From contig NZ_WUAX01000016.1 of assembly GCF_009806985.1 (NCBI RefSeq), positions 308,976 through 372,975 of the forward strand: a stretch of 64,000 nucleotides of DNA. Reading direction: 5' to 3'. The notes beneath the pieces were generated by a model that made no database searches, had not been told where the DNA came from, and saw only the letters and a program-made list of their open reading frames with translations. The DNA is from Halorubrum sp. JWXQ-INN 858 (GTDB lineage: Archaea; Halobacteriota; Halobacteria; Halobacteriales; Haloferacaceae). The position numbers and the translations under genes are program-made. This document shows, piece after piece, positions 1 to 64,000 of this stretch (within the stretch, counting starts at the first letter, position 1; each line of letters begins with the position of its first letter).

Positions 1-22
1 ATCTAGGCGTCCGAGAACCGAT

Positions 23-1711
23 CTAGGCGTCGTCGGGGCGGTCGACGCCCGTGACCTCGAACCGGGCCCCGCCGGACGCCCCCTCGACGACGTCGATCGA
101 CCAGCCGTGCGCCTCGACGAGGTCGCGAACGATAGCCAGGCCGAACCCCGTCCCCTCCTGCCGGGTCGTGAAACCGATTTCGAACACCTCCGCGCGCTTC
201 CCGCGGGGGATCCCGGGACCGTCGTCCTCGAGGAAGAAACCGTCCGGGAGCGGGCCGACCGTCACCGACACCGCGCCGTCCGCGTGGTCACGCGCGTTGC
301 GGAGCAGGTTGTCGAGGACCTGTCTGAGCCGCCGCTCGTCGGCGAGGACCACGAGGTCCCCGTCAACTCCGTCGCCGTCGACCTCGACCGTGAGGTCGTC
401 GTCCGCCACCGCTCCCGCGACCTCCGCGACGACCGCCGAAAGCGACACGGGACGGGGGCTCGTCACGGTCTCGCCCCGCTGGGAGAGCTGCAGCAGGTCC
501 TCGAGGAAGTCCGTCGTGCGCGCGACGGTGTCCCGGATCACCTCGAAGTGGTCCGGATCGCCCGTCTCGCTCGCGAGGTCCGCGTAGCCGTCGATGACCG
601 CGAGCGGGTTCCGGAGGTCGTGTGACACCGCCTTGGTGAACGCGTCCAGCCGCTCGTTCTGGCGCTCGAGCTCCCGGCGCTGTGACTCGATCGTCGTGAC
701 GTCGTGGAGGAGCACGACCCACCCGTACCGGACCCCGCCCGACGTCAGCGGCGACCGCGTCGGCTGGATCGCCCGCTCGTCACCCGTCCCGGTGGTGATC
801 GTGAGGACGCCCCCGTCCCCGACGACCCGGTCGTCGCCGGGGAGGTGCGTCGAGACGTCCGTGCCGAGCACGCGCTCGCGGTCGCCGAGCAGGGCCTCGG
901 CGGCGGGGTTCACGTCGAGCACCGTGCCGCCGTCGTCGGTGACGACGACGCCGTCGCTCATCTGCGAGAGAACGACCTTCGAGGCGATCGGCGACAGGTC
1001 CAACAGCTGGTACCGGAACACCGCGACCCCGAACAGCACCGCCGAGACCGAAAGCGACAGCGGGGTCAGGTTCACCCCGACCGACCCGTCGAGCGGCGGT
1101 ATCGACAGCACGTGGAACACGTTCACCGCGAGCGGTAACAGCGCGCCGACGGCGACGAGGGCGGCCTGTCGGCGGACCCGCGGTCCCGACCGGACCGCCT
1201 GCGAGAGGACGAGCCACGCCCCGACGATGATCACGACGTACGAGAACGCGAGGTGAAGCAGATATATCGGCCCGTTGACGGTGACGAGCACGGTGAGGGA
1301 CCCGTGCGTCTCGAGCGACGCGTGAGTCAGCGCCAGCGAGTACGGGTTCGTCGGGAGCGTGAGGAGGAGGGCCGCCGGGATCGCCGCGAGTCCGCCGATC
1401 GCCGCCGGGGTGAGGAGGTCGGAGCGGCCGGAGTAGCTCACCGCGAACGCGAGCCAGGCCGGCGGGGCGACGACGCCCCCGACGTGGAGCAGCTTGTACG
1501 CGATCAGCTTGGCTTCGAGCGTCGGGGCGGCGAGCTGGACCGCGTACAGCGCCGACCAGATCGACACCGAGAGGGAGAGGGCGACGAACGCGAGCACCGT
1601 CGGCGTGCGGCGACCCCTCCGGGCCGAGCGGACCCCGTACAGCGCCCACGCGAACGTCGTCACCGCGCCGAGAAGTAAGAACAGGACGTACGGGGATGAC
1701 TGCCACTGCAT
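23..1711 (-). CDS. Seven-helix membrane sensor histidine kinase with PAS domain
   Basis: The first ~230 residues form about seven hydrophobic helices, resembling the 7TM sensor region found in haloarchaeal kinases. A PAS-like domain follows (~240-340), then a HisKA helix with H-box SHDLRNPL and an HATPase domain with N-box LDNLLRNARDH, G1 EDDGPGIP and G2 GTGFGLAIV. All residues needed for autophosphorylation are present. No receiver domain or response regulator lies next to it, so it is an orphan kinase and its signal and partner cannot be read from the context. The ATG at 1711 is preceded by three spaced copies of a TATA-like element inside a tandem repeat. The 562-residue length is usual for the group. 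Confidence 0.9.
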   Translation of the reverse strand: MQWQSSPYVLFLLLGAVTTFAWALYGVRSARRGRRTPTVLAFVALSLSVSIWSALYAVQLAAPTLEAKLIAYKLLHVGGVVAPPAWLAFAVSYSGRSDLLTPAAIGGLAAIPAALLLTLPTNPYSLALTHASLETHGSLTVLVTVNGPIYLLHLAFSYVVIIVGAWLVLSQAVRSGPRVRRQAALVAVGALLPLAVNVFHVLSIPPLDGSVGVNLTPLSLSVSAVLFGVAVFRYQLLDLSPIASKVVLSQMSDGVVVTDDGGTVLDVNPAAEALLGDRERVLGTDVSTHLPGDDRVVGDGGVLTITTGTGDERAIQPTRSPLTSGGVRYGWVVLLHDVTTIESQRRELERQNERLDAFTKAVSHDLRNPLAVIDGYADLASETGDPDHFEVIRDTVARTTDFLEDLLQLSQRGETVTSPRPVSLSAVVAEVAGAVADDDLTVEVDGDGVDGDLVVLADERRLRQVLDNLLRNARDHADGAVSVTVGPLPDGFFLEDDGPGIPRGKRAEVFEIGFTTRQEGTGFGLAIVRDLVEAHGWSIDVVEGASGGARFEVTGVDRPDDA

Positions 1712-1734
1712 GCGGGTAGACGGTCGGGATGACG

Positions 1735-1830
1735 GCCGACCGTTACTTAAGCGGTCTGGACGGGGGCCGACCGTTACTTAAGCGGTCTGGACGGGGGCCG
1801 ACCGTTACTTAAATCGTCTGGGCGGGGGCC
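1735..1830. repeat. 31-bp tandem repeat, three copies, over the kinase promoter
   Basis: Three consecutive 31-bp units, nearly identical in the first two, run from 1735 to about 1827, and a partial fourth follows. Every unit contains TTACTTAA, which on the minus strand reads as the haloarchaeal TATA-like TTAAGTAA. The array therefore places up to three candidate TATA boxes upstream of the kinase start at 1711, spaced by about three helical turns. Confidence 0.9.
1742..1751 (-). promoter_or_regulatory. TATA-like element of the sensor kinase gene
   Basis: The minus strand reads CTTAAGTAAC, about 35 bases before the ATG at 1711. It is the gene-proximal copy of the element repeated in the 31-bp array. 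The rest of the gap up to the next gene at 2056 holds no other clear feature except the downstream gene's own TATA box. Confidence 0.55.
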
Positions 1831-2023
1831 GAGGACGGTGTTCGGACGCCGACCGAACGGCGAGACGGTGGATTTCAAAACGACCCATGACCGAAAGCGA
1901 CCGTTTCAGCGGCCGTTTGGGCGATATAAAGCCGATCGACAGCCAGATCCGGCTGGCGAGTGGCTCGGAGCCTTCGCCTCCGAATGGAATCCGCGTACGC
2001 CGACCGTTCCCCACCCGTGCCAG

Positions 2024-2033
2024 ACATATATTA
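2024..2033 (+). promoter_or_regulatory. TATA box of the flavin-binding protein gene
   Basis: The sequence ACATATATTA is centred about 27 bases before the ATG at 2056, the spacing expected for a leaderless haloarchaeal transcript. Confidence 0.65.
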
Positions 2034-2055
2034 CCACGGTCGACTACGATGAGGT

Positions 2056-2508
2056 ATGGGAGAGCACGACGCGGTCCGCATGACCGACGACGAGCGCGAC
2101 GAGTTCCTCGACGGGTCGGGGACGGGAGTCATCGCCCTGTCGACGGCGGGGGACGACCCTCCGCACGCCGTCCCGGTCTCGTACGGCTACGACCCGATCG
2201 AGGAGGTCCTGTACTTCCGTCTCGCTGCCGGTCCGGACCGTGAGAAGGGGAACCTCGCCGACAGAGCGGTGACGTTCGTCGTCTACCGGGAGGACGGCGA
2301 CCGCTGGAAAAGCGTGACTGCGAGCGGTCGACTGGTCTCCACGACGGACGACACCGTATCCCGGGAGGCGATCGAGGGGCTGGAACGACTGTCCCCGATA
2401 CCGATCGTGGATGTCTTCGGCGAGCCGACGAGCGAGGTGGAGTTCGAGTTCTACCGGCTCGATCCGGAGCGATTCACCAGCCGCGTCGAACGACCGATGG
2501 AGCCCTGA
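2056..2508 (+). CDS. Pyridoxamine 5'-phosphate oxidase family flavin-binding protein
   Basis: The 150-residue protein has the compact split-barrel pattern of the PNPOx-like/FMN-binding family common in haloarchaea. It shows an N-terminal helix (DDERDEFLD), a strand giving GVIALST, the segment PHAVPVSYGYDP, a strand VLYFRLA, and a K-G-N-L-A segment typical of flavin contacts. No partner gene suggests a substrate, so 'general stress or nitroimidazole-type flavin reductase' would be a guess. The start is set by a TATA box at leaderless spacing. It lies upstream of metG in the same direction, 151 bases away, and is probably a separate transcript. Confidence 0.8.
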   Translation: MGEHDAVRMTDDERDEFLDGSGTGVIALSTAGDDPPHAVPVSYGYDPIEEVLYFRLAAGPDREKGNLADRAVTFVVYREDGDRWKSVTASGRLVSTTDDTVSREAIEGLERLSPIPIVDVFGEPTSEVEFEFYRLDPERFTSRVERPMEP

Positions 2509-2659
2509 CCTCCCTCCCGACCACGATCGGTGGTTGACGGTCGCATCGGTTGACGGTCGCATCGGTTCGTCGCCCGCGCGACACGACCCGGTCGATCCGG
2601 CGGGGCGGAACCAGCGCGCTTTTGGCCCGTATCCACGACACTCGGTACACGCACACTAC

Positions 2660-4804
2660 ATGAGCCACGACGACTTCCCCACGGAGGACCCGGCGGTGGT
2701 GACCTGTGGACTGCCGTACGCGAACGGCGACCTCCACATCGGTCACCTCCGGACGTACGTCGGCGGCGACGTCTTCGCCCGCTCGCTCGAACGACTCGGC
2801 CAGGAGACCGCGTTCGTCTCCGGCTCCGACATGCACGGGACGCCCGTCGCGGTCAACGCCGAGCAGGCGGGCGTCTCGCCCGAGGCGTTCGCGCTCGACT
2901 GGCACGAGCAGTACGCGGCGACGTTCCCGGAGTTCAACGTCGCGTTCGACAACTACGGCCACACGCACGACGAGACGAACACGGCGGTCACCCAGGATCT
3001 GGTCCGCGATCTCGAGGCGGGCGGCCACGTGTACGAAAAGGAGATCATGGTCGCGTACGACCCCGTCGACGACCAGTTCCTCCCGGACCGCTACGTCGAG
3101 GGCACCTGCCCGTACTGCGGCGCACACGCCCGCGGCGACGAGTGTGACGAGGGCTGTCAGCGACACCTCGAGCCCGGCGAGGTGGAGGACCCCGTCTCGA
3201 CGATCAGCGGCAACCCCGCGGAGTACCGCGAGCGCACCCACAAGTTCTTCGAGGTCTCGGCGTTTGCCGACTACCTCTCCGGGTTCCTCGACCGGCTCGA
3301 GGGGACCTCCAACGCCCGGAACCAGCCGCGAGAGTGGATCGAACAGGGGTTACAGGACTGGTGTATCACCCGCGACATGGACTGGGGGATCGACTATCCC
3401 GGCGAGAACCCGCAGGACCTCGTCCTCTACGTCTGGGTCGACGCCCCGATCGAGTACGTTTCCTCGACGAAACAGTACACGGAACGCGTCGGTGCGGACG
3501 TCTTCGACTGGGAAGCGGCGTGGAAGGCCGGCGCGGCGGGGACGACCGAGGACCACCCCGATGGGGGCGAGATCGTCCACGTCATCGGTCGCGACATCAT
3601 CCAACACCACACGGTGTTCTGGCCGGCGATGTTGGAGGCGACGGGGCACACGGAGCCGCGTGCGGTGATGGCGTCCGGCTTCGTCACCCTCGGCGGGAAG
3701 GGGTTCTCGACCAGCCGCGACCGCGCGGTGTGGGCCGACGAGTACCTCGACGAGGGGTTCCACCCCGACCCGTTGCGCTACTACCTCGCGACCAACGGCG
3801 GGTTCCAGCAGGACGTCGACTTCTCGTGGGAGAAGTTCCGCGACCGCGTCAACACCGAGCTCGTGGGGACCGTCGGCAACTTCCTCTACCGGTCGCTGCT
3901 GTTCGCCCACCGGAACTACGACGACGCCCCGATCGCCGACGCGACGAGCGACGAGGTCGCGGCCCGGATCGACGAGGCAATCGCCGACTTCGAGGCCGCC
4001 GTGAACGACTACTCCATCCGCGCGGTCGGCGACGCCGTGACGGACCTCGCACGATACGGCAACGAGTACATCCAGCGCAACGAGCCGTGGAAGCTCGTCG
4101 ACGAGGACCCCGACGAGGCCGCCCGGGTGATCCACGACTGCGTGGCGATCGCGAAGGCGATCGCCGTCCTCTTCGAACCGATCGCCCCCGAGAAATGCGA
4201 GCGACTGTGGGACCAGCTCGGTGAAGCGGGGTCGGTCCACGACGTCACCGTCGAGGCGGCGCGCGCGGAGCCCGCAGGCGACCTCGCGGAGCCGGACGAG
4301 CTGTTCGAGCAGGTCGAAGACGACCGCGTCGAGGAGCTGAACGCGAAGCTCGAAGACCGCGTCGCCGCCGCGGAGGCGGACGACGAGCCCGGAGCGGACG
4401 GCGAAAGCGACGACGACACCACCGACGACGACACCACCGACGACGACACCGCCGACGACATGACCGACATCGAACCCCTCAGCGACGACCGCATCAGTTT
4501 CGACCAGTTCCAAGAGCTCGACATCCGCGTGGGTCGGATCGAGACCGCGGAGGGTATCGACGGCGCGGACGACCTCCTGGAGCTCCGGGTCGACCTCGGC
4601 GCGGAGACCCGGACGATCGTCGCGGGGCTCAAGCGGCTCCACGACGCCGACGACCTTCCCGGCACGAAGGTCGTGGTGCTCGCGAACATGGAGAAAGCGG
4701 AGCTGTTCGGCGTCGAGTCGAACGGGATGGTGCTCGCGGCCGGCGACGAGGCGGACCTCCTCACGACGTACGCCGACGCCGGGCCCGGAACGAAGGTCAG
4801 GTAG
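2660..4804 (+). CDS. metG: Methionyl-tRNA synthetase with C-terminal tRNA-binding domain
   Basis: This class I synthetase charges tRNA-Met with methionine in the cytoplasm. HIGH is at residues 26-29. A zinc knuckle with CPYC and a second Cys pair lies near residue 150, and the KMSKS-equivalent loop reads FSTSR near residue 347, as in archaeal-type MetRS. The anticodon-binding helical domain follows. After an acidic linker (~590-610) built from a 15-bp repeat encoding DDTTD units comes an EMAP-II/Arc1p-like OB-fold domain (LDIRVGRIE to the end) that binds tRNA. The open frame extends upstream to 2411 across the previous gene, but the ATG at 2660 begins the conserved N-terminus (MSHDDFPTEDPAVVTCGLPY). 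The protein is 714 residues. Confidence 0.96.
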   Translation: MSHDDFPTEDPAVVTCGLPYANGDLHIGHLRTYVGGDVFARSLERLGQETAFVSGSDMHGTPVAVNAEQAGVSPEAFALDWHEQYAATFPEFNVAFDNYGHTHDETNTAVTQDLVRDLEAGGHVYEKEIMVAYDPVDDQFLPDRYVEGTCPYCGAHARGDECDEGCQRHLEPGEVEDPVSTISGNPAEYRERTHKFFEVSAFADYLSGFLDRLEGTSNARNQPREWIEQGLQDWCITRDMDWGIDYPGENPQDLVLYVWVDAPIEYVSSTKQYTERVGADVFDWEAAWKAGAAGTTEDHPDGGEIVHVIGRDIIQHHTVFWPAMLEATGHTEPRAVMASGFVTLGGKGFSTSRDRAVWADEYLDEGFHPDPLRYYLATNGGFQQDVDFSWEKFRDRVNTELVGTVGNFLYRSLLFAHRNYDDAPIADATSDEVAARIDEAIADFEAAVNDYSIRAVGDAVTDLARYGNEYIQRNEPWKLVDEDPDEAARVIHDCVAIAKAIAVLFEPIAPEKCERLWDQLGEAGSVHDVTVEAARAEPAGDLAEPDELFEQVEDDRVEELNAKLEDRVAAAEADDEPGADGESDDDTTDDDTTDDDTADDMTDIEPLSDDRISFDQFQELDIRVGRIETAEGIDGADDLLELRVDLGAETRTIVAGLKRLHDADDLPGTKVVVLANMEKAELFGVESNGMVLAAGDEADLLTTYADAGPGTKVR

Positions 4805-4858
4805 TCCGAGCGCGGCGGACCGAGGACCCCGTTCGCGCGAAGGCGAGGCGGTGGCCGT

Positions 4859-5776
4859 TCAGGCCGGCGGCCCGTCGCGGACGACTTCGAGCCCGTCGGT
4901 GACGAGGATCCGGCTCCCGTCGGGCGCGTCGAAGGCGATCTCGCCCTCCGCGACCGTCACGGGCCACCGCATCAGCTCGGCGAACCGCTCCCAGCCGGGC
5001 TCCACGTCGCGGGCGGCGAGGATCCCGGCGACCGGCTCCCGGCAGGCGGTGGCATAAAGCGGGTGCGTCATTCGGAGCAGCCCGCAGACGTCACAGGAGA
5101 GGCCGACGAAGCCGGGATGTGAGAGCCGACACTCGTTACACACCCCTTCGCCGGCGTGGTCGTGGTCCAGACACGGATCGATCGTGACCGTCACGTCGCC
5201 GGCACAGCAGGGACAGAACCCTTCGCTCATCATACACACCTGGTGGTTGCCGCGGCGGTGCGCCCGGTGGAAGGCGGTCTCGAGATCCGTCGACTCGATT
5301 CCGGAAGGCGGGTACGAAAGCGCCGAGAGGGTTCCCTCGGGGACCATGTCGTGGGCCAGCAGCCCGGGACAGTCGGGACAGCGCGTGAGGAGGTGACCGT
5401 GGCCGTAGCCGACGACGACCCCCGATCCACAGCGGTAACAGGCCGCGTCGACCGATCGGGGCTCGACGTCGGGCTTCGACGACAGGATCCCGGTGCGGCG
5501 GATCCTGACGACGGTCCGGCCCGACTCGAGGAGCCGGTATCCGTCGCCGTGTCTCGTGACGAACCGCCCGACGAGCTTGTCGAGGTGATAGTTGAACCGG
5601 CCGCTGTCGTCGACGCCGACGTCCTCGCGGATCGTGGAGTAGGACGCCTCGTCGGTCATCGGCCCGGCCTCGACGGTCCGCTCGTACAGCGAGTCGAGGA
5701 TGGCGAGGCGCACGTCGTTGCCGAGGAACGCGAACACCGACGCGCCGGAGGGGCTCGCTCCGCTGGGACGATCCAT
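4859..5776 (-). CDS. ArsR-like winged-helix regulator with zinc-ribbon C-terminal half
   Basis: Residues ~10-95 form a winged-helix HTH of the ArsR type (FLGNDVRLAILDSLYE, then DSGRFNYHLDKLVGRFV as the recognition region, then a GYRLLESGRTVVR wing). The remaining two thirds carry many Cys/His pairs (CYRC, CPDC, CPCC, CNEC, CDVC) that should form several zinc ribbons. This combination is a recurrent haloarchaeal regulator family of unknown target. The ATG at 5776 is the first in frame. It is convergent with metG, and the 170-base gap to the next gene upstream holds no obvious extra feature. Confidence 0.8.
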   Translation of the reverse strand: MDRPSGASPSGASVFAFLGNDVRLAILDSLYERTVEAGPMTDEASYSTIREDVGVDDSGRFNYHLDKLVGRFVTRHGDGYRLLESGRTVVRIRRTGILSSKPDVEPRSVDAACYRCGSGVVVGYGHGHLLTRCPDCPGLLAHDMVPEGTLSALSYPPSGIESTDLETAFHRAHRRGNHQVCMMSEGFCPCCAGDVTVTIDPCLDHDHAGEGVCNECRLSHPGFVGLSCDVCGLLRMTHPLYATACREPVAGILAARDVEPGWERFAELMRWPVTVAEGEIAFDAPDGSRILVTDGLEVVRDGPPA

Positions 5777-5946
5777 GCTTGGCCACCACGGGAGTGGACG
5801 ACTTAGGTATTCCGTGAAACATATCCACTCTCAAACGTTTCCGCGCGGTCGGCGAGGGTGACCGAAGGGACCGGTGTACCGGGTTGGCTGGGGGGGACGC
5901 GACCTAATTCAAGGAGAGAGTCCCGCCGTTTACGCCGGGGAGGGTG

Positions 5947-7176
5947 TCAGAGGGCCTCGCCGAGGTCCGCGAGCGCCGTCGTCTCGACGCCGAGGTCGGG
6001 CGCGTCGTCGATCGACTCCTTGAACCCCGACCCCGTGGCGACGCAGACGACGTCGTCGTCGGGGTCGAGCTCGCCGTCGGCGACGAGGCTCCGGACCGCC
6101 GCGAGCGACGTCGCCGATGACGCCTCGACGGTGAGTCCGGCGGCGTCCGAGAGGCGACGGCGCGCGTCGCGGATCGCGTCGTCGTCGACCGCGACGCAGC
6201 CGCCGCCGGTCGCGCGGGCCCCGTAGAGCGCGCGGGAGCCGCTCGGCGGGTCGGGGTTCGCGATCGAGTACGCGACGGTCTCGCCGCGCTCGACCCGCTC
6301 GACGCGGTCGAGCCCGCGGTCGTACGCGCGGACGATCGGGGCGCACGCCGCCGCCTGCACGAGGTACAGCCGGGGGAGGTCGGCCTCCGGGATCAGCCCC
6401 GCGTCGCGGAGCTCGCGGAGCCCCTTGTACGCGCCGGAGGCGTGTCCGCCCGAGGAGACGGGAAGGACGACCGCGTCGGGGAGGTCGCCGTCCGTCCGGG
6501 CGCGGAACGCCGCGACCGCCTCGAGGACGGTCGTCTTCTGGCCGGCGACGCGGGCCGGCGTGTCGGAGTTGACGAACGGGACGCCGCGCTCGGCCCCCGC
6601 CGCCAGCGCCTCGTGGTAGAGCCGGCCGTAGTCGCCCTCCACGCGAAGGATCCGGGGGCCGAACCGAGCGATGTTGTGGAGCCGCTCCTCGGGGATGTTC
6701 GACGGGACACAGACGACGCAGTCGAGCCCCGACGCGGCCGCGACCGCCGCCGTCGACATCGCCATGTTGCCGTGGGAGACCGTCCCGACCGTTTCCGCGC
6801 CCGACGCGGCCGCGAGCGCGACGCCGACCGCGCTGCCGCGGTCCTTGAACGACCCGGTCGGGTTCCGCCCCTCGTCTTTCACCCAGACGCCCGTCCCCGC
6901 GTAGTCGTCGAGCGTCGGCGTCCGGACGAGCGGGGTGCCGCCGGGGGCGGTGCCCATCCCGGTCGCGGGGGACTCGATCGGGAGGAGGTCCGCGAACGCC
7001 CACATCCGGTCGTCGAGGTCGGCCGGCCACGAGAGGTCCGCGAGCGTCCCCGGGTCCGGTTCGAACCACCGCGGCTCGCCGCAGTCACACCGCGGCCCGG
7101 GCAGTTCCGACGGCGACGCGGGATCCGCCGGGTACGCGACCGACTCGCCGCACGCGTAGCAGGTGAGCGTGTGCAT
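5947..7176 (-). CDS. thrC: Threonine synthase (PLP-dependent)
   Basis: It converts O-phosphohomoserine to threonine. The N-terminus (residues 1-40) carries two Cys pairs (CYAC, CDC), as in haloarchaeal threonine synthases. The PLP lysine lies in NPTGSFKDRG (~105), followed by the glycine-rich phosphate loop SHGNMAMS and the later SSGGHASGAYKG segment. The 409-residue length fits the short archaeal class. Other family members with the same fold (threonine dehydratase, cysteate synthase) are possible but less likely. The minus-strand TATA-like GCTTAGTCG at about 7199-7207 is ~27 bases from the ATG, so the transcript is probably leaderless. Confidence 0.87.
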   Translation of the reverse strand: MHTLTCYACGESVAYPADPASPSELPGPRCDCGEPRWFEPDPGTLADLSWPADLDDRMWAFADLLPIESPATGMGTAPGGTPLVRTPTLDDYAGTGVWVKDEGRNPTGSFKDRGSAVGVALAAASGAETVGTVSHGNMAMSTAAVAAASGLDCVVCVPSNIPEERLHNIARFGPRILRVEGDYGRLYHEALAAGAERGVPFVNSDTPARVAGQKTTVLEAVAAFRARTDGDLPDAVVLPVSSGGHASGAYKGLRELRDAGLIPEADLPRLYLVQAAACAPIVRAYDRGLDRVERVERGETVAYSIANPDPPSGSRALYGARATGGGCVAVDDDAIRDARRRLSDAAGLTVEASSATSLAAVRSLVADGELDPDDDVVCVATGSGFKESIDDAPDLGVETTALADLGEAL

Positions 7177-7345
7177 GCCACGCGAATGGCGGGGGGTCGA
7201 CTAAGCGCTGGTGGTCTCCGAACCCGGACGTCGGATCCGGGAGGCCGATCCGGGCGGCGGGCCAACGGACGACCGATCGATCGAAAGTTCACTCGGAGGC
7301 GACTCAACCGTGTGCCTTTTTGGCGGCTCCGTCGAAGCCGGAGGT

Positions 7346-9100
7346 ATGAGAAACGCCAAGATCGTCTGTACGCTCGGCCCGGCGTCGGACGACCGCGACA
7401 CGATCCGCGGGCTCGCGGAGGCGGGGATGTCCGTCGCCCGCCTCAACGCCAGCCACGGAACGACGTCCCACCGCGAGGACGTGATCGCCCGCGTTCGCGA
7501 GGTCGACGACGCGATCGACGACCCGCTCGCGGTGATGGTCGACCTGAAGGGGCCGGAGATCCGGACCGCCGAGATCGACGAGCCGATCCGCCTCGAGACC
7601 GGATCCGAGGTGACCTTCCGCGCCGGAAGCGACGCGACGCCGCAGACGGTGGGGTTGACCCACTCGATCGCGGCCGCCGGCCCCGGCGATATCGTGCTCC
7701 TCGACGACGGTCGGATCGAGTGTCGCGTCGAGCGCGTGACCGACGACGGCGTCGTCGCCACCGTGATAAGCGGCGGGAAGCTCAGCTCGCGGAAGGGCGT
7801 GAACCTCCCCGGCGTCGACGTCGACGTCGACCTGATCACGCCGGCCGACGAGGACGAGCTCCGGCTCGCCGCCCGCGCGGGAGCCGACTTCGTCGCCGCC
7901 TCCTTCGTGCGGGACGCCAACGACGTCTACCGGATCGCGGACTCCTTGGAGACGTACGGCGGCGAGGACATCCCCGTGATCGCCAAGATCGAGCGGGCGG
8001 GCGCGGTCGAGAACCTCGACGGCATCGTCGCGGCCGCCGACGGCGTGATGGTCGCGCGCGGCGACCTCGGCGTCGAGTGCCCGCTCGAGGAGGTCCCCAT
8101 GGTTCAAAAGCGGATCATCCGGAAGTGTCTCAACGCGGGCGTCCCCGTCATCACGGCGACGGAGATGCTCGACTCGATGGTCCACTCGCGCCGCCCGACC
8201 CGGGCGGAGGCGTCAGACGTCGCCAACGCGGTCCTCGACGGCACCGACGCGGTGATGCTGTCGGGCGAGACGGCGATCGGCGACCACCCCGTGTCCGTCG
8301 TCGAGACGATGGATCGGATCGTCCGCGAGGTCGAGTCCAGTGAGGAGTACGCGGAGACCCGCGAGCAGCGCGTCCCCGTCGCCGACGCCGACTCGCGGAC
8401 CGAGGCGCTCGCGCGCTCCGCGCGGTACCTCGCGCGCGACATCGGCGCGTCCGCGGTCGTCGCCGTCTCCGAGTCCGGCTACACCGCCCGGAAGACCGCG
8501 ATGTTCCGACCCGGCGTTCCCGTCGTCACGACCACGCCGAACGACCGCGTCCGCCGACAGCTCGCGCTCTCGTGGGGAGTCACCCCCGTCACGACCGCCT
8601 ACGCCCGCGACATGGAGGCCGTCCTCGACAACGCCGTGGAGGCCGCGCTCGACGCCGGCGCGGCCGACTCCGGCGACACGCTCGTCGTCCTCTCCGGGAT
8701 GATGACGGAGCTCGAGGGGACGAACACGACGAACACCCTCAAGGTCCACGTCGCCGCCGAGACGCTCGTCACCGGCAAGGGGGCCGTGACCGGTCGCGTC
8801 GCCGCCCCGATCCACCGGACGGTCGACGGCGACCTCTCGGCGGTGCCCGACGGCTCCGTCGTCGCGCTCGGCCCGGACTTCGACGACGAGTTCTCGGGCG
8901 ACCTCGACCGGATCGCGGGCATCATCGACGCCCGGCCCGGGATGACCGGATACCCCGCAGTCGTCGCGCGCGAGCTGGGCGTCCCGATGGTCTCCGGGGC
9001 GGTGCTGCCGGAGTCGGTCGCCGACGGCACCGTCGTCACGGTCGACGGCGAGCGCGGTATCGTCTACGACGGCGACGTGACGAACGCCGACCGGCGGTAA
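7346..9100 (+). CDS. pyk: Pyruvate kinase with extra C-terminal PEP-utilising-like domain
   Basis: It catalyses the last step of glycolysis: phosphoenolpyruvate plus ADP gives pyruvate plus ATP. The start MRNAKIVCTLGPAS is the canonical first strand. The active-site segment AKIERAGAVENLDGI with MVARGDLGVE follows (~215-245), then ATEMLDSM and GTDAVMLSGETA (~275-310). After the regulatory domain, residues ~475-584 add a domain like the swivelling PEP-utiliser domain, as in bacillar pyruvate kinases. The position of its catalytic His motif reads MTGYPAVV, so it should be non-catalytic. The upstream open frame from 7211 is not used: a T-rich TATA-like element at about 7315-7324 points to the ATG at 7346. 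Confidence 0.95.
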   Translation: MRNAKIVCTLGPASDDRDTIRGLAEAGMSVARLNASHGTTSHREDVIARVREVDDAIDDPLAVMVDLKGPEIRTAEIDEPIRLETGSEVTFRAGSDATPQTVGLTHSIAAAGPGDIVLLDDGRIECRVERVTDDGVVATVISGGKLSSRKGVNLPGVDVDVDLITPADEDELRLAARAGADFVAASFVRDANDVYRIADSLETYGGEDIPVIAKIERAGAVENLDGIVAAADGVMVARGDLGVECPLEEVPMVQKRIIRKCLNAGVPVITATEMLDSMVHSRRPTRAEASDVANAVLDGTDAVMLSGETAIGDHPVSVVETMDRIVREVESSEEYAETREQRVPVADADSRTEALARSARYLARDIGASAVVAVSESGYTARKTAMFRPGVPVVTTTPNDRVRRQLALSWGVTPVTTAYARDMEAVLDNAVEAALDAGAADSGDTLVVLSGMMTELEGTNTTNTLKVHVAAETLVTGKGAVTGRVAAPIHRTVDGDLSAVPDGSVVALGPDFDDEFSGDLDRIAGIIDARPGMTGYPAVVARELGVPMVSGAVLPESVADGTVVTVDGERGIVYDGDVTNADRR

Positions 9101-9122
9101 CCCCCGCGATCCGTCCGCGGGA

Positions 9123-9167
9123 GACCGCTCCGCCGCCGACCGCTCCGCCGTCGACCGCTCCGCCAGC
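9123..9167. repeat. 15-bp tandem repeat, three copies, downstream of pyk
   Basis: Three 15-bp units each begin GACCGCTCCGCC and fill most of the gap between pyk and the next small gene, ending just before that gene's TATA-like ATTTATCA (9169-9176). Confidence 0.85.
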
Positions 9168-9197
9168 CATTTATCAGGCACCCACGTAACGTAGCGC

Positions 9198-9428
9198 ATG
9201 AGCAGCGACGACGTCCGAAGCCGGGCGAACGAGGTCAGTGACGACGGGGACGACGACGGGCGCGAGTGGCGGTTCAGCGTCGACGACGTCGGCCCCGACG
9301 GCGTGACCGAGGACACGTCGACGCCGGAGTCGGAGCCCATCGAGCCGGGGGCGATCGACGCCGAACACGCCGCCTTCGTCGTGCTCGGCGTCGCGCTCAC
9401 GATCGGCGTGCTCGTCTTCGGCTTCTGA
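9198..9428 (+). CDS. Small acidic protein with C-terminal membrane anchor
   Basis: This 76-residue protein has an acidic, soluble first 50 residues (DDVRSRANEVSDDGDDDGRE) and a single hydrophobic helix at the very C-terminus (AAFVVLGVALTIGVLVFGF), so it should be tail-anchored with its acidic part in the cytoplasm. I recognise the pattern as a haloarchaeal domain of unknown function but no role is known to me. The TATA-like ATTTATCA lies 26 bases before the ATG, supporting the start. It precedes the NfeD-like gene in the same direction. Confidence 0.75.
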   Translation: MSSDDVRSRANEVSDDGDDDGREWRFSVDDVGPDGVTEDTSTPESEPIEPGAIDAEHAAFVVLGVALTIGVLVFGF

Positions 9429-9484
9429 TCGGCCCGCGCCGATCCGTACCACACCTTATTCCCGTCGCGGCCATACGGGTCGAT

Positions 9485-10225
9485 ATGGACGTGCTCCTGC
9501 AGGCGGACCTGTTCGGGCCCGAGACCCTCCCCTTACTGCTGTTGACGGCGGGACTCCTGTTGTCGATGGCGGAGGCGCTCGCGCCGGGCGCGAACTTCAT
9601 CGTCGTCGGGATCGCGCTGATCGGGGCGGGGCTCGCGGGGCTCGTGTTGGCGACGCTCGGGGTCGCCGGAACGCTGCTCGTCGTGCTGTCGGCGATGTTC
9701 ACCCTCCTCTTCGGGATCGCCGCCTTCTACGGCTACCACGAGTTCGACCTGTACGGCGGGAAGGGACAGCAGCAGACGAGCGACCGCGACGCGCTGAAGG
9801 GAAAACTCGGCACAGTCACCGAGACCGTCACCCCCGCCGGCGGGCAGGTGAAGCTCCAGGGCGGCGGCTTCAACCCGTACTACTCCGCGCGGTCGCTTGA
9901 GGGAACGATCGCCGAGGGCCAGGAGGTGATGGTCGTCGACCCCGGCGGCGGGAACGTCGTCACCGTCGAGGCGACGTCGTACGTCGAGGACGACATCGAC
10001 CGCGAGCTCGCCGCCGACCGCGCTCGAAAGGAGGCCGCCGAGCGAGCCGACGCCGAGGACGCTGACGGAGGCGAGCGGGAAACGGAGGACGCTGACGGGG
10101 ACGAGCGGGAAACGGAGGACGCTGACGGGGACGAGCGGGAAACGGAGGACGCTGACGGGGACGAGCGGGAAACGGAGGACGCGAGCGAGGAGCCCGAATC
10201 GGAGACGGAGCGAGCCGGACGGTAA
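9485..10225 (+). CDS. NfeD-like membrane protein with repeated acidic tail
   Basis: Hydrophobic segments at about residues 15-85 (PLLLLTAGLLLSMAEALAPG, then FIVVGIALIGAGLAGLVL and LLVVLSAMFTLLFG) are followed by a C-terminal OB-like domain (LKGKLGTVTETVTPAGGQVKLQGG). This is the NfeD arrangement, usually linked to SPFH-type membrane-microdomain proteins. No SPFH gene is in view. The last 55 residues are a highly charged tail built from four copies of a ten-residue unit (DADGDERETE). The open frame extends to 9266, but the ATG at 9485 begins the first helix and has a TATA-like ACCTTATTC 28 bases upstream. Confidence 0.8.
   Translation: MDVLLQADLFGPETLPLLLLTAGLLLSMAEALAPGANFIVVGIALIGAGLAGLVLATLGVAGTLLVVLSAMFTLLFGIAAFYGYHEFDLYGGKGQQQTSDRDALKGKLGTVTETVTPAGGQVKLQGGGFNPYYSARSLEGTIAEGQEVMVVDPGGGNVVTVEATSYVEDDIDRELAADRARKEAAERADAEDADGGERETEDADGDERETEDADGDERETEDADGDERETEDASEEPESETERAGR
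10061..10180. repeat. 30-bp in-frame tandem repeat, four copies, in the NfeD-like gene
   Basis: Four 30-bp units, three of them identical at DNA level, encode a ten-residue acidic repeat. Near-perfect identity at third codon positions implies recent expansion. Confidence 0.93.
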
Positions 10226-10330
10226 CGACAGGCACCGACGGCGAGGGCCCCATCGACGGCGAGGGCACCCACCGACGGCGAATACGTATCTTATAAATTT
10301 TTACTATGTCTGTATATAGTACGTTCCCAA

Positions 10331-10338
10331 CATATAAG
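10331..10338 (+). promoter_or_regulatory. TATA-like element of the GH13 gene
   Basis: CATATAAG lies about 35 bases before the ATG at 10369. A second AT-rich stretch (CTTATAAATTTTTAC, 10290-10304) precedes it. The TATA element falls inside the longer upstream reading frame that starts at 10306, which argues against that earlier start. The gap from 10226 also contains three loose copies of CGACGGCGAGGGC. Confidence 0.6.
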
Positions 10339-10368
10339 GTCGACGTGACGGAGTGTATCGGTACGCGT

Positions 10369-12345
10369 ATGAAACACCCTGGACCGCCGCGATTCGCCGC
10401 CGTCGGCGACGCCGTACAGTTGGCACCGCGGGACCCGGACCCGGACGCCGCCTACCGGTGGACGGTCGCCGAGTCGCCGCGGGGGAGCGAGGCCGCCGTG
10501 GGCGACGACGCCGTCGAGGAGTTCCGCCCGGACGTCCCTGGGCGATACACCGTCACGTTGGAGACGCCGGCCGAGGAGTACGACCTGACGATCCGCGTCT
10601 TCCCGAGCGACCGGCGGCCGACCGGCGAGGGCTCCGGACCGATCGGCGGAAGCGGATACAGCGGGTACAGCGGTCGGAGCGGCTCGGCGCGATCGCCGCG
10701 GAGCGGCGGCGAGAGCGGGCGCGTTTCGGGGTCCGGCTCGGGAGCGAGCGCGGCCGGCGGACGGGCCGGAGAGGGAGGGGGACGCCCCCGGATCCGGCTC
10801 GACGTCGATATCGAGGGCGGGGAGGCGGTCGTCCGCGCCACGCCGACCCCGCATCCGGACTCCCCGCGTGACCCCGACGACCTCGACGTCGAGTTCCTCC
10901 TCGACGACCGCGACGACGTCTCCCGAGCGGCCGTGGACGTCGAGGGCCACGCGCTTCGGGTCCCGATCGACGCCATCGACGACCGGGTCCGCGTCCACGC
11001 GGTCGCGTGCGGCGAGAGCTACAGCGTCGCCGACGCGGTCGGCGTCGAGCGGATCGGGGGGACCGACGACGACCTCGCCGTCCGCCGACTGAACGACCCG
11101 CCGGCGTGGGCGTCCGACGCCACGCTGTACGAGGTCTACGTCCGCGGCTACGCGGCCGACGACGAGGACGCCGAGACCACGTTCGAGGCGTTGGAGCACC
11201 GGCTCGACTACCTCGACGACCTCGGCGTCGACTGCCTGTGGCTCACACCCGTGCTACAGCACGACGGCGAGCCCCACGGCTACAACATCACGGACTTCTT
11301 CTCGATCGCCGACGACCTCGGCGACCGCGACGACTACGAATCGTTCGTCGACGCCGCCCACGATCGCGGGATGACCGTCCTGTTCGACCTCGTGTTGAAC
11401 CACTCCGCACGCGAGCACCCGCACTTCCGGTCGGCGTACCGAAACCCCCAGTCGCCGTACTACGACTGGTACGAGTGGCAGGAGTCCGGCGAGCCGGGGA
11501 CGTACTTCGACTGGGAGCTGATCGCCAACTTCGATTTCGCGAACCTGGAGGTCCGCAGACACCTGCTCGACGCGGTCGACGAGTGGGCCGAGATCGCCGA
11601 CGGCTTCCGCTGTGACATGGCGTGGGCGGTTCCCGAGTCGTTCTGGCGGGAGCTCCGCGAGCGGGTCAAGCGGACGGATCCCGACTTCCTCCTGCTCGAC
11701 GAGACGATCCCGTACATCGCCGACTTCCACGAGGGGATGTTCGACGTCCACTTCGACACGACGCTGTATTTCACCCTCCGGCAGGTCGGCACGGGCCAGC
11801 AGCCGGCCGACGCCGTCCTCGACGCCGTCGAGGGGCGGGCCCGGTCCGGGTTCCCGGACCACGCCGCGTTCATGCTCTACCTCGAGAACCACGACGAGAC
11901 GCGGTACGTCGTCGACTGCGGCGACGACGCGACGAAGGCCGCCGCGGGCGCGCTGTTCACGCTCCCGGGGATCCCGATGCTGTACGGCGGTCAGGAACTC
12001 GGTCAGCGGGGCACCCGCGACCCGCTCGCGTGGGACCACGCCCGCGAGGGGATCCGCGACCACTACGACGACCTGATCGCGCTGCGTGACGCCCACCCGG
12101 CGCTCGGTCCAGCGGGCGACATCGAGCGCGTCCCGTACGAGACCGACGCGCCCGAGGAAGTCGTCGCCTTCGCCCGCGAGGGGGCGGACGGACGCTATCT
12201 CGTCCTGCTCAACTTCGGCGCGGAGCCCGCCGTCGTCGGGGTCGACGAGGCGGTCGACGCGACCGACCTCGTCTCCGGCGAGTCGCGGGCGGCCGAGAAC
12301 GGGCTGACGGTCCGGGACGTCGCGGTGTTCGAGGCGGCCGGCTGA
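10369..12345 (+). CDS. GH13 alpha-amylase-family glucan hydrolase with N-terminal beta domains
   Basis: The (beta/alpha)8 domain starts near residue 250 (ATLYEVYVRGYA). Catalytic residues are visible: nucleophile Asp416 in GFRCDMAW, acid/base Glu445 in LLDETIP and transition-state Asp509 in LENHDETRY. DLVLNHSA is conserved region I. Ahead of it are two small beta-rich domains (residues ~1-80 and ~145-240) joined by a Gly/Ser-rich linker (~85-145). The first resembles a PKD/Ig fold (YRWTVAESPRG, GRYTVTLETP) and the second is probably carbohydrate-binding or pullulanase-like. There is no signal peptide, so it should act in the cytoplasm on maltodextrins or stored glucan. Alpha-amylase, neopullulanase and cyclomaltodextrinase activities cannot be told apart here. 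Confidence 0.87.
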   Translation: MKHPGPPRFAAVGDAVQLAPRDPDPDAAYRWTVAESPRGSEAAVGDDAVEEFRPDVPGRYTVTLETPAEEYDLTIRVFPSDRRPTGEGSGPIGGSGYSGYSGRSGSARSPRSGGESGRVSGSGSGASAAGGRAGEGGGRPRIRLDVDIEGGEAVVRATPTPHPDSPRDPDDLDVEFLLDDRDDVSRAAVDVEGHALRVPIDAIDDRVRVHAVACGESYSVADAVGVERIGGTDDDLAVRRLNDPPAWASDATLYEVYVRGYAADDEDAETTFEALEHRLDYLDDLGVDCLWLTPVLQHDGEPHGYNITDFFSIADDLGDRDDYESFVDAAHDRGMTVLFDLVLNHSAREHPHFRSAYRNPQSPYYDWYEWQESGEPGTYFDWELIANFDFANLEVRRHLLDAVDEWAEIADGFRCDMAWAVPESFWRELRERVKRTDPDFLLLDETIPYIADFHEGMFDVHFDTTLYFTLRQVGTGQQPADAVLDAVEGRARSGFPDHAAFMLYLENHDETRYVVDCGDDATKAAAGALFTLPGIPMLYGGQELGQRGTRDPLAWDHAREGIRDHYDDLIALRDAHPALGPAGDIERVPYETDAPEEVVAFAREGADGRYLVLLNFGAEPAVVGVDEAVDATDLVSGESRAAENGLTVRDVAVFEAAG

Positions 12346-12496
12346 ACCGTCGGCGGCGACGATCACGACGCGGATCGAGCCCGAGCCCGACCCGACACCC
12401 GGCCCGGACCCAACACCCGACCCGGTTCGCCGCTCTGACCCGGTTCGCCGCTCCGGCCCTCCATCCGAACGGCCGACTCCGACGTCGAAACGGGAG
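12346..12496. other. Convergent intergenic gap with loose repeats
   Basis: Between the ends of the GH13 and antiporter genes, the phrase GACCCGGTTCGCCGCTC occurs twice and short CCCGACACCC-like units recur. No open frame, RNA or promoter is apparent. Confidence 0.5.
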
Positions 12497-14353
12497 TCAG
12501 TCGTGTGGATGGACCCGCCTGATCGCCGTTTCGACGTCGTCCTCGTCGCCGAGTATCGTGATCCGATCGCCCGCTTCGAGAACCGTGTCGCCGTGGGGCA
12601 CGAACGTCTCGTCGGCGCGGCCGACGACCGCGATCAACACGCCCTGCGGGATCTTCGAGCCGAGCTGTTGGACGGTCTTCCCGGCGAACGTCTCGGAGGT
12701 GATCTCCACCTCCTGTGCGTCGTGGCGGTCCCCGAGCTGATTCATCCAGTGGGCGAGCGTCGGGCGCTCGATCTCGTTGTCAAGCGACCATGCCATCGCG
12801 GAGGAGACGTCGATCGCGCGGACGTCGAGCGCGTCGAACGCGGCCACGTTGTCGGGGTCGTTTACGCGAGCGATGACCGTCTCGACCCCGAACTTGTTCT
12901 TCGCGAGCTGTGAGATCAGGAGGTTCGTGTCATCGACGGCGGTCCCCGCGACGACGAGCTTCGTCCGTTCCGCCCCGTGTTTCTCCAACGTTCTCGTGTC
13001 GGTCCCGTCACCGAGCTCCGCACGGAACCCGTCGGAGCGGAGCTCCTCGACCGTCTCTGAGTCCCGATCGAGAACGACCACGTTCTCGCCCCGCTTCTCC
13101 AGTCGTGTGGCGAGCGTCCGGCCGACCCGGCCCCCGCCGATGATCATCGTTTGCATGGGTTGAACGTCGAAGAACTCCGCGATCTGCCGTGCCAGTCCCG
13201 CCTGAAGGATCACCGTCACGAAGATGACGAGGAACACCGCGCCGACGAGCGTCTGTGCCTCGGCGGTCGCCCCGGTCCGTTGTAAATCGATCGCGAACAG
13301 CGTGGCGATCGACGCCGGGATGATCCCGCGTGGGCCCACGAGACTCAGGAAGTACCGTTCGTTGCGGGTGAACACTGGCTCGCGGGCGGAGAGGAACATC
13401 ACCAACGGCCGGACGACGAGCGTCACGACGATGACGACGCCGATCCCGCCGACCCCCAAGCCGACCAAGGCATCGAAATCGATGAGCGCCGCCAGCGAGA
13501 TGAACACGAACGAGAGCGCGACGAGCGTGAGGTCGCGGCCGAACTTCTCGACCTCCTCGCGGTGCGGTAGGTCCACGTTGCCGAGCGTCACGCCCGCGGC
13601 GGCGGCCGCGGCCACCCCCGTCTCCGGCGCGACCGACTCCGCCAGCCCGTACGAGACGAACGCGCCGCCGAGCGTGACGAGTCGGACCGTGCGCTCCGCG
13701 TTCGACCCGGGCGCGTCCAGCCGAACGAGGACCACGTAGACGACGGTGGCGACGACCATTCCGACGCCGACGCCGGCGACGAGACGGGAGAGAAACCCGG
13801 TCACCACCGCACCGGTTCCGTCGGAGCCCACGACGAGCGTCTCGAACACGACGATCGCGAGGATCGCGGCCGTGACGTCGTTGATGATGCCTTCCGCCTC
13901 CAGCGTCGAGGCGACGTGCTCGCGGACGTCGATCACTTGGAGGATCGGCGTGATCACCGTGGGGCCGGTCGCGATCAGGAGCGCCCCTATCAGGAGCGCG
14001 AGCCCCCAGTCGTCGGTGATGAAGAACCGCACCGCAAGCGCCGTACCGAAGAACATGACGGCGGCTCCGACCGTCACCACTCGAAGGATCGAGTTCGGTG
14101 CCTCGGCCAGCCGTTCGCGTCTGAGGCCGAACCCGCCGTCGAAGACGATGATCGCCACCGACAGCCCCACGACCGTCGCCAGCCCCTGACCGAAGGTGTC
14201 CACGTCGATGTAGCCCAACCCTTCGGGGCCGATCAGGACGCCGACGAGGATCAGAAACAGGACGCTCGGGACGCGGAGCCGCGAGGAGACGATCTGGAGC
14301 GCGATTCCGATACCGAGGATGGCCGCGATGATCGGAAGTGTACCGCTCACCAC
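12497..14353 (-). CDS. NhaP/CPA-type Na+/H+ antiporter fused to RCK (TrkA-N and TrkA-C) domains
   Basis: About 12 hydrophobic helices (residues 1-395) include the discontinuous-helix signatures of cation/proton antiporters (FDGGFGL, ATGPTVITP, EGIINDVTAAI). They are followed by a Rossmann TrkA-N domain (MIIGGGRVGRTLATRLEKRG, GTDTRTLEKHG) and a TrkA-C domain at the end (SKIPQGVLIAVVGR, GDRITILGDE). It should export Na+ or K+ in exchange for H+ across the membrane under nucleotide or ligand control. The longest frame begins with a TTG at 14392, but a TATA-like CGTTTATGCC overlaps that region (14376-14385). I prefer the GTG cluster at 14350-14359, which matches leaderless spacing. Confidence 0.88.
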   Translation of the reverse strand: MVSGTLPIIAAILGIGIALQIVSSRLRVPSVLFLILVGVLIGPEGLGYIDVDTFGQGLATVVGLSVAIIVFDGGFGLRRERLAEAPNSILRVVTVGAAVMFFGTALAVRFFITDDWGLALLIGALLIATGPTVITPILQVIDVREHVASTLEAEGIINDVTAAILAIVVFETLVVGSDGTGAVVTGFLSRLVAGVGVGMVVATVVYVVLVRLDAPGSNAERTVRLVTLGGAFVSYGLAESVAPETGVAAAAAAGVTLGNVDLPHREEVEKFGRDLTLVALSFVFISLAALIDFDALVGLGVGGIGVVIVVTLVVRPLVMFLSAREPVFTRNERYFLSLVGPRGIIPASIATLFAIDLQRTGATAEAQTLVGAVFLVIFVTVILQAGLARQIAEFFDVQPMQTMIIGGGRVGRTLATRLEKRGENVVVLDRDSETVEELRSDGFRAELGDGTDTRTLEKHGAERTKLVVAGTAVDDTNLLISQLAKNKFGVETVIARVNDPDNVAAFDALDVRAIDVSSAMAWSLDNEIERPTLAHWMNQLGDRHDAQEVEITSETFAGKTVQQLGSKIPQGVLIAVVGRADETFVPHGDTVLEAGDRITILGDEDDVETAIRRVHPHD

Positions 14354-14438
14354 GGTCACACTCGGAGGGAGAGAGGCATAAACGATCCTCAAGACCCGTT
14401 AGGGCGGCACGCGACGTTCGCCGGTCGCGCGGGCGAGA

Positions 14439-14447
14439 GTGATAAGG
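14439..14447 (+). promoter_or_regulatory. TATA-like element of the 57-residue protein gene
   Basis: GTGATAAGG is centred 27-28 bases before the ATG at 14471, which supports a leaderless short gene. Confidence 0.5.
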
Positions 14448-14470
14448 CCGTGTCCGTGTGATACGTCTGT

Positions 14471-14644
14471 ATGTCGCTTCTGGGACGGTACCTGGCGTGG
14501 TTCAACGAGCGCGGAACCGCGATGCAGTTCCTCTCCACGGCCGGGGTCTTGGGCGTGTTGTTCGCGCTGGGCGTGTATACCGCCGGGATCGCACCGGGGG
14601 TGCTGCTCGTGGTCGTGCTAATAGACCACTGGTATCGAGGCTGA
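14471..14644 (+). CDS. 57-residue hydrophobic protein, probably two membrane helices
   Basis: This short frame translates as an amphipathic start (MSLLGRYLAWFNERG) followed by two hydrophobic stretches (FLSTAGVLGVLFALGVYTAG and APGVLLVVVLIDHW) and the basic end YRG. Composition, a TATA-like element at leaderless spacing and its place between antiporter and halorhodopsin support a real small membrane protein of unknown role. I do not recognise a family. It could be missed by gene finders because of its size. Confidence 0.6.
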   Translation: MSLLGRYLAWFNERGTAMQFLSTAGVLGVLFALGVYTAGIAPGVLLVVVLIDHWYRG

Positions 14645-14740
14645 TCCGGCGCCGATACCCGAACGGAGCGACGCCGGACGGAGCGACGCCGGACGCCCGC
14701 GACGTCCCGCGACGACGTCCTCGGAACCGGGGAGGCCGCG

Positions 14741-14852
14741 TTCCGTCCGGATCCACTCCGTAGACGCGTTCCGTCCGGATCCACTCCGTAGACGCGTTCC
14801 GTCCGGATCCACTCCGTAGACGCGTTCCGTCCGGATCCACTCCGCGGACGCG
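14741..14852. repeat. 28-bp tandem repeat, four copies, downstream of hop
   Basis: Four 28-bp units, the first three nearly identical, each contain TTCCGTCCGGATCCACTCCG. They lie between the convergent ends of the 57-residue gene and hop. A second pair of about 15 bp (GGAGCGACGCCGGAC twice, from about 14666) precedes them. No promoter or gene is seen in the 14645-14913 gap. Confidence 0.92.
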
Positions 14853-14913
14853 TTGCTCCCGCGGAGCGTCGGCCCGAAAAACGAGTCGGCAGCGGCCGCG
14901 CGTTCGGTCCGGT

Positions 14914-15774
14914 TCAGTCGTCGGCCGGGGCGGCACCGCCGCGGTTGGCCGATCCGAGGCCGGGAGCCATGTTCGCGACCGTGGTTTCGTTGTTGACGAC
15001 CCAGTTCAACAGCAGGAACGCGAAGATGTACTTCGCGACGATGTCGAGCCCGCTGTAGGCCCACGAGGTGGTGGCGACGCCGATCAACGCGAATCCTTCA
15101 GCGCCGAGCGCCCAGAAGATCGGGTAGCCGAGCCACATCACCACGGTGAGGATCTTCAGCGTGTTGAAGATGTCCGCGGTGCCGGCGATCTCGGCGTCCT
15201 TGGGCCACTCGACGAGCAGGATGTACAGCACGACGAGGAAGAACGCACAGCTGATGACGTACCAGAACCACCGGAGCATGTAGGAGGACGTCGTCAGCGC
15301 GGCCGCGAGGCCGGTCACACACATCGCGATGTCGGTGACGATGATCGTGAACAGCTTCGTCGTGTTCGTGCCCGCGAGCAGTCCCAACGCGAGCAGGATC
15401 ATGGGCGTCGACAGCGCCCACGTGAGGTACCGACCCCACATCGTCAGGACCTCCTCGCCGGCCAGCGCGTGCCCCGGCGGCATCTCGAGGAAGCTTATCG
15501 TCAGCCCCGACGCCAGCCCGGTGTAACTCGAGATCGAGACGAGCGGCACCATAAGCGTCGCGACGAATATCAGCTGTGCCCGTGGGTCCTCCACGTTCCG
15601 TCCCATGTAGACGAACAGGAGGATCGAGAGCCCGGCGAGGGCGATGTTCGACCAGAAGGACAGGTTCAACAACGCGTCCTCCTGGATACGTTGGTACACC
15701 TCCGGCTGTGTGACCTCCTGTAACAGTATCGACTGTGCGAGTACCGGTGCGTCCGCAGCGAGCGCTTCTATCAT
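14914..15774 (-). CDS. hop: Halorhodopsin, light-driven inward chloride pump
   Basis: This seven-helix retinal protein of 286 residues sits in the cytoplasmic membrane. The Schiff-base lysine is Lys248 in LDIVAKYIF. The helix-C triad that separates rhodopsin classes reads Thr118, Ser122 and Ala129 (RYLTWALSTPMILLA). In bacteriorhodopsin these positions are Asp85, Thr89 and Asp96. Thr-Ser-Ala is the halorhodopsin signature, so it pumps Cl- rather than H+. RWFWYVISCAFFLVVLY and WLGYPIFWALG are the typical helices E-F. The gene is transcribed away from a Bat-like activator. A TATA-like element and a Bat-site-like motif lie directly upstream of its ATG. Confidence 0.96.
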   Translation of the reverse strand: MIEALAADAPVLAQSILLQEVTQPEVYQRIQEDALLNLSFWSNIALAGLSILLFVYMGRNVEDPRAQLIFVATLMVPLVSISSYTGLASGLTISFLEMPPGHALAGEEVLTMWGRYLTWALSTPMILLALGLLAGTNTTKLFTIIVTDIAMCVTGLAAALTTSSYMLRWFWYVISCAFFLVVLYILLVEWPKDAEIAGTADIFNTLKILTVVMWLGYPIFWALGAEGFALIGVATTSWAYSGLDIVAKYIFAFLLLNWVVNNETTVANMAPGLGSANRGGAAPADD

Positions 15775-15800
15775 GTCTCGGGATCACGTACACCGTGGCG

Positions 15801-15809
15801 AGGCTAAAC
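15801..15809 (-). promoter_or_regulatory. TATA-like element of hop
   Basis: The minus strand reads GTTTAGCCT, centred about 31 bases before the hop ATG at 15774, so the hop mRNA should be leaderless or nearly so. Confidence 0.55.
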
Positions 15810-15815
15810 GACACG

Positions 15816-15830
15816 ACCTAACCAGTAAGG
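15816..15830. promoter_or_regulatory. Candidate Bat-binding activator site upstream of hop
   Basis: ACCTAACCAGTAAGG on the plus strand resembles the activator element of the Halobacterium bop promoter as I remember it (ACC, then ACTAG, then TT, then G). Its centre is about 48 bases upstream of the expected hop start, just beyond the TATA element, the same geometry as at bop. A related AACCAGTA sequence occurs just before the bat start codon (15974-15983). The site assignment is an inference from motif and position. Confidence 0.5.
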
Positions 15831-15836
15831 TGCCCG

Positions 15837-15940
15837 CGGCCGGCGGGTGTCGAGACTGGAGCGGACGGCGGGTCGAAGCTCGAACGGCCGGCGGGTCGAA
15901 GCTCGAACGGCCGGCGGGTCGAGACTAGAGCGACCGGCGG
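15837..15940. repeat. 23-bp tandem repeat between the hop and bat promoters
   Basis: Four units of about 23 bp (the first is 25 bp) and a partial fifth, each with CGGCCGGCGGGTCGA or close variants, fill the space between the two divergent promoters. Units two and three are almost identical. Confidence 0.9.
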
Positions 15941-15952
15941 CGTTGGCCGACC

Positions 15953-15962
15953 GATAGCTTAT
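15953..15962 (+). promoter_or_regulatory. TATA-like element of the bat-like gene
   Basis: ATAGCTTATG-like sequence lies about 28 bases before the ATG at 15987, fitting a leaderless transcript and favouring this ATG over the in-frame GTG at 15963. Confidence 0.45.
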
Positions 15963-15986
15963 GTGACGCAAGACCAACCAGTACGT

Positions 15987-17975
15987 ATGGGGAGTACCCG
16001 CACCCTTCTCGTGCATCCCCGGGAAGACGCCGAGCGGATCGAGGCCGCACTCGAGACGGCCGACCGCTCGGTCACCGCGGTCGAGGCCGCGACCGAGGCG
16101 CTGGCGAGGCTCGGCCGCGAGGAGTACGACTGCGTCGTCTGCGAACACGACCTTCCCGGAGACGACGGGCTCGCGTTCCTGTCCGCGGTGAACGACTTAG
16201 AGCTGGACGTTCCGGTGCTCGTGTTCACCGGGACGGACGACGAGGAGGTCGCGAGCGCGGCCCTCGGCCGTGGGGCCGAGCGAGTCCTCCGCAAGGACGG
16301 GTCGGGGTGTCTCGACGAACTCGCCGAGGCGGTCGACGCGGCGACGCGACGCGCTCGGCCGCCGGCCACGGGACGGGACGTTTCGGGGCGTGAACCCGGC
16401 GTCGAGGCGATCGCACACGCCGTCTCGGAAGCGCCGATCGGGATCAGCCTGAGCGACCCGTCGCTTCCGGACTATCCGTTGGTGTTCGTCAACCGGGCGT
16501 GGACCGAGCTGACCGGGTACGACGAGTCCCAGCTGCTGGGGCGTAACCCTCGACTACTGCAGGGTTCCGGGACCGACCCCGACACGGTCGACCGGATCTC
16601 CGAGGCGATCGCGAACGAGGAGCCGGTGACCGTCGAGGTCCGAAACTACCGACGGGACGGGACGCCCTTCTGGAACGAGCTCTCGATCGCGCCGATCCAC
16701 GACGACGAGGGCGACCTCGTTCACTACGTTGGGTTCCAAAACGACGTCACGGAGCGCAAGCGTGCGGCAGCCCTCGCCGACGAACGCGCCGAACGGATCG
16801 CCGAGGAGCGACGGGCGTTGGACAGGCTCCTCGGGCGCGTGAACGGACTGCTCCGGGAGATCACACGGATACTCGTCGAGGCGTCCGACCGGGAGACCCT
16901 GGCCCGGTGCGTCTGTCGGGAGATCGCGTCGGACCCGGACTACGCCGGCGCGTGGATCGGGACCCTCGGTCCCGCACGACGGCGTATCGAAGTGACCGCC
17001 GCGGGTGGATCGGCTCCGGAGCCCGGAGTCGAACGTTCGCTCGAGGACACGCCGCGGGCGGTTCGCCAGGCGGTCGACGGCGGAGACCTCCGAGAGCAGC
17101 CCGCGGACGGGTCAGCGGTCGGGCCGTTCTCCCCGGATGCCGTCGGGGCCTCCCGGCTCGTCGTCGTTTCGCTGCGGCACGGTCGCTCCCGGCACGGCCT
17201 GCTCGGGGTGTACGTCACCGGCGAGACCGACTTCGACGGTCGGGAGCGGACCGTCCTCGACTCGTTGGGTCGGATGATCGCGAACGGGATCCACGCGGTC
17301 GAGACCGCTCGGATCCTGACCACCGACCGCGTCGTCGAGCTGTGCGTCGTCATGCGCGACGGGAACGACCCGCTGTCGCGGATCGCCGGCGCCCTCGACG
17401 CGACCATCGACTACCGTGGGGTCACGCGTCGCGACGGGGAGTACGTCCTCCACCTGTGTACCGAGGACGGGGGGCGGGACCTCTCCGCGGTCGAGTCGCT
17501 CGCGATGGTCTCGGCGGTGTACCCGCTGGCCGACGGTAAGGGACCGCGCTCGTTCGCGGTGGAGACCGCGGACGAGGCGCCGTTCCCGGGGGTGAGCGAG
17601 CACGGTGCAGTCGTCGCGAACGCGACCGCCGAGCCGGGTCGGACGCGGGTGACGATCGAGTCCCCGCCGGAAGGCGACGTCGGTCGGGTCCTGGACGCGT
17701 TGCGCTCCCGGTTCGGGTCGGTCGAACTGCGGTCGCGCACCGAGCGCGATCGGGGCGATAGAAACCTCTCGGAGCTGATCGGCGAGGTCGACGAGGGGCT
17801 CACCGAGCGCCAGCGGACCGCACTGGAGATCGCAACGAGGAACGGGTACTTCGACTGGCCGCGCCCCGTCGACGGCTCGGAGCTGGCGGAGACGATGGGT
17901 ATCACGAGACAGACGTTCCACCAGCACCTCAGGGCCGCACAGCGGGAGTTGTCCAATGCGTACATCGACCCCTGA
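15987..17975 (+). CDS. bat: Bat-like activator: pseudo-receiver, PAS, GAF and HTH_10 domains
   Basis: Residues ~1-125 have a receiver-like fold, but the acidic pair after strand 1 is missing (LLVHPRED) and the phospho-acceptor Asp position is Glu53 (VVCEHDLPG). Thr81 and Lys103 equivalents remain. A PAS domain with PAC motif follows (~130-250: VFVNRAWTELTGYDESQLLG, FWNELSIAPIHDDEG), then a coiled linker and a GAF domain (~285-430). The C-terminal bacterio-opsin-activator HTH (LTERQRTALEIATRNGYF, ELAETMGITRQTFHQHLR) is clear. Size and order match Bat, the redox/light-responsive activator of bop in Halobacterium. Its position divergent from hop suggests it controls halorhodopsin. A bat symbol is given on architecture and context; other HTH_10 paralogues exist. 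Confidence 0.8.
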   Translation: MGSTRTLLVHPREDAERIEAALETADRSVTAVEAATEALARLGREEYDCVVCEHDLPGDDGLAFLSAVNDLELDVPVLVFTGTDDEEVASAALGRGAERVLRKDGSGCLDELAEAVDAATRRARPPATGRDVSGREPGVEAIAHAVSEAPIGISLSDPSLPDYPLVFVNRAWTELTGYDESQLLGRNPRLLQGSGTDPDTVDRISEAIANEEPVTVEVRNYRRDGTPFWNELSIAPIHDDEGDLVHYVGFQNDVTERKRAAALADERAERIAEERRALDRLLGRVNGLLREITRILVEASDRETLARCVCREIASDPDYAGAWIGTLGPARRRIEVTAAGGSAPEPGVERSLEDTPRAVRQAVDGGDLREQPADGSAVGPFSPDAVGASRLVVVSLRHGRSRHGLLGVYVTGETDFDGRERTVLDSLGRMIANGIHAVETARILTTDRVVELCVVMRDGNDPLSRIAGALDATIDYRGVTRRDGEYVLHLCTEDGGRDLSAVESLAMVSAVYPLADGKGPRSFAVETADEAPFPGVSEHGAVVANATAEPGRTRVTIESPPEGDVGRVLDALRSRFGSVELRSRTERDRGDRNLSELIGEVDEGLTERQRTALEIATRNGYFDWPRPVDGSELAETMGITRQTFHQHLRAAQRELSNAYIDP

Positions 17976-18084
17976 GGCGGCCGGTTCGATCGCTTCCGCC
18001 GAGTCGTCGGCCCGGTCCGAACCGGTTAACCACGTCCGTCTCTCCGGTACGGATGTGACGACGCCCGATACCCTCGAGATCGAC

Positions 18085-18792
18085 ATGGACGTCCGGGACG
18101 TCGACGCCGTCGCCGACCGGCGCGACGAGGTCGTCGCCGCCGTCCGCGACCACGCCGCGACGATCGCCTACCAGCTCGCCCTGCTACAGGGGGGCGACTA
18201 CGGCCGGCGGGAGCTGTCGACGTCCGGCGGGGACTGGACCGTCAAACACGAGGCGGGCGAGCTGGAGTTCCTGTTGTTCTCGCCCAAGAGCGGCCCGGAC
18301 ACGTACGTCGTTTCCACGAAACAGCCGCCGGAGCCGGCGGCGCTCGCGACCGCCCTCGCCGACTACCCGAACCTCGTCGCGGCGTGGAACGCGTACGTCG
18401 ACTCGCTGGGGGGCGTCCTCGACGACGTCGACGTGGAGTTCCCGGAGCCGGCGTCGACGGGCGACCTCGTCGCGGAGCGCGACCGCGTGCTCTCGGCGAT
18501 CCGCGAGACGTGTGCGGTCATCGCCGGCGAGATCCACCGCTACGAGGGCGACGACTACGGCACGTTCACGACCCGCGTCGACGGCGCGCGGTGGGAGCTG
18601 AAGTGGGACGAGGGCGCGGTGTCGTACCTCCGCGTCGGCGGCTCCGGCGGGGTGTACCTCCTCTCGCAGTACGAACCGCCGTCGGCCGCCGACGTGCGCG
18701 AGCTCGTCGAGCCGTTCCGCGGCTTCGTCGACGCGTACAACGAGTTCGTCGACGACCTCGAGAGCGACCTCGAACGCGTCGAGTTGGGGTAG
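18085..18792 (+). CDS. Unknown acidic protein made of two homologous halves
   Basis: I do not recognise a named family. The 235 residues consist of two ~100-residue repeats. RRDEVVAAVRDHAATIAYQL aligns with ERDRVLSAIRETCAVIAGEI, GGDYGRRELSTSGGDWTVKH with GDDYGTFTTRVDGARWELKW, and NLVAAWNAYVDSL with GFVDAYNEFVDDL. Each half looks like helix, beta hairpins, helix. There is no signal peptide or membrane helix, so it is cytosolic. Start choice is uncertain: ATG 18085 gives MDVRDVDAV, while an in-frame GTG at 18055 adds ten residues. A TATA-like GGTTAACCA lies near 18033-18041. It follows the bat-like gene in the same direction. Confidence 0.75.
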   Translation: MDVRDVDAVADRRDEVVAAVRDHAATIAYQLALLQGGDYGRRELSTSGGDWTVKHEAGELEFLLFSPKSGPDTYVVSTKQPPEPAALATALADYPNLVAAWNAYVDSLGGVLDDVDVEFPEPASTGDLVAERDRVLSAIRETCAVIAGEIHRYEGDDYGTFTTRVDGARWELKWDEGAVSYLRVGGSGGVYLLSQYEPPSAADVRELVEPFRGFVDAYNEFVDDLESDLERVELG

Positions 18793-18854
18793 GCCGCGGC
18801 GGGATCCTTATAAACGACCGCGCTCACTCCGCGAATCCCTTATAAAAGCCGCAC

Positions 18855-18950
18855 CGGCGGTACCGACGGTGTCGGCGTCGACGGTACCGACAGCGTCCGC
18901 CCCGGCGGTATCGGCAGCGTTGACCTCGGCGGTATCGGCAGCATTGGTGG
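18855..18950. repeat. 24-bp tandem repeat, four copies
   Basis: Four degenerate 24-bp units of the form CGGCGGTAYCGGCAGCG lie between the convergent ends of the duplicated unknown protein and the helicase gene. The rest of the 18793-19008 gap shows nothing else. Confidence 0.88.
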
Positions 18951-19008
18951 GACCGGAGCGACCACGGGACCGCCCCGCGGTCGCTCCCGGGTTTATAAGC
19001 GGCGGCGG

Positions 19009-21945
19009 TCAGTCCCAGAACGACTGCGTCCGCGCGTACTCGCGCTCCTGTCTGAGGACGTCGCGGTAGAACTCGTCCTCGTCCTCGCGCAGCCTGTTGA
19101 TGATCCGGGCGGCGTTGTGCGGGCCGACGCCGCGGGCGGCCATCGCGATCACGGCCTGCTTCCCGTGGCTCTGGACGAGCCCCGCCGCGCGATACGCCCG
19201 GCGGGTCAGCCGCTCCTGCTCGTCGTCCTTCTCGTCGGCGCGGACGGCGGCGACGCTCTCCTCGTCCCACGGATTGAGCGCGGCGACGCGGGTCGATCCA
19301 CAGTCGGGACACTCGGGCTGATCGCGGACCCGACGCACCGTCGTCGTCCGCCTCCAGTCGGTACAGTGGAGACAACAGAGGATCACCCGATCGTCACGGA
19401 TCCGCTCGCGGACGGCGTTTATCACGTCGGCGTCGGCGTTCTCCGGCACGAGGAACTCCGTGCCGACCGACCGCCCGGCCGTCCCGAGCGGCGTCCGTTC
19501 GCGGGCGGTCGCCACCTCGATCGCGCCCGACTGGATCGCCTCGAGGACCGCCGCGGTCGCGTCGACCGCGAGGTCCGCGTGGAACACCTCGCGGAGCGCC
19601 TCCTCGTGGACGGGCGTGTCCTCCAGCGCGGCGAGGAGCCGGTCGCCACCGAACCGGCCGCGACCCTCGCGGTAGCGTTTCACCGTCCCGAACTTCGCGG
19701 CGACCTGCGCGAGGGTGAACTTCAGGGCGTCGGCGTTCCGCAGGGCCAACTCGAGGTACGCCGCGAGGTGGTCGGGGTCGGTCGTCTCGAGGACCTCGAT
19801 GACGGTCCCCGGACCGACGCCCGCGGGCACCTCGAGCGTGATCCGGTACGGGTCGACGTCCATTCCGACCGACGAGCCGGTCCGCTGGCCGACGAGCGCC
19901 GCGAGCAGCCGCGCGAGCGTCTCGTTGACCGCGTGGCCGAACGCCGCGTTGACGGCGATCGTCCGCGCTTGCCCCTCGATCACGACCCGTCGGTCCGTCG
20001 GCGTCGGGTGCCCGGCCTCGACGTGGTCGACGACCGACCCCAGCGCCGCCGCGACCGTCCGTTCGTCGGCGGGGTAGCGGTCGGCGAGGTCGTCCGCGAC
20101 CGCCTCGGGCGTAGATCCGGCTGCGAGCGCGTCGGCGGCCGCCCCGCGCAGCCGACCGACCTCCTCGGCGACCGGTTTCGGCACGGGGATCTCCCGGCCG
20201 ACCCACGAGGGGACCTCGCCGGTCGGGTCGGCGATCGGCGTCACGCTCACGCGCTCCTCCTCCTCGTCGATCTCCGTGATCCGCCACAGCTCGCCGCGCT
20301 GGACGAACGTCTCGCCCGGGCCGGCGAAGTTCAGCACGAACCGCTCATCGAGCGTGCCGATCCCGCGCCGCGAGGAGAGGTCGTACACCTCGTAGGTCGA
20401 CTCGTCGGGGATCATCGAGAGGTTCGCGTAGAAGTACTGCCAGGTTCCGCCCGACTTCGAGAGCGTGTCCGACTCCTCCTCGAGCCACAGCAGGTGGTTG
20501 CCGTCGAGCTCGCGAACGACCTCCTGGAACGCCGGCTCCGAGAGGTCCCGGAACGGGTAGGCGCTCGTCACCGTCTCGTACACCGCCCGGGCGTGGACGT
20601 CCCCCTCGTCCATCACGACGCCGACGACCTGGTTCGCGACGGTGTCGAGGCTGCCGTGGTGGATCGCCGCCGGCTCGACGAGCCCCTCGCCGGCGCGGCG
20701 GGCGATCGCCATCGCCTCCAGCGTGTCGTCGCCCCCCTGCGTCACGACGGTCGCGCGCGAGACGCGGTCGTGGCGGTGGCCGGCCCGTCCCACCCGCTGG
20801 AGCAGGCGGGCGACCTCGCGGGGGCTGCCGTACTGGACGACGTGGTCGACGCGGCCCACGTCGATGCCGAGCTCCATCGACGACGTACAGACGAGCCCGT
20901 CTATCGCGCCCGACTTGAACCGGTCTTCGACGTCGACCCGGACGTCCGAGGAGAGCGAGCCGTGGTGGACCTCGATCGTCACCGGCCCCTCGCCGCGATC
21001 GCCGACGTCGTCACCGGTGAGATCGCGCTCGCGCTCCGCTAACGCCTTGAACCGGGACCCGAGCGCCTCCGCCGTCTGCCGGGTGTTGACGAAGACCAAC
21101 GTCGACTCGTGCTCGCGGACGATCCGTCGGATCGTCCGCACGTGGCTCGCGGTCGTCTCGTCGACCGCGAGCTCGCCCGCCAGCCCCGCGTCGCGGTCCG
21201 TGATCGGCGGGTCGAGCACCCGGACGTCGAGCCGGGAGCCGGCGTCGACGGTCACCGTCTCGAACTCGCGATCGCCCGGGCGGTCGGGGTCGCGCCGGCC
21301 GCAGCCGACGAGGAACCGGCCGACCTCGTCGGGCGAGCCGACGGTGGCCGAGAGGCCGATCCGCTGGAACGGCCCCGCGAGGCGACGCAGGCGTTCGAGC
21401 CCGACCGTGAGCTGTGCCCCGCGCTTCGCGGAGGCCAGCTCGTGGACCTCGTCGATCACGACGTGTTCGACGTCCGCCAGCGCGACCCGCATCTTCGACC
21501 CCGTGAGGATCGCCTGCAGGCTCTCCGGCGTCGTGATGAGCACGTCCGGCGGGTCGTTCGCCTGCTTCGTCCGCTGGTACCGGGTGGTGTCGCCGTGCCT
21601 GACGGCGACGTCGACGTCGAGCCGGTCGCCCCACCACTCCAGCCGGTCCATCATGTCGCGGTTGAGCGCGCGGAGGGGAGTGACGTACAGCGCCGAGATC
21701 CCCTCGCGCGGCGGGTCGCCGGGGGCGTCCCGCGCGGCGACGACCGCGTCGAGAACGGGGAGCATCGCCGTCTCCGTCTTGCCGGTTCCGGTCGGGGCGA
21801 GCACGAGCACGTTCCGACCGGACGCGAGCGCCGGGATCGCCGCCCGCTGTGGCTCCGTCGGCGTCGAGAACCCGCGCTCCGAGAGCGCCTCGCGAACCGC
21901 TGGACCGAGGTGCGTGAACGCGTCCATCCCCACGGAGTCAGCCAT
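19009..21945 (-). CDS. lhr: Lhr-type ATP-dependent DNA helicase
   Basis: This superfamily 2 helicase has Walker A LAPTGTGKTE (~50), motif Ia TPLRALNRDM, motif II IDEVHE, motif III LSATVG, and motifs V-VI (TSSMELGIDVGRVD, QRVGRAGHR). After the two RecA domains come the winged-helix and Lhr-specific domains, with a Cys4 cluster near the C-terminus (CLHC and CPDC). It should unwind or remodel branched DNA in repair. The 978-residue length is usual. The frame remains open to 23295, but that upstream part is Arg/Pro-rich antisense of the next operon. The ATG at 21945 is followed by MADSVGMDAFTHLG, and the minus-strand TATA-like CCTTAATCG is ~28 bases away. Confidence 0.92.
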   Translation of the reverse strand: MADSVGMDAFTHLGPAVREALSERGFSTPTEPQRAAIPALASGRNVLVLAPTGTGKTETAMLPVLDAVVAARDAPGDPPREGISALYVTPLRALNRDMMDRLEWWGDRLDVDVAVRHGDTTRYQRTKQANDPPDVLITTPESLQAILTGSKMRVALADVEHVVIDEVHELASAKRGAQLTVGLERLRRLAGPFQRIGLSATVGSPDEVGRFLVGCGRRDPDRPGDREFETVTVDAGSRLDVRVLDPPITDRDAGLAGELAVDETTASHVRTIRRIVREHESTLVFVNTRQTAEALGSRFKALAERERDLTGDDVGDRGEGPVTIEVHHGSLSSDVRVDVEDRFKSGAIDGLVCTSSMELGIDVGRVDHVVQYGSPREVARLLQRVGRAGHRHDRVSRATVVTQGGDDTLEAMAIARRAGEGLVEPAAIHHGSLDTVANQVVGVVMDEGDVHARAVYETVTSAYPFRDLSEPAFQEVVRELDGNHLLWLEEESDTLSKSGGTWQYFYANLSMIPDESTYEVYDLSSRRGIGTLDERFVLNFAGPGETFVQRGELWRITEIDEEEERVSVTPIADPTGEVPSWVGREIPVPKPVAEEVGRLRGAAADALAAGSTPEAVADDLADRYPADERTVAAALGSVVDHVEAGHPTPTDRRVVIEGQARTIAVNAAFGHAVNETLARLLAALVGQRTGSSVGMDVDPYRITLEVPAGVGPGTVIEVLETTDPDHLAAYLELALRNADALKFTLAQVAAKFGTVKRYREGRGRFGGDRLLAALEDTPVHEEALREVFHADLAVDATAAVLEAIQSGAIEVATARERTPLGTAGRSVGTEFLVPENADADVINAVRERIRDDRVILCCLHCTDWRRTTTVRRVRDQPECPDCGSTRVAALNPWDEESVAAVRADEKDDEQERLTRRAYRAAGLVQSHGKQAVIAMAARGVGPHNAARIINRLREDEDEFYRDVLRQEREYARTQSFWD

Positions 21946-22100
21946 CGACCCTCGTAGGGCGCTCGGCCGATTAAGGGCGTCGCCCGGGCGGGTCCCCGCC
22001 GAGAGCCGTTCCTTCGGGCGGACGTCTCCCGATCGAGAGTCGTTCGGGTGGACGGATCCCCCGCCGAAAGCTATTCCCCCGGGTGGACGTATCCTGTAGC

Positions 22101-23048
22101 GTGAAACGGGAGTTCCTCGTCGCGGTCCTCCTCGCCCTCCTCGCGGTCGTCGCGCTCGGCATCGCCGCGGCGACGCTCGACTCCGCGGTGACGACCGACG
22201 GCGGCGGCTTCGGCGGGAGCGGGTCGGCGGGCGGGATCGGGCAGGCCGACGAGCCCGACCGGACCGGCCTCGGCGAGACGACCGGCGGGCGGACGGACCT
22301 CTCCGTCGCGGGCGTCTGTTACGACTCCCTCCGGGAGCCGCCGGCGCTGCTCGTCCTCGTCGGCCTGTTCCTCCTGATCGGGTGGCTCGCCCATCGCGAC
22401 ACCGGCTCCCTGTTCGCGGCGGGCGTCGTCGCCGTGACCGTGTTCCTCCCGATCGGCGGGGCGTGGCTCCTCCTCTCCACCTGTCGGACCGCGACGTTCG
22501 ACCTGCAGTTCTCGTTCGCGGACGACGACGGCGACGGGCTCTTCGCGGTCGGGGGCGGCGGAGTGCCGGGGATCGGCGGCGAGGGCGACGCCGTCTCGAC
22601 GCCGGAGGCGCTGTTCCTCGTGGCGGTCGCCGTCGCCCTGATCGCGAGCGTGCTCGTGCTCCTGGCGGCGGGCGGCGACGACGGGGCCGCCGGCGGGGCG
22701 ACGACGGACGCCGACGACGCCCCCGGAACTGAGCCGGACCTGGCCGCGGTCGGGCGGGCGGCGGGGACGGCGGCCGACCGGATCGAGTCGGCCGACGCCG
22801 ACAACGAGGTGTACCGCGCCTGGCGGGAGATGACGGCGGTCCTCGACGTGGACCGGCCGGCGTCGTCGACCCCGGCGGAGTTCGCCGAGGCGGCGATCGC
22901 GGCGGGCGTCGACCCCGAACCGGTCGACGACCTGACCGACGTCTTCGAGCGGGTCCGGTACGGCGGCGCGGACCCGACCGGCGAGCGGGAGCGACGGGCG
23001 GTCGAGGCCCTGCGCCGGATCGAGGCGGCTCACGGGGGCGAGGAGTAG
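22101..23048 (+). CDS. DUF4129-type membrane protein, first gene of a four-gene cluster
   Basis: An N-terminal helix (FLVAVLLALLAVVALGIAAA) is followed by an extracellular Gly/Thr-rich segment, three further hydrophobic stretches (ALLVLVGLFLLIGWLAHRD, LFAAGVVAVTVFLPIGGAWLLL, ALFLVAVAVALIASVLVLLA) and a cytoplasmic C-terminal domain (~225-316). That domain has the DUF4129 signature EVYRAWREMTAVLDV and RPASSTPAEFAEAAI, related to transglutaminase-associated proteins. Start is the GTG at 22101 beginning VKREFLVAV, and a GTG at 22083 is an alternative. Its stop overlaps the next start (TAGTG), so the four genes are translationally coupled. The specific role of the cluster is unknown. Confidence 0.8.
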   Translation: MKREFLVAVLLALLAVVALGIAAATLDSAVTTDGGGFGGSGSAGGIGQADEPDRTGLGETTGGRTDLSVAGVCYDSLREPPALLVLVGLFLLIGWLAHRDTGSLFAAGVVAVTVFLPIGGAWLLLSTCRTATFDLQFSFADDDGDGLFAVGGGGVPGIGGEGDAVSTPEALFLVAVAVALIASVLVLLAAGGDDGAAGGATTDADDAPGTEPDLAAVGRAAGTAADRIESADADNEVYRAWREMTAVLDVDRPASSTPAEFAEAAIAAGVDPEPVDDLTDVFERVRYGGADPTGERERRAVEALRRIEAAHGGEE

Positions 23049-23611
23049 TGCGGATCGTCGTCGCCGTCGGCGTCGCCGCCGTGCTCGCCGGCTTCCTGGT
23101 CCTCGTCGATCGCGGGCTCGCGGGCGTGCTCGACCTCTCGTACGTCGCGGTGACGCTCGTCGGCACGCTCGGGATCGTCCAGGGGGTCCGGTACGCGAAC
23201 GCGCGCCGACGCCGGACGACGCGCACGATCGACCTCGGCGAGCCGGAGCGGCGGGCTCGTGCGGCGGTTCCGGGGAGCGACGTCGACGACGCCATCGACC
23301 GGGCGACCGGGCGCGTGGGGCGGCGCTACGAGCCGCGAAACGGCGTCCGCGAGCGGGTCCGGGCGCTGGCGATCGACGCGGTCGCCCGCGACCGGAACTG
23401 CTCGCGCGAGACCGCCGCGACGCTCGTGGACGCGGGGACGTGGACGGACGACCGGGTCGCCGCCGCGTTCCTCGCCGCGGACGCGACGTACCCGGTCCGG
23501 GTGCGTCTGCGCGCCCGCCTGCTCGGCCGGTCGCTGTACCGGCTCGGCGCGACCGCCGCGGTCGACGCGGTCGGGCGGCTCGAAACGGCGGTGCCGGGGG
23601 ACGAACCGTGA
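23048..23611 (+). CDS. Two-helix membrane protein, second gene of the DUF4129/DUF58 cluster
   Basis: The 187-residue protein starts with GTG overlapping the previous stop. Two helices (VVAVGVAAVLAGFLVLVD and LSYVAVTLVGTLGIVQGV) precede a basic cytoplasmic domain (ERRARAAVPGSDVDDAIDRA, then helical segments to the end) with no catalytic motif that I can see. The same type of protein recurs between DUF4129 and DUF58 genes in haloarchaea, so it is probably a structural partner of the DUF58 protein. Its GTGA junction overlaps the next gene. Confidence 0.75.
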   Translation: MRIVVAVGVAAVLAGFLVLVDRGLAGVLDLSYVAVTLVGTLGIVQGVRYANARRRRTTRTIDLGEPERRARAAVPGSDVDDAIDRATGRVGRRYEPRNGVRERVRALAIDAVARDRNCSRETAATLVDAGTWTDDRVAAAFLAADATYPVRVRLRARLLGRSLYRLGATAAVDAVGRLETAVPGDEP

Positions 23612-25080
23612 CCGCCGAGGGACGGGCCGTGACCTCCGGGGGCGACGACGACGAGCCGACGGCCGGCGAGAGGGCCGATGACGGGTCGGCGTCCGATCGT
23701 CGGCCGCTTCGCGCGTTCGACACCGGGCGCTGGGTCGGGGTGGTCGGCGTCGCGCTGGTGCTCGTCGGCGTCGGGGTCGTCCTCCGCCAGCCGGGGCCGG
23801 TGCTCGCGGGGGCGGTCGGCGTCGGCTACGGGCTGTACGCGCGGGCCGACGACGCCCCGGAGGCGACCGTCGCGGTCGAGCGCACGCCGAGCGACGAGTC
23901 GCCGGATCCCGGGGACGCGGTGACCGTGACCGTCAGGGTCGAGAACGTCGGCGACGCGACCCTCCCGGACCTGCGGCTCGTCGACGGCGTCCCCCCGGCG
24001 CTCGAGGTCGTCGACGGGCCCGCCCGGTTCGCGACCGCGCTGGGTCCGGGCGCGGTCGCGACGTTCTCGTACGCCGTGCGGGCGACTCGGGGAGCACACG
24101 AGTGGGGGACGCTCCGCGCGGTCGCCCGGAACCGGTCGGGGTCGCGGGAGCGGGAGACGCGGGTCGAAGTCGGGACGCGACTGGTGTGTACCCCGTCGCT
24201 CGACGCGGGCGGCGACCTCCCGCTCCGCGGACTCACGACCCGGTATCACGGCCGGGTCCCGACCGACGTCGGCGGCTCCGGCGTCGAGTTCTACGCGACG
24301 CGGGAGTACCGCCGCGGCGACCCGCTCAAGCGGATCGACTGGAACCGGCGCGCCCGGACCGGCGAGCTGGCGACGCTCGAACTGCGCGAGGAGCGGGCCG
24401 CCACCGTCGTCCTGTTGGTCGACGCCCGCGAGGCCGCGTACGTCGCGCCCGAGCCGGACGCGGACACCGCGGTGGAGGCGAGCGTCGACGCCGCCGGGCA
24501 GGCGTTCTCGGCGCTGCTCGCGGCCGGCGACCGCGTCGGGATCGCGACGCTCGGCCCGCACGACTGCTGGCTGCCGCCCGGCACCGGCACCGAACACGCG
24601 GTCCGGGGCCGGGAGACGCTCGCGACCGACCCGGCGCTCGCGCCCACGCCGAGCGACGAGGGGTTCTACCCGTCGCTGTGGTTCCGCCGGTTCCGCCGCC
24701 GGCTCCCGGCCGACGCGCAGGTGTTGTTCTTCAGCCCGCTCGTCGACCGCTACGCCCCGACGATCGCGCGGCGGATCGACGCGTACGGTCACCTCGTGAC
24801 CGTGCTCTCCCCGGACGTGACCGGGTCGGACAGCGTCGGTCGGCGGCTCGCCGGGTTCGAGCGCCGGCGGCGGCTCCGTCGGCTCCGCGGGGCCGGGATC
24901 CGGACGATCGAGTGGGACCCGGGGCGGGAGGTGGCTGGTCAGCGAGAGACGGAGCGTGGGGAGGCCGACCCCGGCGAAAACGGTCGAAAGCGGGGCGATG
25001 GGGACGGGACCGGTCGAGAGGGCACCGGTCGGTCGTTCCCCGTCGCCGTCGCGCACGCGACCGGGCGGTGGTCGCCGTGA
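23608..25080 (+). CDS. DUF58 family membrane-anchored protein
   Basis: After an acidic disordered start, two close hydrophobic segments (VGVVGVALVLVGVGVV, AGAVGVGYGLYARAD; ~40-80) anchor the protein. A CARDB/Ig-like beta domain follows (DPGDAVTVTVRVENVGDATLPDL), then the DUF58 motif FYATREYRRGDPLKRIDWNR (~230) and a von Willebrand A-like domain (VVLLVDAREAAY). DUF58 proteins usually work with MoxR AAA+ ATPases as chaperone-like systems, but no moxR is next to this cluster. The frame extends upstream across the previous gene. The GTG at 23608 overlaps that gene's stop and is preferred. The last 50 residues are a charged Gly-rich tail. Confidence 0.85.
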   Translation: MTAEGRAVTSGGDDDEPTAGERADDGSASDRRPLRAFDTGRWVGVVGVALVLVGVGVVLRQPGPVLAGAVGVGYGLYARADDAPEATVAVERTPSDESPDPGDAVTVTVRVENVGDATLPDLRLVDGVPPALEVVDGPARFATALGPGAVATFSYAVRATRGAHEWGTLRAVARNRSGSRERETRVEVGTRLVCTPSLDAGGDLPLRGLTTRYHGRVPTDVGGSGVEFYATREYRRGDPLKRIDWNRRARTGELATLELREERAATVVLLVDAREAAYVAPEPDADTAVEASVDAAGQAFSALLAAGDRVGIATLGPHDCWLPPGTGTEHAVRGRETLATDPALAPTPSDEGFYPSLWFRRFRRRLPADAQVLFFSPLVDRYAPTIARRIDAYGHLVTVLSPDVTGSDSVGRRLAGFERRRRLRRLRGAGIRTIEWDPGREVAGQRETERGEADPGENGRKRGDGDGTGREGTGRSFPVAVAHATGRWSP

Positions 25081-25628
25081 CCGGCGGGCGCGTGCCGACG
25101 CGATCGGACGCGTCGGCGCGGGACGATCGCTCGCCGGAGCGGGACACCCGCCCGCCGACGGAGGCGGTCGTCGTCAGCGTCGTCGCCGGCGCGGTCGCGG
25201 TCGGGGCGGCCCTGATCGCCGCGCCGCTCGCTGGGGCCGTCGTCGGCCTCGGGGTCGCCGTGATCGCGGTCGGGACGACCCTGCTCGCGTCCGAGCGCGT
25301 CCTGCTGTGGGGGGCCGGGATCGGCGTGGTCGGGCTCGCGGCCGCGGGCTACACGGGGGCCCCGCCGGAGCCGCTGCTCGTCGTCGCCGTCGCGCTCGCG
25401 GTCGCGTGGGACGCCGCCGACCACGGGCTCTCGCTCGGCCGGCACGTCGGGCGGGGCGCTGGGGCCCGGCGGAACGTCGCCGTCCACGCGGGCAGTGCCG
25501 CCCTCGTCGGCGTCGTCGCCGTCGGCGTCGTCTACCTCGTCTACGCGCTCGCGGCCGGCGGCCAGCCCGTCACGGCGCTGGCGCTGCTGCTGCTCGGCGC
25601 GATCGCGCTGGCGTCGGCGTTTAAGTGA
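25077..25628 (+). CDS. Multi-helix membrane protein ending the DUF58 cluster
   Basis: The 183-residue product has a charged start (~30 residues) followed by about six hydrophobic helices (AVVVSVVAGAVAVGAALIAA through [18 protein letters not shown]). It has no conserved catalytic residues and matches the small integral membrane protein that closes this type of haloarchaeal cluster. The GTG start overlaps the stop of the DUF58 gene by the GTGA junction, so coupling is clear. The long upstream frame from 24102 is antisense-like filler over DUF58 coding sequence and is not part of this gene. Confidence 0.72.
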   Translation: MTGGRVPTRSDASARDDRSPERDTRPPTEAVVVSVVAGAVAVGAALIAAPLAGAVVGLGVAVIAVGTTLLASERVLLWGAGIGVVGLAAAGYTGAPPEPLLVVAVALAVAWDAADHGLSLGRHVGRGAGARRNVAVHAGSAALVGVVAVGVVYLVYALAAGGQPVTALALLLLGAIALASAFK

Positions 25629-25692
25629 GCGCTGGCGTCGGCCCGCCCTCCCGCGCGACATCTACATGGTGGCCGGGACGGAACGGGGGCCC

Positions 25693-27117
25693 ATGGACGA
25701 GCGCGACGAAGCCGCGGAGACGCCCGAGGCGGCAAGAGCTGCTGAGGCGACGGCAGCGACCGAGGCGGCGGCACACGCGGTCGCGGTCGACTGTCTGTCC
25801 GCGGGGATCGCGGCGGCACGCCCCGACCGCGCCGTCGCGGCGGCGCTCGCGGTCGACGACGGTGACCTCGTCGTCACGGACGTCGGCGGCGCGACGGCGC
25901 GGTACGACCTCGACGCGTACCGGGACGTGGTCGTGGTCGGCGGCGGCAACGCGGCCGGCGGGCTCGCGGCGGTCCTCGAGTCGACGCTCGGCGATCGGAT
26001 CGCCCGCGGGGCGGTCGTCACGGACGACGACGCGACGACGGGGGTCGTCGAGACCCTCCCCGGCGACCACCCGCTCCCGAGCGAACGGGGGGTCGCGGGC
26101 GCACGGCGGGTGCTCGAGATCGCGACGGCGGCCGACGAGGACGACCTCGTGATCGTCGCGATCACGGGCGGGGCGAGCGCGCTGCTTGCGGCCCCGGCGG
26201 AGCCCCCGTCGCTGGCGGACCTCCGGGCGGTCACCGAGGCCCTGCTGGCGTCGGGGGCGACGATCGACGAGATCAACGCCGTCAGGAAACACTGCTCGGC
26301 GACGAAGGGCGGGCGGCTCGCTCGGGCCGCCGCGCCCGCGACGGTCGTGACGCTCGCGGTGAGCGACGTCGTCGGCGACGACCCGAGCGTGATCGGGAGC
26401 GGCCCGACCGTCCCGGACCCGACGACGTACGCCGACGCGCTCGACGTGGTCCGACGCTACGGCCTCGCGGTTCCGCCGGCCGTCCGCGACCACCTCCGCG
26501 CCGGCGACGCGGGCGAGCGCCCCGAGACGCCGACGGCGGACGATCCGGCCTTCGACCGGACGAGCGTCCACGTCCTCGCGAGCGGGCGGACCGCGCTCGC
26601 GGCGGCCGCCGACGCCGCCGCCGAACGGGGGTACGACCCGGTCGTCCTCGCCGCCGGCGTGCGCGGCGAGGCCCGGGAGTCCGCGCTCACCCACGTCGCC
26701 GTCGCCGAGGAGTGTCGCGAGACGGGGTCGCCGGCCGCCCCGCCGACCGTACTCCTCTCGGGCGGGGAGACGACGGTGACGCTTCGCGATCAGGGCGGGA
26801 CGACCGAGGAGTGCGAGAGCGCGACTGCGGGGCGCGGCGGGCCGAACCAGGAGTTCGCGCTGAGCGCCGGGCTCGCGCTGTCCGACGACGGGATCGCGGT
26901 CGCGAGCGTCGACACCGACGGGATCGACGGGCCGACCGACGCCGCCGGCGCGGTCGTCGACGCCGGGACCGTTCCGGACCGCGAGGGGCGCGACGCGCTC
27001 GACCGCAACGACGCGTACGGCGTTCTCGACGCGGCCGACGCCCTGATCCGGACCGGGCCGACGGGGACGAACGTCAACGACCTCCGTGTCATGGTCGTGA
27101 CGCCCGGGAGCGAGTGA
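25693..27117 (+). CDS. Glycerate 2-kinase (GckA/MOFRL type)
   Basis: It phosphorylates D-glycerate to 2-phosphoglycerate, feeding lower glycolysis. The N-terminal domain holds VVVVGGGNAAGGLAAVLE (~75), LPGDHPLP, the ITGGASALL motif (~155) and INAVRKHCSATKGGRL, all typical of the family. The C-terminal MOFRL domain has LLSGGETTV and GGPNQEFALSAGLAL, with DTDGIDGPTDAAGA near the end. Two starts are possible. ATG 25693 gives MDERDEAAETP, which resembles family N-termini, and ATG 25666 adds nine residues. TTTAAGT at 25620-25626, at the end of the upstream gene, may be its TATA box. An Ala/Glu-rich stretch (~10-30) is a lineage-specific insertion. Confidence 0.87.
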   Translation: MDERDEAAETPEAARAAEATAATEAAAHAVAVDCLSAGIAAARPDRAVAAALAVDDGDLVVTDVGGATARYDLDAYRDVVVVGGGNAAGGLAAVLESTLGDRIARGAVVTDDDATTGVVETLPGDHPLPSERGVAGARRVLEIATAADEDDLVIVAITGGASALLAAPAEPPSLADLRAVTEALLASGATIDEINAVRKHCSATKGGRLARAAAPATVVTLAVSDVVGDDPSVIGSGPTVPDPTTYADALDVVRRYGLAVPPAVRDHLRAGDAGERPETPTADDPAFDRTSVHVLASGRTALAAAADAAAERGYDPVVLAAGVRGEARESALTHVAVAEECRETGSPAAPPTVLLSGGETTVTLRDQGGTTEECESATAGRGGPNQEFALSAGLALSDDGIAVASVDTDGIDGPTDAAGAVVDAGTVPDREGRDALDRNDAYGVLDAADALIRTGPTGTNVNDLRVMVVTPGSE

Positions 27118-27162
27118 GCGCCCGAACATTCACGCACCCGAGCGCGCCGCCTTTTCGCACCG

Positions 27163-27245
27163 TCCGCCGCACCGATCGCCGCGCGAACCGTCCCACCGAT
27201 CGTCGCGCGGACCGCCGCACCGATCGCCGCACGGACCGCCGCGTC
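27163..27245. repeat. Imperfect repeats between glycerate kinase and the SDR gene
   Basis: Units of roughly 20 bp based on CCGCACCGATCGCCGC recur about four times with substitutions. The gap 27118-27282 shows no other feature. Confidence 0.7.
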
Positions 27246-27282
27246 CGGAAGGACGAAGTCTCCCCCGCCGCCTCGTGAGGGT

Positions 27283-28011
27283 ATGCCAGCCACAGTCGTG
27301 ACCGGCTCGTCGCGGGGCATCGGGGCGGCGATCGCCGAGCGGTTCGCCGAGGACGGCTACGACGTCGCGGTGAACTACCACACGAGCGAGGACGCCGCCG
27401 ACCAGGTCGCCGAGGCGGTGCGCGACCGGGGCCAGGAGGCGATCGTCGTCGGCGCGGACGTCTCGGACCCCGACGCCGCCGCCCGGCTCGTCGACGCCGC
27501 GGCCGACGCCTTCGGCGGCGTCGACCACGTCGTCAACAACGCCGGGATCGACCAGCACGTGTACACCGAATCCCTCGACCCCGCCGACTTCGACCGTGTC
27601 ATGGACGTCAACGTCAACTCCGCGTTCGCCGTGACGAAGGCCGCACTGCCGCATCTCCGGGCGTCGGCCGACGACCCGTCGGTGACGAACGTCTCGTCGA
27701 TCCTCGCACACACCGGCGCGCCGATCGAGTGCCACTACGCCGCCTCGAAGGGGGCGCTCCTCTCGTTGACCCGCAGCCACGCCGGCGACTTCGCGCCCGA
27801 CGTGCGCGTGAACGCGATCGCGCCCGGCCACGTCGAGACGGGGATGACCGCCGACCGGACGGCCGCGGAGAAACGCGAGGAGCTGGCGCGGATCCCCGTC
27901 GAGCGGTACGGCCAGCCCGCCGACATCGCCGACGCCGCCGCCTACCTCCGCGACGCGGCGTTCGTCACCGGCGAGACGCTGAACGTGAACGGCGGGGAGC
28001 TAATGGGGTGA
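27283..28011 (+). CDS. Short-chain dehydrogenase/reductase, FabG-like
   Basis: This NAD(P)-dependent oxidoreductase has a Rossmann fold. The cofactor loop is TGSSRGIG (residues 6-13), NNAG is at ~87, the catalytic Ser lies in NVSSILAH, and Tyr-X3-Lys is in HYAASKGAL (~150). The family C-terminus ETLNVNGGELMG is present. The 242-residue length is standard. FabG-like 3-oxoacyl-ACP reductase is the nearest label, but archaea lack typical fatty-acid synthesis and the substrate may be another 3-ketoacyl or polyol compound. No neighbouring gene specifies it. The last 35 bases of the gene are duplicated in tandem downstream. Confidence 0.87.
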   Translation: MPATVVTGSSRGIGAAIAERFAEDGYDVAVNYHTSEDAADQVAEAVRDRGQEAIVVGADVSDPDAAARLVDAAADAFGGVDHVVNNAGIDQHVYTESLDPADFDRVMDVNVNSAFAVTKAALPHLRASADDPSVTNVSSILAHTGAPIECHYAASKGALLSLTRSHAGDFAPDVRVNAIAPGHVETGMTADRTAAEKREELARIPVERYGQPADIADAAAYLRDAAFVTGETLNVNGGELMG

Positions 28012-28080
28012 CGCCGAACGCGAACGGCGGAGAACCGATGGGGTGACGCCGAACGCGAACGGCGGGGAGCCGATGGGGTG
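27976..28080. repeat. 35-bp tandem repeat whose first copy is the 3' end of the SDR gene
   Basis: Three 35-bp units run at 27976-28010, 28011-28045 and 28046-28080. The first encodes the gene's last residues, and the stop codon straddles the junction. The two extra copies also carry GAACGGCGG, GATGGGGTG and the TGA. Copies two and three differ from each other at only a couple of positions. Confidence 0.95.
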
Positions 28081-28094
28081 ATTCCCGCCGCCGC

Positions 28095-29249
28095 TCAGTA
28101 CGCGTCGAGCCCGGCCTCGATCCGGTCGAACCCCTCCTCGAGCCGGTCGACGGAGTTGGCGAAGGAGAGCCGCAGCCGGCCCGGAGCGGTGTCGCCGAAG
28201 CCGTCGCCGGGGGCGAGCACGACGCCGTGTTCCTCCAGCAGGAACGTCGCGATCGAGAGGCTGTCGTCGTCGATTCCGGGGTCTAAGAACGCGTAGAACG
28301 CGCCCTCCGGCCGCGGACACGAGAGGCCGTCGATCGCCGCGACGCGGTCGACGACGAGGTCGCGCCGGCGGTGGAACTCGCGGCGCATCTCCTCGAACGG
28401 CTCCCGCGGGCCGGTGAGCGCGGCGATCGCGGCGTGTTGGGCCACGCTGGAGGCGCAGGCGGTCGTCGACTCGCGGACCTTCGCGACCTCGTTTATGAGG
28501 TGTCGGTCGCCAGCCAGCCACCCCAGCCGCCAGCCGGTCATCGCGTACGCCTTCGAGCAGGAGCCGACGGTCAACACGTGTTCCGGGTGGCCGGTGTACG
28601 ACGCGATCCCCTCCGCGGGGCCGTCGTAGGTGAGCCCGAGGTACACCTCGTCGGCGATCACGTACGCGTCGTGGTCGGCGGCCGCCTCGACGACCGCCCG
28701 GCACGCCTCGGGGTCGAAGACGCGCCCGGTCGGGTTCGACGGCGTGGTGAGCACGACCGCCGCGGTGTCGTCCCCCATCGCCTCGATGAGCCGGTCGGCG
28801 TCGAGGTCGAACCCCGACGCGGCCGGCATCGGAACCTCCCGAAGCGTCCCGTCCGCGAGCGTCGCCTGCGTCGCGTAGTTGGGCCACGTCGGCCCCGGGA
28901 CGAGCAGCTCCTCGCCGGGCGAGACGGTCGCGAGGACGGCGAGGTGGAGCGCCTCCATCCCGCCGACGGTGACGACGACCTCCTCGGGGTCGTGCGTGAC
29001 GCCGAACTCCGTGGCCATCGTGTCGCAGATCGCGCGACGACACGCCGGGAGCCCCGCGTTCGAGGTATAGTGCGTCGCGCCGCCCCGGGCGGCGCGTTCG
29101 GCGGCGTCGATGACGTGTTCCGGAGTGTCGAAGTCGGGCTCGCCGACCTCGAGCCGGACGAGGTCGCCGTCGTGTCGCTCCGCGAGGTCGAACATGACGC
29201 GGATGCTCGACCGTTCGGCTCGGCGGACGCGCTCCGTCGGGGTGGGCAT
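28095..29249 (-). CDS. Class I/II aminotransferase (PLP-dependent)
   Basis: This fold-type I aminotransferase of 384 residues has LEVGEPDFDTPEHV (~35), the conserved Asn in TTPSNPTGRVF (~170), Asp in VIADEVYLGLTYDG (~198), PLP-binding Lys in GSCSKAYAMTGWRLGW (~228) and the substrate Arg in PGRLRLSFANS (~357). It probably uses aspartate, aromatic or branched-chain amino acids with 2-oxoglutarate. The family is too broad to choose. The minus-strand TATA-like CTTTTGAAC (~29270-29279) is about 26 bases before the ATG. It is divergent from the cysteine-synthase-family gene. Confidence 0.88.
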   Translation of the reverse strand: MPTPTERVRRAERSSIRVMFDLAERHDGDLVRLEVGEPDFDTPEHVIDAAERAARGGATHYTSNAGLPACRRAICDTMATEFGVTHDPEEVVVTVGGMEALHLAVLATVSPGEELLVPGPTWPNYATQATLADGTLREVPMPAASGFDLDADRLIEAMGDDTAAVVLTTPSNPTGRVFDPEACRAVVEAAADHDAYVIADEVYLGLTYDGPAEGIASYTGHPEHVLTVGSCSKAYAMTGWRLGWLAGDRHLINEVAKVRESTTACASSVAQHAAIAALTGPREPFEEMRREFHRRRDLVVDRVAAIDGLSCPRPEGAFYAFLDPGIDDDSLSIATFLLEEHGVVLAPGDGFGDTAPGRLRLSFANSVDRLEEGFDRIEAGLDAY

Positions 29250-29340
29250 ACGCTACGGACGGCGATCCCGTTCAAAAGAGGTCGGATGCCGGAAATCGGC
29301 GTGGGGACGGCCAGGCGAGGGCGACACGGCGAGGGTGAGG

Positions 29341-29408
29341 CGAGACGCACGATACGGGACGAGACGCACGGTGCGGGACGGGGCGCACAGTGCGGGACGA
29401 GACGCGAC
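29341..29408. repeat. Short imperfect repeats upstream of the cysteine-synthase-family gene
   Basis: About three 20-bp units based on GAGACGCACGGTGCGGGAC precede the TATA-like TTTTTAATGG of the gene at 29446. Confidence 0.75.
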
Positions 29409-29409
29409 G

Positions 29410-29418
29410 TTTTTAATG
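29410..29418 (+). promoter_or_regulatory. TATA-like element of the cysteine-synthase-family gene
   Basis: TTTTTAATG lies about 32 bases before the ATG at 29446 and inside the longer upstream reading frame, which argues for the later start. Confidence 0.5.
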
Positions 29419-29445
29419 GCCCGGACGTGTTGGTTCGACCGACAA

Positions 29446-30411
29446 ATGAGCCTCCGAAACGCGGCCCCGACGACGCTCGACGCGGTCGGTGACTCGCCGA
29501 TGATCGACCTCCCCTCCGTCGTCGGCGACGACGACGCGTCCGTCCACGTGAAGTGGGAGGGCGGGAACCCGACCGGCAGCCTGAAAGACCGGATGGCGCT
29601 CGCGATGGTCGAGGCCGCCCGGGAGCGCGGGGACCTCGAGCCGGGCGAGCCCGTCGTCGAGTTCACCGGCGGCAGCACCGGATCGAGCCTCGCGTTCGTC
29701 TGTGCCGCGCTCGACCACCCGTTCTCGGTCGTCACCGCGGACTGCGTCGCCGACGAGAAGATCGCGTCGATGCGCGCGCTCGGCGCGCGCGTCGAGGTGG
29801 TCGAGACCCCGAACGGGGCCCCTTACGACGGGCTCTTCGACGACCTCCGCGCCGAGGCGGACCGGATCGCCGAGGAGACGGGCGCGTACTTCACCAACCA
29901 GTTCGAGAACGCGGACCAGCTCGACGGCTACCGCGAGCTCGGCGCGGAGATCCTCGCCCAGCGCCCTGACGTCGACGAGTTCGTGATGACCGTCGGCACC
30001 GGCGGCTGCGCGATGGGCACCGCGCGGGCCCTCCGCGCCGCCGACGCCGACGTCCGCGTCTCCGTCGTCGAGCCCGCCGAGTCGCCGGTGCTCACCGACG
30101 GGACGACCGGCGAGCACAGCGTACAGGGGACGGCGATCGTCGGCTCCCCGCCGCTCGTCGACCCCGACCTGTACGACCGCGTGTACACGATCCCCAACGC
30201 GGAGGGGATCGAGCGGGCCCGCGAGATCGCGACCGAGGAGGGGCTGCTCGTCGGGACGAGCACGGGGATGAACGTCGCCGCGGCGGCCCGCGCCGCCGCG
30301 GACCACGGCCCCGACGGGACCGTCGTCACGGTCGCCTGCGACACGGGCCTTAAATACCTCTCCGAGGGGCTCTACGACGGCCTCGAGGGGTCGACGTTCT
30401 GTCTCGTCTGA
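29446..30411 (+). CDS. Cysteine synthase family PLP enzyme
   Basis: This fold-type II PLP enzyme of 321 residues has its Schiff-base lysine in GGNPTGSLKDRMA (~44), substrate loop EFTGGSTGSSLA (~72-83), and phosphate-binding GTGGCAMGTARAL (~186) in place of the usual GTGGTxxG. It resembles O-acetylserine sulfhydrylase (CysK) and cystathionine beta-synthase core proteins. The STGSS loop, rather than TSGNT, makes the exact substrate uncertain. The ATG at 29446 begins MSLRNAAPTTLDAVGDSP, matching the family start. It is divergent from the aminotransferase. Confidence 0.83.
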   Translation: MSLRNAAPTTLDAVGDSPMIDLPSVVGDDDASVHVKWEGGNPTGSLKDRMALAMVEAARERGDLEPGEPVVEFTGGSTGSSLAFVCAALDHPFSVVTADCVADEKIASMRALGARVEVVETPNGAPYDGLFDDLRAEADRIAEETGAYFTNQFENADQLDGYRELGAEILAQRPDVDEFVMTVGTGGCAMGTARALRAADADVRVSVVEPAESPVLTDGTTGEHSVQGTAIVGSPPLVDPDLYDRVYTIPNAEGIERAREIATEEGLLVGTSTGMNVAAAARAAADHGPDGTVVTVACDTGLKYLSEGLYDGLEGSTFCLV

Positions 30412-30475
30412 GCACGACGAGGCGGGCTCGCCGACGAGACGGGCTCGCGCGGCCTCGAGCGGGATCGCCGGCCGG

Positions 30476-30787
30476 CTACGAGCGGTCGCCGAGCGACCGC
30501 TGCACCGCGCCGTCGCCGCCGCGGAGCCGACGGCGGCGCTTGTCGTAGGCGGCCTCGAGCTTCGCGTTGGTCGCCCGCGAGACGAGGTAGAGGTCGACCT
30601 CGCCGTCGTCGTTCGGGTGGGCGCTCGCCACCCACACGTGGCCGTCGCCGGTCGAGAGGTCGGCTGCCCAGCGCTCGGCGGCGGCGCGGCTCCCGAACGC
30701 GTGGCGGGGCCCGCCCTCGAAGACGAGCCGCCCGACCTTCGCGTTCCGCTTGCGTGCGGACGGTTTCACGGCGACGACGACGCTCAC
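30476..30787 (-). CDS. Small basic haloarchaeal protein of unknown function
   Basis: The 103-residue frame starts at a GTG (VSVVVAVKPSARKRNAKVGR) with the TATA-like minus-strand ATTTTTAAG (~30811-30819) about 28 bases upstream, so the mRNA should be leaderless. Features are a beta strand start, a GGPRHAFGSRAAAERWAADL helix, a strand pair (HVWVASAHPNDDGEVDLYLV) and an Arg-rich C-terminal helix. Its basic nature is unusual in a haloarchaeon and suggests nucleic-acid contact, but this is inference. The frame stays open upstream to 31327 only as antisense of the next gene. Confidence 0.7.
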   Translation of the reverse strand: MSVVVAVKPSARKRNAKVGRLVFEGGPRHAFGSRAAAERWAADLSTGDGHVWVASAHPNDDGEVDLYLVSRATNAKLEAAYDKRRRRLRGGDGAVQRSLGDRS

Positions 30788-30845
30788 GCGTGACGTTCGG
30801 GCGTCATCGCTTAAAAATCCCGTCGGACGCCCCGCGTCCGCCGCG

Positions 30846-30853
30846 CCCTTTAA
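30846..30853 (+). promoter_or_regulatory. TATA-like element of the EEP gene
   Basis: CCTTTAAC-like sequence is about 30 bases before the ATG at 30880 and faces away from the minus-strand TATA of the small basic gene, giving a compact divergent promoter. Confidence 0.5.
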
Positions 30854-30879
30854 CAGGGCGCGCACCGAGACGACGAACG

Positions 30880-31899
30880 ATGACACGGCTCCGGGCGATG
30901 AGCTACAACGTTCGCTACGACAACCGGAACGACCACCACGACGCCTGGTACGTGCGTCGCGACGGCGTGGCGGACCTCGTCCGGTTCCACCGCCCCGACG
31001 TCGTCGGGTTCCAGGAGCCGCTCGCCGAGCAGCGGGAGGACCTGGGCGACCGTCTCCCGGGCTACGAGTTCGTGGGCCGCGGGCGTCGGGGCGACGGCGA
31101 GGGAGAGGGTTGTCCGGTCGCGGTCCGAACGGACCGGTGGGACGTCGTCGACGACGGAACGTTCTGGCTCTCGGAGACGCCCGCGGAGCCGTCGACCGCG
31201 TGGGACGCCTCCTACCCGCGGATCGCCACCTGGGCACGCCTGACGCTGCGGCGCGACGGGACGGACGACGCTTCGATCGGCGGGATCGACGACGGCCCGG
31301 CCGACGACGACCCCGCCGATGGGGCATCGACCGACACCTCGTTGATCGTGATGAACACCCACCTCGACCACGTCGGCGTCAGGGCTCGGCGCGAGTCCGC
31401 GCGGCTACTCCGTGACCGGGCCGCCGACCTCGCCACGATCGCGGGCCCGGAAGGAGGTGCGAAAGGGGGCGAGTCCGGAGCACGAGCGCAGGCGCGCACA
31501 CCGGTCGTCCTCGTCGGCGACTTCAACTGTACGCCCGGCTCGGAACCCCACCGGATCCTGACGGCGCTCGACGGGACGGACGCGGGCCGAGACGGGACGG
31601 ACGCGGGCCGAGACGAGACGGACGAGGATCGAGACGGGACGGACGCGGGCCGAGACGAGACGGACGAGGATCGAGACGGCGGGGCAGCCCTCCGCGACGC
31701 CGCCCGCGACGCGACCGTGCGTCACGGCCCCGCGACGAGCCTCACCGACTTCGCAAACCTGATCGACGGGCGGCGGATCGATCACGTCCTCGTCTCCCCG
31801 GCCGTCGACGTCGAGGCGTTCGCGACGCTCGCCGACCGCGACGACCGCGGACGCTACCCGTCCGACCACCTCCCCGTGCTCGCCCGGCTCTCGCTGTGA
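30880..31899 (+). CDS. Endonuclease/exonuclease/phosphatase family protein with repeat insertion
   Basis: DNase I-like fold of 339 residues. MSYNVRYDN (~7) is the first strand, VVGFQEPLAEQ carries the metal-binding Glu (~50), MNTHLDHVGVRARRES (~158) holds the catalytic His region, VVLVGDFNCTPGSEP (~210) the Asp-x-Asn pair, and DHVLVSP with YPSDHLPVLARL the C-terminal Asp-His. All catalytic residues are intact, so it is a metal-dependent phosphodiesterase. DNA, RNA or small phosphoesters are possible substrates. Between strands (residues ~230-265) sits a 35-residue insertion of five seven-residue units (DGTDAGR/DETDEDR) from a 21-bp tandem repeat. A second ATG at 30898 is possible. Confidence 0.85.
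   Translation: MTRLRAMSYNVRYDNRNDHHDAWYVRRDGVADLVRFHRPDVVGFQEPLAEQREDLGDRLPGYEFVGRGRRGDGEGEGCPVAVRTDRWDVVDDGTFWLSETPAEPSTAWDASYPRIATWARLTLRRDGTDDASIGGIDDGPADDDPADGASTDTSLIVMNTHLDHVGVRARRESARLLRDRAADLATIAGPEGGAKGGESGARAQARTPVVLVGDFNCTPGSEPHRILTALDGTDAGRDGTDAGRDETDEDRDGTDAGRDETDEDRDGGAALRDAARDATVRHGPATSLTDFANLIDGRRIDHVLVSPAVDVEAFATLADRDDRGRYPSDHLPVLARLSL
31570..31674. repeat. 21-bp in-frame tandem repeat, five copies, in the EEP gene
   Basis: Five exact-length units of 21 bp, of two alternating subtypes, encode acidic heptads within the protein. The alternation suggests a secondary duplication of a two-unit block. Confidence 0.93.
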
Positions 31900-31933
31900 G
31901 CGTTTGAAACGTCCCACGTACCGAGCCACGGCG

Positions 31934-31942
31934 CTTTTTAAG
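31934..31942 (+). promoter_or_regulatory. TATA box of the VOC gene
   Basis: CTTTTTAAG is centred about 29 bases before the ATG at 31967, giving a leaderless start. Confidence 0.6.
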
Positions 31943-31966
31943 TCGGTGCCGAACGACGGGACGCCC

Positions 31967-32317
31967 ATGTCCGGGATCGTCTTCTTCGCGACCGAGAACC
32001 GCGAGGCCGTCGTCGACTTCTACACGGGGCCGATGGGAGCCGAGGTGTGGCTCGAACAGCCCGACTGCACGATACTCCGCCACGACAACCTCCTGTTCGG
32101 CTTCTGTTCGCGCGACCGAACCGACGACTGCGGGATCGTCACGTTCGTCTACCCCGATCGCGGCGGCGTCGACGCCGCACACGACCGCCTCGGCGACGCC
32201 GCTCGCGAGGAGCCGCACGAGAATCCGACGTACGACATCTATCAGTTCTTCGCGATCGACCCCGACGGCCGGACCGTCGAGTGCCAGGCGTTCCTCGACG
32301 ACGCCGTCGATCTATAA
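31967..32317 (+). CDS. Glyoxalase/VOC superfamily protein
   Basis: This 116-residue protein is one complete VOC module: FFATENREAVVDFYTGPMGAEVWLEQ (first beta-alpha-beta with the FY pair) and FFAIDPDGRTVECQAFLDD (the second, with the C-terminal metal-ligand Glu in VECQ). A dimer would form the active site. The substrate cannot be told; glyoxalase, extradiol dioxygenase and antibiotic-binding folds share the signature. The frame extends upstream to 31904 but the TATA box fixes the ATG at 31967. Confidence 0.82.
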   Translation: MSGIVFFATENREAVVDFYTGPMGAEVWLEQPDCTILRHDNLLFGFCSRDRTDDCGIVTFVYPDRGGVDAAHDRLGDAAREEPHENPTYDIYQFFAIDPDGRTVECQAFLDDAVDL

Positions 32318-32384
32318 CGTCCGACGGGGACGGTGCCGTCGACGTGTAAAGTCCGACGGAGACGGCGCGGAGTCGACCCCGACC

Positions 32385-32462
32385 GTCACTCCCGGGCGGG
32401 CAGCCGGACAGTCACTCCCGGGCGGGCAGCCGGACAGTCACTCCCGGGCTGGCAGCCGGACC
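32385..32462. repeat. 26-bp tandem repeat whose last copy is the 3' end of the second kinase gene
   Basis: Units begin at 32385, 32411 and 32437. Read on the minus strand each encodes VRLPARE and a TGA stop, identical to the end of the kinase gene; the two outer copies are therefore duplicated gene ends lying beyond the stop. A looser duplication (GTCCGACGG-containing, about 32322-32364) lies next to it. Confidence 0.93.
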
Positions 32463-34498
32463 GTCACGGTGGTCCCCGACGACGTCGTCGCGTCGACATC
32501 GCCGTCGAGCGTCGTGACGATCCAGAACACCAGCCACAGCCCGAGCCCCTGCCCGTGCACGAGCGGCGTCTCCTCGCCGGATTCGAGAACCGACCGTTCG
32601 TCCGCGGGGATCCCGGGTCCGTCGTCGGTCACGGCGACCGCGACGTCGGCGTCGGTGACCGTCACCTCGACGTCGACGGCCGGGGGCGTCCCCCCGTGTT
32701 TGGCGGCGTTGTCGAGGAGCTCCCACAGCGCGGTCTCCACGCGCGGGAGCGTCCTCGCGACGGCCTCCTCGGGGGCATCGACGGTCACCGAGACCTCGGG
32801 ATAGCGCGTCCGCAGCTGGTCGACGAGCCGGTCGACGATCGGGACGAAGTCGACCGACTCCAGCTCGACCGACAGGTCCCGGTTCTCCTCGATCCGCTGT
32901 GCGGACTCGCTTAAGTCGATCAACCGGTTCGCGGTCTCCCCGATGAGCGCCGCCCGCTTTTCGGCGTCACCCTCGAGTTCGTCCGCGAGCAGTCCGGCGT
33001 AGCCGCTGATGACGGTCATGTCGTTCCGGAGGTTGTGCCGGAGGACCCGGTTGATGACGCCTATCAACTGCTCGCGCTGGCGGCGTTCGGTCGCGTCGCG
33101 GGCCATCAACAGGACGCCGACGATGTCGTCGGGCGTCCGCGCCGCGTCCGGCACGCTTCCGTCGTAGATCGGGGCCCCACGCACGTCCGCGTAGACGGTC
33201 CGGCCGGCCTTCGTCTTCAGCGGGAAGTCCCGCGCTTGGGTCGTCTCGCCCTCCAGTACCACCGACAGCTTCTCCATCGCCCAGTCGGTCGTGTCGGCGT
33301 CCGGGTGGGTGACGGAGAGAGGTCGCCCCTCGAGCTCCGCGGGCGCGTAGCCGAGGAACGCCTCGACGGACGGCGAACAGTAGGTGAACCGGCCGTCGAG
33401 GTCGGCCCGGAAGACGGAGTCGAACGTCGTGTCGACGACCGCGCGATAGATCTCGGTCCGTTCGTCCAGCTCCCGCTCGCTGTCCGCGAGCGCGCGACGC
33501 TGCCGCTCGTCGCGCGTCACGTCGACGAACGACACGATCCGGGCCGTCGAGTCGTCGAACGCCACGGCGCTCGTCGTGACCGAGTAGTACCGGGTCCCGT
33601 CGCCGTCCGCGTCCTCGCGGTCGTGGCCGTCGTCACGAGCGAGGATCCGTTCGTCGCCGTCGACGACGGCCGCGACGGCCGGCAGGACCGTGGCCAGTCG
33701 GTCGCCGCGCGCATCCGCGAGCTCGGGGAACGTCGCCTCGGCGGCGGGGGAGTGGTCACGGATCGTCCCCTCGGCGTCGAGGAAGACGACCGCGTCGTCG
33801 TCGTGGTCGTCCCTTCGGGCGGCCAGGAACCGACCGTCGAAGGCGAACAGGACGCCGATCGCGAACGCCGCCACCCCGAGCGGTGCGTAGAGGACGTTTA
33901 TCAGCCACGGTGTCGTGAGCGCACCGACGTCGAGGAGGACCGGCAGCCCGAGCAGCGCCGTCAGCGCGCTGAGCGGCCCGGTGTCGTATCCGGACAGGGC
34001 GTACTGCTCGAGGAGCACGAACAGCCCCAGCGCCGAGAGCACGTACGCCAGCCCGGTGACGCTCCAGTGGAGGACGCCGTGTTCGATCGCGAGGTACGCG
34101 AACGGCGTCGTCGCCTCCGTCGCCGAGAAGTACAGGCCGTGGAGCGGGTTCGTGACCTTGACGAGCGACACCGTCACGAAGACCACGAGCCCGAGCCGCC
34201 GCAGCGCCGGCCGTCGGTGGTAGCGTCGGTTCGTGTACGCGGAACAGAAGTAGAGCCAGGGCCAGACGGTGGCGAAGCCGAGGACGAGCCCGACGAGATA
34301 CGTCGGCTCCCGGAGCGGGTCCGGGACGAGGAAGAACGCGACGGTCGACAGCGACCACGCCCCGGTCGTCGCGAGCAGCCAGACCAGGCCCCGCCGGACG
34401 TCAGGGAGGTCGAACGCCCGTGCTCGCGGGATCGCGGCCAGACAGACGAGCCCGCTCGCCGCGAACACCGCCACGTAGATCAGGCTCGCGGCGTTCAC
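32438..34498 (-). CDS. Seven-helix sensor histidine kinase with two PAS domains
   Basis: About seven N-terminal helices (residues 1-220) are followed by PAS-A (~230-340; VVFLDAEGTIRDHSPAAEA), PAS-B with PAC (~355-465; FRADLDGRFTYCSPSVEAFL), a HisKA segment with H-box LRHNLRNDM (~490) and an HATPase domain (LWELLDNAAKHGG, VTDDGPGIP, GQGLGLWLV). It starts with GTG at 34498 (VNAASLIYVAVF). A minus-strand TTTATTTTACC near 34539-34550 would give a leader of about 20 bases. It shares the 7TM plan with the kinase at 23-1711 but adds a second PAS domain. No response regulator is adjacent. Confidence 0.9.
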   Translation of the reverse strand: MNAASLIYVAVFAASGLVCLAAIPRARAFDLPDVRRGLVWLLATTGAWSLSTVAFFLVPDPLREPTYLVGLVLGFATVWPWLYFCSAYTNRRYHRRPALRRLGLVVFVTVSLVKVTNPLHGLYFSATEATTPFAYLAIEHGVLHWSVTGLAYVLSALGLFVLLEQYALSGYDTGPLSALTALLGLPVLLDVGALTTPWLINVLYAPLGVAAFAIGVLFAFDGRFLAARRDDHDDDAVVFLDAEGTIRDHSPAAEATFPELADARGDRLATVLPAVAAVVDGDERILARDDGHDREDADGDGTRYYSVTTSAVAFDDSTARIVSFVDVTRDERQRRALADSERELDERTEIYRAVVDTTFDSVFRADLDGRFTYCSPSVEAFLGYAPAELEGRPLSVTHPDADTTDWAMEKLSVVLEGETTQARDFPLKTKAGRTVYADVRGAPIYDGSVPDAARTPDDIVGVLLMARDATERRQREQLIGVINRVLRHNLRNDMTVISGYAGLLADELEGDAEKRAALIGETANRLIDLSESAQRIEENRDLSVELESVDFVPIVDRLVDQLRTRYPEVSVTVDAPEEAVARTLPRVETALWELLDNAAKHGGTPPAVDVEVTVTDADVAVAVTDDGPGIPADERSVLESGEETPLVHGQGLGLWLVFWIVTTLDGDVDATTSSGTTVTVRLPARE

Positions 34499-34582
34499 GA
34501 CCGGCCTGCCCTCATCGTTATCCTTCTTTAGTGAATCGGTAAAATAAACATTGTGGAGGGGCGGACGCTCCGTTGATCGGTG

Positions 34583-34813
34583 TCACTCCGCGAGGGTGTA
34601 CGCGTCGCGCCACTCCGCGGCCCGCTCCGCCGCGGCGTCCCGGTCGTCGTAGCGCTCGCGTTCGTAGACGCGCCCGTCGACGGCCTGCTCCATCACGTCG
34701 AGCCTGACGACCGCGCCGCCGTCGGCCCGGTTGCGGAGCCGCACGGTCGCGTATCCGTCCGACCGCGCCCATTCGGTGACCACGTCGTCCTCGCGGGACA
34801 GTTCCCAGCTCAT
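34583..34813 (-). CDS. Small haloarchaeal protein of unknown function
   Basis: The 76-residue soluble acidic protein (MSWELSREDDVVTEWARSDG) appears to be a beta-sheet core (ATVRLRNRADGGAVVRLDVM) followed by a helix rich in Arg/Glu/Ala (ERERYDDRDAAAERAAEWRD). It is a small haloarchaeal conserved type with no known role. The minus-strand TATA-like CTTTTAGCC (34836-34844) is 27 bases upstream of the ATG, which supports expression as its own leaderless transcript. Confidence 0.72.
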   Translation of the reverse strand: MSWELSREDDVVTEWARSDGYATVRLRNRADGGAVVRLDVMEQAVDGRVYERERYDDRDAAAERAAEWRDAYTLAE

Positions 34814-34864
34814 ACCGAAGGGGGTCGCCGACGCGGCTAAAAGGGCGCGATCGCCGTCGCGGGG

Positions 34865-35095
34865 CTACTCGACCCACCAGGCCGCGTCGTCCGTCGAACT
34901 CTCCGCATCGTCCGCCGAACCCTCCGCGGCGTCCACCAAACCCTCCGCGTCGTCCGCCCGGCCGGTCGACGGCCCGGTGACGTGATCGCACGACGGACAC
35001 ACCGCGTACCCGAGCGTGTCGTACGGGACCGCCGTCGACGGGGCCGTCGCTTCGCAGTCGGGACAGTCGAACGTCGACGCCTCCTCGATTGCCAT
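34865..35095 (-). CDS. Small zinc-ribbon protein with repeated acidic tail
   Basis: Two Cys pairs (CPDC at ~11-14 and CPSC at ~33-36) with the spacing of a zinc ribbon occupy the first 40 residues (FDCPDCEATAPSTAVPYDTLG). The last 30 residues are an acidic Ala/Asp/Glu tail built from three 21-bp repeats and ending AAWWVE. Such single-ribbon proteins are common in haloarchaea; partner and target are unknown. The minus-strand TATA-like GCATAACCAAG (~35121-35130) is ~30 bases from the ATG, and the gene diverges from the M24 peptidase. Confidence 0.72.
   Translation of the reverse strand: MAIEEASTFDCPDCEATAPSTAVPYDTLGYAVCPSCDHVTGPSTGRADDAEGLVDAAEGSADDAESSTDDAAWWVE
34890..34952. repeat. 21-bp in-frame tandem repeat, three copies, in the zinc-ribbon gene
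   Basis: Three 21-bp units with frequent substitutions encode heptads of the acidic tail (consensus DDAEGSA on the minus strand). They are older than the repeats at 10061 and 31570, judged by divergence. Confidence 0.85.
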
Positions 35096-35158
35096 GGTTC
35101 CCGATCGGGGACGATCCACTTGGTTATGCGGCGCTTGATGGCGGGGTTCGGGAACCCT

Positions 35159-35168
35159 GTTTATATAC
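35159..35168 (+). promoter_or_regulatory. TATA box of the M24 peptidase gene
   Basis: GTTTATATAC is a strong haloarchaeal TATA box centred 27 bases before the ATG at 35191. Confidence 0.75.
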
Positions 35169-35190
35169 TCCCCCCGAACCGAGGGGGTGC

Positions 35191-36315
35191 ATGAACGCGG
35201 ACCCGTACCCGACCCGACGCGACCGCGCCGCGGCGCTGCTCCGTGCCGCCGGGGCCGACGCCTTGGTCTGTGCCCCCGGTCGCACCCTTCAGTACCTGAC
35301 CGGCCTCGACGAGGAGCCGAGCGAACGCCACTTCCTGCTCGTCGTGCCCGCCGACGGCGACCCCGCGCTGCTCGTCCCCGAGCTGTCCGGCGCACAGGTG
35401 CGCGCGGGGACCGACGTCGCCGACGTCCGAACGTGGGACGACGGCGACGACCCGGTCGCGGCGGTGCGGGCGCTGCTCGCGGACCGCGACCTCCGCGAGG
35501 GTCGGTCCCTCGTCGACGACCGGATGTGGGCCCGGTTCACTGCGGACCTCCGGGCGGCCGCCCCCGCGGCGACGTGGGGGCTCGCGAGCGAGGCGCTCGC
35601 GGGGCTGCGGATCCGGAAGGACCCGACGGAGATCGCGGCGCTCCGGGCGGCCGCGGCCGTCGCGGACGCGGTCGTCGACGACCTCCGGGCGCTCGGACCG
35701 GACGCGGTCGGGCGGACGGAGGCCGAGCTCGCCGACTGGATCGAGGAGCGGCTGGCCGTACACGGCGGCGACGGCGTCGCCTTCGAGACGATCGTCGGCG
35801 CGGGGCCGAACGGGGCGCGCCCGCACCACCGCCACGGCGACCGCGAGGTCCGGGCGGGCGAGCCGGTCGTGCTCGATTTCGGGACCCGGGTCGACGGCTA
35901 CCCCTCCGACCAGACCCGGACGCTCGTCTTCGACGGCGAGCCGTCCGCGGAGTACCGGGCGGTCCACGAGGTCGTCCGCGAGGCACAGCGCGCCGCCGTC
36001 GACGCGGTGGAGCCGGGCGCGACCGCCGGGTCGATCGACCGCGCCGCGCGGGCGGTCATCGAGGCCGCGGGCCACGGGGACGCGTTCGTCCATCGGACCG
36101 GCCACGGGGTCGGCCTCGACGTCCACGAGGAGCCGTACATCGTCGCCGGCAACGACCACGTGTTGGAGCCGGGGACCGTCTTCTCGGTGGAGCCGGGCGT
36201 CTACCGCGAGGGCGCGTTCGGCTGCCGGATCGAGGACCTCGTCCTCGTCACGGACGAGGGCGCGGAGCGGCTCAACACGACCGGCCGCGGCTGGCGGTGC
36301 GGGGGCGACGACTGA
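35191..36315 (+). CDS. Xaa-Pro peptidase family protein (M24)
   Basis: It is a cytoplasmic two-metal aminopeptidase that cleaves the residue before proline. The N-terminal creatinase-like domain (1-150) precedes a pita-bread catalytic domain with all five ligands: Asp in VVLDFGTRVDGYPSDQTRTL (two Asp), His in RTGHGVGLDVHEE, Glu in FSVEPGVY and Glu in CRIEDLVLV. The PHHRHGDR segment supplies the proline-pocket His. The length of 374 residues is normal. The upstream frame from 35089 is excluded by the strong TATA box. The final bases, including the TGA, are repeated once after the gene with a 20-bp period (36307-36344). Confidence 0.9.
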   Translation: MNADPYPTRRDRAAALLRAAGADALVCAPGRTLQYLTGLDEEPSERHFLLVVPADGDPALLVPELSGAQVRAGTDVADVRTWDDGDDPVAAVRALLADRDLREGRSLVDDRMWARFTADLRAAAPAATWGLASEALAGLRIRKDPTEIAALRAAAAVADAVVDDLRALGPDAVGRTEAELADWIEERLAVHGGDGVAFETIVGAGPNGARPHHRHGDREVRAGEPVVLDFGTRVDGYPSDQTRTLVFDGEPSAEYRAVHEVVREAQRAAVDAVEPGATAGSIDRAARAVIEAAGHGDAFVHRTGHGVGLDVHEEPYIVAGNDHVLEPGTVFSVEPGVYREGAFGCRIEDLVLVTDEGAERLNTTGRGWRCGGDD

Positions 36316-36344
36316 GCGCGCCGACGGACGACTGAACGCGCGGG
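36307..36344. repeat. 20-bp tandem duplication of the 3' end of the M24 gene
   Basis: GACGACTGAGCGCGC is followed 20 bases later by GACGACTGAACGCGC, so the last two codons, the stop and a few following bases are duplicated. Confidence 0.75.
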
Positions 36345-36430
36345 GAGGGCGCTCCGCGCGGACGGCCTCGTCGCGCGGACGGCCTCGCCGCGAGGGAAAC
36401 GGCTACGTCGCTGGCGTCGCACGCGCGGGT

Positions 36431-37354
36431 ATGGACTTCGAAACGGAGCTCCGCGGGGCCACCCCGCCGCTCGTGACCCCCTTCTCGGGGCCCGACGCCG
36501 GATCGGTCGACCACGACGCGCTCGCCGCCGTCGTCGAACACGCGGTTGACGGGGGCGTCGCCGGCCTCTTCCCGAACGGGACGACCGGCGAGTTCGCGAG
36601 CCTGACCGCGGCCGAGCGCGCGGCGGTCGTCGAGACGACGGTCGCGAACGCGGCGGGGCGGCCGGTGCTCGCCGGCGTCGCCGACACCGCGGTCGCGGAC
36701 GTCCTCGATCACGCCGACCGGGCGGCCGATGCCGGCGCGGACGCCGTCGTCGTCACCCCGCCGTACTTCCACGCGGAGTCCGGAGAGGGCGGCAACCGGG
36801 CGTTCCTCCGGGCGGTCGCCGACGGCTCCCCGCTCCCGACGTTCCTGTACGACATCCCGTCGTGTACGGGTAACCCGCTCTCGGCAGAGACGGTCGTCGC
36901 GCTCGCGGACCACCCGAACGTCGCGGGCGTGAAGGACTCGAGCGGCGACTTTTCCGGCTTCTGCCGGCTCCTGCGTGAGACGCCCGACGGCTTCGTCCTG
37001 CTGCAGGGGTTCGACGCGCTCCTGCTCCCGTCGCTCCGGATGGGCGCGACGGGCGGCGTACACGCGCTCTCGAACGTCGTTCCCGAGGCGTTCGCGGCCC
37101 TCCACCGGGCGGCCGTCGGCGACGGCGACGGCCGCGACGACGGCCGCGCGGACGCCGTCCACGAGGCGATCGGCGGGCTGTTCGACGTCTGTCTCGACCA
37201 CGGCTTCGCGCCGGCGACCAAGGCCGCGCTCCGTGCGCGCGGCGTCGTCGACGACGCCGCCGTCCGCCCGCCGCTGTGCGGGGTCGACCCGGAGGCGATC
37301 GAGGGCCCGCTCGCGGCCGTCACGGCCGCGACCGACCGGGACGACCGTCGGTAA
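36431..37354 (+). CDS. Dihydrodipicolinate synthase/N-acetylneuraminate lyase family aldolase
   Basis: TIM-barrel class I aldolase of 307 residues. GLFPNGTTGEFASLT (~50) is the substrate-carboxylate loop, VVVTPPYFHA precedes the active site, YDIPSCTGN (~143) supplies the Tyr, and VAGVKDSSGDFS (~170) carries the Schiff-base Lys. The member could be DapA (lysine synthesis), 2-keto-3-deoxygluconate aldolase or another pyruvate-dependent aldolase. It is not in a lysine operon, so a sugar-acid aldolase is at least as likely. An acidic insertion (VGDGDGRDDGRAD) occurs near residue 235. The downstream gap contains only loose palindromes. Confidence 0.82.
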   Translation: MDFETELRGATPPLVTPFSGPDAGSVDHDALAAVVEHAVDGGVAGLFPNGTTGEFASLTAAERAAVVETTVANAAGRPVLAGVADTAVADVLDHADRAADAGADAVVVTPPYFHAESGEGGNRAFLRAVADGSPLPTFLYDIPSCTGNPLSAETVVALADHPNVAGVKDSSGDFSGFCRLLRETPDGFVLLQGFDALLLPSLRMGATGGVHALSNVVPEAFAALHRAAVGDGDGRDDGRADAVHEAIGGLFDVCLDHGFAPATKAALRARGVVDDAAVRPPLCGVDPEAIEGPLAAVTAATDRDDRR

Positions 37355-37623
37355 CGGAGCGTACAGTCGACGATAAAAGGCGCGTCGCCGCAGGGACGAC
37401 GCGTCAACGGGTGCGACCGTGTGCCTCGGCCCCATTGGAGATGAGAGGGTGTCCGCGATAACGGTACCACCAAATAATTCCGGTTTCCGAGAGGGGGAGC
37501 GGCCGATCCGAGGGCTCGGTTCGGGGAGGAGCGGCTCTGAGCATCGGACCGGGTTCGACCTCGGGCCCGACCTCGATTTCGAGGCCCCGGCCTCGAGCGA
37601 ACGGATCGCCCGACAGCGACCGC
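37355..37623. other. Convergent intergenic region without a recognisable gene
   Basis: The 269 bases between the aldolase and the DRTGG gene contain a small palindrome (CCTCGATTTCGAGG, about 37571-37584) and an unusually AT-rich stretch (CCACCAAATAATTCCGG, ~37467-37483). No convincing open frame, RNA or promoter with a downstream start was found. Confidence 0.5.
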
Positions 37624-38685
37624 CTACACGAGCGCGTCGACGTCGACGTGGGCGGCGAGCAGCTCCGTCATCCGGTCGACGGTGCGCGCGTCGCGAGTGC
37701 GGCCGCCGCTGACGACCGCCTCGGCGCGGTCGATCGCGGTGACGGTGTCCGTGTTGACGGCGAGCACCGGTTTGCCGGCCTCCGCGGCCTTGCCGAGCAC
37801 CGCGCCCGACGGGCGGTGACCGCCGGTCAACACGAGACACTTCACGCCGGAGGCGTCGAGCGCGGCGGTCTGGACGTCCGCGCGGTCGCCGCCGGTGATC
37901 ACGGCGGCGTCGCGGGCCCGGCGGAAGTGCCGGAGCGCCTCGTCGCCGCTCATCGCGCCGACGAGGAAGCGCTCGACGAACGCGTCCGTCGGCGCGTCGG
38001 TCAGCAGCTCCGCGCCGAGCTCGTCGGCGAGTTCGCCGACGGTGACGCCCGCCAGCTCCTTCTCGCGCGGGACGGCCCCGAAGACGGTGATCCCCTGTGA
38101 TTCGAGGAACGGGATGCCGTCCTGATCGAGCGAGTCGAACGCGGTCTCCGACACCTTGTTGAAGACGACGCCCGCGAGCCGGTCGCCGAACGCCTCCGCG
38201 GCCGCGAGCACCTCGTCGAGGTCGGCCGGCGTCTCGTAGCCGGCCACCAACACGACCCGCGCGTCGAGCAGCTCGGCCACGTCGCCGTCCGTGAGGTCGA
38301 CGACGCCCCCGGTGGTCCAGTCGCCGCCACCCTCCAGGAACATGTGGTCGCGGTCGGCCGCGAGCGCCGTGAACTCCTCGCGGACCCGGTCGTGCAGCGC
38401 GGCCACGTCCTCGGTGCCGCGGATGGCCCCCTCGATGAACGTCGGCGAGTAGACGATCGGCTCCATCTGGTGCATCTCGGCGTCGAGCCCGAGCACGTCG
38501 CGCGCCAGCATCGGGTCCTGATCGAGCGTCTTGCCGACGTTCGACCGCAGGCGCGTGCCCTTCGGTTTCATGTAGCCGACGCTCCGGCCGCGGTCGGCGG
38601 CGAGCCTCGCGAGCGCGAGGGTGATGGCGGTCTTTCCGGCGTGTTCTCCGGTCGCGGTGACGAGCGTGGTGGTGGTGTCAGTCAT
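37624..38685 (-). CDS. BioD-like P-loop protein with DRTGG domain (phosphotransacetylase N-terminal type)
   Basis: Residues 1-210 form a dethiobiotin-synthetase-like P-loop domain (Walker A TATGEHAGKTAITLAL, then YMKPKGTRLRSN, FLEGGGDWTTGG). Residues ~215-330 form a DRTGG domain (VGAMSGDEALRHFR, DAAVITGGDRADVQTAA). This pair is found at the N-terminus of many bacterial phosphotransacetylases, but the catalytic Pta domain is missing here, so a regulatory or energy-sensing role is more likely than acetyl transfer. The ATG overlaps the end of the acetate-CoA ligase gene by eight bases (38678-38685), so the two are translationally coupled. The open frame upstream of 38685 lies inside the ligase gene and is not used. 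Confidence 0.85.
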   Translation of the reverse strand: MTDTTTTLVTATGEHAGKTAITLALARLAADRGRSVGYMKPKGTRLRSNVGKTLDQDPMLARDVLGLDAEMHQMEPIVYSPTFIEGAIRGTEDVAALHDRVREEFTALAADRDHMFLEGGGDWTTGGVVDLTDGDVAELLDARVVLVAGYETPADLDEVLAAAEAFGDRLAGVVFNKVSETAFDSLDQDGIPFLESQGITVFGAVPREKELAGVTVGELADELGAELLTDAPTDAFVERFLVGAMSGDEALRHFRRARDAAVITGGDRADVQTAALDASGVKCLVLTGGHRPSGAVLGKAAEAGKPVLAVNTDTVTAIDRAEAVVSGGRTRDARTVDRMTELLAAHVDVDALV

Positions 38686-40798
38686 GGGTTCGATCGAGCT
38701 CCTCGGGGTCGACGGTGAGTCGCACGTCGACGGCGGCGGCGTTCGCCCCGTCGGCGTCGGGCAGTGCAACGAGCGGGTTGATGTCCAGCTCGAGGATCGC
38801 CGGGAAGTCGGTGACGAGCTGGGAGAGCCGGCCGATGGTGTCGACGACGGCGTCGACGTCGACCGGGTCGCGGCCGCGGGCCCCCCGCAGCAGCGGCGCG
38901 GACCGGATCTCCTCGGTCATCTCGCGGGCCTCCGGCTCGGAGACCGGCGCGACGCGGAAGGTGGTGTCCTCCATCACCTCCACGAAGATGCCGCCCAGCC
39001 CGAACATCAACAGCGGGCCGAACTGCGGGTCGCGGTTCATCCCGACGATCGTCTCGACCCCGTCGTCGAGGTCGACCAGCTCCTGGACCTGTACGCCGAG
39101 CAGCGTCGCGTTCGGCTGGTAGTTCCGCGCCCGGGTGATCAGGTCCTCGTAGGTGTCGGCGACGTCCGCGTCGGCGACGCCGACGGCGACGCCGCCGATG
39201 TCCGACTTGTGGAGGATGTCCGGCGAGACGATCTTCATCACGACCTCGCCGTCGATCCCCGCGGCGACCTCGCTCGCCCGCTCGGGCGAGTCGACGATCT
39301 CGCCGGCCGGCGTCGGGATCCCGTAGGCGTCGAGCAGCGCCATCGCCTCGACGCCGAGGCGGTTGTCGTCGCGGTCGTGGACCGCCGAGAGCACCTCGTG
39401 GGCGCGCTCGCGGTCGACGTCGAACGACATCGGGTCGGCGTACTCCCGATCGCGGATGTCGCGGTAGCGCCCCAACGTGGCGAGGCTCTCGATCCCGCGG
39501 GCGGGGTCGAAGTAGCAGGGGATCCCCTCCTCCTGGAGCCGCCGTTTCGGCTCGCGGGTCCGGTCGCCGCCCATCAGGCAGGCGGCCACCGGCGCGGCCA
39601 TCCCGTCGCTCACCTCGCTGATCGCGTCCGCGAGGTCGTCGAAGTCGATGACCGCAGTCGGGGCCGCCAACACGAGCGCTGCACCCACGTTCTCGTCGGC
39701 CGCGACGATCTCCAGCGCCTCGCGGAACCGGTCGATGTCGGCGTCGCCGATGACGTCGACCGGGTTGTGGACGTTCGCCTCGTCGGGCATCGACTCGCGC
39801 AGGCGCGCGGTCGTCTCGCCCGAGAACGAGGCCATCTCCAGGTCGGCGTCGCCGACCGCGTCCGTCGCCATGACGCCGGGACCGCCCGCGTTCGTGACGA
39901 TCGCGACGGCGTCGGTGTCCGGCAGCGGCTGGCTGCCGAGGATCCCCGCGGCGTCGAACAGCTCGTCGACCGACTCCGCGCGGATCACCCCAGCCTGGTC
40001 GAGCCCGGCCTCGTAGGCCTTCTCGGAGCCGGCCAGCGTGCCCGTGTGCGAGGACGCCGCCTGGGCCCCGGCGTTCGTTCGGCCGGATTTCACGGCGACG
40101 ATCGGGGTGTCCTCGGTGGTCTCTCGGGCCGCCTCGATGAACTCGCGGCCGTCCTCGATCCCCTCGAGGTAGCCGATGATCACGTCCGTCCCGTCGTCGT
40201 CGCCCCAGTGTTCGACGAAGTCCGTCTCGTCGAGGACCGCCTTGTTGCCGAGCGAGACCACGTCCTTGAAGCCGACGCCGTGGTCGTTCGCCCAGTCGAG
40301 GACCGCGGTGACGAACGCACCCGACTGGCTCATAAACGAGAGCCCCCCGGGCAGAGCGTTCTCGGGTCCGAACGTCGCGTTCATGCCCGAAGGCGTCGAC
40401 ATGACCCCCAGGCTGTTGGGGCCGACGAGGTCGAGGTCGTACTCGTCGGCGAGCTCCGCGAGCCGCGTCTCGCGTGTCGCTCCCTCCTCGCCCGTCTCGC
40501 CGAACCCGGCGGTGATCACGACGACGTTGCGGACCCCGGCCTCGCCGCACGCCTCGATCGCGTCCAACACGATCGACGGCGGCACGACGACGACGGCCAC
40601 GTCGGCGTCGGCCTCGTCGATCGAGCCGACGCAGGGGGTCCCGAGCACCTCGTCGTAGTTCGGGTTGACGGGGACCGTCTCGCCGTCGAAGTCGTCGAGT
40701 AAGTTCGACGTGACGGCCCGACCGACCGCGCCCGCTCTGGCGGTCGCACCGACGACGGCGACCCGGTCCGGGTCGAACAGCTCGTTGAGCGTACCCAT
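38678..40798 (-). CDS. acd: ADP-forming acetate-CoA ligase (single-chain)
   Basis: It converts acetyl-CoA, ADP and phosphate to acetate, CoA and ATP, the archaeal route of substrate-level ATP synthesis from acyl-CoA. The alpha part comes first (CoA-binding Rossmann VAVVGATARAGAVGRAV, then the ligase domain with catalytic His in ASSHTGTLAGSEKAY, ~250). The beta part (ATP-grasp; VVMKIVSPDILHKSDIGGV, then LELDINPLVAL) forms the C-terminus, so the two subunits are fused as in other haloarchaea. The 706-residue length fits. The start is the ATG at 40798; the TTG at 40801 is an alternative. A TATA-like CTTTAACCG (minus, ~40826-40834) precedes it. Confidence 0.92.
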   Translation of the reverse strand: MGTLNELFDPDRVAVVGATARAGAVGRAVTSNLLDDFDGETVPVNPNYDEVLGTPCVGSIDEADADVAVVVVPPSIVLDAIEACGEAGVRNVVVITAGFGETGEEGATRETRLAELADEYDLDLVGPNSLGVMSTPSGMNATFGPENALPGGLSFMSQSGAFVTAVLDWANDHGVGFKDVVSLGNKAVLDETDFVEHWGDDDGTDVIIGYLEGIEDGREFIEAARETTEDTPIVAVKSGRTNAGAQAASSHTGTLAGSEKAYEAGLDQAGVIRAESVDELFDAAGILGSQPLPDTDAVAIVTNAGGPGVMATDAVGDADLEMASFSGETTARLRESMPDEANVHNPVDVIGDADIDRFREALEIVAADENVGAALVLAAPTAVIDFDDLADAISEVSDGMAAPVAACLMGGDRTREPKRRLQEEGIPCYFDPARGIESLATLGRYRDIRDREYADPMSFDVDRERAHEVLSAVHDRDDNRLGVEAMALLDAYGIPTPAGEIVDSPERASEVAAGIDGEVVMKIVSPDILHKSDIGGVAVGVADADVADTYEDLITRARNYQPNATLLGVQVQELVDLDDGVETIVGMNRDPQFGPLLMFGLGGIFVEVMEDTTFRVAPVSEPEAREMTEEIRSAPLLRGARGRDPVDVDAVVDTIGRLSQLVTDFPAILELDINPLVALPDADGANAAAVDVRLTVDPEELDRTHD

Positions 40799-40910
40799 CA
40801 ACGTGGTGCTACGCCGGGGGGTCGGTTAAAGCCGGGTGGGAGGGGCTTCAGTAGCCGAGTGAATCGTGCGGATCCGTGCCGTCCGTGGGTCGTGGACGCG
40901 TCACGACGCC

Positions 40911-40968
40911 GGCGACCACGCGGCAGCACCGACGACCACGCGGCAGCACCGGCGACCGCGTCGTTCGA
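40911..40968. repeat. 20-bp tandem repeat upstream of folCP
   Basis: Two full 20-bp copies and a partial third of GGCGACCACGCGGCAGCACC occur from 40911. They lie in the divergent gap between acd and the folCP gene. Confidence 0.85.
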
Positions 40969-41089
40969 CGGAGGCCGCGTTCGTTCGGAGAGGATCGCAC
41001 GTTCGCTCGGCGGCGGCACCACGCGTTCTTCGGGCGGCGCGAGCCCCCGGTCCGTTACGCCTAAGCGACGCCGCGTCGACCGACGGCGT

Positions 41090-43741
41090 ATGCACTACCA
41101 CGAGGCGGCGAACTTTCTGTTCGACCTCCGCCGCTTCTCCGTCAGCCCCGGGACCGAGAGCGTCAGGGACCTGCTCGCACACCTCGGCGGTCCCGAATCC
41201 GAGGTGCCGTTCGTGCAGATCGCCGGCTCGAACGGGAAGGGAAGCACCGCGCGGATGGTCGAGTCCGCCCTCCGGGAGGCGGGGCTCTCCGTCGGGCTCT
41301 ACACCTCCCCACACCTCGAGTCGCTCTCCGAGCGGGTCCGCGTCGACGGCCGACCGATGACCGAGGACGCGATCGCCGCGTTCGTCGCCGAGGTGAAACC
41401 GTGGCTCGTCGACCGGGCCGCGGCGGGCGAGCCGCTCACCTTCTTCGAGGTCGTCACGGCGATGGCGATCCACGACTTCGCGCGGCGGGACGTCGACGTC
41501 GCCGTCCTCGAGGTGGGTCTCGGCGGCGAGTACGACGCCACGAGCGCGGTCGACCCCGTCGCGACCGCGGTCACCAACGTCTCGCTGGAGCACACGTCGG
41601 TCCTCGGCGACTCGATCGCCGAGATCGCCCGCACGAAGTCGCGGATCGCCGCGGGCGGCGCGCCCCTCGTCACCGCCTGCGACGGGGAGGCCCTCCGGGT
41701 CGTCCGGGAGGTCGCCGCCGACGCCGGCGCGCCGGTGACGACCGTGGTCGGGCCGGGCGTCGACCGGGACGCCGACGAGCCCCTCGAAAGCGGAACGGGT
41801 GGCGACCGCCCCCCCGAAAGCGGAACGACCGATGGCGAGGCGGCCGAGTCGGCGGATCCGGCGATCGTCGCGACCTACGAGGGGCGGGTGAGCCCGACGG
41901 ACGCCGCGGTCCGGTTCGCGGGCGAAGCGGCGGGCACCTACCGGATCCCGCTGGTCGGCGAGCATCAGGCGACGAACGCGGCGATCGCGACCGTGCTGGC
42001 TCGACGGACGCTGGCCGCCCTCGACGGCGACGTGGGCGTGCTCGGCGGCGGCGTGGCCGCGCTCGACGGTGACGCGGGCACGCACGACCGCGACGCGGAT
42101 CGGGACGGCGGGGCGCTCGCGGCCGGGCTCGCGCGGGCGACCTGGCCCGGACGCTTCGAGGTGACGGGCACGGAGCCGCTCGTCGTCCTCGACGGCGCGC
42201 ACAACCCGGCGGCCTGCGGGACGCTCGCCGGGACGCTCGCGGAGTACGCGTACGACGACCTCCACCTCGTCTACGCGGCGATGCACGACAAGGACCACGC
42301 CGGGTCGCTCGCCGCGCTGCCGGACGTCGCCGCCGCGATCACGTGTCGGCCCGACCTCGACCGCGCCGAGGACCCCGAGGTGTTGGCCGCGGCCGCCCGG
42401 GCGGCCGGGATCGACGACGTGACCGCCGGGGCGGGCGTGGCGGACGCGTTCGCGACGGCGCTCGACCGGGCCGACGAGGGCGACTGCGTCCTGCTCACGG
42501 GGTCGTTGTTCGCGGTCGCCGAGGCGCGGGCGGTCGCCCGAACGGTGACGCCGAAACGGGTCGCCGACCGGGCGAGCGCCGACCGAGCGCTCGCCGACGC
42601 CGGCGTCCAACCCCGGACTGCCGAGGAGGTCCGGGACGGGGTCGATCACCGGGTGATGACGCTCCGGCTGCGGGGCACACAGGCACGTCACGTTCGCGCG
42701 GAGCTGCGCGCGGTCGGCGGCGAGGCCGCGATCGGCGGGGCGGGCGCGGACGGGGGTGAGCTCGTCCCCGTCGTCCTGGCGGGGACGGTCGCGGAGTTCC
42801 GCGCGCTCTGTGACCGGCTGGCGACGGGGACGCCCTCCGCGGACGGGCTCGCGGGGATCGCCGCGGACCTGCGGGCGCGGGTCGGTCTCTCGGAGGCGGA
42901 GCCCGCGACCGAGTACCCGTGGACGGACGGGACCGCGGTGATGGGCGTGCTCAACGTGACGCCGGACTCGTTCCACGACGGGGGTCGCCACCGGGGGCTC
43001 GACGACGCGGTCTCGGGCGCGAAGCGGATGGTCGCGGCCGGCGTCGACGTCCTCGACGTGGGCGGGGAGTCGACGCGACCGGGCGCGGAGGCGGTCCCCG
43101 TCGAGGAGGAGATCGCGCGGGTCGTCCCCGTGATGGAGGCCGTCCGGGAGGTCCCGGCGGTCGCCGACGGCGACGTCCTCGTCTCAGTGGACACGCGCAA
43201 GCCCGCGGTGGCGGCGGCCGCGCTCGAGGCGGGCGCGGACGTCATCAACGACGTGACGGGGTTAGAGGACCCGCGGATGCGCGAGGTGGTCGCCGAGGCG
43301 GGCTGTCCCGTCGTCGTGATGCACAGCGTCGACGCGCCGGTCGATCCGACCGCAGCGCCCGAGTACGGGGACGTCGTCGCCGACGTCGTCGCCGACCTGC
43401 GCGAGCGGCTGCGGCTGGCCGAGACGGCCGGCATCGACCGAGAGCGAGTGATCGTCGATCCCGGGCTCGGCTTCGGGAAGTCGGCCGCGGAGAGCTTCGA
43501 GCTGCTCGGCCGGCTCGACGAGTTCGCGGCGCTCGGCTGTCCGGTCCTCGTGGGGCACTCACACAAGTCGCTGTTCGGCGCGATCGGGCGCGGTCCGGAC
43601 GACCGCGAGCACGCCACGGTCGCCGGGACCGCGGTTGCGACCGCCCGGGGCGCGGACCTCGTGCGGGTCCACGACGTCGCCGCGAACCGCGCCGCGGTCG
43701 ACGTGGTCGCGGCCGCGACCGATCCCGGATCGATCGAGTGA
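41090..43741 (+). CDS. Bifunctional dihydrofolate (folylpolyglutamate) synthase - dihydropteroate synthase fusion
   Basis: The N-terminal half (1-~490) is FolC: ATP loop QIAGSNGKGSTARM, YTSPHLESLSERVRVDG, VLEVGLGGEYDATS, then VVLDGAHNPAACG. The C-terminal part (~610-883) is FolP: VMGVLNVTPDSFHDGG, DVGGESTRPGAEAV, VSVDTRKP, VINDVTG, VVMHS, VIVDPGLGFGKS and VGHSHKSL. Between them is a ~100-residue region (residues ~495-600, including HRVMTLRLRGTQARHVRAE) not needed by either enzyme. Such a FolC-FolP fusion is known from Haloferax volcanii. It couples pteroate formation to glutamylation. The usual Arg of the SRKS loop is His here. The open frame from 40859 is rejected because the ATG at 41090 begins the family start MHYHEAANFLFDLR. 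There are repeated stretches inside FolC (~225-250, ~300-340). Confidence 0.93.
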   Translation: MHYHEAANFLFDLRRFSVSPGTESVRDLLAHLGGPESEVPFVQIAGSNGKGSTARMVESALREAGLSVGLYTSPHLESLSERVRVDGRPMTEDAIAAFVAEVKPWLVDRAAAGEPLTFFEVVTAMAIHDFARRDVDVAVLEVGLGGEYDATSAVDPVATAVTNVSLEHTSVLGDSIAEIARTKSRIAAGGAPLVTACDGEALRVVREVAADAGAPVTTVVGPGVDRDADEPLESGTGGDRPPESGTTDGEAAESADPAIVATYEGRVSPTDAAVRFAGEAAGTYRIPLVGEHQATNAAIATVLARRTLAALDGDVGVLGGGVAALDGDAGTHDRDADRDGGALAAGLARATWPGRFEVTGTEPLVVLDGAHNPAACGTLAGTLAEYAYDDLHLVYAAMHDKDHAGSLAALPDVAAAITCRPDLDRAEDPEVLAAAARAAGIDDVTAGAGVADAFATALDRADEGDCVLLTGSLFAVAEARAVARTVTPKRVADRASADRALADAGVQPRTAEEVRDGVDHRVMTLRLRGTQARHVRAELRAVGGEAAIGGAGADGGELVPVVLAGTVAEFRALCDRLATGTPSADGLAGIAADLRARVGLSEAEPATEYPWTDGTAVMGVLNVTPDSFHDGGRHRGLDDAVSGAKRMVAAGVDVLDVGGESTRPGAEAVPVEEEIARVVPVMEAVREVPAVADGDVLVSVDTRKPAVAAAALEAGADVINDVTGLEDPRMREVVAEAGCPVVVMHSVDAPVDPTAAPEYGDVVADVVADLRERLRLAETAGIDRERVIVDPGLGFGKSAAESFELLGRLDEFAALGCPVLVGHSHKSLFGAIGRGPDDREHATVAGTAVATARGADLVRVHDVAANRAAVDVVAAATDPGSIE

Positions 43742-43840
43742 GCGGCGACCGCCGTCGTCCCGGTACCGCCGTCCCACCGTCGACGCCCCGGTCGTCGCGC
43801 GGGCGGCAGCGTTTTTGGTCGTCGTCCCGCAGATGTGAGC

Positions 43841-45277
43841 ATGCCCCGTCGCCTGCTGCTCGGCTGTAGCTCGGTCGGGTACACGCTCGTCGAACGCGTC
43901 CGCGGGGCGTACGGCGAGCTGCACGCGATCACCGACGATCCCGGGTGGGCGTCGACGCTGCGCGACGAGAACGTCGCCACCGCGGAGGCGGATCCGACCG
44001 ATCCCGGCACGTACCCGGACGCCGCGGAGGTGGTGATCGTCGCCGGCGACGACCCGGCGCGCAACGTCGCGGCCGCGGAGGCGGCCCGACGTCGCTACCC
44101 CGACGCGATGATCGTCGCGCACGTCGGACACGAGCCGACCGCGAGCCACCGGACCGCGCTCGATGCGGTCGCCGACCGGGTCGTCGATCCGGTGGAGAGC
44201 ATGGTCGGCCGGACGCTGGACGCGGTCGGCACGGACGCACAGGAACGGCCCGTGCGGCTGCTCGACACGCTCCGAAACCTCCCGGGGCCCCTGCTCGTCG
44301 TCGCTCACGACAACCCCGACCCGGACGCGATCGCGAGCGCGCTCGGCCTGGCGCGGATCGCGGACGTGGTCGGCGTCCCGGCCGACCCCTGTTACGGCGG
44401 CGAGATCGCTCACCAGGAGAACCGGGCGCTGGTGAACCTCCTCGACATCGAGCTGCGGACGTTCGACGACGTCGTCGTCGACGACTACGGCGGGATAGCG
44501 CTCGTCGACCACTCGCGGGCGGGGATCAACGACAGCCTCCCCGAGGGGACGCCCGTCGACATCGTCGTCGACCACCACCCGCCGCGCGGCCCCGTCGAGG
44601 GGTCGTTCCTCGACATCCGGCCGGAGGTCGGCTCCACCAGCACGCTGATCGAGGAGTACCTCTCCCGGCTGGGTGTCGAGCCCGACCGACAGCTGGCGAC
44701 CGCGCTGCTGTACGGGATCCGGATCGACACGAAGGACTTCACGCGCGAGACGTCGATCCCCGACTTCGAGGCGGCCGCCGCGCTCACGCCGCACGCCGAC
44801 GAGGACACGCTCGAACGCGTCGAGAGCCCGAGCGTGAGCCCGGAGACGCTGCGGGTCCTCGGGCGGGCGATCGAGGGGCGCGACGTGCGCGGCACGATCG
44901 CCGCCTCCTGCGTCGGCGAGATCACCGACCGCGACGCGCTGGCGCAGGCGGCCGAGCGCCTGCTCGCGCTGGAGGGCGTCACCGTCACGTTCGTCTACGG
45001 CTACATGGACGGCGTCATCTACGGTTCGGCGAGGGCGCGCGGGGCCGACGTCGACATCGGCGAGCTGCTGCGCGAGGCGCTCGACGCGATCGGGTCGGCC
45101 GGCGGCCACGCGAACATGGCCGGTGCACAGGTCCCGCTCGGGATCCTGGAGGCCGTCGCCGAAGACGAATCGCTCCCCGAAGTCGTCGCCGAGTTCGTCT
45201 CCGGGCGGTTCTTCGAGGCGGTCCGTGATCCCCCCGCGCAGCCGAGCGGGACGGCGACCGAGTTCCCGACGGACTGA
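43841..45277 (+). CDS. DHH-family phosphoesterase with N-terminal Rossmann domain
   Basis: Residues 1-120 resemble a TrkA-N Rossmann fold (LLLGCSSVGYTLVERV, VVIVAGDDPARN). The DHH domain follows (VVAHDNPDPDAIASALGLA at ~155, IALVDHSRAG, IVVDHHPPRG), and the DHHA1 domain ends with GSAGGHANMAGAQVPLG. Metal-binding Asp/His residues are all present, so this is a manganese-type phosphoesterase, possibly acting on oligonucleotides or a cyclic dinucleotide. The combination with a nucleotide-binding domain is typical of an archaeal lineage of DHH proteins. The T-rich TATA-like GTTTTTGG (~43810) fits the ATG at 43841; a GTG at 43835 is an alternative. Confidence 0.86.
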   Translation: MPRRLLLGCSSVGYTLVERVRGAYGELHAITDDPGWASTLRDENVATAEADPTDPGTYPDAAEVVIVAGDDPARNVAAAEAARRRYPDAMIVAHVGHEPTASHRTALDAVADRVVDPVESMVGRTLDAVGTDAQERPVRLLDTLRNLPGPLLVVAHDNPDPDAIASALGLARIADVVGVPADPCYGGEIAHQENRALVNLLDIELRTFDDVVVDDYGGIALVDHSRAGINDSLPEGTPVDIVVDHHPPRGPVEGSFLDIRPEVGSTSTLIEEYLSRLGVEPDRQLATALLYGIRIDTKDFTRETSIPDFEAAAALTPHADEDTLERVESPSVSPETLRVLGRAIEGRDVRGTIAASCVGEITDRDALAQAAERLLALEGVTVTFVYGYMDGVIYGSARARGADVDIGELLREALDAIGSAGGHANMAGAQVPLGILEAVAEDESLPEVVAEFVSGRFFEAVRDPPAQPSGTATEFPTD

Positions 45278-45293
45278 GCCGGACTTAACGGTC

Positions 45294-45359
45294 GGCCTGA
45301 TACGGGCTCAACGTCGACCTAATACGGGCTCAACGTCGGCCTGATACGGGTCTGATTGG
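45294..45359. repeat. 22-bp tandem repeat, three copies
   Basis: Three units of the form GGCCTGATACGGGCTCAACGTC occupy the gap between the DHH gene and the tRNA-Asp pair. The third is more diverged. Confidence 0.9.
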
Positions 45360-45418
45360 AGAACACGTAGCAACAGGACGCAGAGTCGCGTCGCTCGGGG
45401 AGTAGTACGTTCGAGAAA

Positions 45419-45491
45419 CGCCCGGAGCGGGATTTGAACCCGCGTCACGACCGTGACAGGGTCGTATGATGGGCCACTACACCATCCGGGC
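45419..45491 (-). tRNA. tRNA-Asp (GTC), second of two identical copies
   Basis: On the minus strand the 73 bases fold as a cloverleaf: seven-pair acceptor GCCCGGA/TCCGGGC, D-arm with GTGTAGTGG, anticodon arm CGACC-CTGTCAC-GGTCG (anticodon GTC), and T-arm with GGTTCAAATCC. The discriminator base is G. The CCA end is not encoded. No intron is present. It is the promoter-distal copy of the pair. Confidence 0.95.
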
Positions 45492-45507
45492 AGACTCCGA
45501 TAACCGG

Positions 45508-45521
45508 CCCCGAAATCGGGG
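45508..45521. other. Perfect inverted repeat between the two tRNA genes
   Basis: CCCCGAAATCGGGG is a six-base-pair hairpin with a two-base loop in the 31-base spacer of the tRNA pair. It might help process the joint transcript, but this is a guess. Confidence 0.4.
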
Positions 45522-45522
45522 A

Positions 45523-45595
45523 CGCCCGGAGCGGGATTTGAACCCGCGTCACGACCGTGACAGGGTCGTATGATGGGCCACTACACCATCCGGGC
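45523..45595 (-). tRNA. tRNA-Asp (GTC), first of two identical copies
   Basis: The 73 bases are identical to those at 45419-45491, giving a 104-base period. Anticodon GTC reads GAC/GAU, the most frequent acidic codons in this acid-rich proteome. CCA is not encoded. This copy is next to the promoter on the minus strand. Confidence 0.95.
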
Positions 45596-45619
45596 TTGCT
45601 GCACTCACTCGTATCCCCG

Positions 45620-45632
45620 TCTGGCAAATAAG
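45620..45632 (-). promoter_or_regulatory. TATA-like element of the tRNA-Asp pair
   Basis: The minus strand reads AAGCCTTATTTGC, about 30 bases before the first tRNA base at 45595. The same AAGCCTTAT core recurs on the plus strand near 45822 before rpoH. Confidence 0.5.
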
Positions 45633-45704
45633 GCTTGTCATCGCGCACGGGAGTGAGTGCCGTTCACAGCCACCGGGACTGGCCCTGTCCCGGTACTCGT
45701 ACCT

Positions 45705-45762
45705 GATACGTTTTTCTGCCTGCATCCATGCCCGATACGTTTTTGATGCTCGTACCCATGAG
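45705..45762. repeat. 29-bp imperfect tandem duplication in the tRNA/rpoH gap
   Basis: GATACGTTTTT recurs with a 29-base period, each copy followed by CCATG. No reading frame of note starts at either ATG. The rest of the 45596-45890 gap holds the two divergent promoters. Confidence 0.6.
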
Positions 45763-45837
45763 GTTCGGTGACGACCGCCCCGGTGTATTCGGGAGCCGCG
45801 CGTGGCGGACGCGGTTGGCAAGCCTTATCTGAATGGC

Positions 45838-45848
45838 GCATATAACTT
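45838..45848 (+). promoter_or_regulatory. TATA-like element of the rpo operon
   Basis: GCATATAACTT is about 48 bases before the rpoH ATG, implying a leader of about 20 bases, and a second candidate AAGCCTTATCT lies at ~45820-45830. Two tandem promoters would fit a heavily expressed operon. Confidence 0.5.
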
Positions 45849-45890
45849 GCTGTAGTATCTCGTGATAGCTTCTCCCCACCACCAGCACCC

Positions 45891-46118
45891 ATGGTAGACG
45901 TAAGCCAACACGAACTCGTCCCGGACCACACCCTTCTCGACGATGAGGAGGTCGAGGAGGTTCTGGCGGAGTATAACGTGAAAAAGACCAACCTGCCGAA
46001 GATCAAACGGACGGACCCCGCCGCTCCCGACGCGGCCGAAGTCGGTGACGTCGTGAAGATCGTCCGAAACTCCCGAACGACCGATCAGGCGGTCGTGTTC
46101 CGACTCGTCGTCTCATGA
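45891..46118 (+). CDS. rpoH: DNA-directed RNA polymerase subunit H (RPB5-like)
   Basis: It is the 75-residue archaeal subunit homologous to the C-terminal domain of eukaryotic RPB5, placed at the downstream DNA jaw. [31 protein letters not shown] and [23 protein letters not shown] are the family signatures. It is the first gene of the polymerase operon and its TGA overlaps the next ATG by four bases. Confidence 0.96.
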
Positions 46119-47680
46119 ACAGGCAAGACAGACGCGTGGTATCACGCGAATACTTCTCCGACGACCGGCTCGCAGAACACCACTTCCGCTCGTTCAACAA
46201 CTTCCTGGACCGCGGCATGCAGGAAGTCGTCGACGAGAAGGAGACCATCGACACCGACATCGGCGACAAGGAGGGCCAAGAGCCCGTCTACGTCGAGCTC
46301 GGCGACGTGCGGATGCTCACTCCTCGCGTCCGCGAGGCGGACGGCTCCGAGGAGCTGTTGTACCCACAGGAGGCCCGCCTGCGGAACATCACCTACTCCG
46401 CGCCCGTGTTCATGGAGATGTCCATCGTGCGCGGCGGCGAGGACGAGCCCGAAACCGTCGTCGACTCCACCGAGACGAAGGTGGGTCGGATGCCGGTGAT
46501 GGTCGGCTCGAACAAGTGTAACATGGCCGATTTCTCCGACGAGGAGCTGATCGACATCGGCGAGGACCCCGTCGACCCCGGCGGCTACTTCATCGTCAAC
46601 GGCTCCGAGCGGGTCCTGATGACGAGCGAGGACCTCGCGCCGAACAAGATCCTCGCGGAGTACGACTCGAAGTACGGCGACGAGATCCAGGTCGCGAAGA
46701 CGTTCTCTCAGCGACGCGGGTACCGCGCGCTCGTGCTCTGTGAGCGCAACCGGGAAGGACTCCTCGAGGTGTCGTTCCCCTCCGTCTCCGGCTCGGTGAA
46801 CTTCGTGACGCTCGTCCGCGCGCTCGGGCTCGAATCCGACGAGGAGATCGTCCACCGCGTGAGCGACGACCCCGAGATCGTGAAGTTCATGCTGGAGAAC
46901 TTAGAGGAGGCCGACGTCCAGACGACCGAGGAGGCGATCGAGACCCTCGGCGAGCGCGTCGCCTCCGGCCAGGGGAAGAACTACCAGCTGAAACGGGCGA
47001 ACTACGTCATCGACCGGTACCTCCTCCCGCACCTCCACGAGGAGGGCGTCGACGACGAGGACGTCCGGATCAACAAGGCGTACTACCTCTGCCGGATGGC
47101 CGAGGCGTGTTTCGAACTCGCCTTACAGCGCCGCGAGGCGGACGACAAGGACCACTACGCGAACAAGCGGCTGAAGGTGTCCGGCGACCTGATGCGCGAC
47201 CTGTTCCGGACGGCGCTCAACAAGCTGGCACGCGACGTGAAGTACCAGCTCGAACGGGCCAACATGCGGAACCGCCAGCTCACCGTGAACACGGTGGTCC
47301 GCTCGGACGTGCTGACCGAGCGGCTCGAACACCCGATCGCGACGGGCAACTGGGTCGGCGGGCGCTCGGGCGTCTCCCAGCTCGTCGACCGGACGGACTA
47401 CATGGGCGTGCTGTCGCACCTCCGCCGGCTGCGGAGCCCGCTGTCACGCTCCCAGCCGCACTTCGAGGCGCGCGACCTGCACGCGACCCAGTGGGGTCGC
47501 ATCTGTCCCTCCGAGACGCCGGAGGGGCCGAACTGTGGGCTCGTGAAGAACTTCGCGCAGGCGATGGAGCTGTCACAGAACATCGAGGACGAACAGGGGC
47601 TGAAACGAGAACTGGCGTCGATGGGTGTCGAGGGGATCCCCGGCATCGAGGGCGTCGAACGACAGACGGCGGACGATTAA
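46115..47680 (+). CDS. rpoB2: DNA-directed RNA polymerase subunit B'' (N-terminal part of beta)
   Basis: The 521-residue protein is the N-terminal half of the split archaeal beta subunit. It holds the lobe and protrusion, with [19 protein letters not shown] (~165), NVVRSD-like fork segments ([20 protein letters not shown]) and [19 protein letters not shown] (~465) near the end. Splitting of B into B'' and B' is characteristic of Halobacteria and methanogens. It overlaps rpoH by ATGA and is followed two bases later by rpoB'. Confidence 0.97.
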
Positions 47681-47681
47681 T

Positions 47682-49511
47682 ATGGCTCAGGCAGAACGCG
47701 AAGCGAAAGTGTACGTCAACGGCAGCCTCGTCGGGACACACCCGGACCCGGACGGGCTCGCTGAACAGATCCGCGAGGCGCGCCGACGGGGCGACGTCTC
47801 CGAGATGGTGAACGTCTCCGTGAAGGACCGGACCCGCGAAGTGATCGTCAACGCGGACGCCGGGCGCGCCCGCCGGCCGCTCATCGTCGTCGAGAACGGC
47901 GAGCCGCTCCTCGGCGACGAGGAGATCGACGCGCTCGACCGGGGCGACGTCGGGTTCGAGGACCTCGTCGAGCGCGGCTACGTCGAGTTCATCGACGCCG
48001 AGGAGGAGGAGGACATCCTCGTCGCCGTCGACGAGGAGGACGTCACCGACGACCACACTCACCTGGAGATCGACCCCCAGCTCGTGTTCGGTATCGGTGC
48101 GGGGATGATCCCGTACCCCGAGCACAACGCGAGCCCCCGCATCACGATGGGGGCAGGGATGATGAAACAGTCGCTCGGGCTCCCGTCCGCGAACTACCGG
48201 ATCCGGCCCGACACCCGCCAGCACCTGATGCACTACCCGCAGCTGGCGATGGTGAAAACGCAGACCACCGAGCAGATCAACTTCGACGAGCGGCCGGCGG
48301 CACAGAACTTCGTCGTCGCCGTCATGTCCTACGAGGGGTTCAACATCGAGGACGCGCTCGTCATGAACCAGGGCTCGGTCGACCGCGCACTCGCGCGCTC
48401 GCACTTCTTCCGGACGTACGAGGGCGAGGAGCGGCGGTACCCGGGCGGCCAGGAGGACCGCTTCGAGATCCCCTCCCAGGACGTCCGCGGCGCACGCGGC
48501 GAGGACGCGTACACGCACCTCGACGAGGACGGGCTGGTCAACCCCGAGACGACCGTCGACGAGTCGTCGGTGCTGCTGGGCAAGACGAGCCCGCCGCGCT
48601 TCCTCGAGGAGCCGGACGACATGGGCGGGCTCTCCCCGCAGAAGCGGCGTGAAACCTCCGTGACGATGCGCTCGGGCGAGTCCGGCGTCGTCGACACGGT
48701 GACGCTGATGGAGGGCGAGGACGGCTCCAAGCTCTCGAAGGTGAAGGTCCGCGACCAGCGCGTCCCCGAGCTGGGCGACAAGTTCGCGTCCCGACACGGT
48801 CAGAAGGGCGTCGTCGGCCACCTCGCACCCCAGGAAGACATGCCGTTCACCGAGGAGGGGGTCGTTCCCGACCTCGTGTTGAATCCCCACGCGCTCCCGT
48901 CCCGGATGACGGTCGGCCACGTGCTGGAGATGCTCGGCGGCAAGGTCGGGTCGCTCCGCGGCACCCGCGTCGACGGCACGCCGTTCCAGGGCGAAGACGA
49001 GAAGGAGCTCCGCGGCGGGCTCGTGGACCACGGGTTCAAGTCCTCCGGCAAGGAGGTCATGTACTCCGGCGTCACCGGCGAGAAGATCGACGCGGAGATC
49101 TTCGTCGGGACGATCTTCTACCACAAGCTGTACCACATGGTGTCGAACAAGCTCCACGCCCGGTCGCGCGGCCCGGTGCAGGTGCTCACCCGCCAGCCCA
49201 CCGAGGGACGTGCCCGCGAGGGCGGTCTCCGCGTGGGAGAGATGGAGCGCGACACGATCATCGGCCACGGCGCGTCGATGGTGCTGAACGAACGGCTACT
49301 CGAGTCCTCGGACGCGGAGACGGTGCACGTCTCCGCGCAGACGGGGCTCGTCGCCGTCGAGGACCGCGAACAGCGCCGCGTGTACGACCCCGTCACCGGC
49401 GACGAGGACGACATCCACGAGCTCGAGGTGAGCTACGCGTTCAAGCTCCTCCTCGACGAGATGATCGCGCTCGGCATCCGACCGAAGCTCGAACTGGAGG
49501 ACGCGATTTAA
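47682..49511 (+). CDS. rpoB1: DNA-directed RNA polymerase subunit B' (C-terminal part of beta)
   Basis: The 609-residue protein completes beta. Landmarks are [49 protein letters not shown] (~210), [23 protein letters not shown] (hybrid-binding region, ~365-390), the [11 protein letters not shown] motif and a short zinc-less C-terminal clamp. It starts one base after the rpoB'' stop codon region (TAATATG) and ends directly at the rpoA' start. Confidence 0.97.
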
Positions 49512-52442
49512 ATGTCAATGCAAACACCGAAAGTGCTCGGCGGCATCGACTTCGGCCTCATGGACCCGGAGACGTACCGGGACATGTCGGCGACGAAGGT
49601 CATCACCGCCGACACGTACGACGACGACGGCTACCCGATCGATATGGGGCTGATGGACCCGCGGCTCGGGGTCATCGACCCTGGACTGGAGTGCCGAACC
49701 TGCGGCTCCCACTCCGGCTCCTGTAACGGGCACTTCGGCCACATCGAGCTGGCCGCACCCGTCATCCACGTCGGGTTCACGAAGCTCATCCGGCGGCTGC
49801 TCCGGTCGACCTGTCGCGACTGCGGACGGCTCGCGCTCGATGAGGCCCAGCGCGAGGAGTTCCGGGAGCGCTACGACCGCGCCAAGGAGCTCGGCGACGA
49901 CCCCCACGACGTCCTGAAGGCCGCCGTTCGGCAGGCCCGAAAGGCCAAGACCTGTCCGTTCTGTGGCGAGCCGCAGGCGGACATCAAACACGAGAAGCCG
50001 ACCACCTACTACGAGGTCCAGGACGTGCTCTCGGGCGACTACTCCGAGCACATCGCGGCCGCGATGCAGCCGGACGAGGAGGAAGACGAGCCCGGAACCT
50101 CCCCGCAGGAGCTCGCCGAGAAGACCGACGTCTCGCTCGAGCGGATCAACGAGATCATGGCCGGCGAGTTCCGCCCGCGGAAGGAGGACCGCCGCGCCAT
50201 CGAGAAGGCGCTGAGCATCGACCTCACCGAGGAGGACATGAACAAGCTGATGCCGTCGGACATCCGCGACTGGTTCGAGGACATCCCGGACGAGGACCTC
50301 GAGGTCCTCGGGATCGACTCGGCCGACTCCCGGCCGGAGTGGATGATCCTGACCGTCCTCCCGGTGCCGCCGGTGACGACCCGCCCCTCCATCACGCTGG
50401 ACAACGGTCAGCGCTCGGAGGACGACCTCACGCACAAGCTGGTCGACATCATCCGCATCAACCAGCGGTTCATGGAGAACCGCGAGGCGGGGGCCCCACA
50501 GCTGATCATCGAGGACCTCTGGGAGCTGTTACAGTACCACGTCACCACGTTCATCGACAACGAGATCTCGGGGACGCCGCCGGCGCGACACCGCTCGGGC
50601 CGGCCCCTCAAAACGCTCTCGCAGCGCCTGAAAGGGAAGGAGGGCCGCTTCCGCGGCTCGCTGTCCGGCAAGCGCGTGAACTTCTCCGCGCGGACCGTCA
50701 TCTCGCCCGACCCGACGCTCTCGCTCAACGAGGTCGGCGTCCCCGACCGCGTGGCGACGGAGATGACCCAGACGCTCAACGTCACCGAACGGAACGTCGA
50801 GGAGGCGCGTCAGTACGTCCGGAACGGCCCCGAGAGCCACCCCGGCGCGAACTACGTGCGCCGCCCCGACGGTCGCCGCCTGAAGGTGACCGAGAAGAAC
50901 TGCGAGGAGCTCGCTGAGAAGGTCGAGCTCGACTGGGAGGTGAACCGCCACCTCGTCGACGGCGACATCGTGATCTTCAACCGACAGCCGTCGCTCCACC
51001 GGATGTCGATCATGGCTCACGAAGTCGTCGTGATGCCGTACAAGACGTTCCGTCTCAACACCGTCGTCTGTCCGCCGTACAACGCCGACTTCGACGGCGA
51101 CGAGATGAACATGCACGCCCTCCAGAACGAGGAGGCCCGTGCGGAGGCGCGCGTGTTGATGCGTGTCCAAGAGCAGATCCTGAGCCCCCGGTTCGGTGGG
51201 AACATCATCGGGGCCATCCAGGACCACATCTCGGGGACCTACCTGCTCACCCACTCGAACCCGCACTTCACCGAGACGCAGGCGCTCGACCTGCTCCGGG
51301 CGACCCGGGTCGACGAGCTCCCCGAGCCGGACGGCGAGGACGAGACCGGCCCGTACTGGACGGGCCGAACGCTCTTCTCGGAGCTGCTTCCCGACGACCT
51401 CAACCTCGAGTTCACCTCGTCGACGGGCGACACCGTCCGCATCGAGAACGGCCAGCTGGTGGAGGGGACGATCGACGAGGACGCCGTCGGCGCGTTCGGC
51501 GGCGAGGTCGTCGACACCCTCACCAAGATGTACGGCGAGACGCGTGCCCGCGTGTTCATCAACGAGATCGCCTCGCTGGCGATGCGCGCGATCATGCACT
51601 TCGGCTTCTCGATCGGGATCGACGACGAGTCGATTCCGCCGGAGGCCGAACAGCAGGTCGACGAGGCGATCGAGAGCGCCTACGACCGCGTCCAGGAGCT
51701 GATCGAGACGTACGAGGCCGGCGAGCTGGAGTCGCTGCCGGGCCGCGGCGTCGCCGAGACGCTCGAGATGAAGATCATGCAGACGCTCGGGAAGGCACGT
51801 GACTCCGCCGGCGAGATCGCCGACCAACACTTCGGCGACGACAACCCGGCGGTCGTGATGGCCCGCTCCGGCGCGCGTGGGTCGATGCTGAACCTCACGC
51901 AGATGGCCGGCTCCGTCGGCCAGCAGGCGGTTCGGGGCGAGCGGATCAACCGCGGCTACGAGGACCGCACGCTCTCACACTACAAGCCGAACGACCTCTC
52001 CGCGGAGGCGCACGGCTTCGTGGAGAACTCCTACCGCGGCGGACTCACGCCCGAGGAGTTCTTCTTCCACGCGATGGGCGGCCGCGAGGGGCTGGTCGAC
52101 ACGGCGGTCCGGACCTCCAAGTCCGGATACCTCCAGCGCCGGCTCATCAACGCGCTCTCCGAGTTGGAGGCGCAGTACGACGGGACGGTGCGGGACACCT
52201 CCGGCACCATCGTCCAGTTCGAGTTCGGCGAGGACGGCACCTCGCCCGTGAAGGTGTCCTCCGGCGAGGGCAGCGGCGTCGACATCGACGCCATCGCCGA
52301 CCGCGTCATCGGCGCGGAGTTCGACTCCGCGGAGGAGAAGGAGCGGTTCCTCGGCGAGCGCACGCCGCCGACGAACCTCTCGGAGCACGCCGGGCCAGGG
52401 CTGAACAAGGCCGGCGGACTGGGGGTGGAATCAGATGACTGA
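49512..52442 (+). CDS. rpoA1: DNA-directed RNA polymerase subunit A' (N-terminal part of beta')
   Basis: The 976-residue large subunit carries the catalytic loop [12 protein letters not shown] (~525) that binds the two magnesium ions. Zinc motifs lie in the clamp ([17 protein letters not shown], ~57; CRDC and CPFC, ~100-155). A rudder/bridge region precedes the trigger-loop segment that continues in A''. An acidic insertion with HTH-like sequence ([21 protein letters not shown], ~180-240) is typical of haloarchaea. Start directly follows the rpoB' stop; its TGA overlaps the start of rpoA'' by eight bases. Confidence 0.97.
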
Positions 52443-53697
52443 GCACGAACACGTAACCGACGACATGGAGGCCGTGGTGGAAGCGACGGAGCTTCCCTCC
52501 CGGCTGAAGGCGCAGGTGTACGAGACGATCGACGCGAAGGCCGACGAGTACGGCGACGTCACGATCGAACAGGTGACGGACATCGCGACGGGCGTCGAGA
52601 ACCGCTACATCGAGACCCGCGTGGACCCGCTCGACCCCGTCGGAACGGTGTCCGCACAGTCGATCGGTGAGCCCGGGACGCAGATGACGATGAACACGTT
52701 CCACTACGCCGGCGTGGCTGAGATCGACGTCACGCAGGGGCTGCCCCGGCTCATCGAGCTGGTGGACGCCCGAAAGACGCCGGACACCCCGATGATGACG
52801 GTTCACCTGGACGGCGAGTACGCGACGGACCGGGAGAAGGCCCACGAGGTCGTCTGGTCGATCGAGTCGACCCGCATCCTCGCGCTCGGCGACGTGTCGA
52901 CGAACGTCGCGGACATGCTCGTGCGGATCGACCTCAACGACGACACGCTGCTGGAACGGTGGCCAACCCACTCGAACCCCTCGGAGGTCGCGGCGATCAT
53001 CGCCGAGACGATCGAGGACGCGCTGGGCGTGGACGCCCGCCAGTCCGGGACCGTCATCGAGTTCGGCCCCAACGAGCCGAGCTACCGCGAACTGTTACAG
53101 CTCGTCGAGCAGCTCCGCGAGATCGTGTTCAAGGGGATCGAGGAGGTCGAGCGCGTCGTCATTCGGAAGGAGGAGATCGACGACGAGGAGCAGTTCGTGC
53201 TCTACACCGAAGGGTCCGCCTTCGGCGACGCCCTCGACATCGAGGGCGTCGACGCCTCGCGGACGACGTGTAACAACATCCACGAGATCTACCGCAACCT
53301 CGGCGTCGAGGCGGCCCGCGAGACGATCATCGACGAGACGAAGAACACGCTCGAAGAGCAGGGGCTCGACGACGTGAACGTCCGCCACCTCATGCTCGTG
53401 GCGGACATCATGACGAACAACGGCGAGATCGACTCGATCGGTCGCCACGGGATCTCCGGCTCGAAGGACTCCGTGCTCGCACGGGCGGCGTTCGAGGTGA
53501 CGGTGAACCACCTGCTCGACGCCGCGATCCACGGCGAGTACGACGAGCTCGACGGCGTCATCGAGAACGTCATCGCCGGCAAGCCGATCGCGCTCGGCAC
53601 CGGCGACGTCGACCTCCGGATGGGGTCGCGAGTGATATCGGACGGCGGTCAGCCGACGGACGACGGGGACGCCCCCGCGAACGAACGGGCGGACTGA
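52435..53697 (+). CDS. rpoA2: DNA-directed RNA polymerase subunit A'' (C-terminal part of beta')
   Basis: The 420-residue protein supplies the trigger-loop and C-terminal part of beta'. [27 protein letters not shown] (trigger loop, ~70-95), [20 protein letters not shown] and [24 protein letters not shown] (~320) are diagnostic. It is coupled to rpoA' by overlap and to nusA by TGATG. An acidic C-terminal extension (~400-420) is lineage-specific. Confidence 0.97.
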
Positions 53698-54116
53698 TGC
53701 GCGTCGAGCTCTCCGACGAGGCGCGGCGCTACATCGGTCGGTTCGACGAACTGACCGGCGTCGCGCCGAAGGACTGCCTCGTGGAGGGCGACCGGCTCGT
53801 GTTCCTGGTTCCGGCGGGGGAGATGGCCGCCGCCATCGGACAGGGCGGCGAGACCGTCACCGAGGTGGAGGCGGACCTCGGCCGACCGATCGAGCTCGTC
53901 GAGGACGCCGACACCCCGGAGGCGTTCGTCGCGAGCGCGCTCGCGCCGGCGGCGGTCAACGCCGTGACGATCTCCGTACAGAACGACCGCGTGGCGTACG
54001 TCGAAGTGCCGGAGGGCGACCGGGGCGTCGCGATCGGCGCGGACGGCCGGAACATCGAGACGGCCCGGACGCTGGCGAAGCGACACCACGACGTCGACGA
54101 CGTTGAGCTGACCTGA
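53697..54116 (+). CDS. nusA: NusA-like KH-domain transcription elongation protein
   Basis: The 139-residue archaeal NusA contains only two KH domains without the S1 domain. GxxG-type RNA-binding loops are AAIGQGGETVTEVE (~45) and VAIGADGRNIETARTL (~105). It binds RNA and is thought to act in elongation or termination. The ATG overlaps the rpoA'' stop. The length of 139 residues matches the known halobacterial gene after rpoA''. No rpl30e gene lies between rpoA'' and nusA, unlike many other Archaea. Confidence 0.93.
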   Translation: MRVELSDEARRYIGRFDELTGVAPKDCLVEGDRLVFLVPAGEMAAAIGQGGETVTEVEADLGRPIELVEDADTPEAFVASALAPAAVNAVTISVQNDRVAYVEVPEGDRGVAIGADGRNIETARTLAKRHHDVDDVELT

Positions 54117-54192
54117 CGGGGACACCGGCTCGCAGCCCCGACTGTGGCACCGACCCGCGGCCCTTTTCACCCGCCGTCACTTCCGGCCGGAC

Positions 54193-54960
54193 ATGCAACG
54201 ACGACGGCTCCTCGCGGGTATCGCCGCCGGCACGGCCGGCGGGTCGGCCGGCTGTCTCGGGTTCAGCCTCGGCGAGCCGGGGATCACCGACGTCGATTGG
54301 CTCGACGGCGACGCGCTCGACGCCGACGCGCTCGCGGACCACCACTCGTCGGCGCTCGTCGACGCGGGCGGGTTCGAGCTGTTCTCGACGGCGGAGACGA
54401 CACACGAAGGAGAGTCGGAGCCGAGCCGCTGGCTCCCCTCCCAGGAGTACGAGGCCCGGTTCGAGGCGGAGCGGGGGAGACAGTACCTCCGACAGGAGAC
54501 GGTCGACGCGGCCGAGCGGGACGTCCTCGAGCTGTACGTCGACGGCGACGAGGCGTTCCTCCGGGAGGCGTCCGGGGACGACGTCGCGACGGACCGCCGG
54601 GCGGTCGACCGGTCCGCCGCGGAGTTCCGCGAGGAGATGCGCGCGGAGTCGCTCTCGGGCGTCCGCGGCGTCGGGGGGTGGAACATGCGCGTCGACGACC
54701 GCGCCGCCGACATCGACGGCGAGCGTGCGGTGAGGCTCGTCGCCGACGAGTTCACGGGCGACGCCGGGATCCCGGAGGAGGTAACGGCGGCCGACGCGAC
54801 CATGTACGTTACGGAAGACGGGGTCGTTCCGTCGCTCGATCAGCGCTGGGAGGGCACACAGCGCGGGCAGGGCGCGACCGTCGAGATCGACGTCGCGTTC
54901 CGCGACGTGGGGGAGACGACGATCGACGAGCCGTCGTGGGTCGCGACGCTCCGGGAGTGA
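54193..54960 (+). CDS. Tat-exported haloarchaeal lipoprotein of unknown function
   Basis: The N-terminus MQRRRLLAGIAAGTAGGSAGC has twin Arg before a hydrophobic stretch and ends in a lipobox Cys (residue ~21), so the protein is probably folded, exported by Tat and lipid-anchored on the cell surface. The 255-residue body is acidic with alternating helices and strands (YLRQETVDAAERDVLELYVDGD; WNMRVDDRAADIDGERAVRLV; TVEIDVAFRDVGETTIDEPSW). It resembles haloarchaeal lipoprotein families of unknown role that carry a lipoprotein-carrier-like fold. Its position between nusA and rps12 is odd for a surface protein. Confidence 0.8.
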   Translation: MQRRRLLAGIAAGTAGGSAGCLGFSLGEPGITDVDWLDGDALDADALADHHSSALVDAGGFELFSTAETTHEGESEPSRWLPSQEYEARFEAERGRQYLRQETVDAAERDVLELYVDGDEAFLREASGDDVATDRRAVDRSAAEFREEMRAESLSGVRGVGGWNMRVDDRAADIDGERAVRLVADEFTGDAGIPEEVTAADATMYVTEDGVVPSLDQRWEGTQRGQGATVEIDVAFRDVGETTIDEPSWVATLRE

Positions 54961-55200
54961 GTGTGAGGTCGTCGACGGGGCTCCCGGCCGCGCTCGTCGC
55001 CGTCGGCGGCGACGGATCAAGGGGGATCGGAAACGACGGGTTCTCAGCACGGCTTACCGCCTCAACGGCGACGAGCGCGCTCCGTTCGAACCGTAAAACA
55101 GGCTCAGATCCGACGAGAGGTATCCCTACGGGGATCTGAGGCCGTTTCTCGGGGTCGAAAGAGGGACGCTTAAGTATCTCCGTGGGAAAACACGGGTACG
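54961..55200. other. Gap before rps12 with stem-loop and leaderless promoter
   Basis: A nine-pair inverted repeat lies at 55103-55140 (CTCAGATCC and GGATCTGAG, 20-base loop). Within its loop, ATCCC and GGGAT can form a second short hairpin (about 55122-55135). The TATA-like GCTTAAGTATC follows at about 55167-55176, 27-29 bases before the rps12 ATG. The first 140 bases show no gene. Confidence 0.6.
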
Positions 55201-55629
55201 ATGGCGAACGGCAAATATGCCGCCCGTAAGCTCAAGCAGGACCGGCAGAAGCGGCGCTGGTCCGACTCCGAGTACGCTCGGAGAGAGCGCGGGCTCAAGA
55301 AGAAGTCCGACCCCCTCGAGGGTGCCCCGCAGGCCCGCGGGATCGTCCTCGAGAAGGTCGGGATCGAGGCAAAGCAGCCGAACTCGGCGATCCGAAAGTG
55401 TGTCCGCGTTCAGCTCATCAAGAACGGGAAGCAGGTCACCGCGTTCTGTCCCGGTGACGGCGCTATCTCCTTCATCGACGAGCACGACGAGGTCACGATC
55501 GCCGGGATCGGTGGCGCGAAGGGTCGCGCGATGGGCGACCTCTCCGGCGTCAACTACAAGGTCGAGAAGGTCAACGGCGTCTCGATGATCGAACTGGTTC
55601 GCGGAAACGCGGAGAAACCCGTCCGATGA
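55201..55629 (+). CDS. rps12: 30S ribosomal protein S12
   Basis: The 142-residue decoding-site protein has the archaeal/eukaryotic (S23-type) form. [40 protein letters not shown] (~60-80; the conserved loop around the decoding centre) and [20 protein letters not shown] identify it. The promoter just upstream (TATA-like at ~55167) shows that it can be transcribed separately from the polymerase genes. It ends in an ATGA overlap with rps7. Confidence 0.97.
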
Positions 55630-56285
55630 GCGAGGAGCCCGAAACCGACACGGACGCCGAGGAGGAGCCGGAGGTCGCGGCCGACGAGCCCGATCCGGAC
55701 GCCCCGGCGGCGAGCGAGGCGGCCAACGAGAACGCACTGCTCTTCGGCGTCTGGGACGTCACGGAGATCGCCTACGCCGACCCCTCGACGAAACGCTACA
55801 TGACCGTGACCCCCATCGCGCACACGATGGGTCGTCACGCCTCCAAGCAGTTCAAGAAGTCCGAGATCTCGCTCGTCGAGCGGCTCATCAACCGTCTCAT
55901 GCAGACGGACGAGAACACGGGCAAGAAACAGCAGGCGACCCGGATCGTCCGCGACGCGTTCGACATCGTCCACGAGCGCACCGAGGAGAACCCGGCACAG
56001 GTGCTCGTCACGGCCGTCGAGAACGCCGCGCCGCGAGAGGAGACCGTCCGCCTGAAGTACGGCGGGATCTCCGTCCCGAAGGCCGTCGACGTCGCGCCCC
56101 AGCGCCGCGTCGACCAGGCCCTGCTGTTCATCTCCGACGGCGTCGCCAGCGCGACGTACAAATCGACCACCTCGGCCGCCGAGGCGCTTGCGAGCGAGCT
56201 GATCGCCGCCGCCGACTACGACGTGCAGACGTACTCCATCTCCCAGAAGGAGGAGCGCGAGCGCGTCGCCGCCGCGGCCCGCTAA
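55626..56285 (+). CDS. rps7: 30S ribosomal protein S7
   Basis: The 219-residue 16S-binding protein has an acidic haloarchaeal N-terminal tail (residues 1-45, rich in Glu/Asp/Ala), then the S7 core: [18 protein letters not shown] (~80), [42 protein letters not shown] and an end rich in Ala/Arg. It organises the 3' major domain of 16S rRNA. It is coupled to rps12 by ATGA overlap. The last bases and the TAA are duplicated directly after the gene. Elongation factor 2, often next in archaeal str operons, does not follow. Confidence 0.96.
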
Positions 56286-56328
56286 CGCGGACCGCGAACG
56301 CAGCCCGCTAACGCGGGCCGTTAACGCG
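56277..56328. repeat. 26-bp tandem duplication of the 3' end of rps7
   Basis: Units at 56277-56302 and 56303-56328 both begin GCCCGCTAACGCG. The first includes the gene's last codons and TAA stop; the second repeats them outside the gene. Confidence 0.85.
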
Positions 56329-56381
56329 AACCGCGACCCGATTCCGTTCTCCCGTTTCCACTCGGTTCCCGAGAGCAGCAC

Positions 56382-56390
56382 CCTTTAGCC
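56382..56390 (+). promoter_or_regulatory. TATA-like element of the sugar dehydrogenase gene
   Basis: CCTTTAGCC is centred 27 bases before the ATG at 56413. Confidence 0.5.
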
Positions 56391-56412
56391 GTCGGTGTCC
56401 CAACCCCGTGGT

Positions 56413-57831
56413 ATGCCACCCGAACGACGGCGGTTCCTGGCGGGCGGCCTCGCGAGCGTCGCCGGCCTCGCCGGAGTCGCCGGCTGTCTCGGCGGCGGTC
56501 CCGATGAAGGGGACGCAGGCGACGCAGACGACGGAGGGGAAGCCGACGCGTCGACGCCGACCCCGGTCGAGGACTCCGAGTACGACCTCACCGTCGATCA
56601 CGACGTCGAGTCGTGGACGGCGTACGACCCCGACTGGGAGCCGCCGACCGATCCGCCCGCGCTCGACGCAGACGTCGAGACGGTGATCGAGGGGTTGGAG
56701 GTGCCGTGGGACCTCGCGTTCGCGCCGGACGGCGACCTGTTCGTCTCCGAGCGGATCGGTCGGATCTCGCGGTACGACGGCGAGGCGGTGACGTCAGTCG
56801 CCGCCCCCGACGTCATCGACCGCGCGGACTCAGTCGCACCGGGCGACGACGCGATGGAGTGGTGGGGCGGCGGCAGCGAGGGCGGGCTCATGGGCCTCGC
56901 GGTCCATCCGAACTACCCGGACGTGCCGCTCGTGTACGCCGTCTACACGTACAAGGCGGGAGCGGACGACTACCGCAACCGCGTCGTCTACTACGACGCC
57001 GACGCCGACGATCCGGGAGCGACGGAGACGGTCGTCGTCGACTCGATCCCCGGCCACGAGGTCGTCCACAACGGCTCGCGGCTCGCGTTCGGCCCCGCGA
57101 ACTACCTCTGGGTGACGACCGGCGACGCGAACGACACCGCGCTCTCGCCGGACCCGAGCTCCGTGGCCGGGAAGGTGTTGCGCGTGGAACCGGACGGGAG
57201 CGCCCCCGCGGACAACCCCGACCTCGGCGGCGACCCGCGGGTGTACTCGGTCGGTCACCGGAACCCGCAAGGGATCTCGTTTCTCCCCGACGGGACGCCG
57301 ATCGTCACCGAACACGGGCCGGGCTATCGGGACGAGGTACAGATCGTGCGCCCGGGCGACGACCACGGCTGGGGGCCCGAGGAGGACCGCGCACGCGACG
57401 GCGACACGTATCCGGGGACCGACTTCGCCCGGCCGGTCGCCCACAGCGGCACGGACACGACGTGGGCCCCCTCGGGCTGCGTCTTCCGTACCGGCGGGGC
57501 GGCGGACGGGTGGCGGAACCGGCTGCTCGTCGGGGGGCTCCGCTCCCAGCGGCTCCTCGCCGTCACCGTCCACTCGCGCGACGGCGATCCCGCCGACGCG
57601 ACCGGCGGCGAGCGCCACGACGCCGATTGGACCGATGCGGAGTACGACGCGGTTTCCCACGGCCTGCTCGCGGACGAGTTGGGCCGGGTCCGTCACGTCG
57701 AGCAGGGTCCGGACGGCTCGGTGTACGCGATCACGTCAAACCGCGACGGACGGTCGAACGACGGCGACGGCTTCCCGCGCGAGGACGACGACCGGCTGGT
57801 GCGGCTGACTCCCGAGGACGGGACGCGGTAG
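56413..57831 (+). CDS. PQQ-dependent sugar dehydrogenase family lipoprotein
   Basis: A Tat signal with twin Arg (MPPERRRFLAGGLASVAG) ends in a lipobox Cys in AGCLGG (~26), followed by a Gly/Asp/Thr-rich tether, so the enzyme should sit on the outer cell surface. The six-bladed beta-propeller shows family motifs EVPWDLAFAPDGDLFVSERIGRI (~97), GLMGLAVHPNYPD, HNGSRLAFGPANYLWVTTGDAND (~220), VYSVGHRNPQGISFLPDG (~280) and EHGPGYRDEV. This is the soluble glucose dehydrogenase B/HIP-like (GSDH) family, expected to oxidise aldoses with pyrroloquinoline quinone. Whether this species makes PQQ is unknown. The 472-residue length is normal. Confidence 0.87.
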   Translation: MPPERRRFLAGGLASVAGLAGVAGCLGGGPDEGDAGDADDGGEADASTPTPVEDSEYDLTVDHDVESWTAYDPDWEPPTDPPALDADVETVIEGLEVPWDLAFAPDGDLFVSERIGRISRYDGEAVTSVAAPDVIDRADSVAPGDDAMEWWGGGSEGGLMGLAVHPNYPDVPLVYAVYTYKAGADDYRNRVVYYDADADDPGATETVVVDSIPGHEVVHNGSRLAFGPANYLWVTTGDANDTALSPDPSSVAGKVLRVEPDGSAPADNPDLGGDPRVYSVGHRNPQGISFLPDGTPIVTEHGPGYRDEVQIVRPGDDHGWGPEEDRARDGDTYPGTDFARPVAHSGTDTTWAPSGCVFRTGGAADGWRNRLLVGGLRSQRLLAVTVHSRDGDPADATGGERHDADWTDAEYDAVSHGLLADELGRVRHVEQGPDGSVYAITSNRDGRSNDGDGFPREDDDRLVRLTPEDGTR

Positions 57832-57843
57832 CGACGACGGAGG

Positions 57844-59907
57844 TCACGCCAGCCACTCGTCGGGCTTCGTGTCGTAGTCGACGTCGTCGGCCGCGATCAG
57901 GGCGACGAGGTCGTCGGCGAGCGCGTGTTCGCTCGCGGCCTCCCCGTCGTATCGGAAGCGAACGCCGGCCTCCGTTCCCGTCGGCTCGCGGCCGCGGCGC
58001 TTCGCGCGGCGGACCTCCTCTTCGGCGTACTCCGTACGGATCGTCGCGAGGTTCACCGGGCGTCCCCACAGCTCGAAGACGCGTTCGAGCGTCGCTTTCG
58101 CCTGTTCCTCGTCGAGCGCGACCCCGTTGTACCGGTGGCCGAGGAGGAGCTCGCCGCGGTTCCGGAAGTTGCCGTCGAGCGCGACGATCGTCGGCTTGCC
58201 GAAGTTCGTAAAGCGGAGGAGTAGCTTCCGACGGACGTCGTCGGCGTCGACGCTGGCGACGCGGAACTCCTCGCCCGCCCGGCTGTACTCGTAGGTGAAG
58301 TAGTTCCCCTCGCGGACGAACTCGTCGGTCAGGAACTCGTCGAGGAACGTCACGTCGTTGTGGCTCTCGCGGACCGCGAACATGCGCTCCCAGCCCGCGG
58401 TCCGGTCGACGTCGGCCAGCGCCGCCTCGACCGTCGGGTAGCGATCGACGTCGAACATGTAGCGGGCCCGCTCGGCGAGCGTCGCCCGCGAGACGGAGCG
58501 GAGCGCGCCGCGGTGTTCCGGCCGCGAGAGGACGTAGTGGCGCTCCGCGAGCCCCTCGTAGGTGAGCAGCGTCCAGGGGTGGCGCTCGATGTCCGGCGCG
58601 TCGTCCGGGTCGAGGTCGCCCTCCCGTGCCGACAGCGCCCGGTCGACGGCCTCCGAATCGACTCGTGGGTCGCCCGCGGCCGCGAGCGCGGCCAGGTCGT
58701 CGAGCGTCGCCGGCCCCGCGCCGGCGATCGCGGGGTGGGGGGCGAGCGCCTCGGCGACCCGGTCGAGGTCGATCCGGGTATGGAACGTGTCGGGCGTCAC
58801 CCCCTCGACGCGGAGCAGCCGGTCGATCACGTCCCGGCGGGCCGCCCGCAGCTCGAGGTGGGTCCACAGCTCGAAGCCGAGCTTGTAGGGGTTGAGCCCG
58901 GGCGAACCGAGCACGCGCGCCATGTGGTCGGCGTAGGTGAGGAACTCGTCGGGACCGGCGAACCCCTCGCCGCCCATCATCACCGACTCCCAGTACGTCG
59001 CCCACCCCTCGTTCATCACCTTCGTCGACTTCTGGCCGGCGAAGTAGTACGCCTCCTCGCGGACCGCGTCGATGACGGTCGTCTCCCACGGCTCGCGGTC
59101 GACCGCCTTCCCGGAGTCGGCGTCGTACCGTTTCCCGTGGTCACGGAGGAACGCGAGGACGTCCGGGCGCGGCTCGTCCGGCTCGGCGTCCCCCTCCTGT
59201 CCCGCGAGCCACTCCTCGTCGAACACGTCCCGGCGGACCGCCTCGGAGAGGTCGAGCTCCGCGATCCGCGCCCGTAGCTCCGCGGCCGAGTCTGCGGGCG
59301 ACGCGTCCGAATCGCTCGGACGGCCGGGGCCGTCGCCCTCCGCGCCGCGAGCCGCGTCGACCGGGCTGTGTTGGTCGATCGTGTCCGACAGCGAGGAGAC
59401 GGCGTCGATCAACCGCTCGACCGCGTCCCGGTCGACGTCCGGGCGGTCGGCGATCGCCGACAGCCGGTCGGCGTTGCGCTCCAGGCGGGCCGCGGCGTTC
59501 GGCCCGTCAGCACCGCGGTCGGCGTACAGCCCGAACCAGCGGTTGTTCGCGAAGAAGTCCGCGTGCGCCTCGACGTGGGTGATCACGGCCTTCTGGTCCG
59601 CCGTCGTGTTCGACTCCTGGAGGAACGCGTGGGCCGGGTCGTCGTTGTTGACGATCTCGAACGCCTTGCCGAGCCCGTGCCGGTCCGTCTGACGCTGGCG
59701 CTCGTAGTTCATCCCCCAGCGCCAGTGTGGGTACCGGCGCTGGAACCCCTCGTAGGCGATGAGTTCGTTCATCTCGTCGTGGTCGACGACCCAGTAGCGG
59801 ACGGGATACGGCTCCAGTCCGAGCCGCTCGGCGAGGGCCCGCGCCGCCGCGGCGTGTTCGGCGAGCGTCGCCGCCTCGCGTTTCGCCTCGAGGCGGTCGT
59901 CCCTCAT
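57844..59907 (-). CDS. SpoVR family protein
   Basis: The 687-residue protein has the long conserved SpoVR/YcgB core: [20 protein letters not shown] (~38), [21 protein letters not shown] (~60), [18 protein letters not shown] (~85) and [16 protein letters not shown]. Further on come the second core ([20 protein letters not shown], ~285) and a C-terminal domain ([20 protein letters not shown]). The biochemical activity is unknown. Bacterial versions belong to a stress/sporulation set with PrkA and YeaH. Residues ~190-240 are an insertion of low complexity. It is the last gene of the operon and its ATG overlaps the DUF444 stop by four bases. Confidence 0.93.
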
Positions 59908-61265
59908 CGTCGCTCACCTCCGTCGGGGCCGTCCTCCGTGCTCAGGACGCGGTAGATCGCGTCGGTGACGTCCTCGGGGCCGGCGACCCTCGCGACGGCG
60001 ACGTTGTCGACGTCGCCGAGGGCCCGCTCCACTTCGTCCGCGTGGCGCGCGTTCGGGGCGCTCCCGCCGGGCTGTGTCTCCACGTACGCGTGGAGGTTCG
60101 CCTCGATCGACTCCATCATCGGGATCACGCCCTCCGTCGTGTCGTTGCCGGCGTTCTCGGAGTCGCCCGCGGCGAACACGTACCGGTTCCACTCGTCGAA
60201 CGGGTATTCCTCCAATATCTCGGCGACGAGCGCGTAGGCACTCGATATCCGGGTGCCGCCGCCCGACTGAACCCCGAAGAAGTCGCTCCGGTCGACCTCC
60301 CACGCCTCAGCGTCGTGGACGACGTAGCGGAACTCGGCGGCGTCGTACTTGCCGGTCAGGTACCAGTCCATCGGCGTGAACACCCGCTCGACGAGCTCGC
60401 GTTTCGTCTCACGCATCGAGCCGGACGCGTCGCGGACGTTGACGACGACGACGTTCCGCTCGCGTTTCTCGATCACCTCGGGGTGACGGAACCGCTCGTC
60501 CTCGCGGCGGAACGGGACGCCGTCGAGCCCGTCGCGCCGGATCCGGACGGCGACCGGCTCGTGGTCGATCACGGACTCCAGCGCCGCGAAGCTCGCCCAG
60601 CGGTCCGCCGCCGCGACGGGACCGCCGATCTCCGCTTCGACCTCGGTCGCCGCGTCGGCGATCCACGCGCGCGAGACGGGGATCCGCTTCCCGCGGGCCC
60701 ACGCGAAGACGTCGTCGACGTCCGCGCCGGCGACGAACAGCCCCTCGCGGACGTACTCCCCGTCGAAATCGGTCGCGAGGTGACGCTTCAGCCCCCGTTT
60801 GAAGAACTCGTCGAGGTCGAGGGTCCCCTTCGGGCCGGCGCGTGCGGTGTCCGTGAAGTCGCCCTCGACCTCCTCGATCACCCGTTTCCCCTTCGGTTCG
60901 AGTTCGAGGCCCAGCTCCTCGTCGAGCTCCTGAGCGAACTCCTCGGGGTCCATCTCGTAGTACTCGTGGTCGCCGCCCTCCTCGCCGGGGTCGCCGTCGC
61001 CGTCCCCGTCCTCGCTCCCGTCCCCGTCACCGGGCTGCGGGTCGACGGGCTGGCCGGGCTGTGGCTGCCCGCCCCGTCCCTGCCCGACGCCGCCGGCGTC
61101 GCGCCGGTCGTACTCGAACGCGGGGAGGTCGACGACCTTGATCGGGATCCGTATCCGGTCGGGGGCCGAGCCGCCGAGATCGCCGTGGGTGATGAACGCG
61201 GAGAGGTCCTCGCGCCGGTCCTCGCCGACCTCGCGGAACCGTTCGCGGTCCTCGACGAGCCCCAT
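59904..61265 (-). CDS. YeaH/YhbH (DUF444) family protein with VWA-like domain
   Basis: The 453-residue protein begins [21 protein letters not shown] and contains a long Gly/Gln/Asp-rich linker ([20 protein letters not shown], ~75-105). The von Willebrand A-like fold (~240-430) has the MIDAS motif [14 protein letters not shown] (~282), [17 protein letters not shown] and [12 protein letters not shown]. It is predicted to bind a divalent cation and to be the partner or substrate of PrkA in E. coli-type stress clusters. Its ends overlap both neighbours (TGATG with prkA upstream, ATGA with spoVR downstream). Confidence 0.92.
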
Positions 61266-63781
61266 CAGCGCTCACCCCCGTTCCCGGAGCCGTCCGCCGC
61301 GTCGGCCGGGCCGGACCGCCCGTCGGCCGCGACGACGTCGTCCCACTCGGCGCGGACGTCGCGCATGACGATCCGCGCCGTCAGCTCGGCGCTCTCCGGG
61401 CTGTACCCGCGGTCGACGAGCCGGTCGATCGCCGCCGTCTTCAGGCGGGCCGTCTCGGTGTCCGCCGCCGGATCGTCCCACTCGTGCGGGTCGAACGACG
61501 GATGGCGGCGTTTCACGTCGGCGAGGTCGGTCGTCTCCAGTGCGGCCGTGATCTCGGGGATCTCGGCGACGTCGACGTCGTCAACGGTGAAGCCGTCGCC
61601 GCGGTTCCGCCAGGCGTGCCGGGTCAGCGCGCGGATCACGTGCTCGCGGCGGAAGTCGGCGACCGCCCGGGTCGGCTTCGTTCCGCGGTAGTCCGTCCCC
61701 TCGAAGCGACCGAGCGTCTCCGTCTCGAACACCTTCATCAGGAGCGCGTCCGGCTCGGTCGGGCCGCGAGCCGTCTCGACCGGCCCGTCGGCGTGCCACG
61801 CCGAGACGTGCTCGACGTACTCGACGACCGCCTCCGGCGACGCCGTTCCCGCGCCGAGCAGGGCGTCGACGACGTCGTCGCGTTGACGGTCGCGGACGTG
61901 GTCCGCCACGAGCGCGCGCCGGCCCTCGAACGCCGCGGCCTCCGCCCGGGAGAACACGGGCGCGTCGGCGAGCCCCTCGGCCATCGCCGTCAGGACGTCG
62001 TCCGGCATGACGACCCGGCCGACCGGGAGGTCGGGATCGCCCCGGTCGTCGACCGCCTGCAGGAGGTCCGCGACGACGTCGCGCGTGTACGTGACCGGGA
62101 TCCCGGTGCGCCCGTCCGCCTCGCCGAACCCCTCCCCCGCGGCGTCGACGACGTCGTCGATCGTGACCCGAGCGTCGTCGCGCCGGACCTCCCCCGCCTC
62201 GTACAGCCGCGCCGCCTCCAACAGTCCGACGTCCGCCGGGAGCCCGTCGGCGTCGATCCGGGTGACGACGGCGTAGAGGGCGGCGGCACCGAGCGCGTGG
62301 GGCGCGAGCTCGCGTTCGCGTTCGGTGCCGTCGGCGTCGCGGACCGTCGTGGTGAACGCCTCCCGAACGAGCGCGTCGGTCGGCGCGGTCGAGTCGGTCG
62401 GAGCGGCCACCCTGGCCTCGACAGCCGGATCGTCGCTCGTCCCCTCGGCGGTGGGGTCGTCCCCCGTGCTCCCGTCGACCACGCCACTGGCGATCCCGTC
62501 GACCGCGCCACTGGCGATTCCGTCGACCGCGCTGTCGCCGACCGGGCGCATGCCGGCGGCCCCGTCGAGCTCACGGCGGAGGAGCGCCGTCTCCAGCCGT
62601 CGGTCCGTGAGGTAGCGGAACTCGTGGCGGGTGAGCCGGCGTTTGAGCGCCTTCAGCGGGTCCGCACCATCGCGGTCGGCGTGGCGGTCGAGCTCGGCGT
62701 CGAGGTCGGGATTGGAGATCACGATCAGCTGCGTGTCCACGTCCATTCCGATCCCCTTGTCGAGCTTGACGCGGCGCTCGTCGGGGACGTTGAGCAGCCG
62801 CCGAAGCAGGTCGGCGTGTTGGCTCGCGTCCTCGACGACGGTCACGACGCCGTTGCCCTGCGAGAGGACGCCGTCGTAGCTGAACGCCTGCGGGTTCTTC
62901 CGCCCGCGGGAGTCGAGCTCGCGGAGCATCCCCGCCATCCACGACCCGACCAGCCGCTCCTTCGGCGTCCCGTCGTCCTCCGCGTGGAGCACGCCGATCC
63001 CCTGTCCGACGTCGACGACGTAGCTCGTCACGCGCAGGTGATCGCGGTCGGTGATCGCCGAGAACAGCTCCCGACGCCCCTCGTCGCGGTAGACGGATTC
63101 GAGGTACTCGTACGCCTCGCGGCTGAACGGGTCGAGATCGCCGTCGACGGCGATCGGGTACGACGGGTCCGTCGTCGACGCGATCTCCGCTGCCAGGCGA
63201 TCGCGAACCGCCGCGGGGAACACCGACAGCGGGTGCGTCTGTACGGGGCTCCGATACCACTCCGCGACGTCGCCGTCGCTCCCGTACGAGAGCGACCGAC
63301 CGGTCGCCGCCCCGGAGACGTTCCACTCGACGGTGTACCGCCGGCCCTCGGCGGTGCGCGAGAACTCGCGGAGCCCGTTGATCAGACACCGCTTGAACTC
63401 CGATTTCCCGGTGGCGGTCGGACCGTCGATCCAGACGATCTTCTCGTCACGGCCACGTCCCGCCGCGGACGCCTTGAGGTCGTCGACGAAGCCGTTGAGC
63501 GCCGCGGTGTTGCCCAGCACGGCGTGTTCGCCGCCGTTGGACGGATCGTCGAAGAAGCGGTAGCGCTCCAGCCGCTCGCCGCGCTCGACGACCTCGCGGG
63601 TGCCACACGACTCGATGGCAGCGAGGACGTAGGCGGCCCCGGAGGCCGCCGCGAGCGGGTTCTCGAGGACGCGCTCGACGTACGCCGCGAGGCTCATCGG
63701 CGGGTCGTACGCGCCGTGGATCGCCTCGTCGGCCTCGCGAACGAACCGCTCGCCCGCAGGAGATCGGTTACGGCCCGCCAT
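61265..63781 (-). CDS. prkA: PrkA-type serine protein kinase, second paralogue
   Basis: The 838-residue protein has the PrkA AAA+ domain first: [17 protein letters not shown]-like start (~35), Walker [20 protein letters not shown] (~115), [10 protein letters not shown] and SHADLL-like sensor regions ([17 protein letters not shown]). The C-terminal helical PrkA domain lies beyond residue ~560. The middle (~430-480) holds a low-complexity insertion ([19 protein letters not shown]) from a 27-bp duplication. The ATG at 63781 lies inside the previous prkA-like gene's last codons (14-base overlap). The longer frame to 63811 is not needed. Role: ATP-dependent kinase or AAA protease-like regulator of a starvation response, by analogy with bacteria. 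Confidence 0.88.
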
Positions 63782-64000
63782 CCTCGATCTCCGAGCGGGC
63801 GACGGCGGCACCCGCGTACTCCAGCGCCTCCGCCGCGCCGTCCGCGGAGTAGCCGCGATCGATCAGGGCGTCGACCCACGCGCTCCGGTCCTCCTCGTCG
63901 AGGTCCGTCGCCGAGACCAGCGCGGAGAAGTTGATGTTGTGTTTCTTGTCCTCCCAGAGCTTGCGCTCGAGCGCCCGGCGGAGCCGGTCGTTCTCCTGCG
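63768..64000 (-). CDS. prkA: PrkA-type protein kinase, first paralogue (partial; 5' end beyond window)
   Basis: Only the last 76 codons are in view. They translate to QENDRLRRALERKLWEDKKH, then NINFSALVSATDLDEEDRSA, then WVDALIDRGYSADGAAEALE and a TAA at 63768-63770. This matches the C-terminus of PrkA proteins (KHNINFSALVS) and shows that two prkA genes lie in tandem, the second starting inside the first. The promoter of the operon must lie beyond 64000. Confidence 0.85.
   Translation of the reverse strand, partial: QENDRLRRALERKLWEDKKHNINFSALVSATDLDEEDRSAWVDALIDRGYSADGAAEALEYAGAAVARSEIEDGGP

Follow-up and report, generated by a model that had tools for sequence, protein, structure and literature searches.

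A putative Bat-type operator upstream of a halorhodopsin gene divergent from a Bat homologue in Halorubrum

Introduction

Bat-UAS control is the textbook case of oxygen- and light-regulated transcription in archaea and is known for bacteriorhodopsin: in Halobacterium, Bat drives bop from an element that starts with ACC, has a central ACTAG and lies just upstream of the TATA box. The Halobacterium regulon comprises bop, brp, and crtB1, and its regulator belongs to the LOV/PAS-GAF-BAT-HTH_10 family. Bat possibly acts there via the zinc-finger protein Brz, and an indirect action has been proposed (PMC2253796).

Two further systems resemble parts of the locus described here. The BAT-LOV* domain of Halorubrum (Hrr.) hochstenium, from a protein with receiver-LOV*-GAF-HTH architecture, binds flavin, is poorly photoreduced due to Trp172 and changes its conformation upon chemical reduction (Yee et al. 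2015, PMC4682037); that study dealt with the isolated domain and discussed it solely for bacteriorhodopsin. Natronomonas pharaonis has a halorhodopsin without bacteriorhodopsin, and its hop gene is linked to genes important for biogenesis, a linkage that Sharma et al. (2007, PMC1885257) did not see in the other genomes then known; we found no promoter analysis of hop in that paper.

Here, we analysed a 64-kb stretch (the window) of a 3.1-Mb Halorubrum genome (16 contigs, 94% complete), which has the same genus placement as the Halorubrum-like genomes searched. Its predicted hop circuit would be a variant of the known Bat-UAS circuit, with the chloride pump as target.

Results

The hop gene (14914..15774, minus strand) encodes a protein of 286 aa that matches the Pfam family Bac_rhodopsin (PF01036) with 182 bits and whose closest solved structure is the N. 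pharaonis halorhodopsin 3a7k (E=3e-112). The product has both the type-1 rhodopsin fold and the retinal-binding lysine, the latter lying within the helix G motif DIVAK in the alignment to 3a7k, while helix C reads RYLTWALSTPMILLALG, with Thr-Ser-Ala in place of Asp-Thr-Asp, and is identical in 3a7k. Judged by its sequence, it is a halorhodopsin, for which light-driven chloride import is predicted. In this 94% complete genome, hop is the sole PF01036 gene, and there is a single gene for a carotene-cleaving Blh/Brp.

As the first-pass annotation of this DNA had proposed, the Thr-Ser-Ala rhodopsin gene, running from 15774 to 14914 on the minus strand, is divergent from a gene of Bat architecture (bat, 15987..17975, plus strand). 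The 662-aa product of the latter matches Response_reg, PAS_9 (82 bits), BAT (PF15915, 100 bits), and HTH_10 (PF04967, 73.6 bits), and it clearly matches LOV families; a GAF_2 match of 25.6 bits falls under the cut-off of 28.6. With BAT and a C-terminal HTH_10 (residues 605-655, 17799..17951, plus strand; recognition-helix signature TRQTFHQHLRAA), the protein has the C-terminal domains of a Bat activator, and we describe it as a probable H-type Bat (clade H of the Bat tree described below) composed of pseudo-receiver, Cys-less LOV, GAF-like, BAT, and HTH_10 domains. The earlier annotation was right about the architecture and had mentioned neither the receiver nor the LOV nature of the PAS domain. 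The phospho-acceptor Asp expected four residues ahead of the conserved Pro is absent from the receiver and replaced by Glu53 (CEHDLPGDDG), for which reason the domain is probably a pseudo-receiver; Glu occupies this position in most of the Bat clade. Both transcripts are predicted to be leaderless, that of bat probably starting from the ATG at 15987.

Just beyond the hop TATA element, where a Bat-site-like sequence had been noted, we indeed found ACCTAACCAGTAAGG at 15816-15830 (plus strand). Read on the hop strand as ACCTTACTGGTTAGG (15831-15817), it lies 57 nt ahead of the hop ATG and next to the TATA element TTTA (15808-15805, minus strand; -34 to -31), the TT of which is invariant or near-invariant in 34 hop promoters. 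The Bat-type character of the element was upheld by its conservation and by a geometry as at Halobacterium bop, whereas the asymmetric ACC...ACTAG motif originally read into it was not; the pattern of conserved columns instead defines a 14-bp dyad, CCNNACNNGTNNGG, at 15817-15830, 8 nt upstream of the TATA element. We consider this the putative Bat-type operator of hop. A 16-mer search allowing up to three mismatches gave one match in the window versus 0.01 expected, while pattern searches of the whole genome gave 73 occurrences of the dyad core, which by itself is just mildly unusual; the significance of the site therefore comes from its conservation.

That conservation was seen in an alignment of the upstream regions of 34 hop genes, each at least 71% identical to the hop of the window. 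The conserved block consists of CC (-56, -55), AC (-52, -51), GT (-48, -47), and GG (-44, -43), followed by TATA at -34 to -31; its CC, AC, GT, and GG columns are 88-100% identical, in comparison to about 25-45%, which is near random, for most flanking columns. A score of at least 9/12 at -58 to -56 was reached by 30 of the 34 promoters and by 0.18% of the control positions. In the dyad scoring, all eight dyad bases were present at -55 to -57 in 30/36 hops, meaning that the check suggested by the first-pass annotation, conservation relative to the TATA box in related hop promoters, was answered positively. The block ACC/AC/G-T/GG, with its fixed spacing just upstream of TATA as in a bop-type upstream activator element, is thus present at hop. 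The Halonotius hop-bat pairs (L036, L037, L039) showed no recognisable dyad.

We made the comparison with the Halobacterium promoter itself. An assembly that we take to be H. salinarum (G176), since its bop is 100% identical to the known protein, has a bop that starts near the contig start with a changed N-terminus, and so a close relative (G183, bop 92%) served as the control. Its bop promoter contains ACCATACTGATTGGG a few nucleotides from ATTACTC, and the block CCATACTGATTGGG shares 7/8 of the dyad core at the same spacing to TATA as at the hop of the window. No such dyad was found in the hop promoters of the three Halobacterium genomes searched, while the bop promoters of Halorubrum carry a 7/8 version as well. 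Taken together, the two controls tie the dyad to bop in the case of Halobacterium and to hop in that of the window's relatives. The locus shares with the Halobacterium bop regulon the regulator family, a near-identical promoter block with equal spacing and, apparently, the inclusion of retinal-synthesis genes, but its target is the chloride pump and not bop, and its regulator belongs to a sister clade of Halobacterium Bat with 33% identity, having Pro instead of His at the position of the LOV cysteine. Compared with the work on N. pharaonis (PMC1885257), a conserved putative operator ahead of hop is added.

Discussion

We propose, with a probability of about two in three, that halorhodopsin expression in the window is governed by a self-contained circuit of Bat-UAS type, with binding and activation by Bat taken over from what is known of Bat in Halobacterium. 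In this model, Bat, probably dimeric, would use HTH_10 to bind the dyad upstream of the hop TATA element and would switch hop on, as presumed for Halobacterium Bat at bop. Its input, likewise by analogy, would be the redox state of the flavin in the LOV-like domain, responding to reducing conditions or low oxygen, rather than blue light, and retinal supply would be co-induced through a second dyad ahead of the crtY-blh operon. Chloride pumping would then depend on the oxygen or redox state in much the way that bacteriorhodopsin does. If the same switch drives hop across Halorubrum and its relatives, chloride pumping would be redox-controlled there, unlike in Halobacterium.

Which protein reads the dyad was approached by searching for Bat in the whole genomes of 32 hop carriers and two others, the Bat of one genome (L017) being assigned from hop kinship. 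The full dyad is present in 29/31 genomes assigned a Bat versus 1/5 without (Fisher p=0.001, ancestry ignored), and all rows with an assigned H- or B-type Bat have at least 7/8 dyad bases. The five genomes lacking both types comprise one with 8/8, two with 7/8, and two scoring 4 and 6; the dyad is decayed in L029, L030, L031, and L185, and the exceptions to the pattern are the B-type genome L014 and the Bat-less L027, which kept the dyad. Bat-like matches in four Natrialbaceae genomes have HEHL in the place of HQHL, and we regarded them as a separate paralogue.

The form of the dyad also follows the type of Bat. H-type Bats combine the recognition helix TRQTFHQHL with the LOV motif GRNPR, the B-type Bats of Halorubrum combine RSTFHQHL with GRNCRFLQ, and a dyad ending in ..TTGGG is found in 7/8 B-type Halorubrum versus 0/21 H-type rows (Fisher p=5e-6, ancestry ignored). 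Within Halorubrum, RQT/Pro-LOV goes with ..AGG and RST/Cys-LOV with ..TTGGG. On the hop tree, four changes of the dyad base and five of Bat type yield two well-supported independent pairs, and in a tree-aware test on this tree the association between dyad form and Bat type was not significant; Bat loss and dyad decay likewise give two independent pairs. Since the dyad tracks both presence and type of Bat, the association supports Bat over the 16 other HTH_10 paralogues as the predicted reader, the independent switches being few.

A competing reading, to which we give an appreciable though minor chance, holds that the dyad is a real operator read by another HTH_10 paralogue or by a Brz-like protein, Bat acting indirectly or on other genes. 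The genome offers 17 HTH_10 genes, the dyad survives in L027 without an H- or B-type Bat, and in Halobacterium Brz affects bop while bat mRNA is unchanged (PMC2253796). Speaking against this are the correspondence between dyad form and recognition-helix type, the decay of the dyad in the four genomes named above, where Bat is missing, and the finding that no CPxCG small protein was found within the window.

More tentatively, and at somewhat less than even odds, the hop genes of Halorubrum may be wired to interchangeable Bats, either Pro-LOV (redox, RQT, ..AGG) or Cys-LOV (blue light, RST, ..TTGGG), with the operator changing along. If this holds, the chloride pump switches between redox and light control by a swap of Bat, and the window represents a pure redox, chloride-pump-only state. 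Two Bat types paired with two operator forms would also provide a direct handle on Bat sensing and on DNA reading by HTH_10.

With respect to the signal, the LOV* domain of the window Bat (residues 141-275, 16407..16811, plus strand) reads GRNPRLLQG and thus lacks the adduct Cys of the canonical photoreceptor motif GXNCRFLQ, Pro188 standing in its place. It agrees with BAT-LOV* of Hrr. hochstenium at all the positions studied there, namely Pro188, the quenching Trp172, Tyr163, Tyr247, and Asn252, and residues 141-275 contain no Cys or Met; unlike the studied domain, it belongs to a hop-linked Bat in a genome without bop. Blue light could still induce the chloride pump if the domain signalled by flavin photoreduction, and Cys-less LOV domains are able to signal via the neutral semiquinone (PMC4682037). 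We hold such a light-regulated circuit to be unlikely, as wild-type BAT-LOV* with Pro188 and Trp172, both of which the window Bat has, photoreduces poorly (PMC4682037), and as canonical Cys-LOV Bats occur in the same genus, so that the photochemistry is available yet not in this gene. By analogy to BAT-LOV*, Pro188 and Trp172 make a redox input likelier than blue light, which narrows the "oxygen or light" regulation proposed initially to its redox/oxygen side.

The intergenic region also had to be considered from the side of bat. A TATA-like element, CTTATG, lies at 15958..15963 (plus strand), with a T at -28 that all 17 orthologues share, and downstream of it stands the core (A)CCAACCAGTA at 15973..15983 (plus strand), of which just CNAAC at -13 to -9 (15974-15978) is conserved. 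A related core suiting autoregulation had been noted between the bat TATA element and the ATG; AACCAGTA is located there, at 15976-15983 and overlapping CNAAC, but the aligned upstream regions of bat orthologues keep the T at -28 and CNAAC and not the dyad. Autoregulation via AACCAGTA was therefore rejected, and, judging by the conserved positions, the core probably serves as a promoter-proximal element rather than as an operator for Bat. Bat might alternatively repress hop, or a single dyad might control both genes from the shared intergenic region, for which a divergent layout and a palindromic site are typical; moreover, a second near-dyad is present on the bat side of the pair in Halovenus (L058). 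This reading seems slightly less probable still than control by light, given that the dyad sits upstream of the hop TATA element, just where the activator site of bop is placed, and that the bat TATA is some 130 bp away, the spacing to bat being variable.

Linkage of hop and bat recurs in several genera, in contrast to what was known in 2007 (PMC1885257). The two genes are divergent in Halonotius, Halohasta, and a Halovenus MAG and stand in tandem in three further genera; in two genomes, hop, bat, crtY, and blh follow one another. Most Halorubrum hops have the dyad with Bat elsewhere, the orthologue being about 30-46 kb away from hop and usually in the neighbourhood of bop or brp; adjacency is hence not what makes the circuit and, as a rule for it, was refuted in Halorubrum. 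Dedication of Bat to halorhodopsin, as first suggested, holds to the extent that hop is the sole rhodopsin gene here, so that this Bat would in effect serve the chloride pump. The element itself is not confined to hop genes that have bat next to them. That the neighbourhood is incidental and the dyad an inherited relic without regulation is very improbable: most Halorubrum carry it without adjacency, but its conservation is base-specific at fixed spacing with randomised flanks, and the linkage itself recurs.

The Bat tree, midpoint-rooted without an outgroup, contains two clades: B comprises Halobacterium Bat and others mostly beside bop-like genes, while H includes all hop-linked Bats, with Halorubrum Bats nested inside it. 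The window Bat is a member of H, the split of which from clade B of Halobacterium has 100/98 support; it falls into a set of 17 rows (96/95) on a long branch, grouping firmly with neither the divergent-pair clade nor Halorubrum. It shares about 51-53% identity with the tree's nine Halorubrum orthologues, most of which are linked to bop or brp. This topology, lacking an outgroup, suggests that clade H was ancestrally hop-linked.

As for further targets, ACCNNACYRGTNNGG occurs 13 times by strand, at about 11 places, in the window's own genome. When GC-rich CG-centred sites are set aside, three places are left, namely hop, a site within a coding region (C1:288916), which was discarded, and the dyad ACCTGACTGGTTCGG, which precedes crtY by 106 nt in this genome's sole crtY-blh operon, for retinal synthesis. 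A similar site precedes crtY in two hop-bat-crtY-blh clusters. A family-wide regulon of hop and crtY-blh was rejected, the dyad being absent upstream of crtY in most other genomes tested; co-regulation of retinal supply with hop is plausible in the window's genome, not generally. Convergent with hop, at 14471..14644 (plus strand), lies a gene for a membrane-like protein of 57 aa, homologues of which were seen elsewhere solely directly downstream of hop.

Gene Neighbourhood of hop

Convergent with the halorhodopsin gene hop, a small gene on the forward strand (14471-14644) encodes a 57-aa protein, starting with MSLLGRYLAWFNERG, that is probably a two-pass membrane protein. Among the loci compared from other genomes, its homologues sit directly 3' of hop, likewise in convergent orientation (L015, L019, L040/L165, L178, and L179), and none was found anywhere else than immediately downstream of hop. 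The protein is possibly the hop counterpart of Bap, the small protein of the bacteriorhodopsin gene (bop) cluster.

L178 and L179 carry a full halorhodopsin cluster with the order hop-bat-crtY-blh, all genes running in the same direction, and the 57-aa gene lies antisense between hop and bat. In both, crtY of the retinal-synthesis operon is preceded by a dyad, the kind of element that is our candidate Bat operator, and the Bat proteins retain the LOV cysteine (GRNCRFLQ). In the Halohasta salina locus L040 (around 3638-4726), the hop-linked Bat is shortened to about 427 aa and no LOV domain, being a natural LOV-less version; the hop dyad of this locus is intact (ACCGTACCAGTTAGG). The divergent hop-bat pairs of Halonotius (L036, L037, and L039) showed no recognisable dyad in their intergenic region.

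Two tandem repeats flank hop, namely a 28-bp unit downstream (14737-14854; 4.2 copies, 97% matches) and a GC-rich 23-bp unit (15837-15940; 4.4 copies), whose array fills the hop-bat intergenic stretch from the dyad to the bat promoter. The 3' end of bat is overlapped by a 278-aa ORF on the forward strand (17956-18792), which revealed no matches in Pfam and NCBIfam searches and no homologues among the loci compared.

In the H. salinarum assembly G176, the bop start is located close to the contig start (L186, 1-130) and its first residues are altered, which suggests an insertion-element junction in bop.

Follow-up and report, generated by a model that had tools for sequence, protein, structure and literature searches.

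In the window, the 64,000-nucleotide stretch of Halorubrum sp. JWXQ-INN 858 DNA analysed here, a gene for a 7TM-PAS histidine kinase on the minus strand converges on a VOC-like open reading frame. The stop codon of the kinase gene (32438-32440) is spanned by a 26-bp tandem array, which TRF placed at 32381-32467 (period 26, 3.3 copies, 95% matches, score 153) and which comprises 3.35 copies when read unit by unit. The features of the locus are:

31904..32317, plus strand: VOC-like open reading frame; start uncertain, the gene caller took 31946
32303..32365, plus strand: second array in the convergent gap, two copies of 32 bp across the VOC-like stop; copy 2 repeats AVD[L/V]-stop
32381..32389, minus strand: GTGACGGTC at the far array edge, a partial copy; the other half of the proposed seed
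32386..32411, minus strand: unit copy 3, past the kinase stop
32412..32437, minus strand: unit copy 2, past the kinase stop
32438..32463, minus strand: unit copy 1, the last codons VRLPARE and the stop TGA of the histidine kinase
32459..32467, minus strand: GTGACGGTC at the gene-side array edge, coding, within TVTV; one half of the proposed seeding direct repeat
32438..34498, minus strand: histidine kinase with HisKA_7TM, PAS and HATPase_c

The array at the kinase gene end

Read on the minus strand, the array consists of GTGACGGTCCGGCTGCCAGCCCGGGA, then GTGACTGTCCGGCTGCCCGCCCGGGA twice, then GTGACGGTC. Copies 2 and 3 are identical, copy 1 differs from both at two positions, and the nine bases GTGACGGTC open and close the array. 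The kinase ORF (32438-34498, minus strand) ends in ...TVTVRLPARE-stop. An earlier note on this DNA had described three minus-strand copies of a 26-bp VRLPARE-stop unit, two of them beyond the true stop. Both TRF and the unit alignment bear this out and add one partial copy past the stop; the note's interval of 32385-32462 corresponds to these three units, with the register offset by one base. The convergent neighbour carries the label of similar annotated plasmid genes and VOC-family genes, and no Pfam family was found in this ORF (31904..32317). The two genes are separated by only 120 bp, 105 bp of which are covered by the two arrays.

The kinase array had been presented as the second independent case in the window, which proved an understatement: four window arrays cross a stop codon (27975-28081, 32303-32365, 32381-32467 and 56273-56327). 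They show no tie to sensor kinases, since other cases end a dehydrogenase gene and the VOC-like gene. The array at 27975-28081 (35 bp x 3.1) lies across the stop of the short-chain dehydrogenase gene. The window also holds an intergenic array that is among its cleanest (14737-14854, 28 bp x 4.2, 97% matches) and an in-frame 42-bp (2 x 21) repeat, present 2.6 times, inside a gene of the endonuclease/exonuclease/phosphatase family (31570-31679).

The 26-bp array is not a product of chance, since when the 864-kb own-genome sample described below was resampled with a first-order Markov model, 0 arrays reached the threshold used, against the 226 observed. The unit has three sites in its own genome, all within this array, while a search of 51 congeneric genomes returned one site with 3 mismatches (in G027), against two matches for a reversed-pattern control. 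As the genome is a draft in 16 contigs, an assembly artefact has to be weighed, together with a mobile or CRISPR-like repeat. The copies, however, differ by substitutions, the unit occurs nowhere else in the genome, and no spacers separate the repeats, so that we regard an origin of this kind as scarcely credible, and we rejected assignment to a CRISPR array or a mobile repeat.

Comparison with 12 congeneric kinase orthologues (L002-L013, 47-58% protein identity) revealed equivalent gene ends: all 12 share an LP motif that is followed by 3-6 residues and the stop. None of these 12 oriented sequences carries an array across the stop. With equivalent ends and no array over the stop in the orthologues, the kinase seems to have undergone neither extension nor truncation. 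The orthologue L002 has a different array of 34 bp x 2.3, located 22-99 bp past its stop (minus strand, approximately L002:1402-1478).

Tandem arrays and gene boundaries across the genome

We scanned 864 kb of the genome (28% of the total), consisting of the window and 40 stretches of 20 kb. Arrays were defined by a TRF score of at least 80 and a period of 10-100, with overlapping hits reduced to the best one. Genes were taken from a self-trained codon-usage caller written for the purpose, whose 773 genes are uncertain as to individual starts and small genes. Among the 226 arrays, 71 lay in genes, 38 crossed a stop, 2 crossed a start and 115 were intergenic, a pattern that was stable at score thresholds from 60 to 150. 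We also noted a repeat with a unit of 303 bp (L092:935-3300, corresponding to G000:C13:120935-123300; 7.8 copies, 80% matches), which possibly belongs to a repeated-domain protein.

The period was divisible by three in 69 of the 71 in-gene arrays, a preservation of frame not expected of random assembly errors, as compared with 13/38 stop-crossing and 39/115 intergenic arrays. Starts were avoided, with 2 crossings observed and 13.4 expected, and founding units covered 0.3% of the positions in the 15 bp either side of a start but 7.2% at 60-75 bp upstream. Around stops the increase was smooth: coverage was 1.7% at 30-15 bp within the gene, passed through 4.3% and 6.4%, and reached 10.1% at 30-45 bp past the stop.

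The array copies could in principle be functional, acting as a transcription terminator, a 3' UTR element or back-up stops. Indeed, because 26 equals 2 modulo 3, the three TGA codons fall into three reading frames. Across the genome, however, the periods of stop-crossing arrays are spread 13/13/12 over the residues modulo 3, the units differ from array to array, and the kinase orthologues lack the array altogether. The array RNA was predicted to fold no better than shuffled sequence (z 0.61), and we rejected an intrinsic terminator after finding 0 sites with a GC-rich hairpin followed by a T run, in a scan that covers archaeal terminators poorly. We therefore consider a function of the copies very improbable.

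The genome scan that the earlier note had called for, which compares stop overlaps with chance, gave an answer that depended on the null: stop overlap exceeded naive chance, and it equalled expectation once like was compared with like. When the 155 noncoding arrays were placed randomly outside genes at unit length, 38 stop crossings stood against 15.2 +/- 3.5; at founder length (the unit plus the flanking partial repeat), they stood against 21.5 +/- 4.4, with a maximum of 33 in 400 trials. The naive null is wrong on two counts: it allows placement next to starts, which arrays almost never occupy, and in long gaps, which contain few of them. We therefore restricted placement to permissive space, that is, to gaps of up to 400 bp with the 30 bp upstream of starts barred. 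Under this null, 33 of 122 arrays crossed a stop versus 31.2 expected (P 0.68), with 10 zone-violating arrays and the arrays in longer gaps dropped, so that 5 of the 38 stop-crossers fell outside the test. Although the promoter zone had been suggested by the same data as were tested, leaving it out with gaps of up to 400 bp gave a similar result (33 versus 27.4, P 0.24). With gaps of up to 600 bp and no promoter zone, the excess was likewise gone (33 versus 26.1, P 0.16), since arrays are rarer in long gaps; when only the 40 or 60 bp upstream of starts were barred in the genome-wide null, it persisted.

These data also bear on the possibility that gene 3' ends are mutational hot spots, in which slippage triggered by transcription termination, R-loops or convergent RNA polymerases would make arrays arise preferentially at stops. 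Such a bias is suggested by the number of arrays in convergent gaps (43 versus 34.9 expected, with gaps of up to 400 bp and the 30-bp zone), which also counts against a neutral reading, and by the coverage maximum of 10% at 30-45 bp past stops. Stop overlap nevertheless stayed at expectation whichever of the 12 combinations of gap limit and promoter zone was used (P 0.13-1.0), and divergent gaps were at expectation once promoter zones were barred (26 versus 23.4). Per available position, array edges were less dense across the stop (0.0016-0.0022) than over the 60 bp that follow (0.0027-0.0041). Attraction to stop codons, significant with the naive nulls, thus vanished with the local null and was rejected, and we consider a hot spot at gene ends unlikely. 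Given a count at expectation and an edge density that is lower across the stop than after it, the stop forms the near edge of a permissive zone and is not itself a target.

Proposed origin of the array

An indication of how such arrays begin came from their flanks. In 13 of 18 arrays with a period of 25-60, at least 95% identity and no indels, for which the detection threshold carries no bias to long partial copies, the flanking partial repeat measured at least 6 bp, as against 0.7% at random positions and distances. If whole units are duplicated, the partial copy must predate the event as a direct repeat, which suggests that short direct repeats seeded most arrays. In the remaining 5 of these 18 clean long-period arrays the flanking repeat was 0-1 bp, so that a seed is not needed by every array.

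We propose that the 26-bp array is a neutral minisatellite that arose by slippage, or unequal exchange, between short direct repeats, and we assign this reading a probability of roughly 0.8. The ancestral gene end would have contained two 9-bp copies of GTGACGGTC, the first within the last kinase codons and the second immediately beyond the stop. Slippage between them, or unequal exchange, would have duplicated the intervening 26 bp, and a second step would have produced three copies of the unit. As the duplicated piece starts in the gene and ends past the stop, copy 1 retains the original stop and the protein sequence is unaffected, which would leave selection blind to the event. The 47-58% identity of the orthologues is too low for the ancestral 9-bp repeat to be visible in them, and the seed is therefore read from the array itself.

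Genome-wide, the same process would be filtered by its consequences: within genes, only duplications whose period is a multiple of three would survive; at starts and promoters duplications would be eliminated, whereas gene ends and other spacers would retain them. Most likely, the array lies over the kinase stop because gene ends are among the few sites at which such a duplication is harmless; this genome contains many other duplications that appear equally benign. A neutral minisatellite is supported by the frame rule in genes, the avoidance of starts, the stop count at the permissive-space expectation, the flanking repeats, the orthologues with no array over the stop and a single-unit orthologue of another array. 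The latter concerns the stop-crossing array C13:274226-274292 (21 bp x 3.2), which has a stop in each 21-bp unit: its orthologue in G042 has a single unit, the same stop end and a gap that is 90 bp shorter, and this end offers a view of the state before duplication. Both flanks could be located in the sampled relatives for 16 of the 155 noncoding array sites (in 400 kb of G001 for only 1 of 155), and at 12 of these 16 the gap was longer in our genome than in the relative. At 5 of the 16 sites the relative also had some repeat, indicating that certain spacers may be prone to repeats.

Repeat density and relation to known systems

The own-genome sample contains 155 noncoding arrays in 864 kb, or 17.9 per 100 kb, while 23 congeners (40 or 100 kb each) yielded 44 in 1.1 Mb, or 4.0 per 100 kb, and ranged individually from 0 to 12.5. 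This corresponds to a density approximately 4.5 times that of the sampled congeners, whose samples are small and come from few regions. A further 400 kb of G001 contained 22 arrays (5.5 per 100 kb), of which 7 extended across a stop and none across a start. When we counted decamers that recur four times at equal spacing, our genome had 42.8 per Mb. The corresponding values were 0, 0, 10 and 30 per Mb for four individual congeners and 8.8 per Mb for a set of 20 congeners sampled in 40 stretches; G001 is in both congener sets, with different stretches. A 2019 survey (PMC6749651, table 1), which used a related but not identical measure, reports 8.8 per Mb in H. lacusprofundi and values as high as 89 in Methanosarcina. 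Within the genus the repeat load ranks as high, though it is no record; the density is mildly unusual and the mechanism ordinary. Loss of MutS was rejected as the cause of the high density, as PF00488 was found in 52/52 genomes, and loss of mismatch repair is thus not needed to explain the arrays. Tentatively, and with less confidence than we attach to the origin of the 26-bp array, this Halorubrum lineage may have an unusually high rate of tandem duplication seeded by short repeats, which would lengthen spacers and copy gene tails into noncoding DNA, as a result of an alteration of replication or repair that is peculiar to the lineage and distinct from MutS loss.

A search of open-licence PMC papers returned no paper on stop-crossing tandem repeats in haloarchaea. 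The closest parallel is provided by the tandem repeats of Borgs, whose first units, as described in PMC9879509, lie within gene ends, whose unit lengths are divisible by three within genes and mostly not between them, and whose flanking partial repeats are taken as seeds. Flanking partial repeats and a frame kept within genes are likewise found here, so that the arrays are arranged alike without being members of that system: by the same description, Borg repeats are perfect, A-rich and extrachromosomal, whereas ours are imperfect, GC-rich and located on haloarchaeal genome contigs. Our finding is an imperfect, haloarchaeal instance of this already known arrangement.

Prokaryotic satellites and minisatellites, in the account of PMC6749651, consist of head-to-tail units of 10-200 bp with mostly unique sequence and are attributed to replication errors. 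The array fits this unit range (26 bp x 3.3, 95%); at 3.35 copies it falls below the at least four copies by which that survey defines satellites and is a minisatellite in the broader sense only. Halobacteria satellites in the survey (PMC6749651) mostly have a period divisible by three, whereas the arrays reported here are mostly noncoding. Deletions between direct repeats of about 4-19 bp are described for Haloquadratum strains (PMC3119063), a size shared by many flanking repeats in our sample; the process described there removes DNA, while here DNA was gained.

Single repeats that straddle a stop mean little. The whole set, in contrast, shows selection sorting tandem duplications in a compact genome, with the frame kept inside genes, almost none at starts and free passage across stops, and how far promoters extend can be judged from the regions that lack arrays. 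The high array density in this lineage provides a handle on what sets the haloarchaeal duplication rate.
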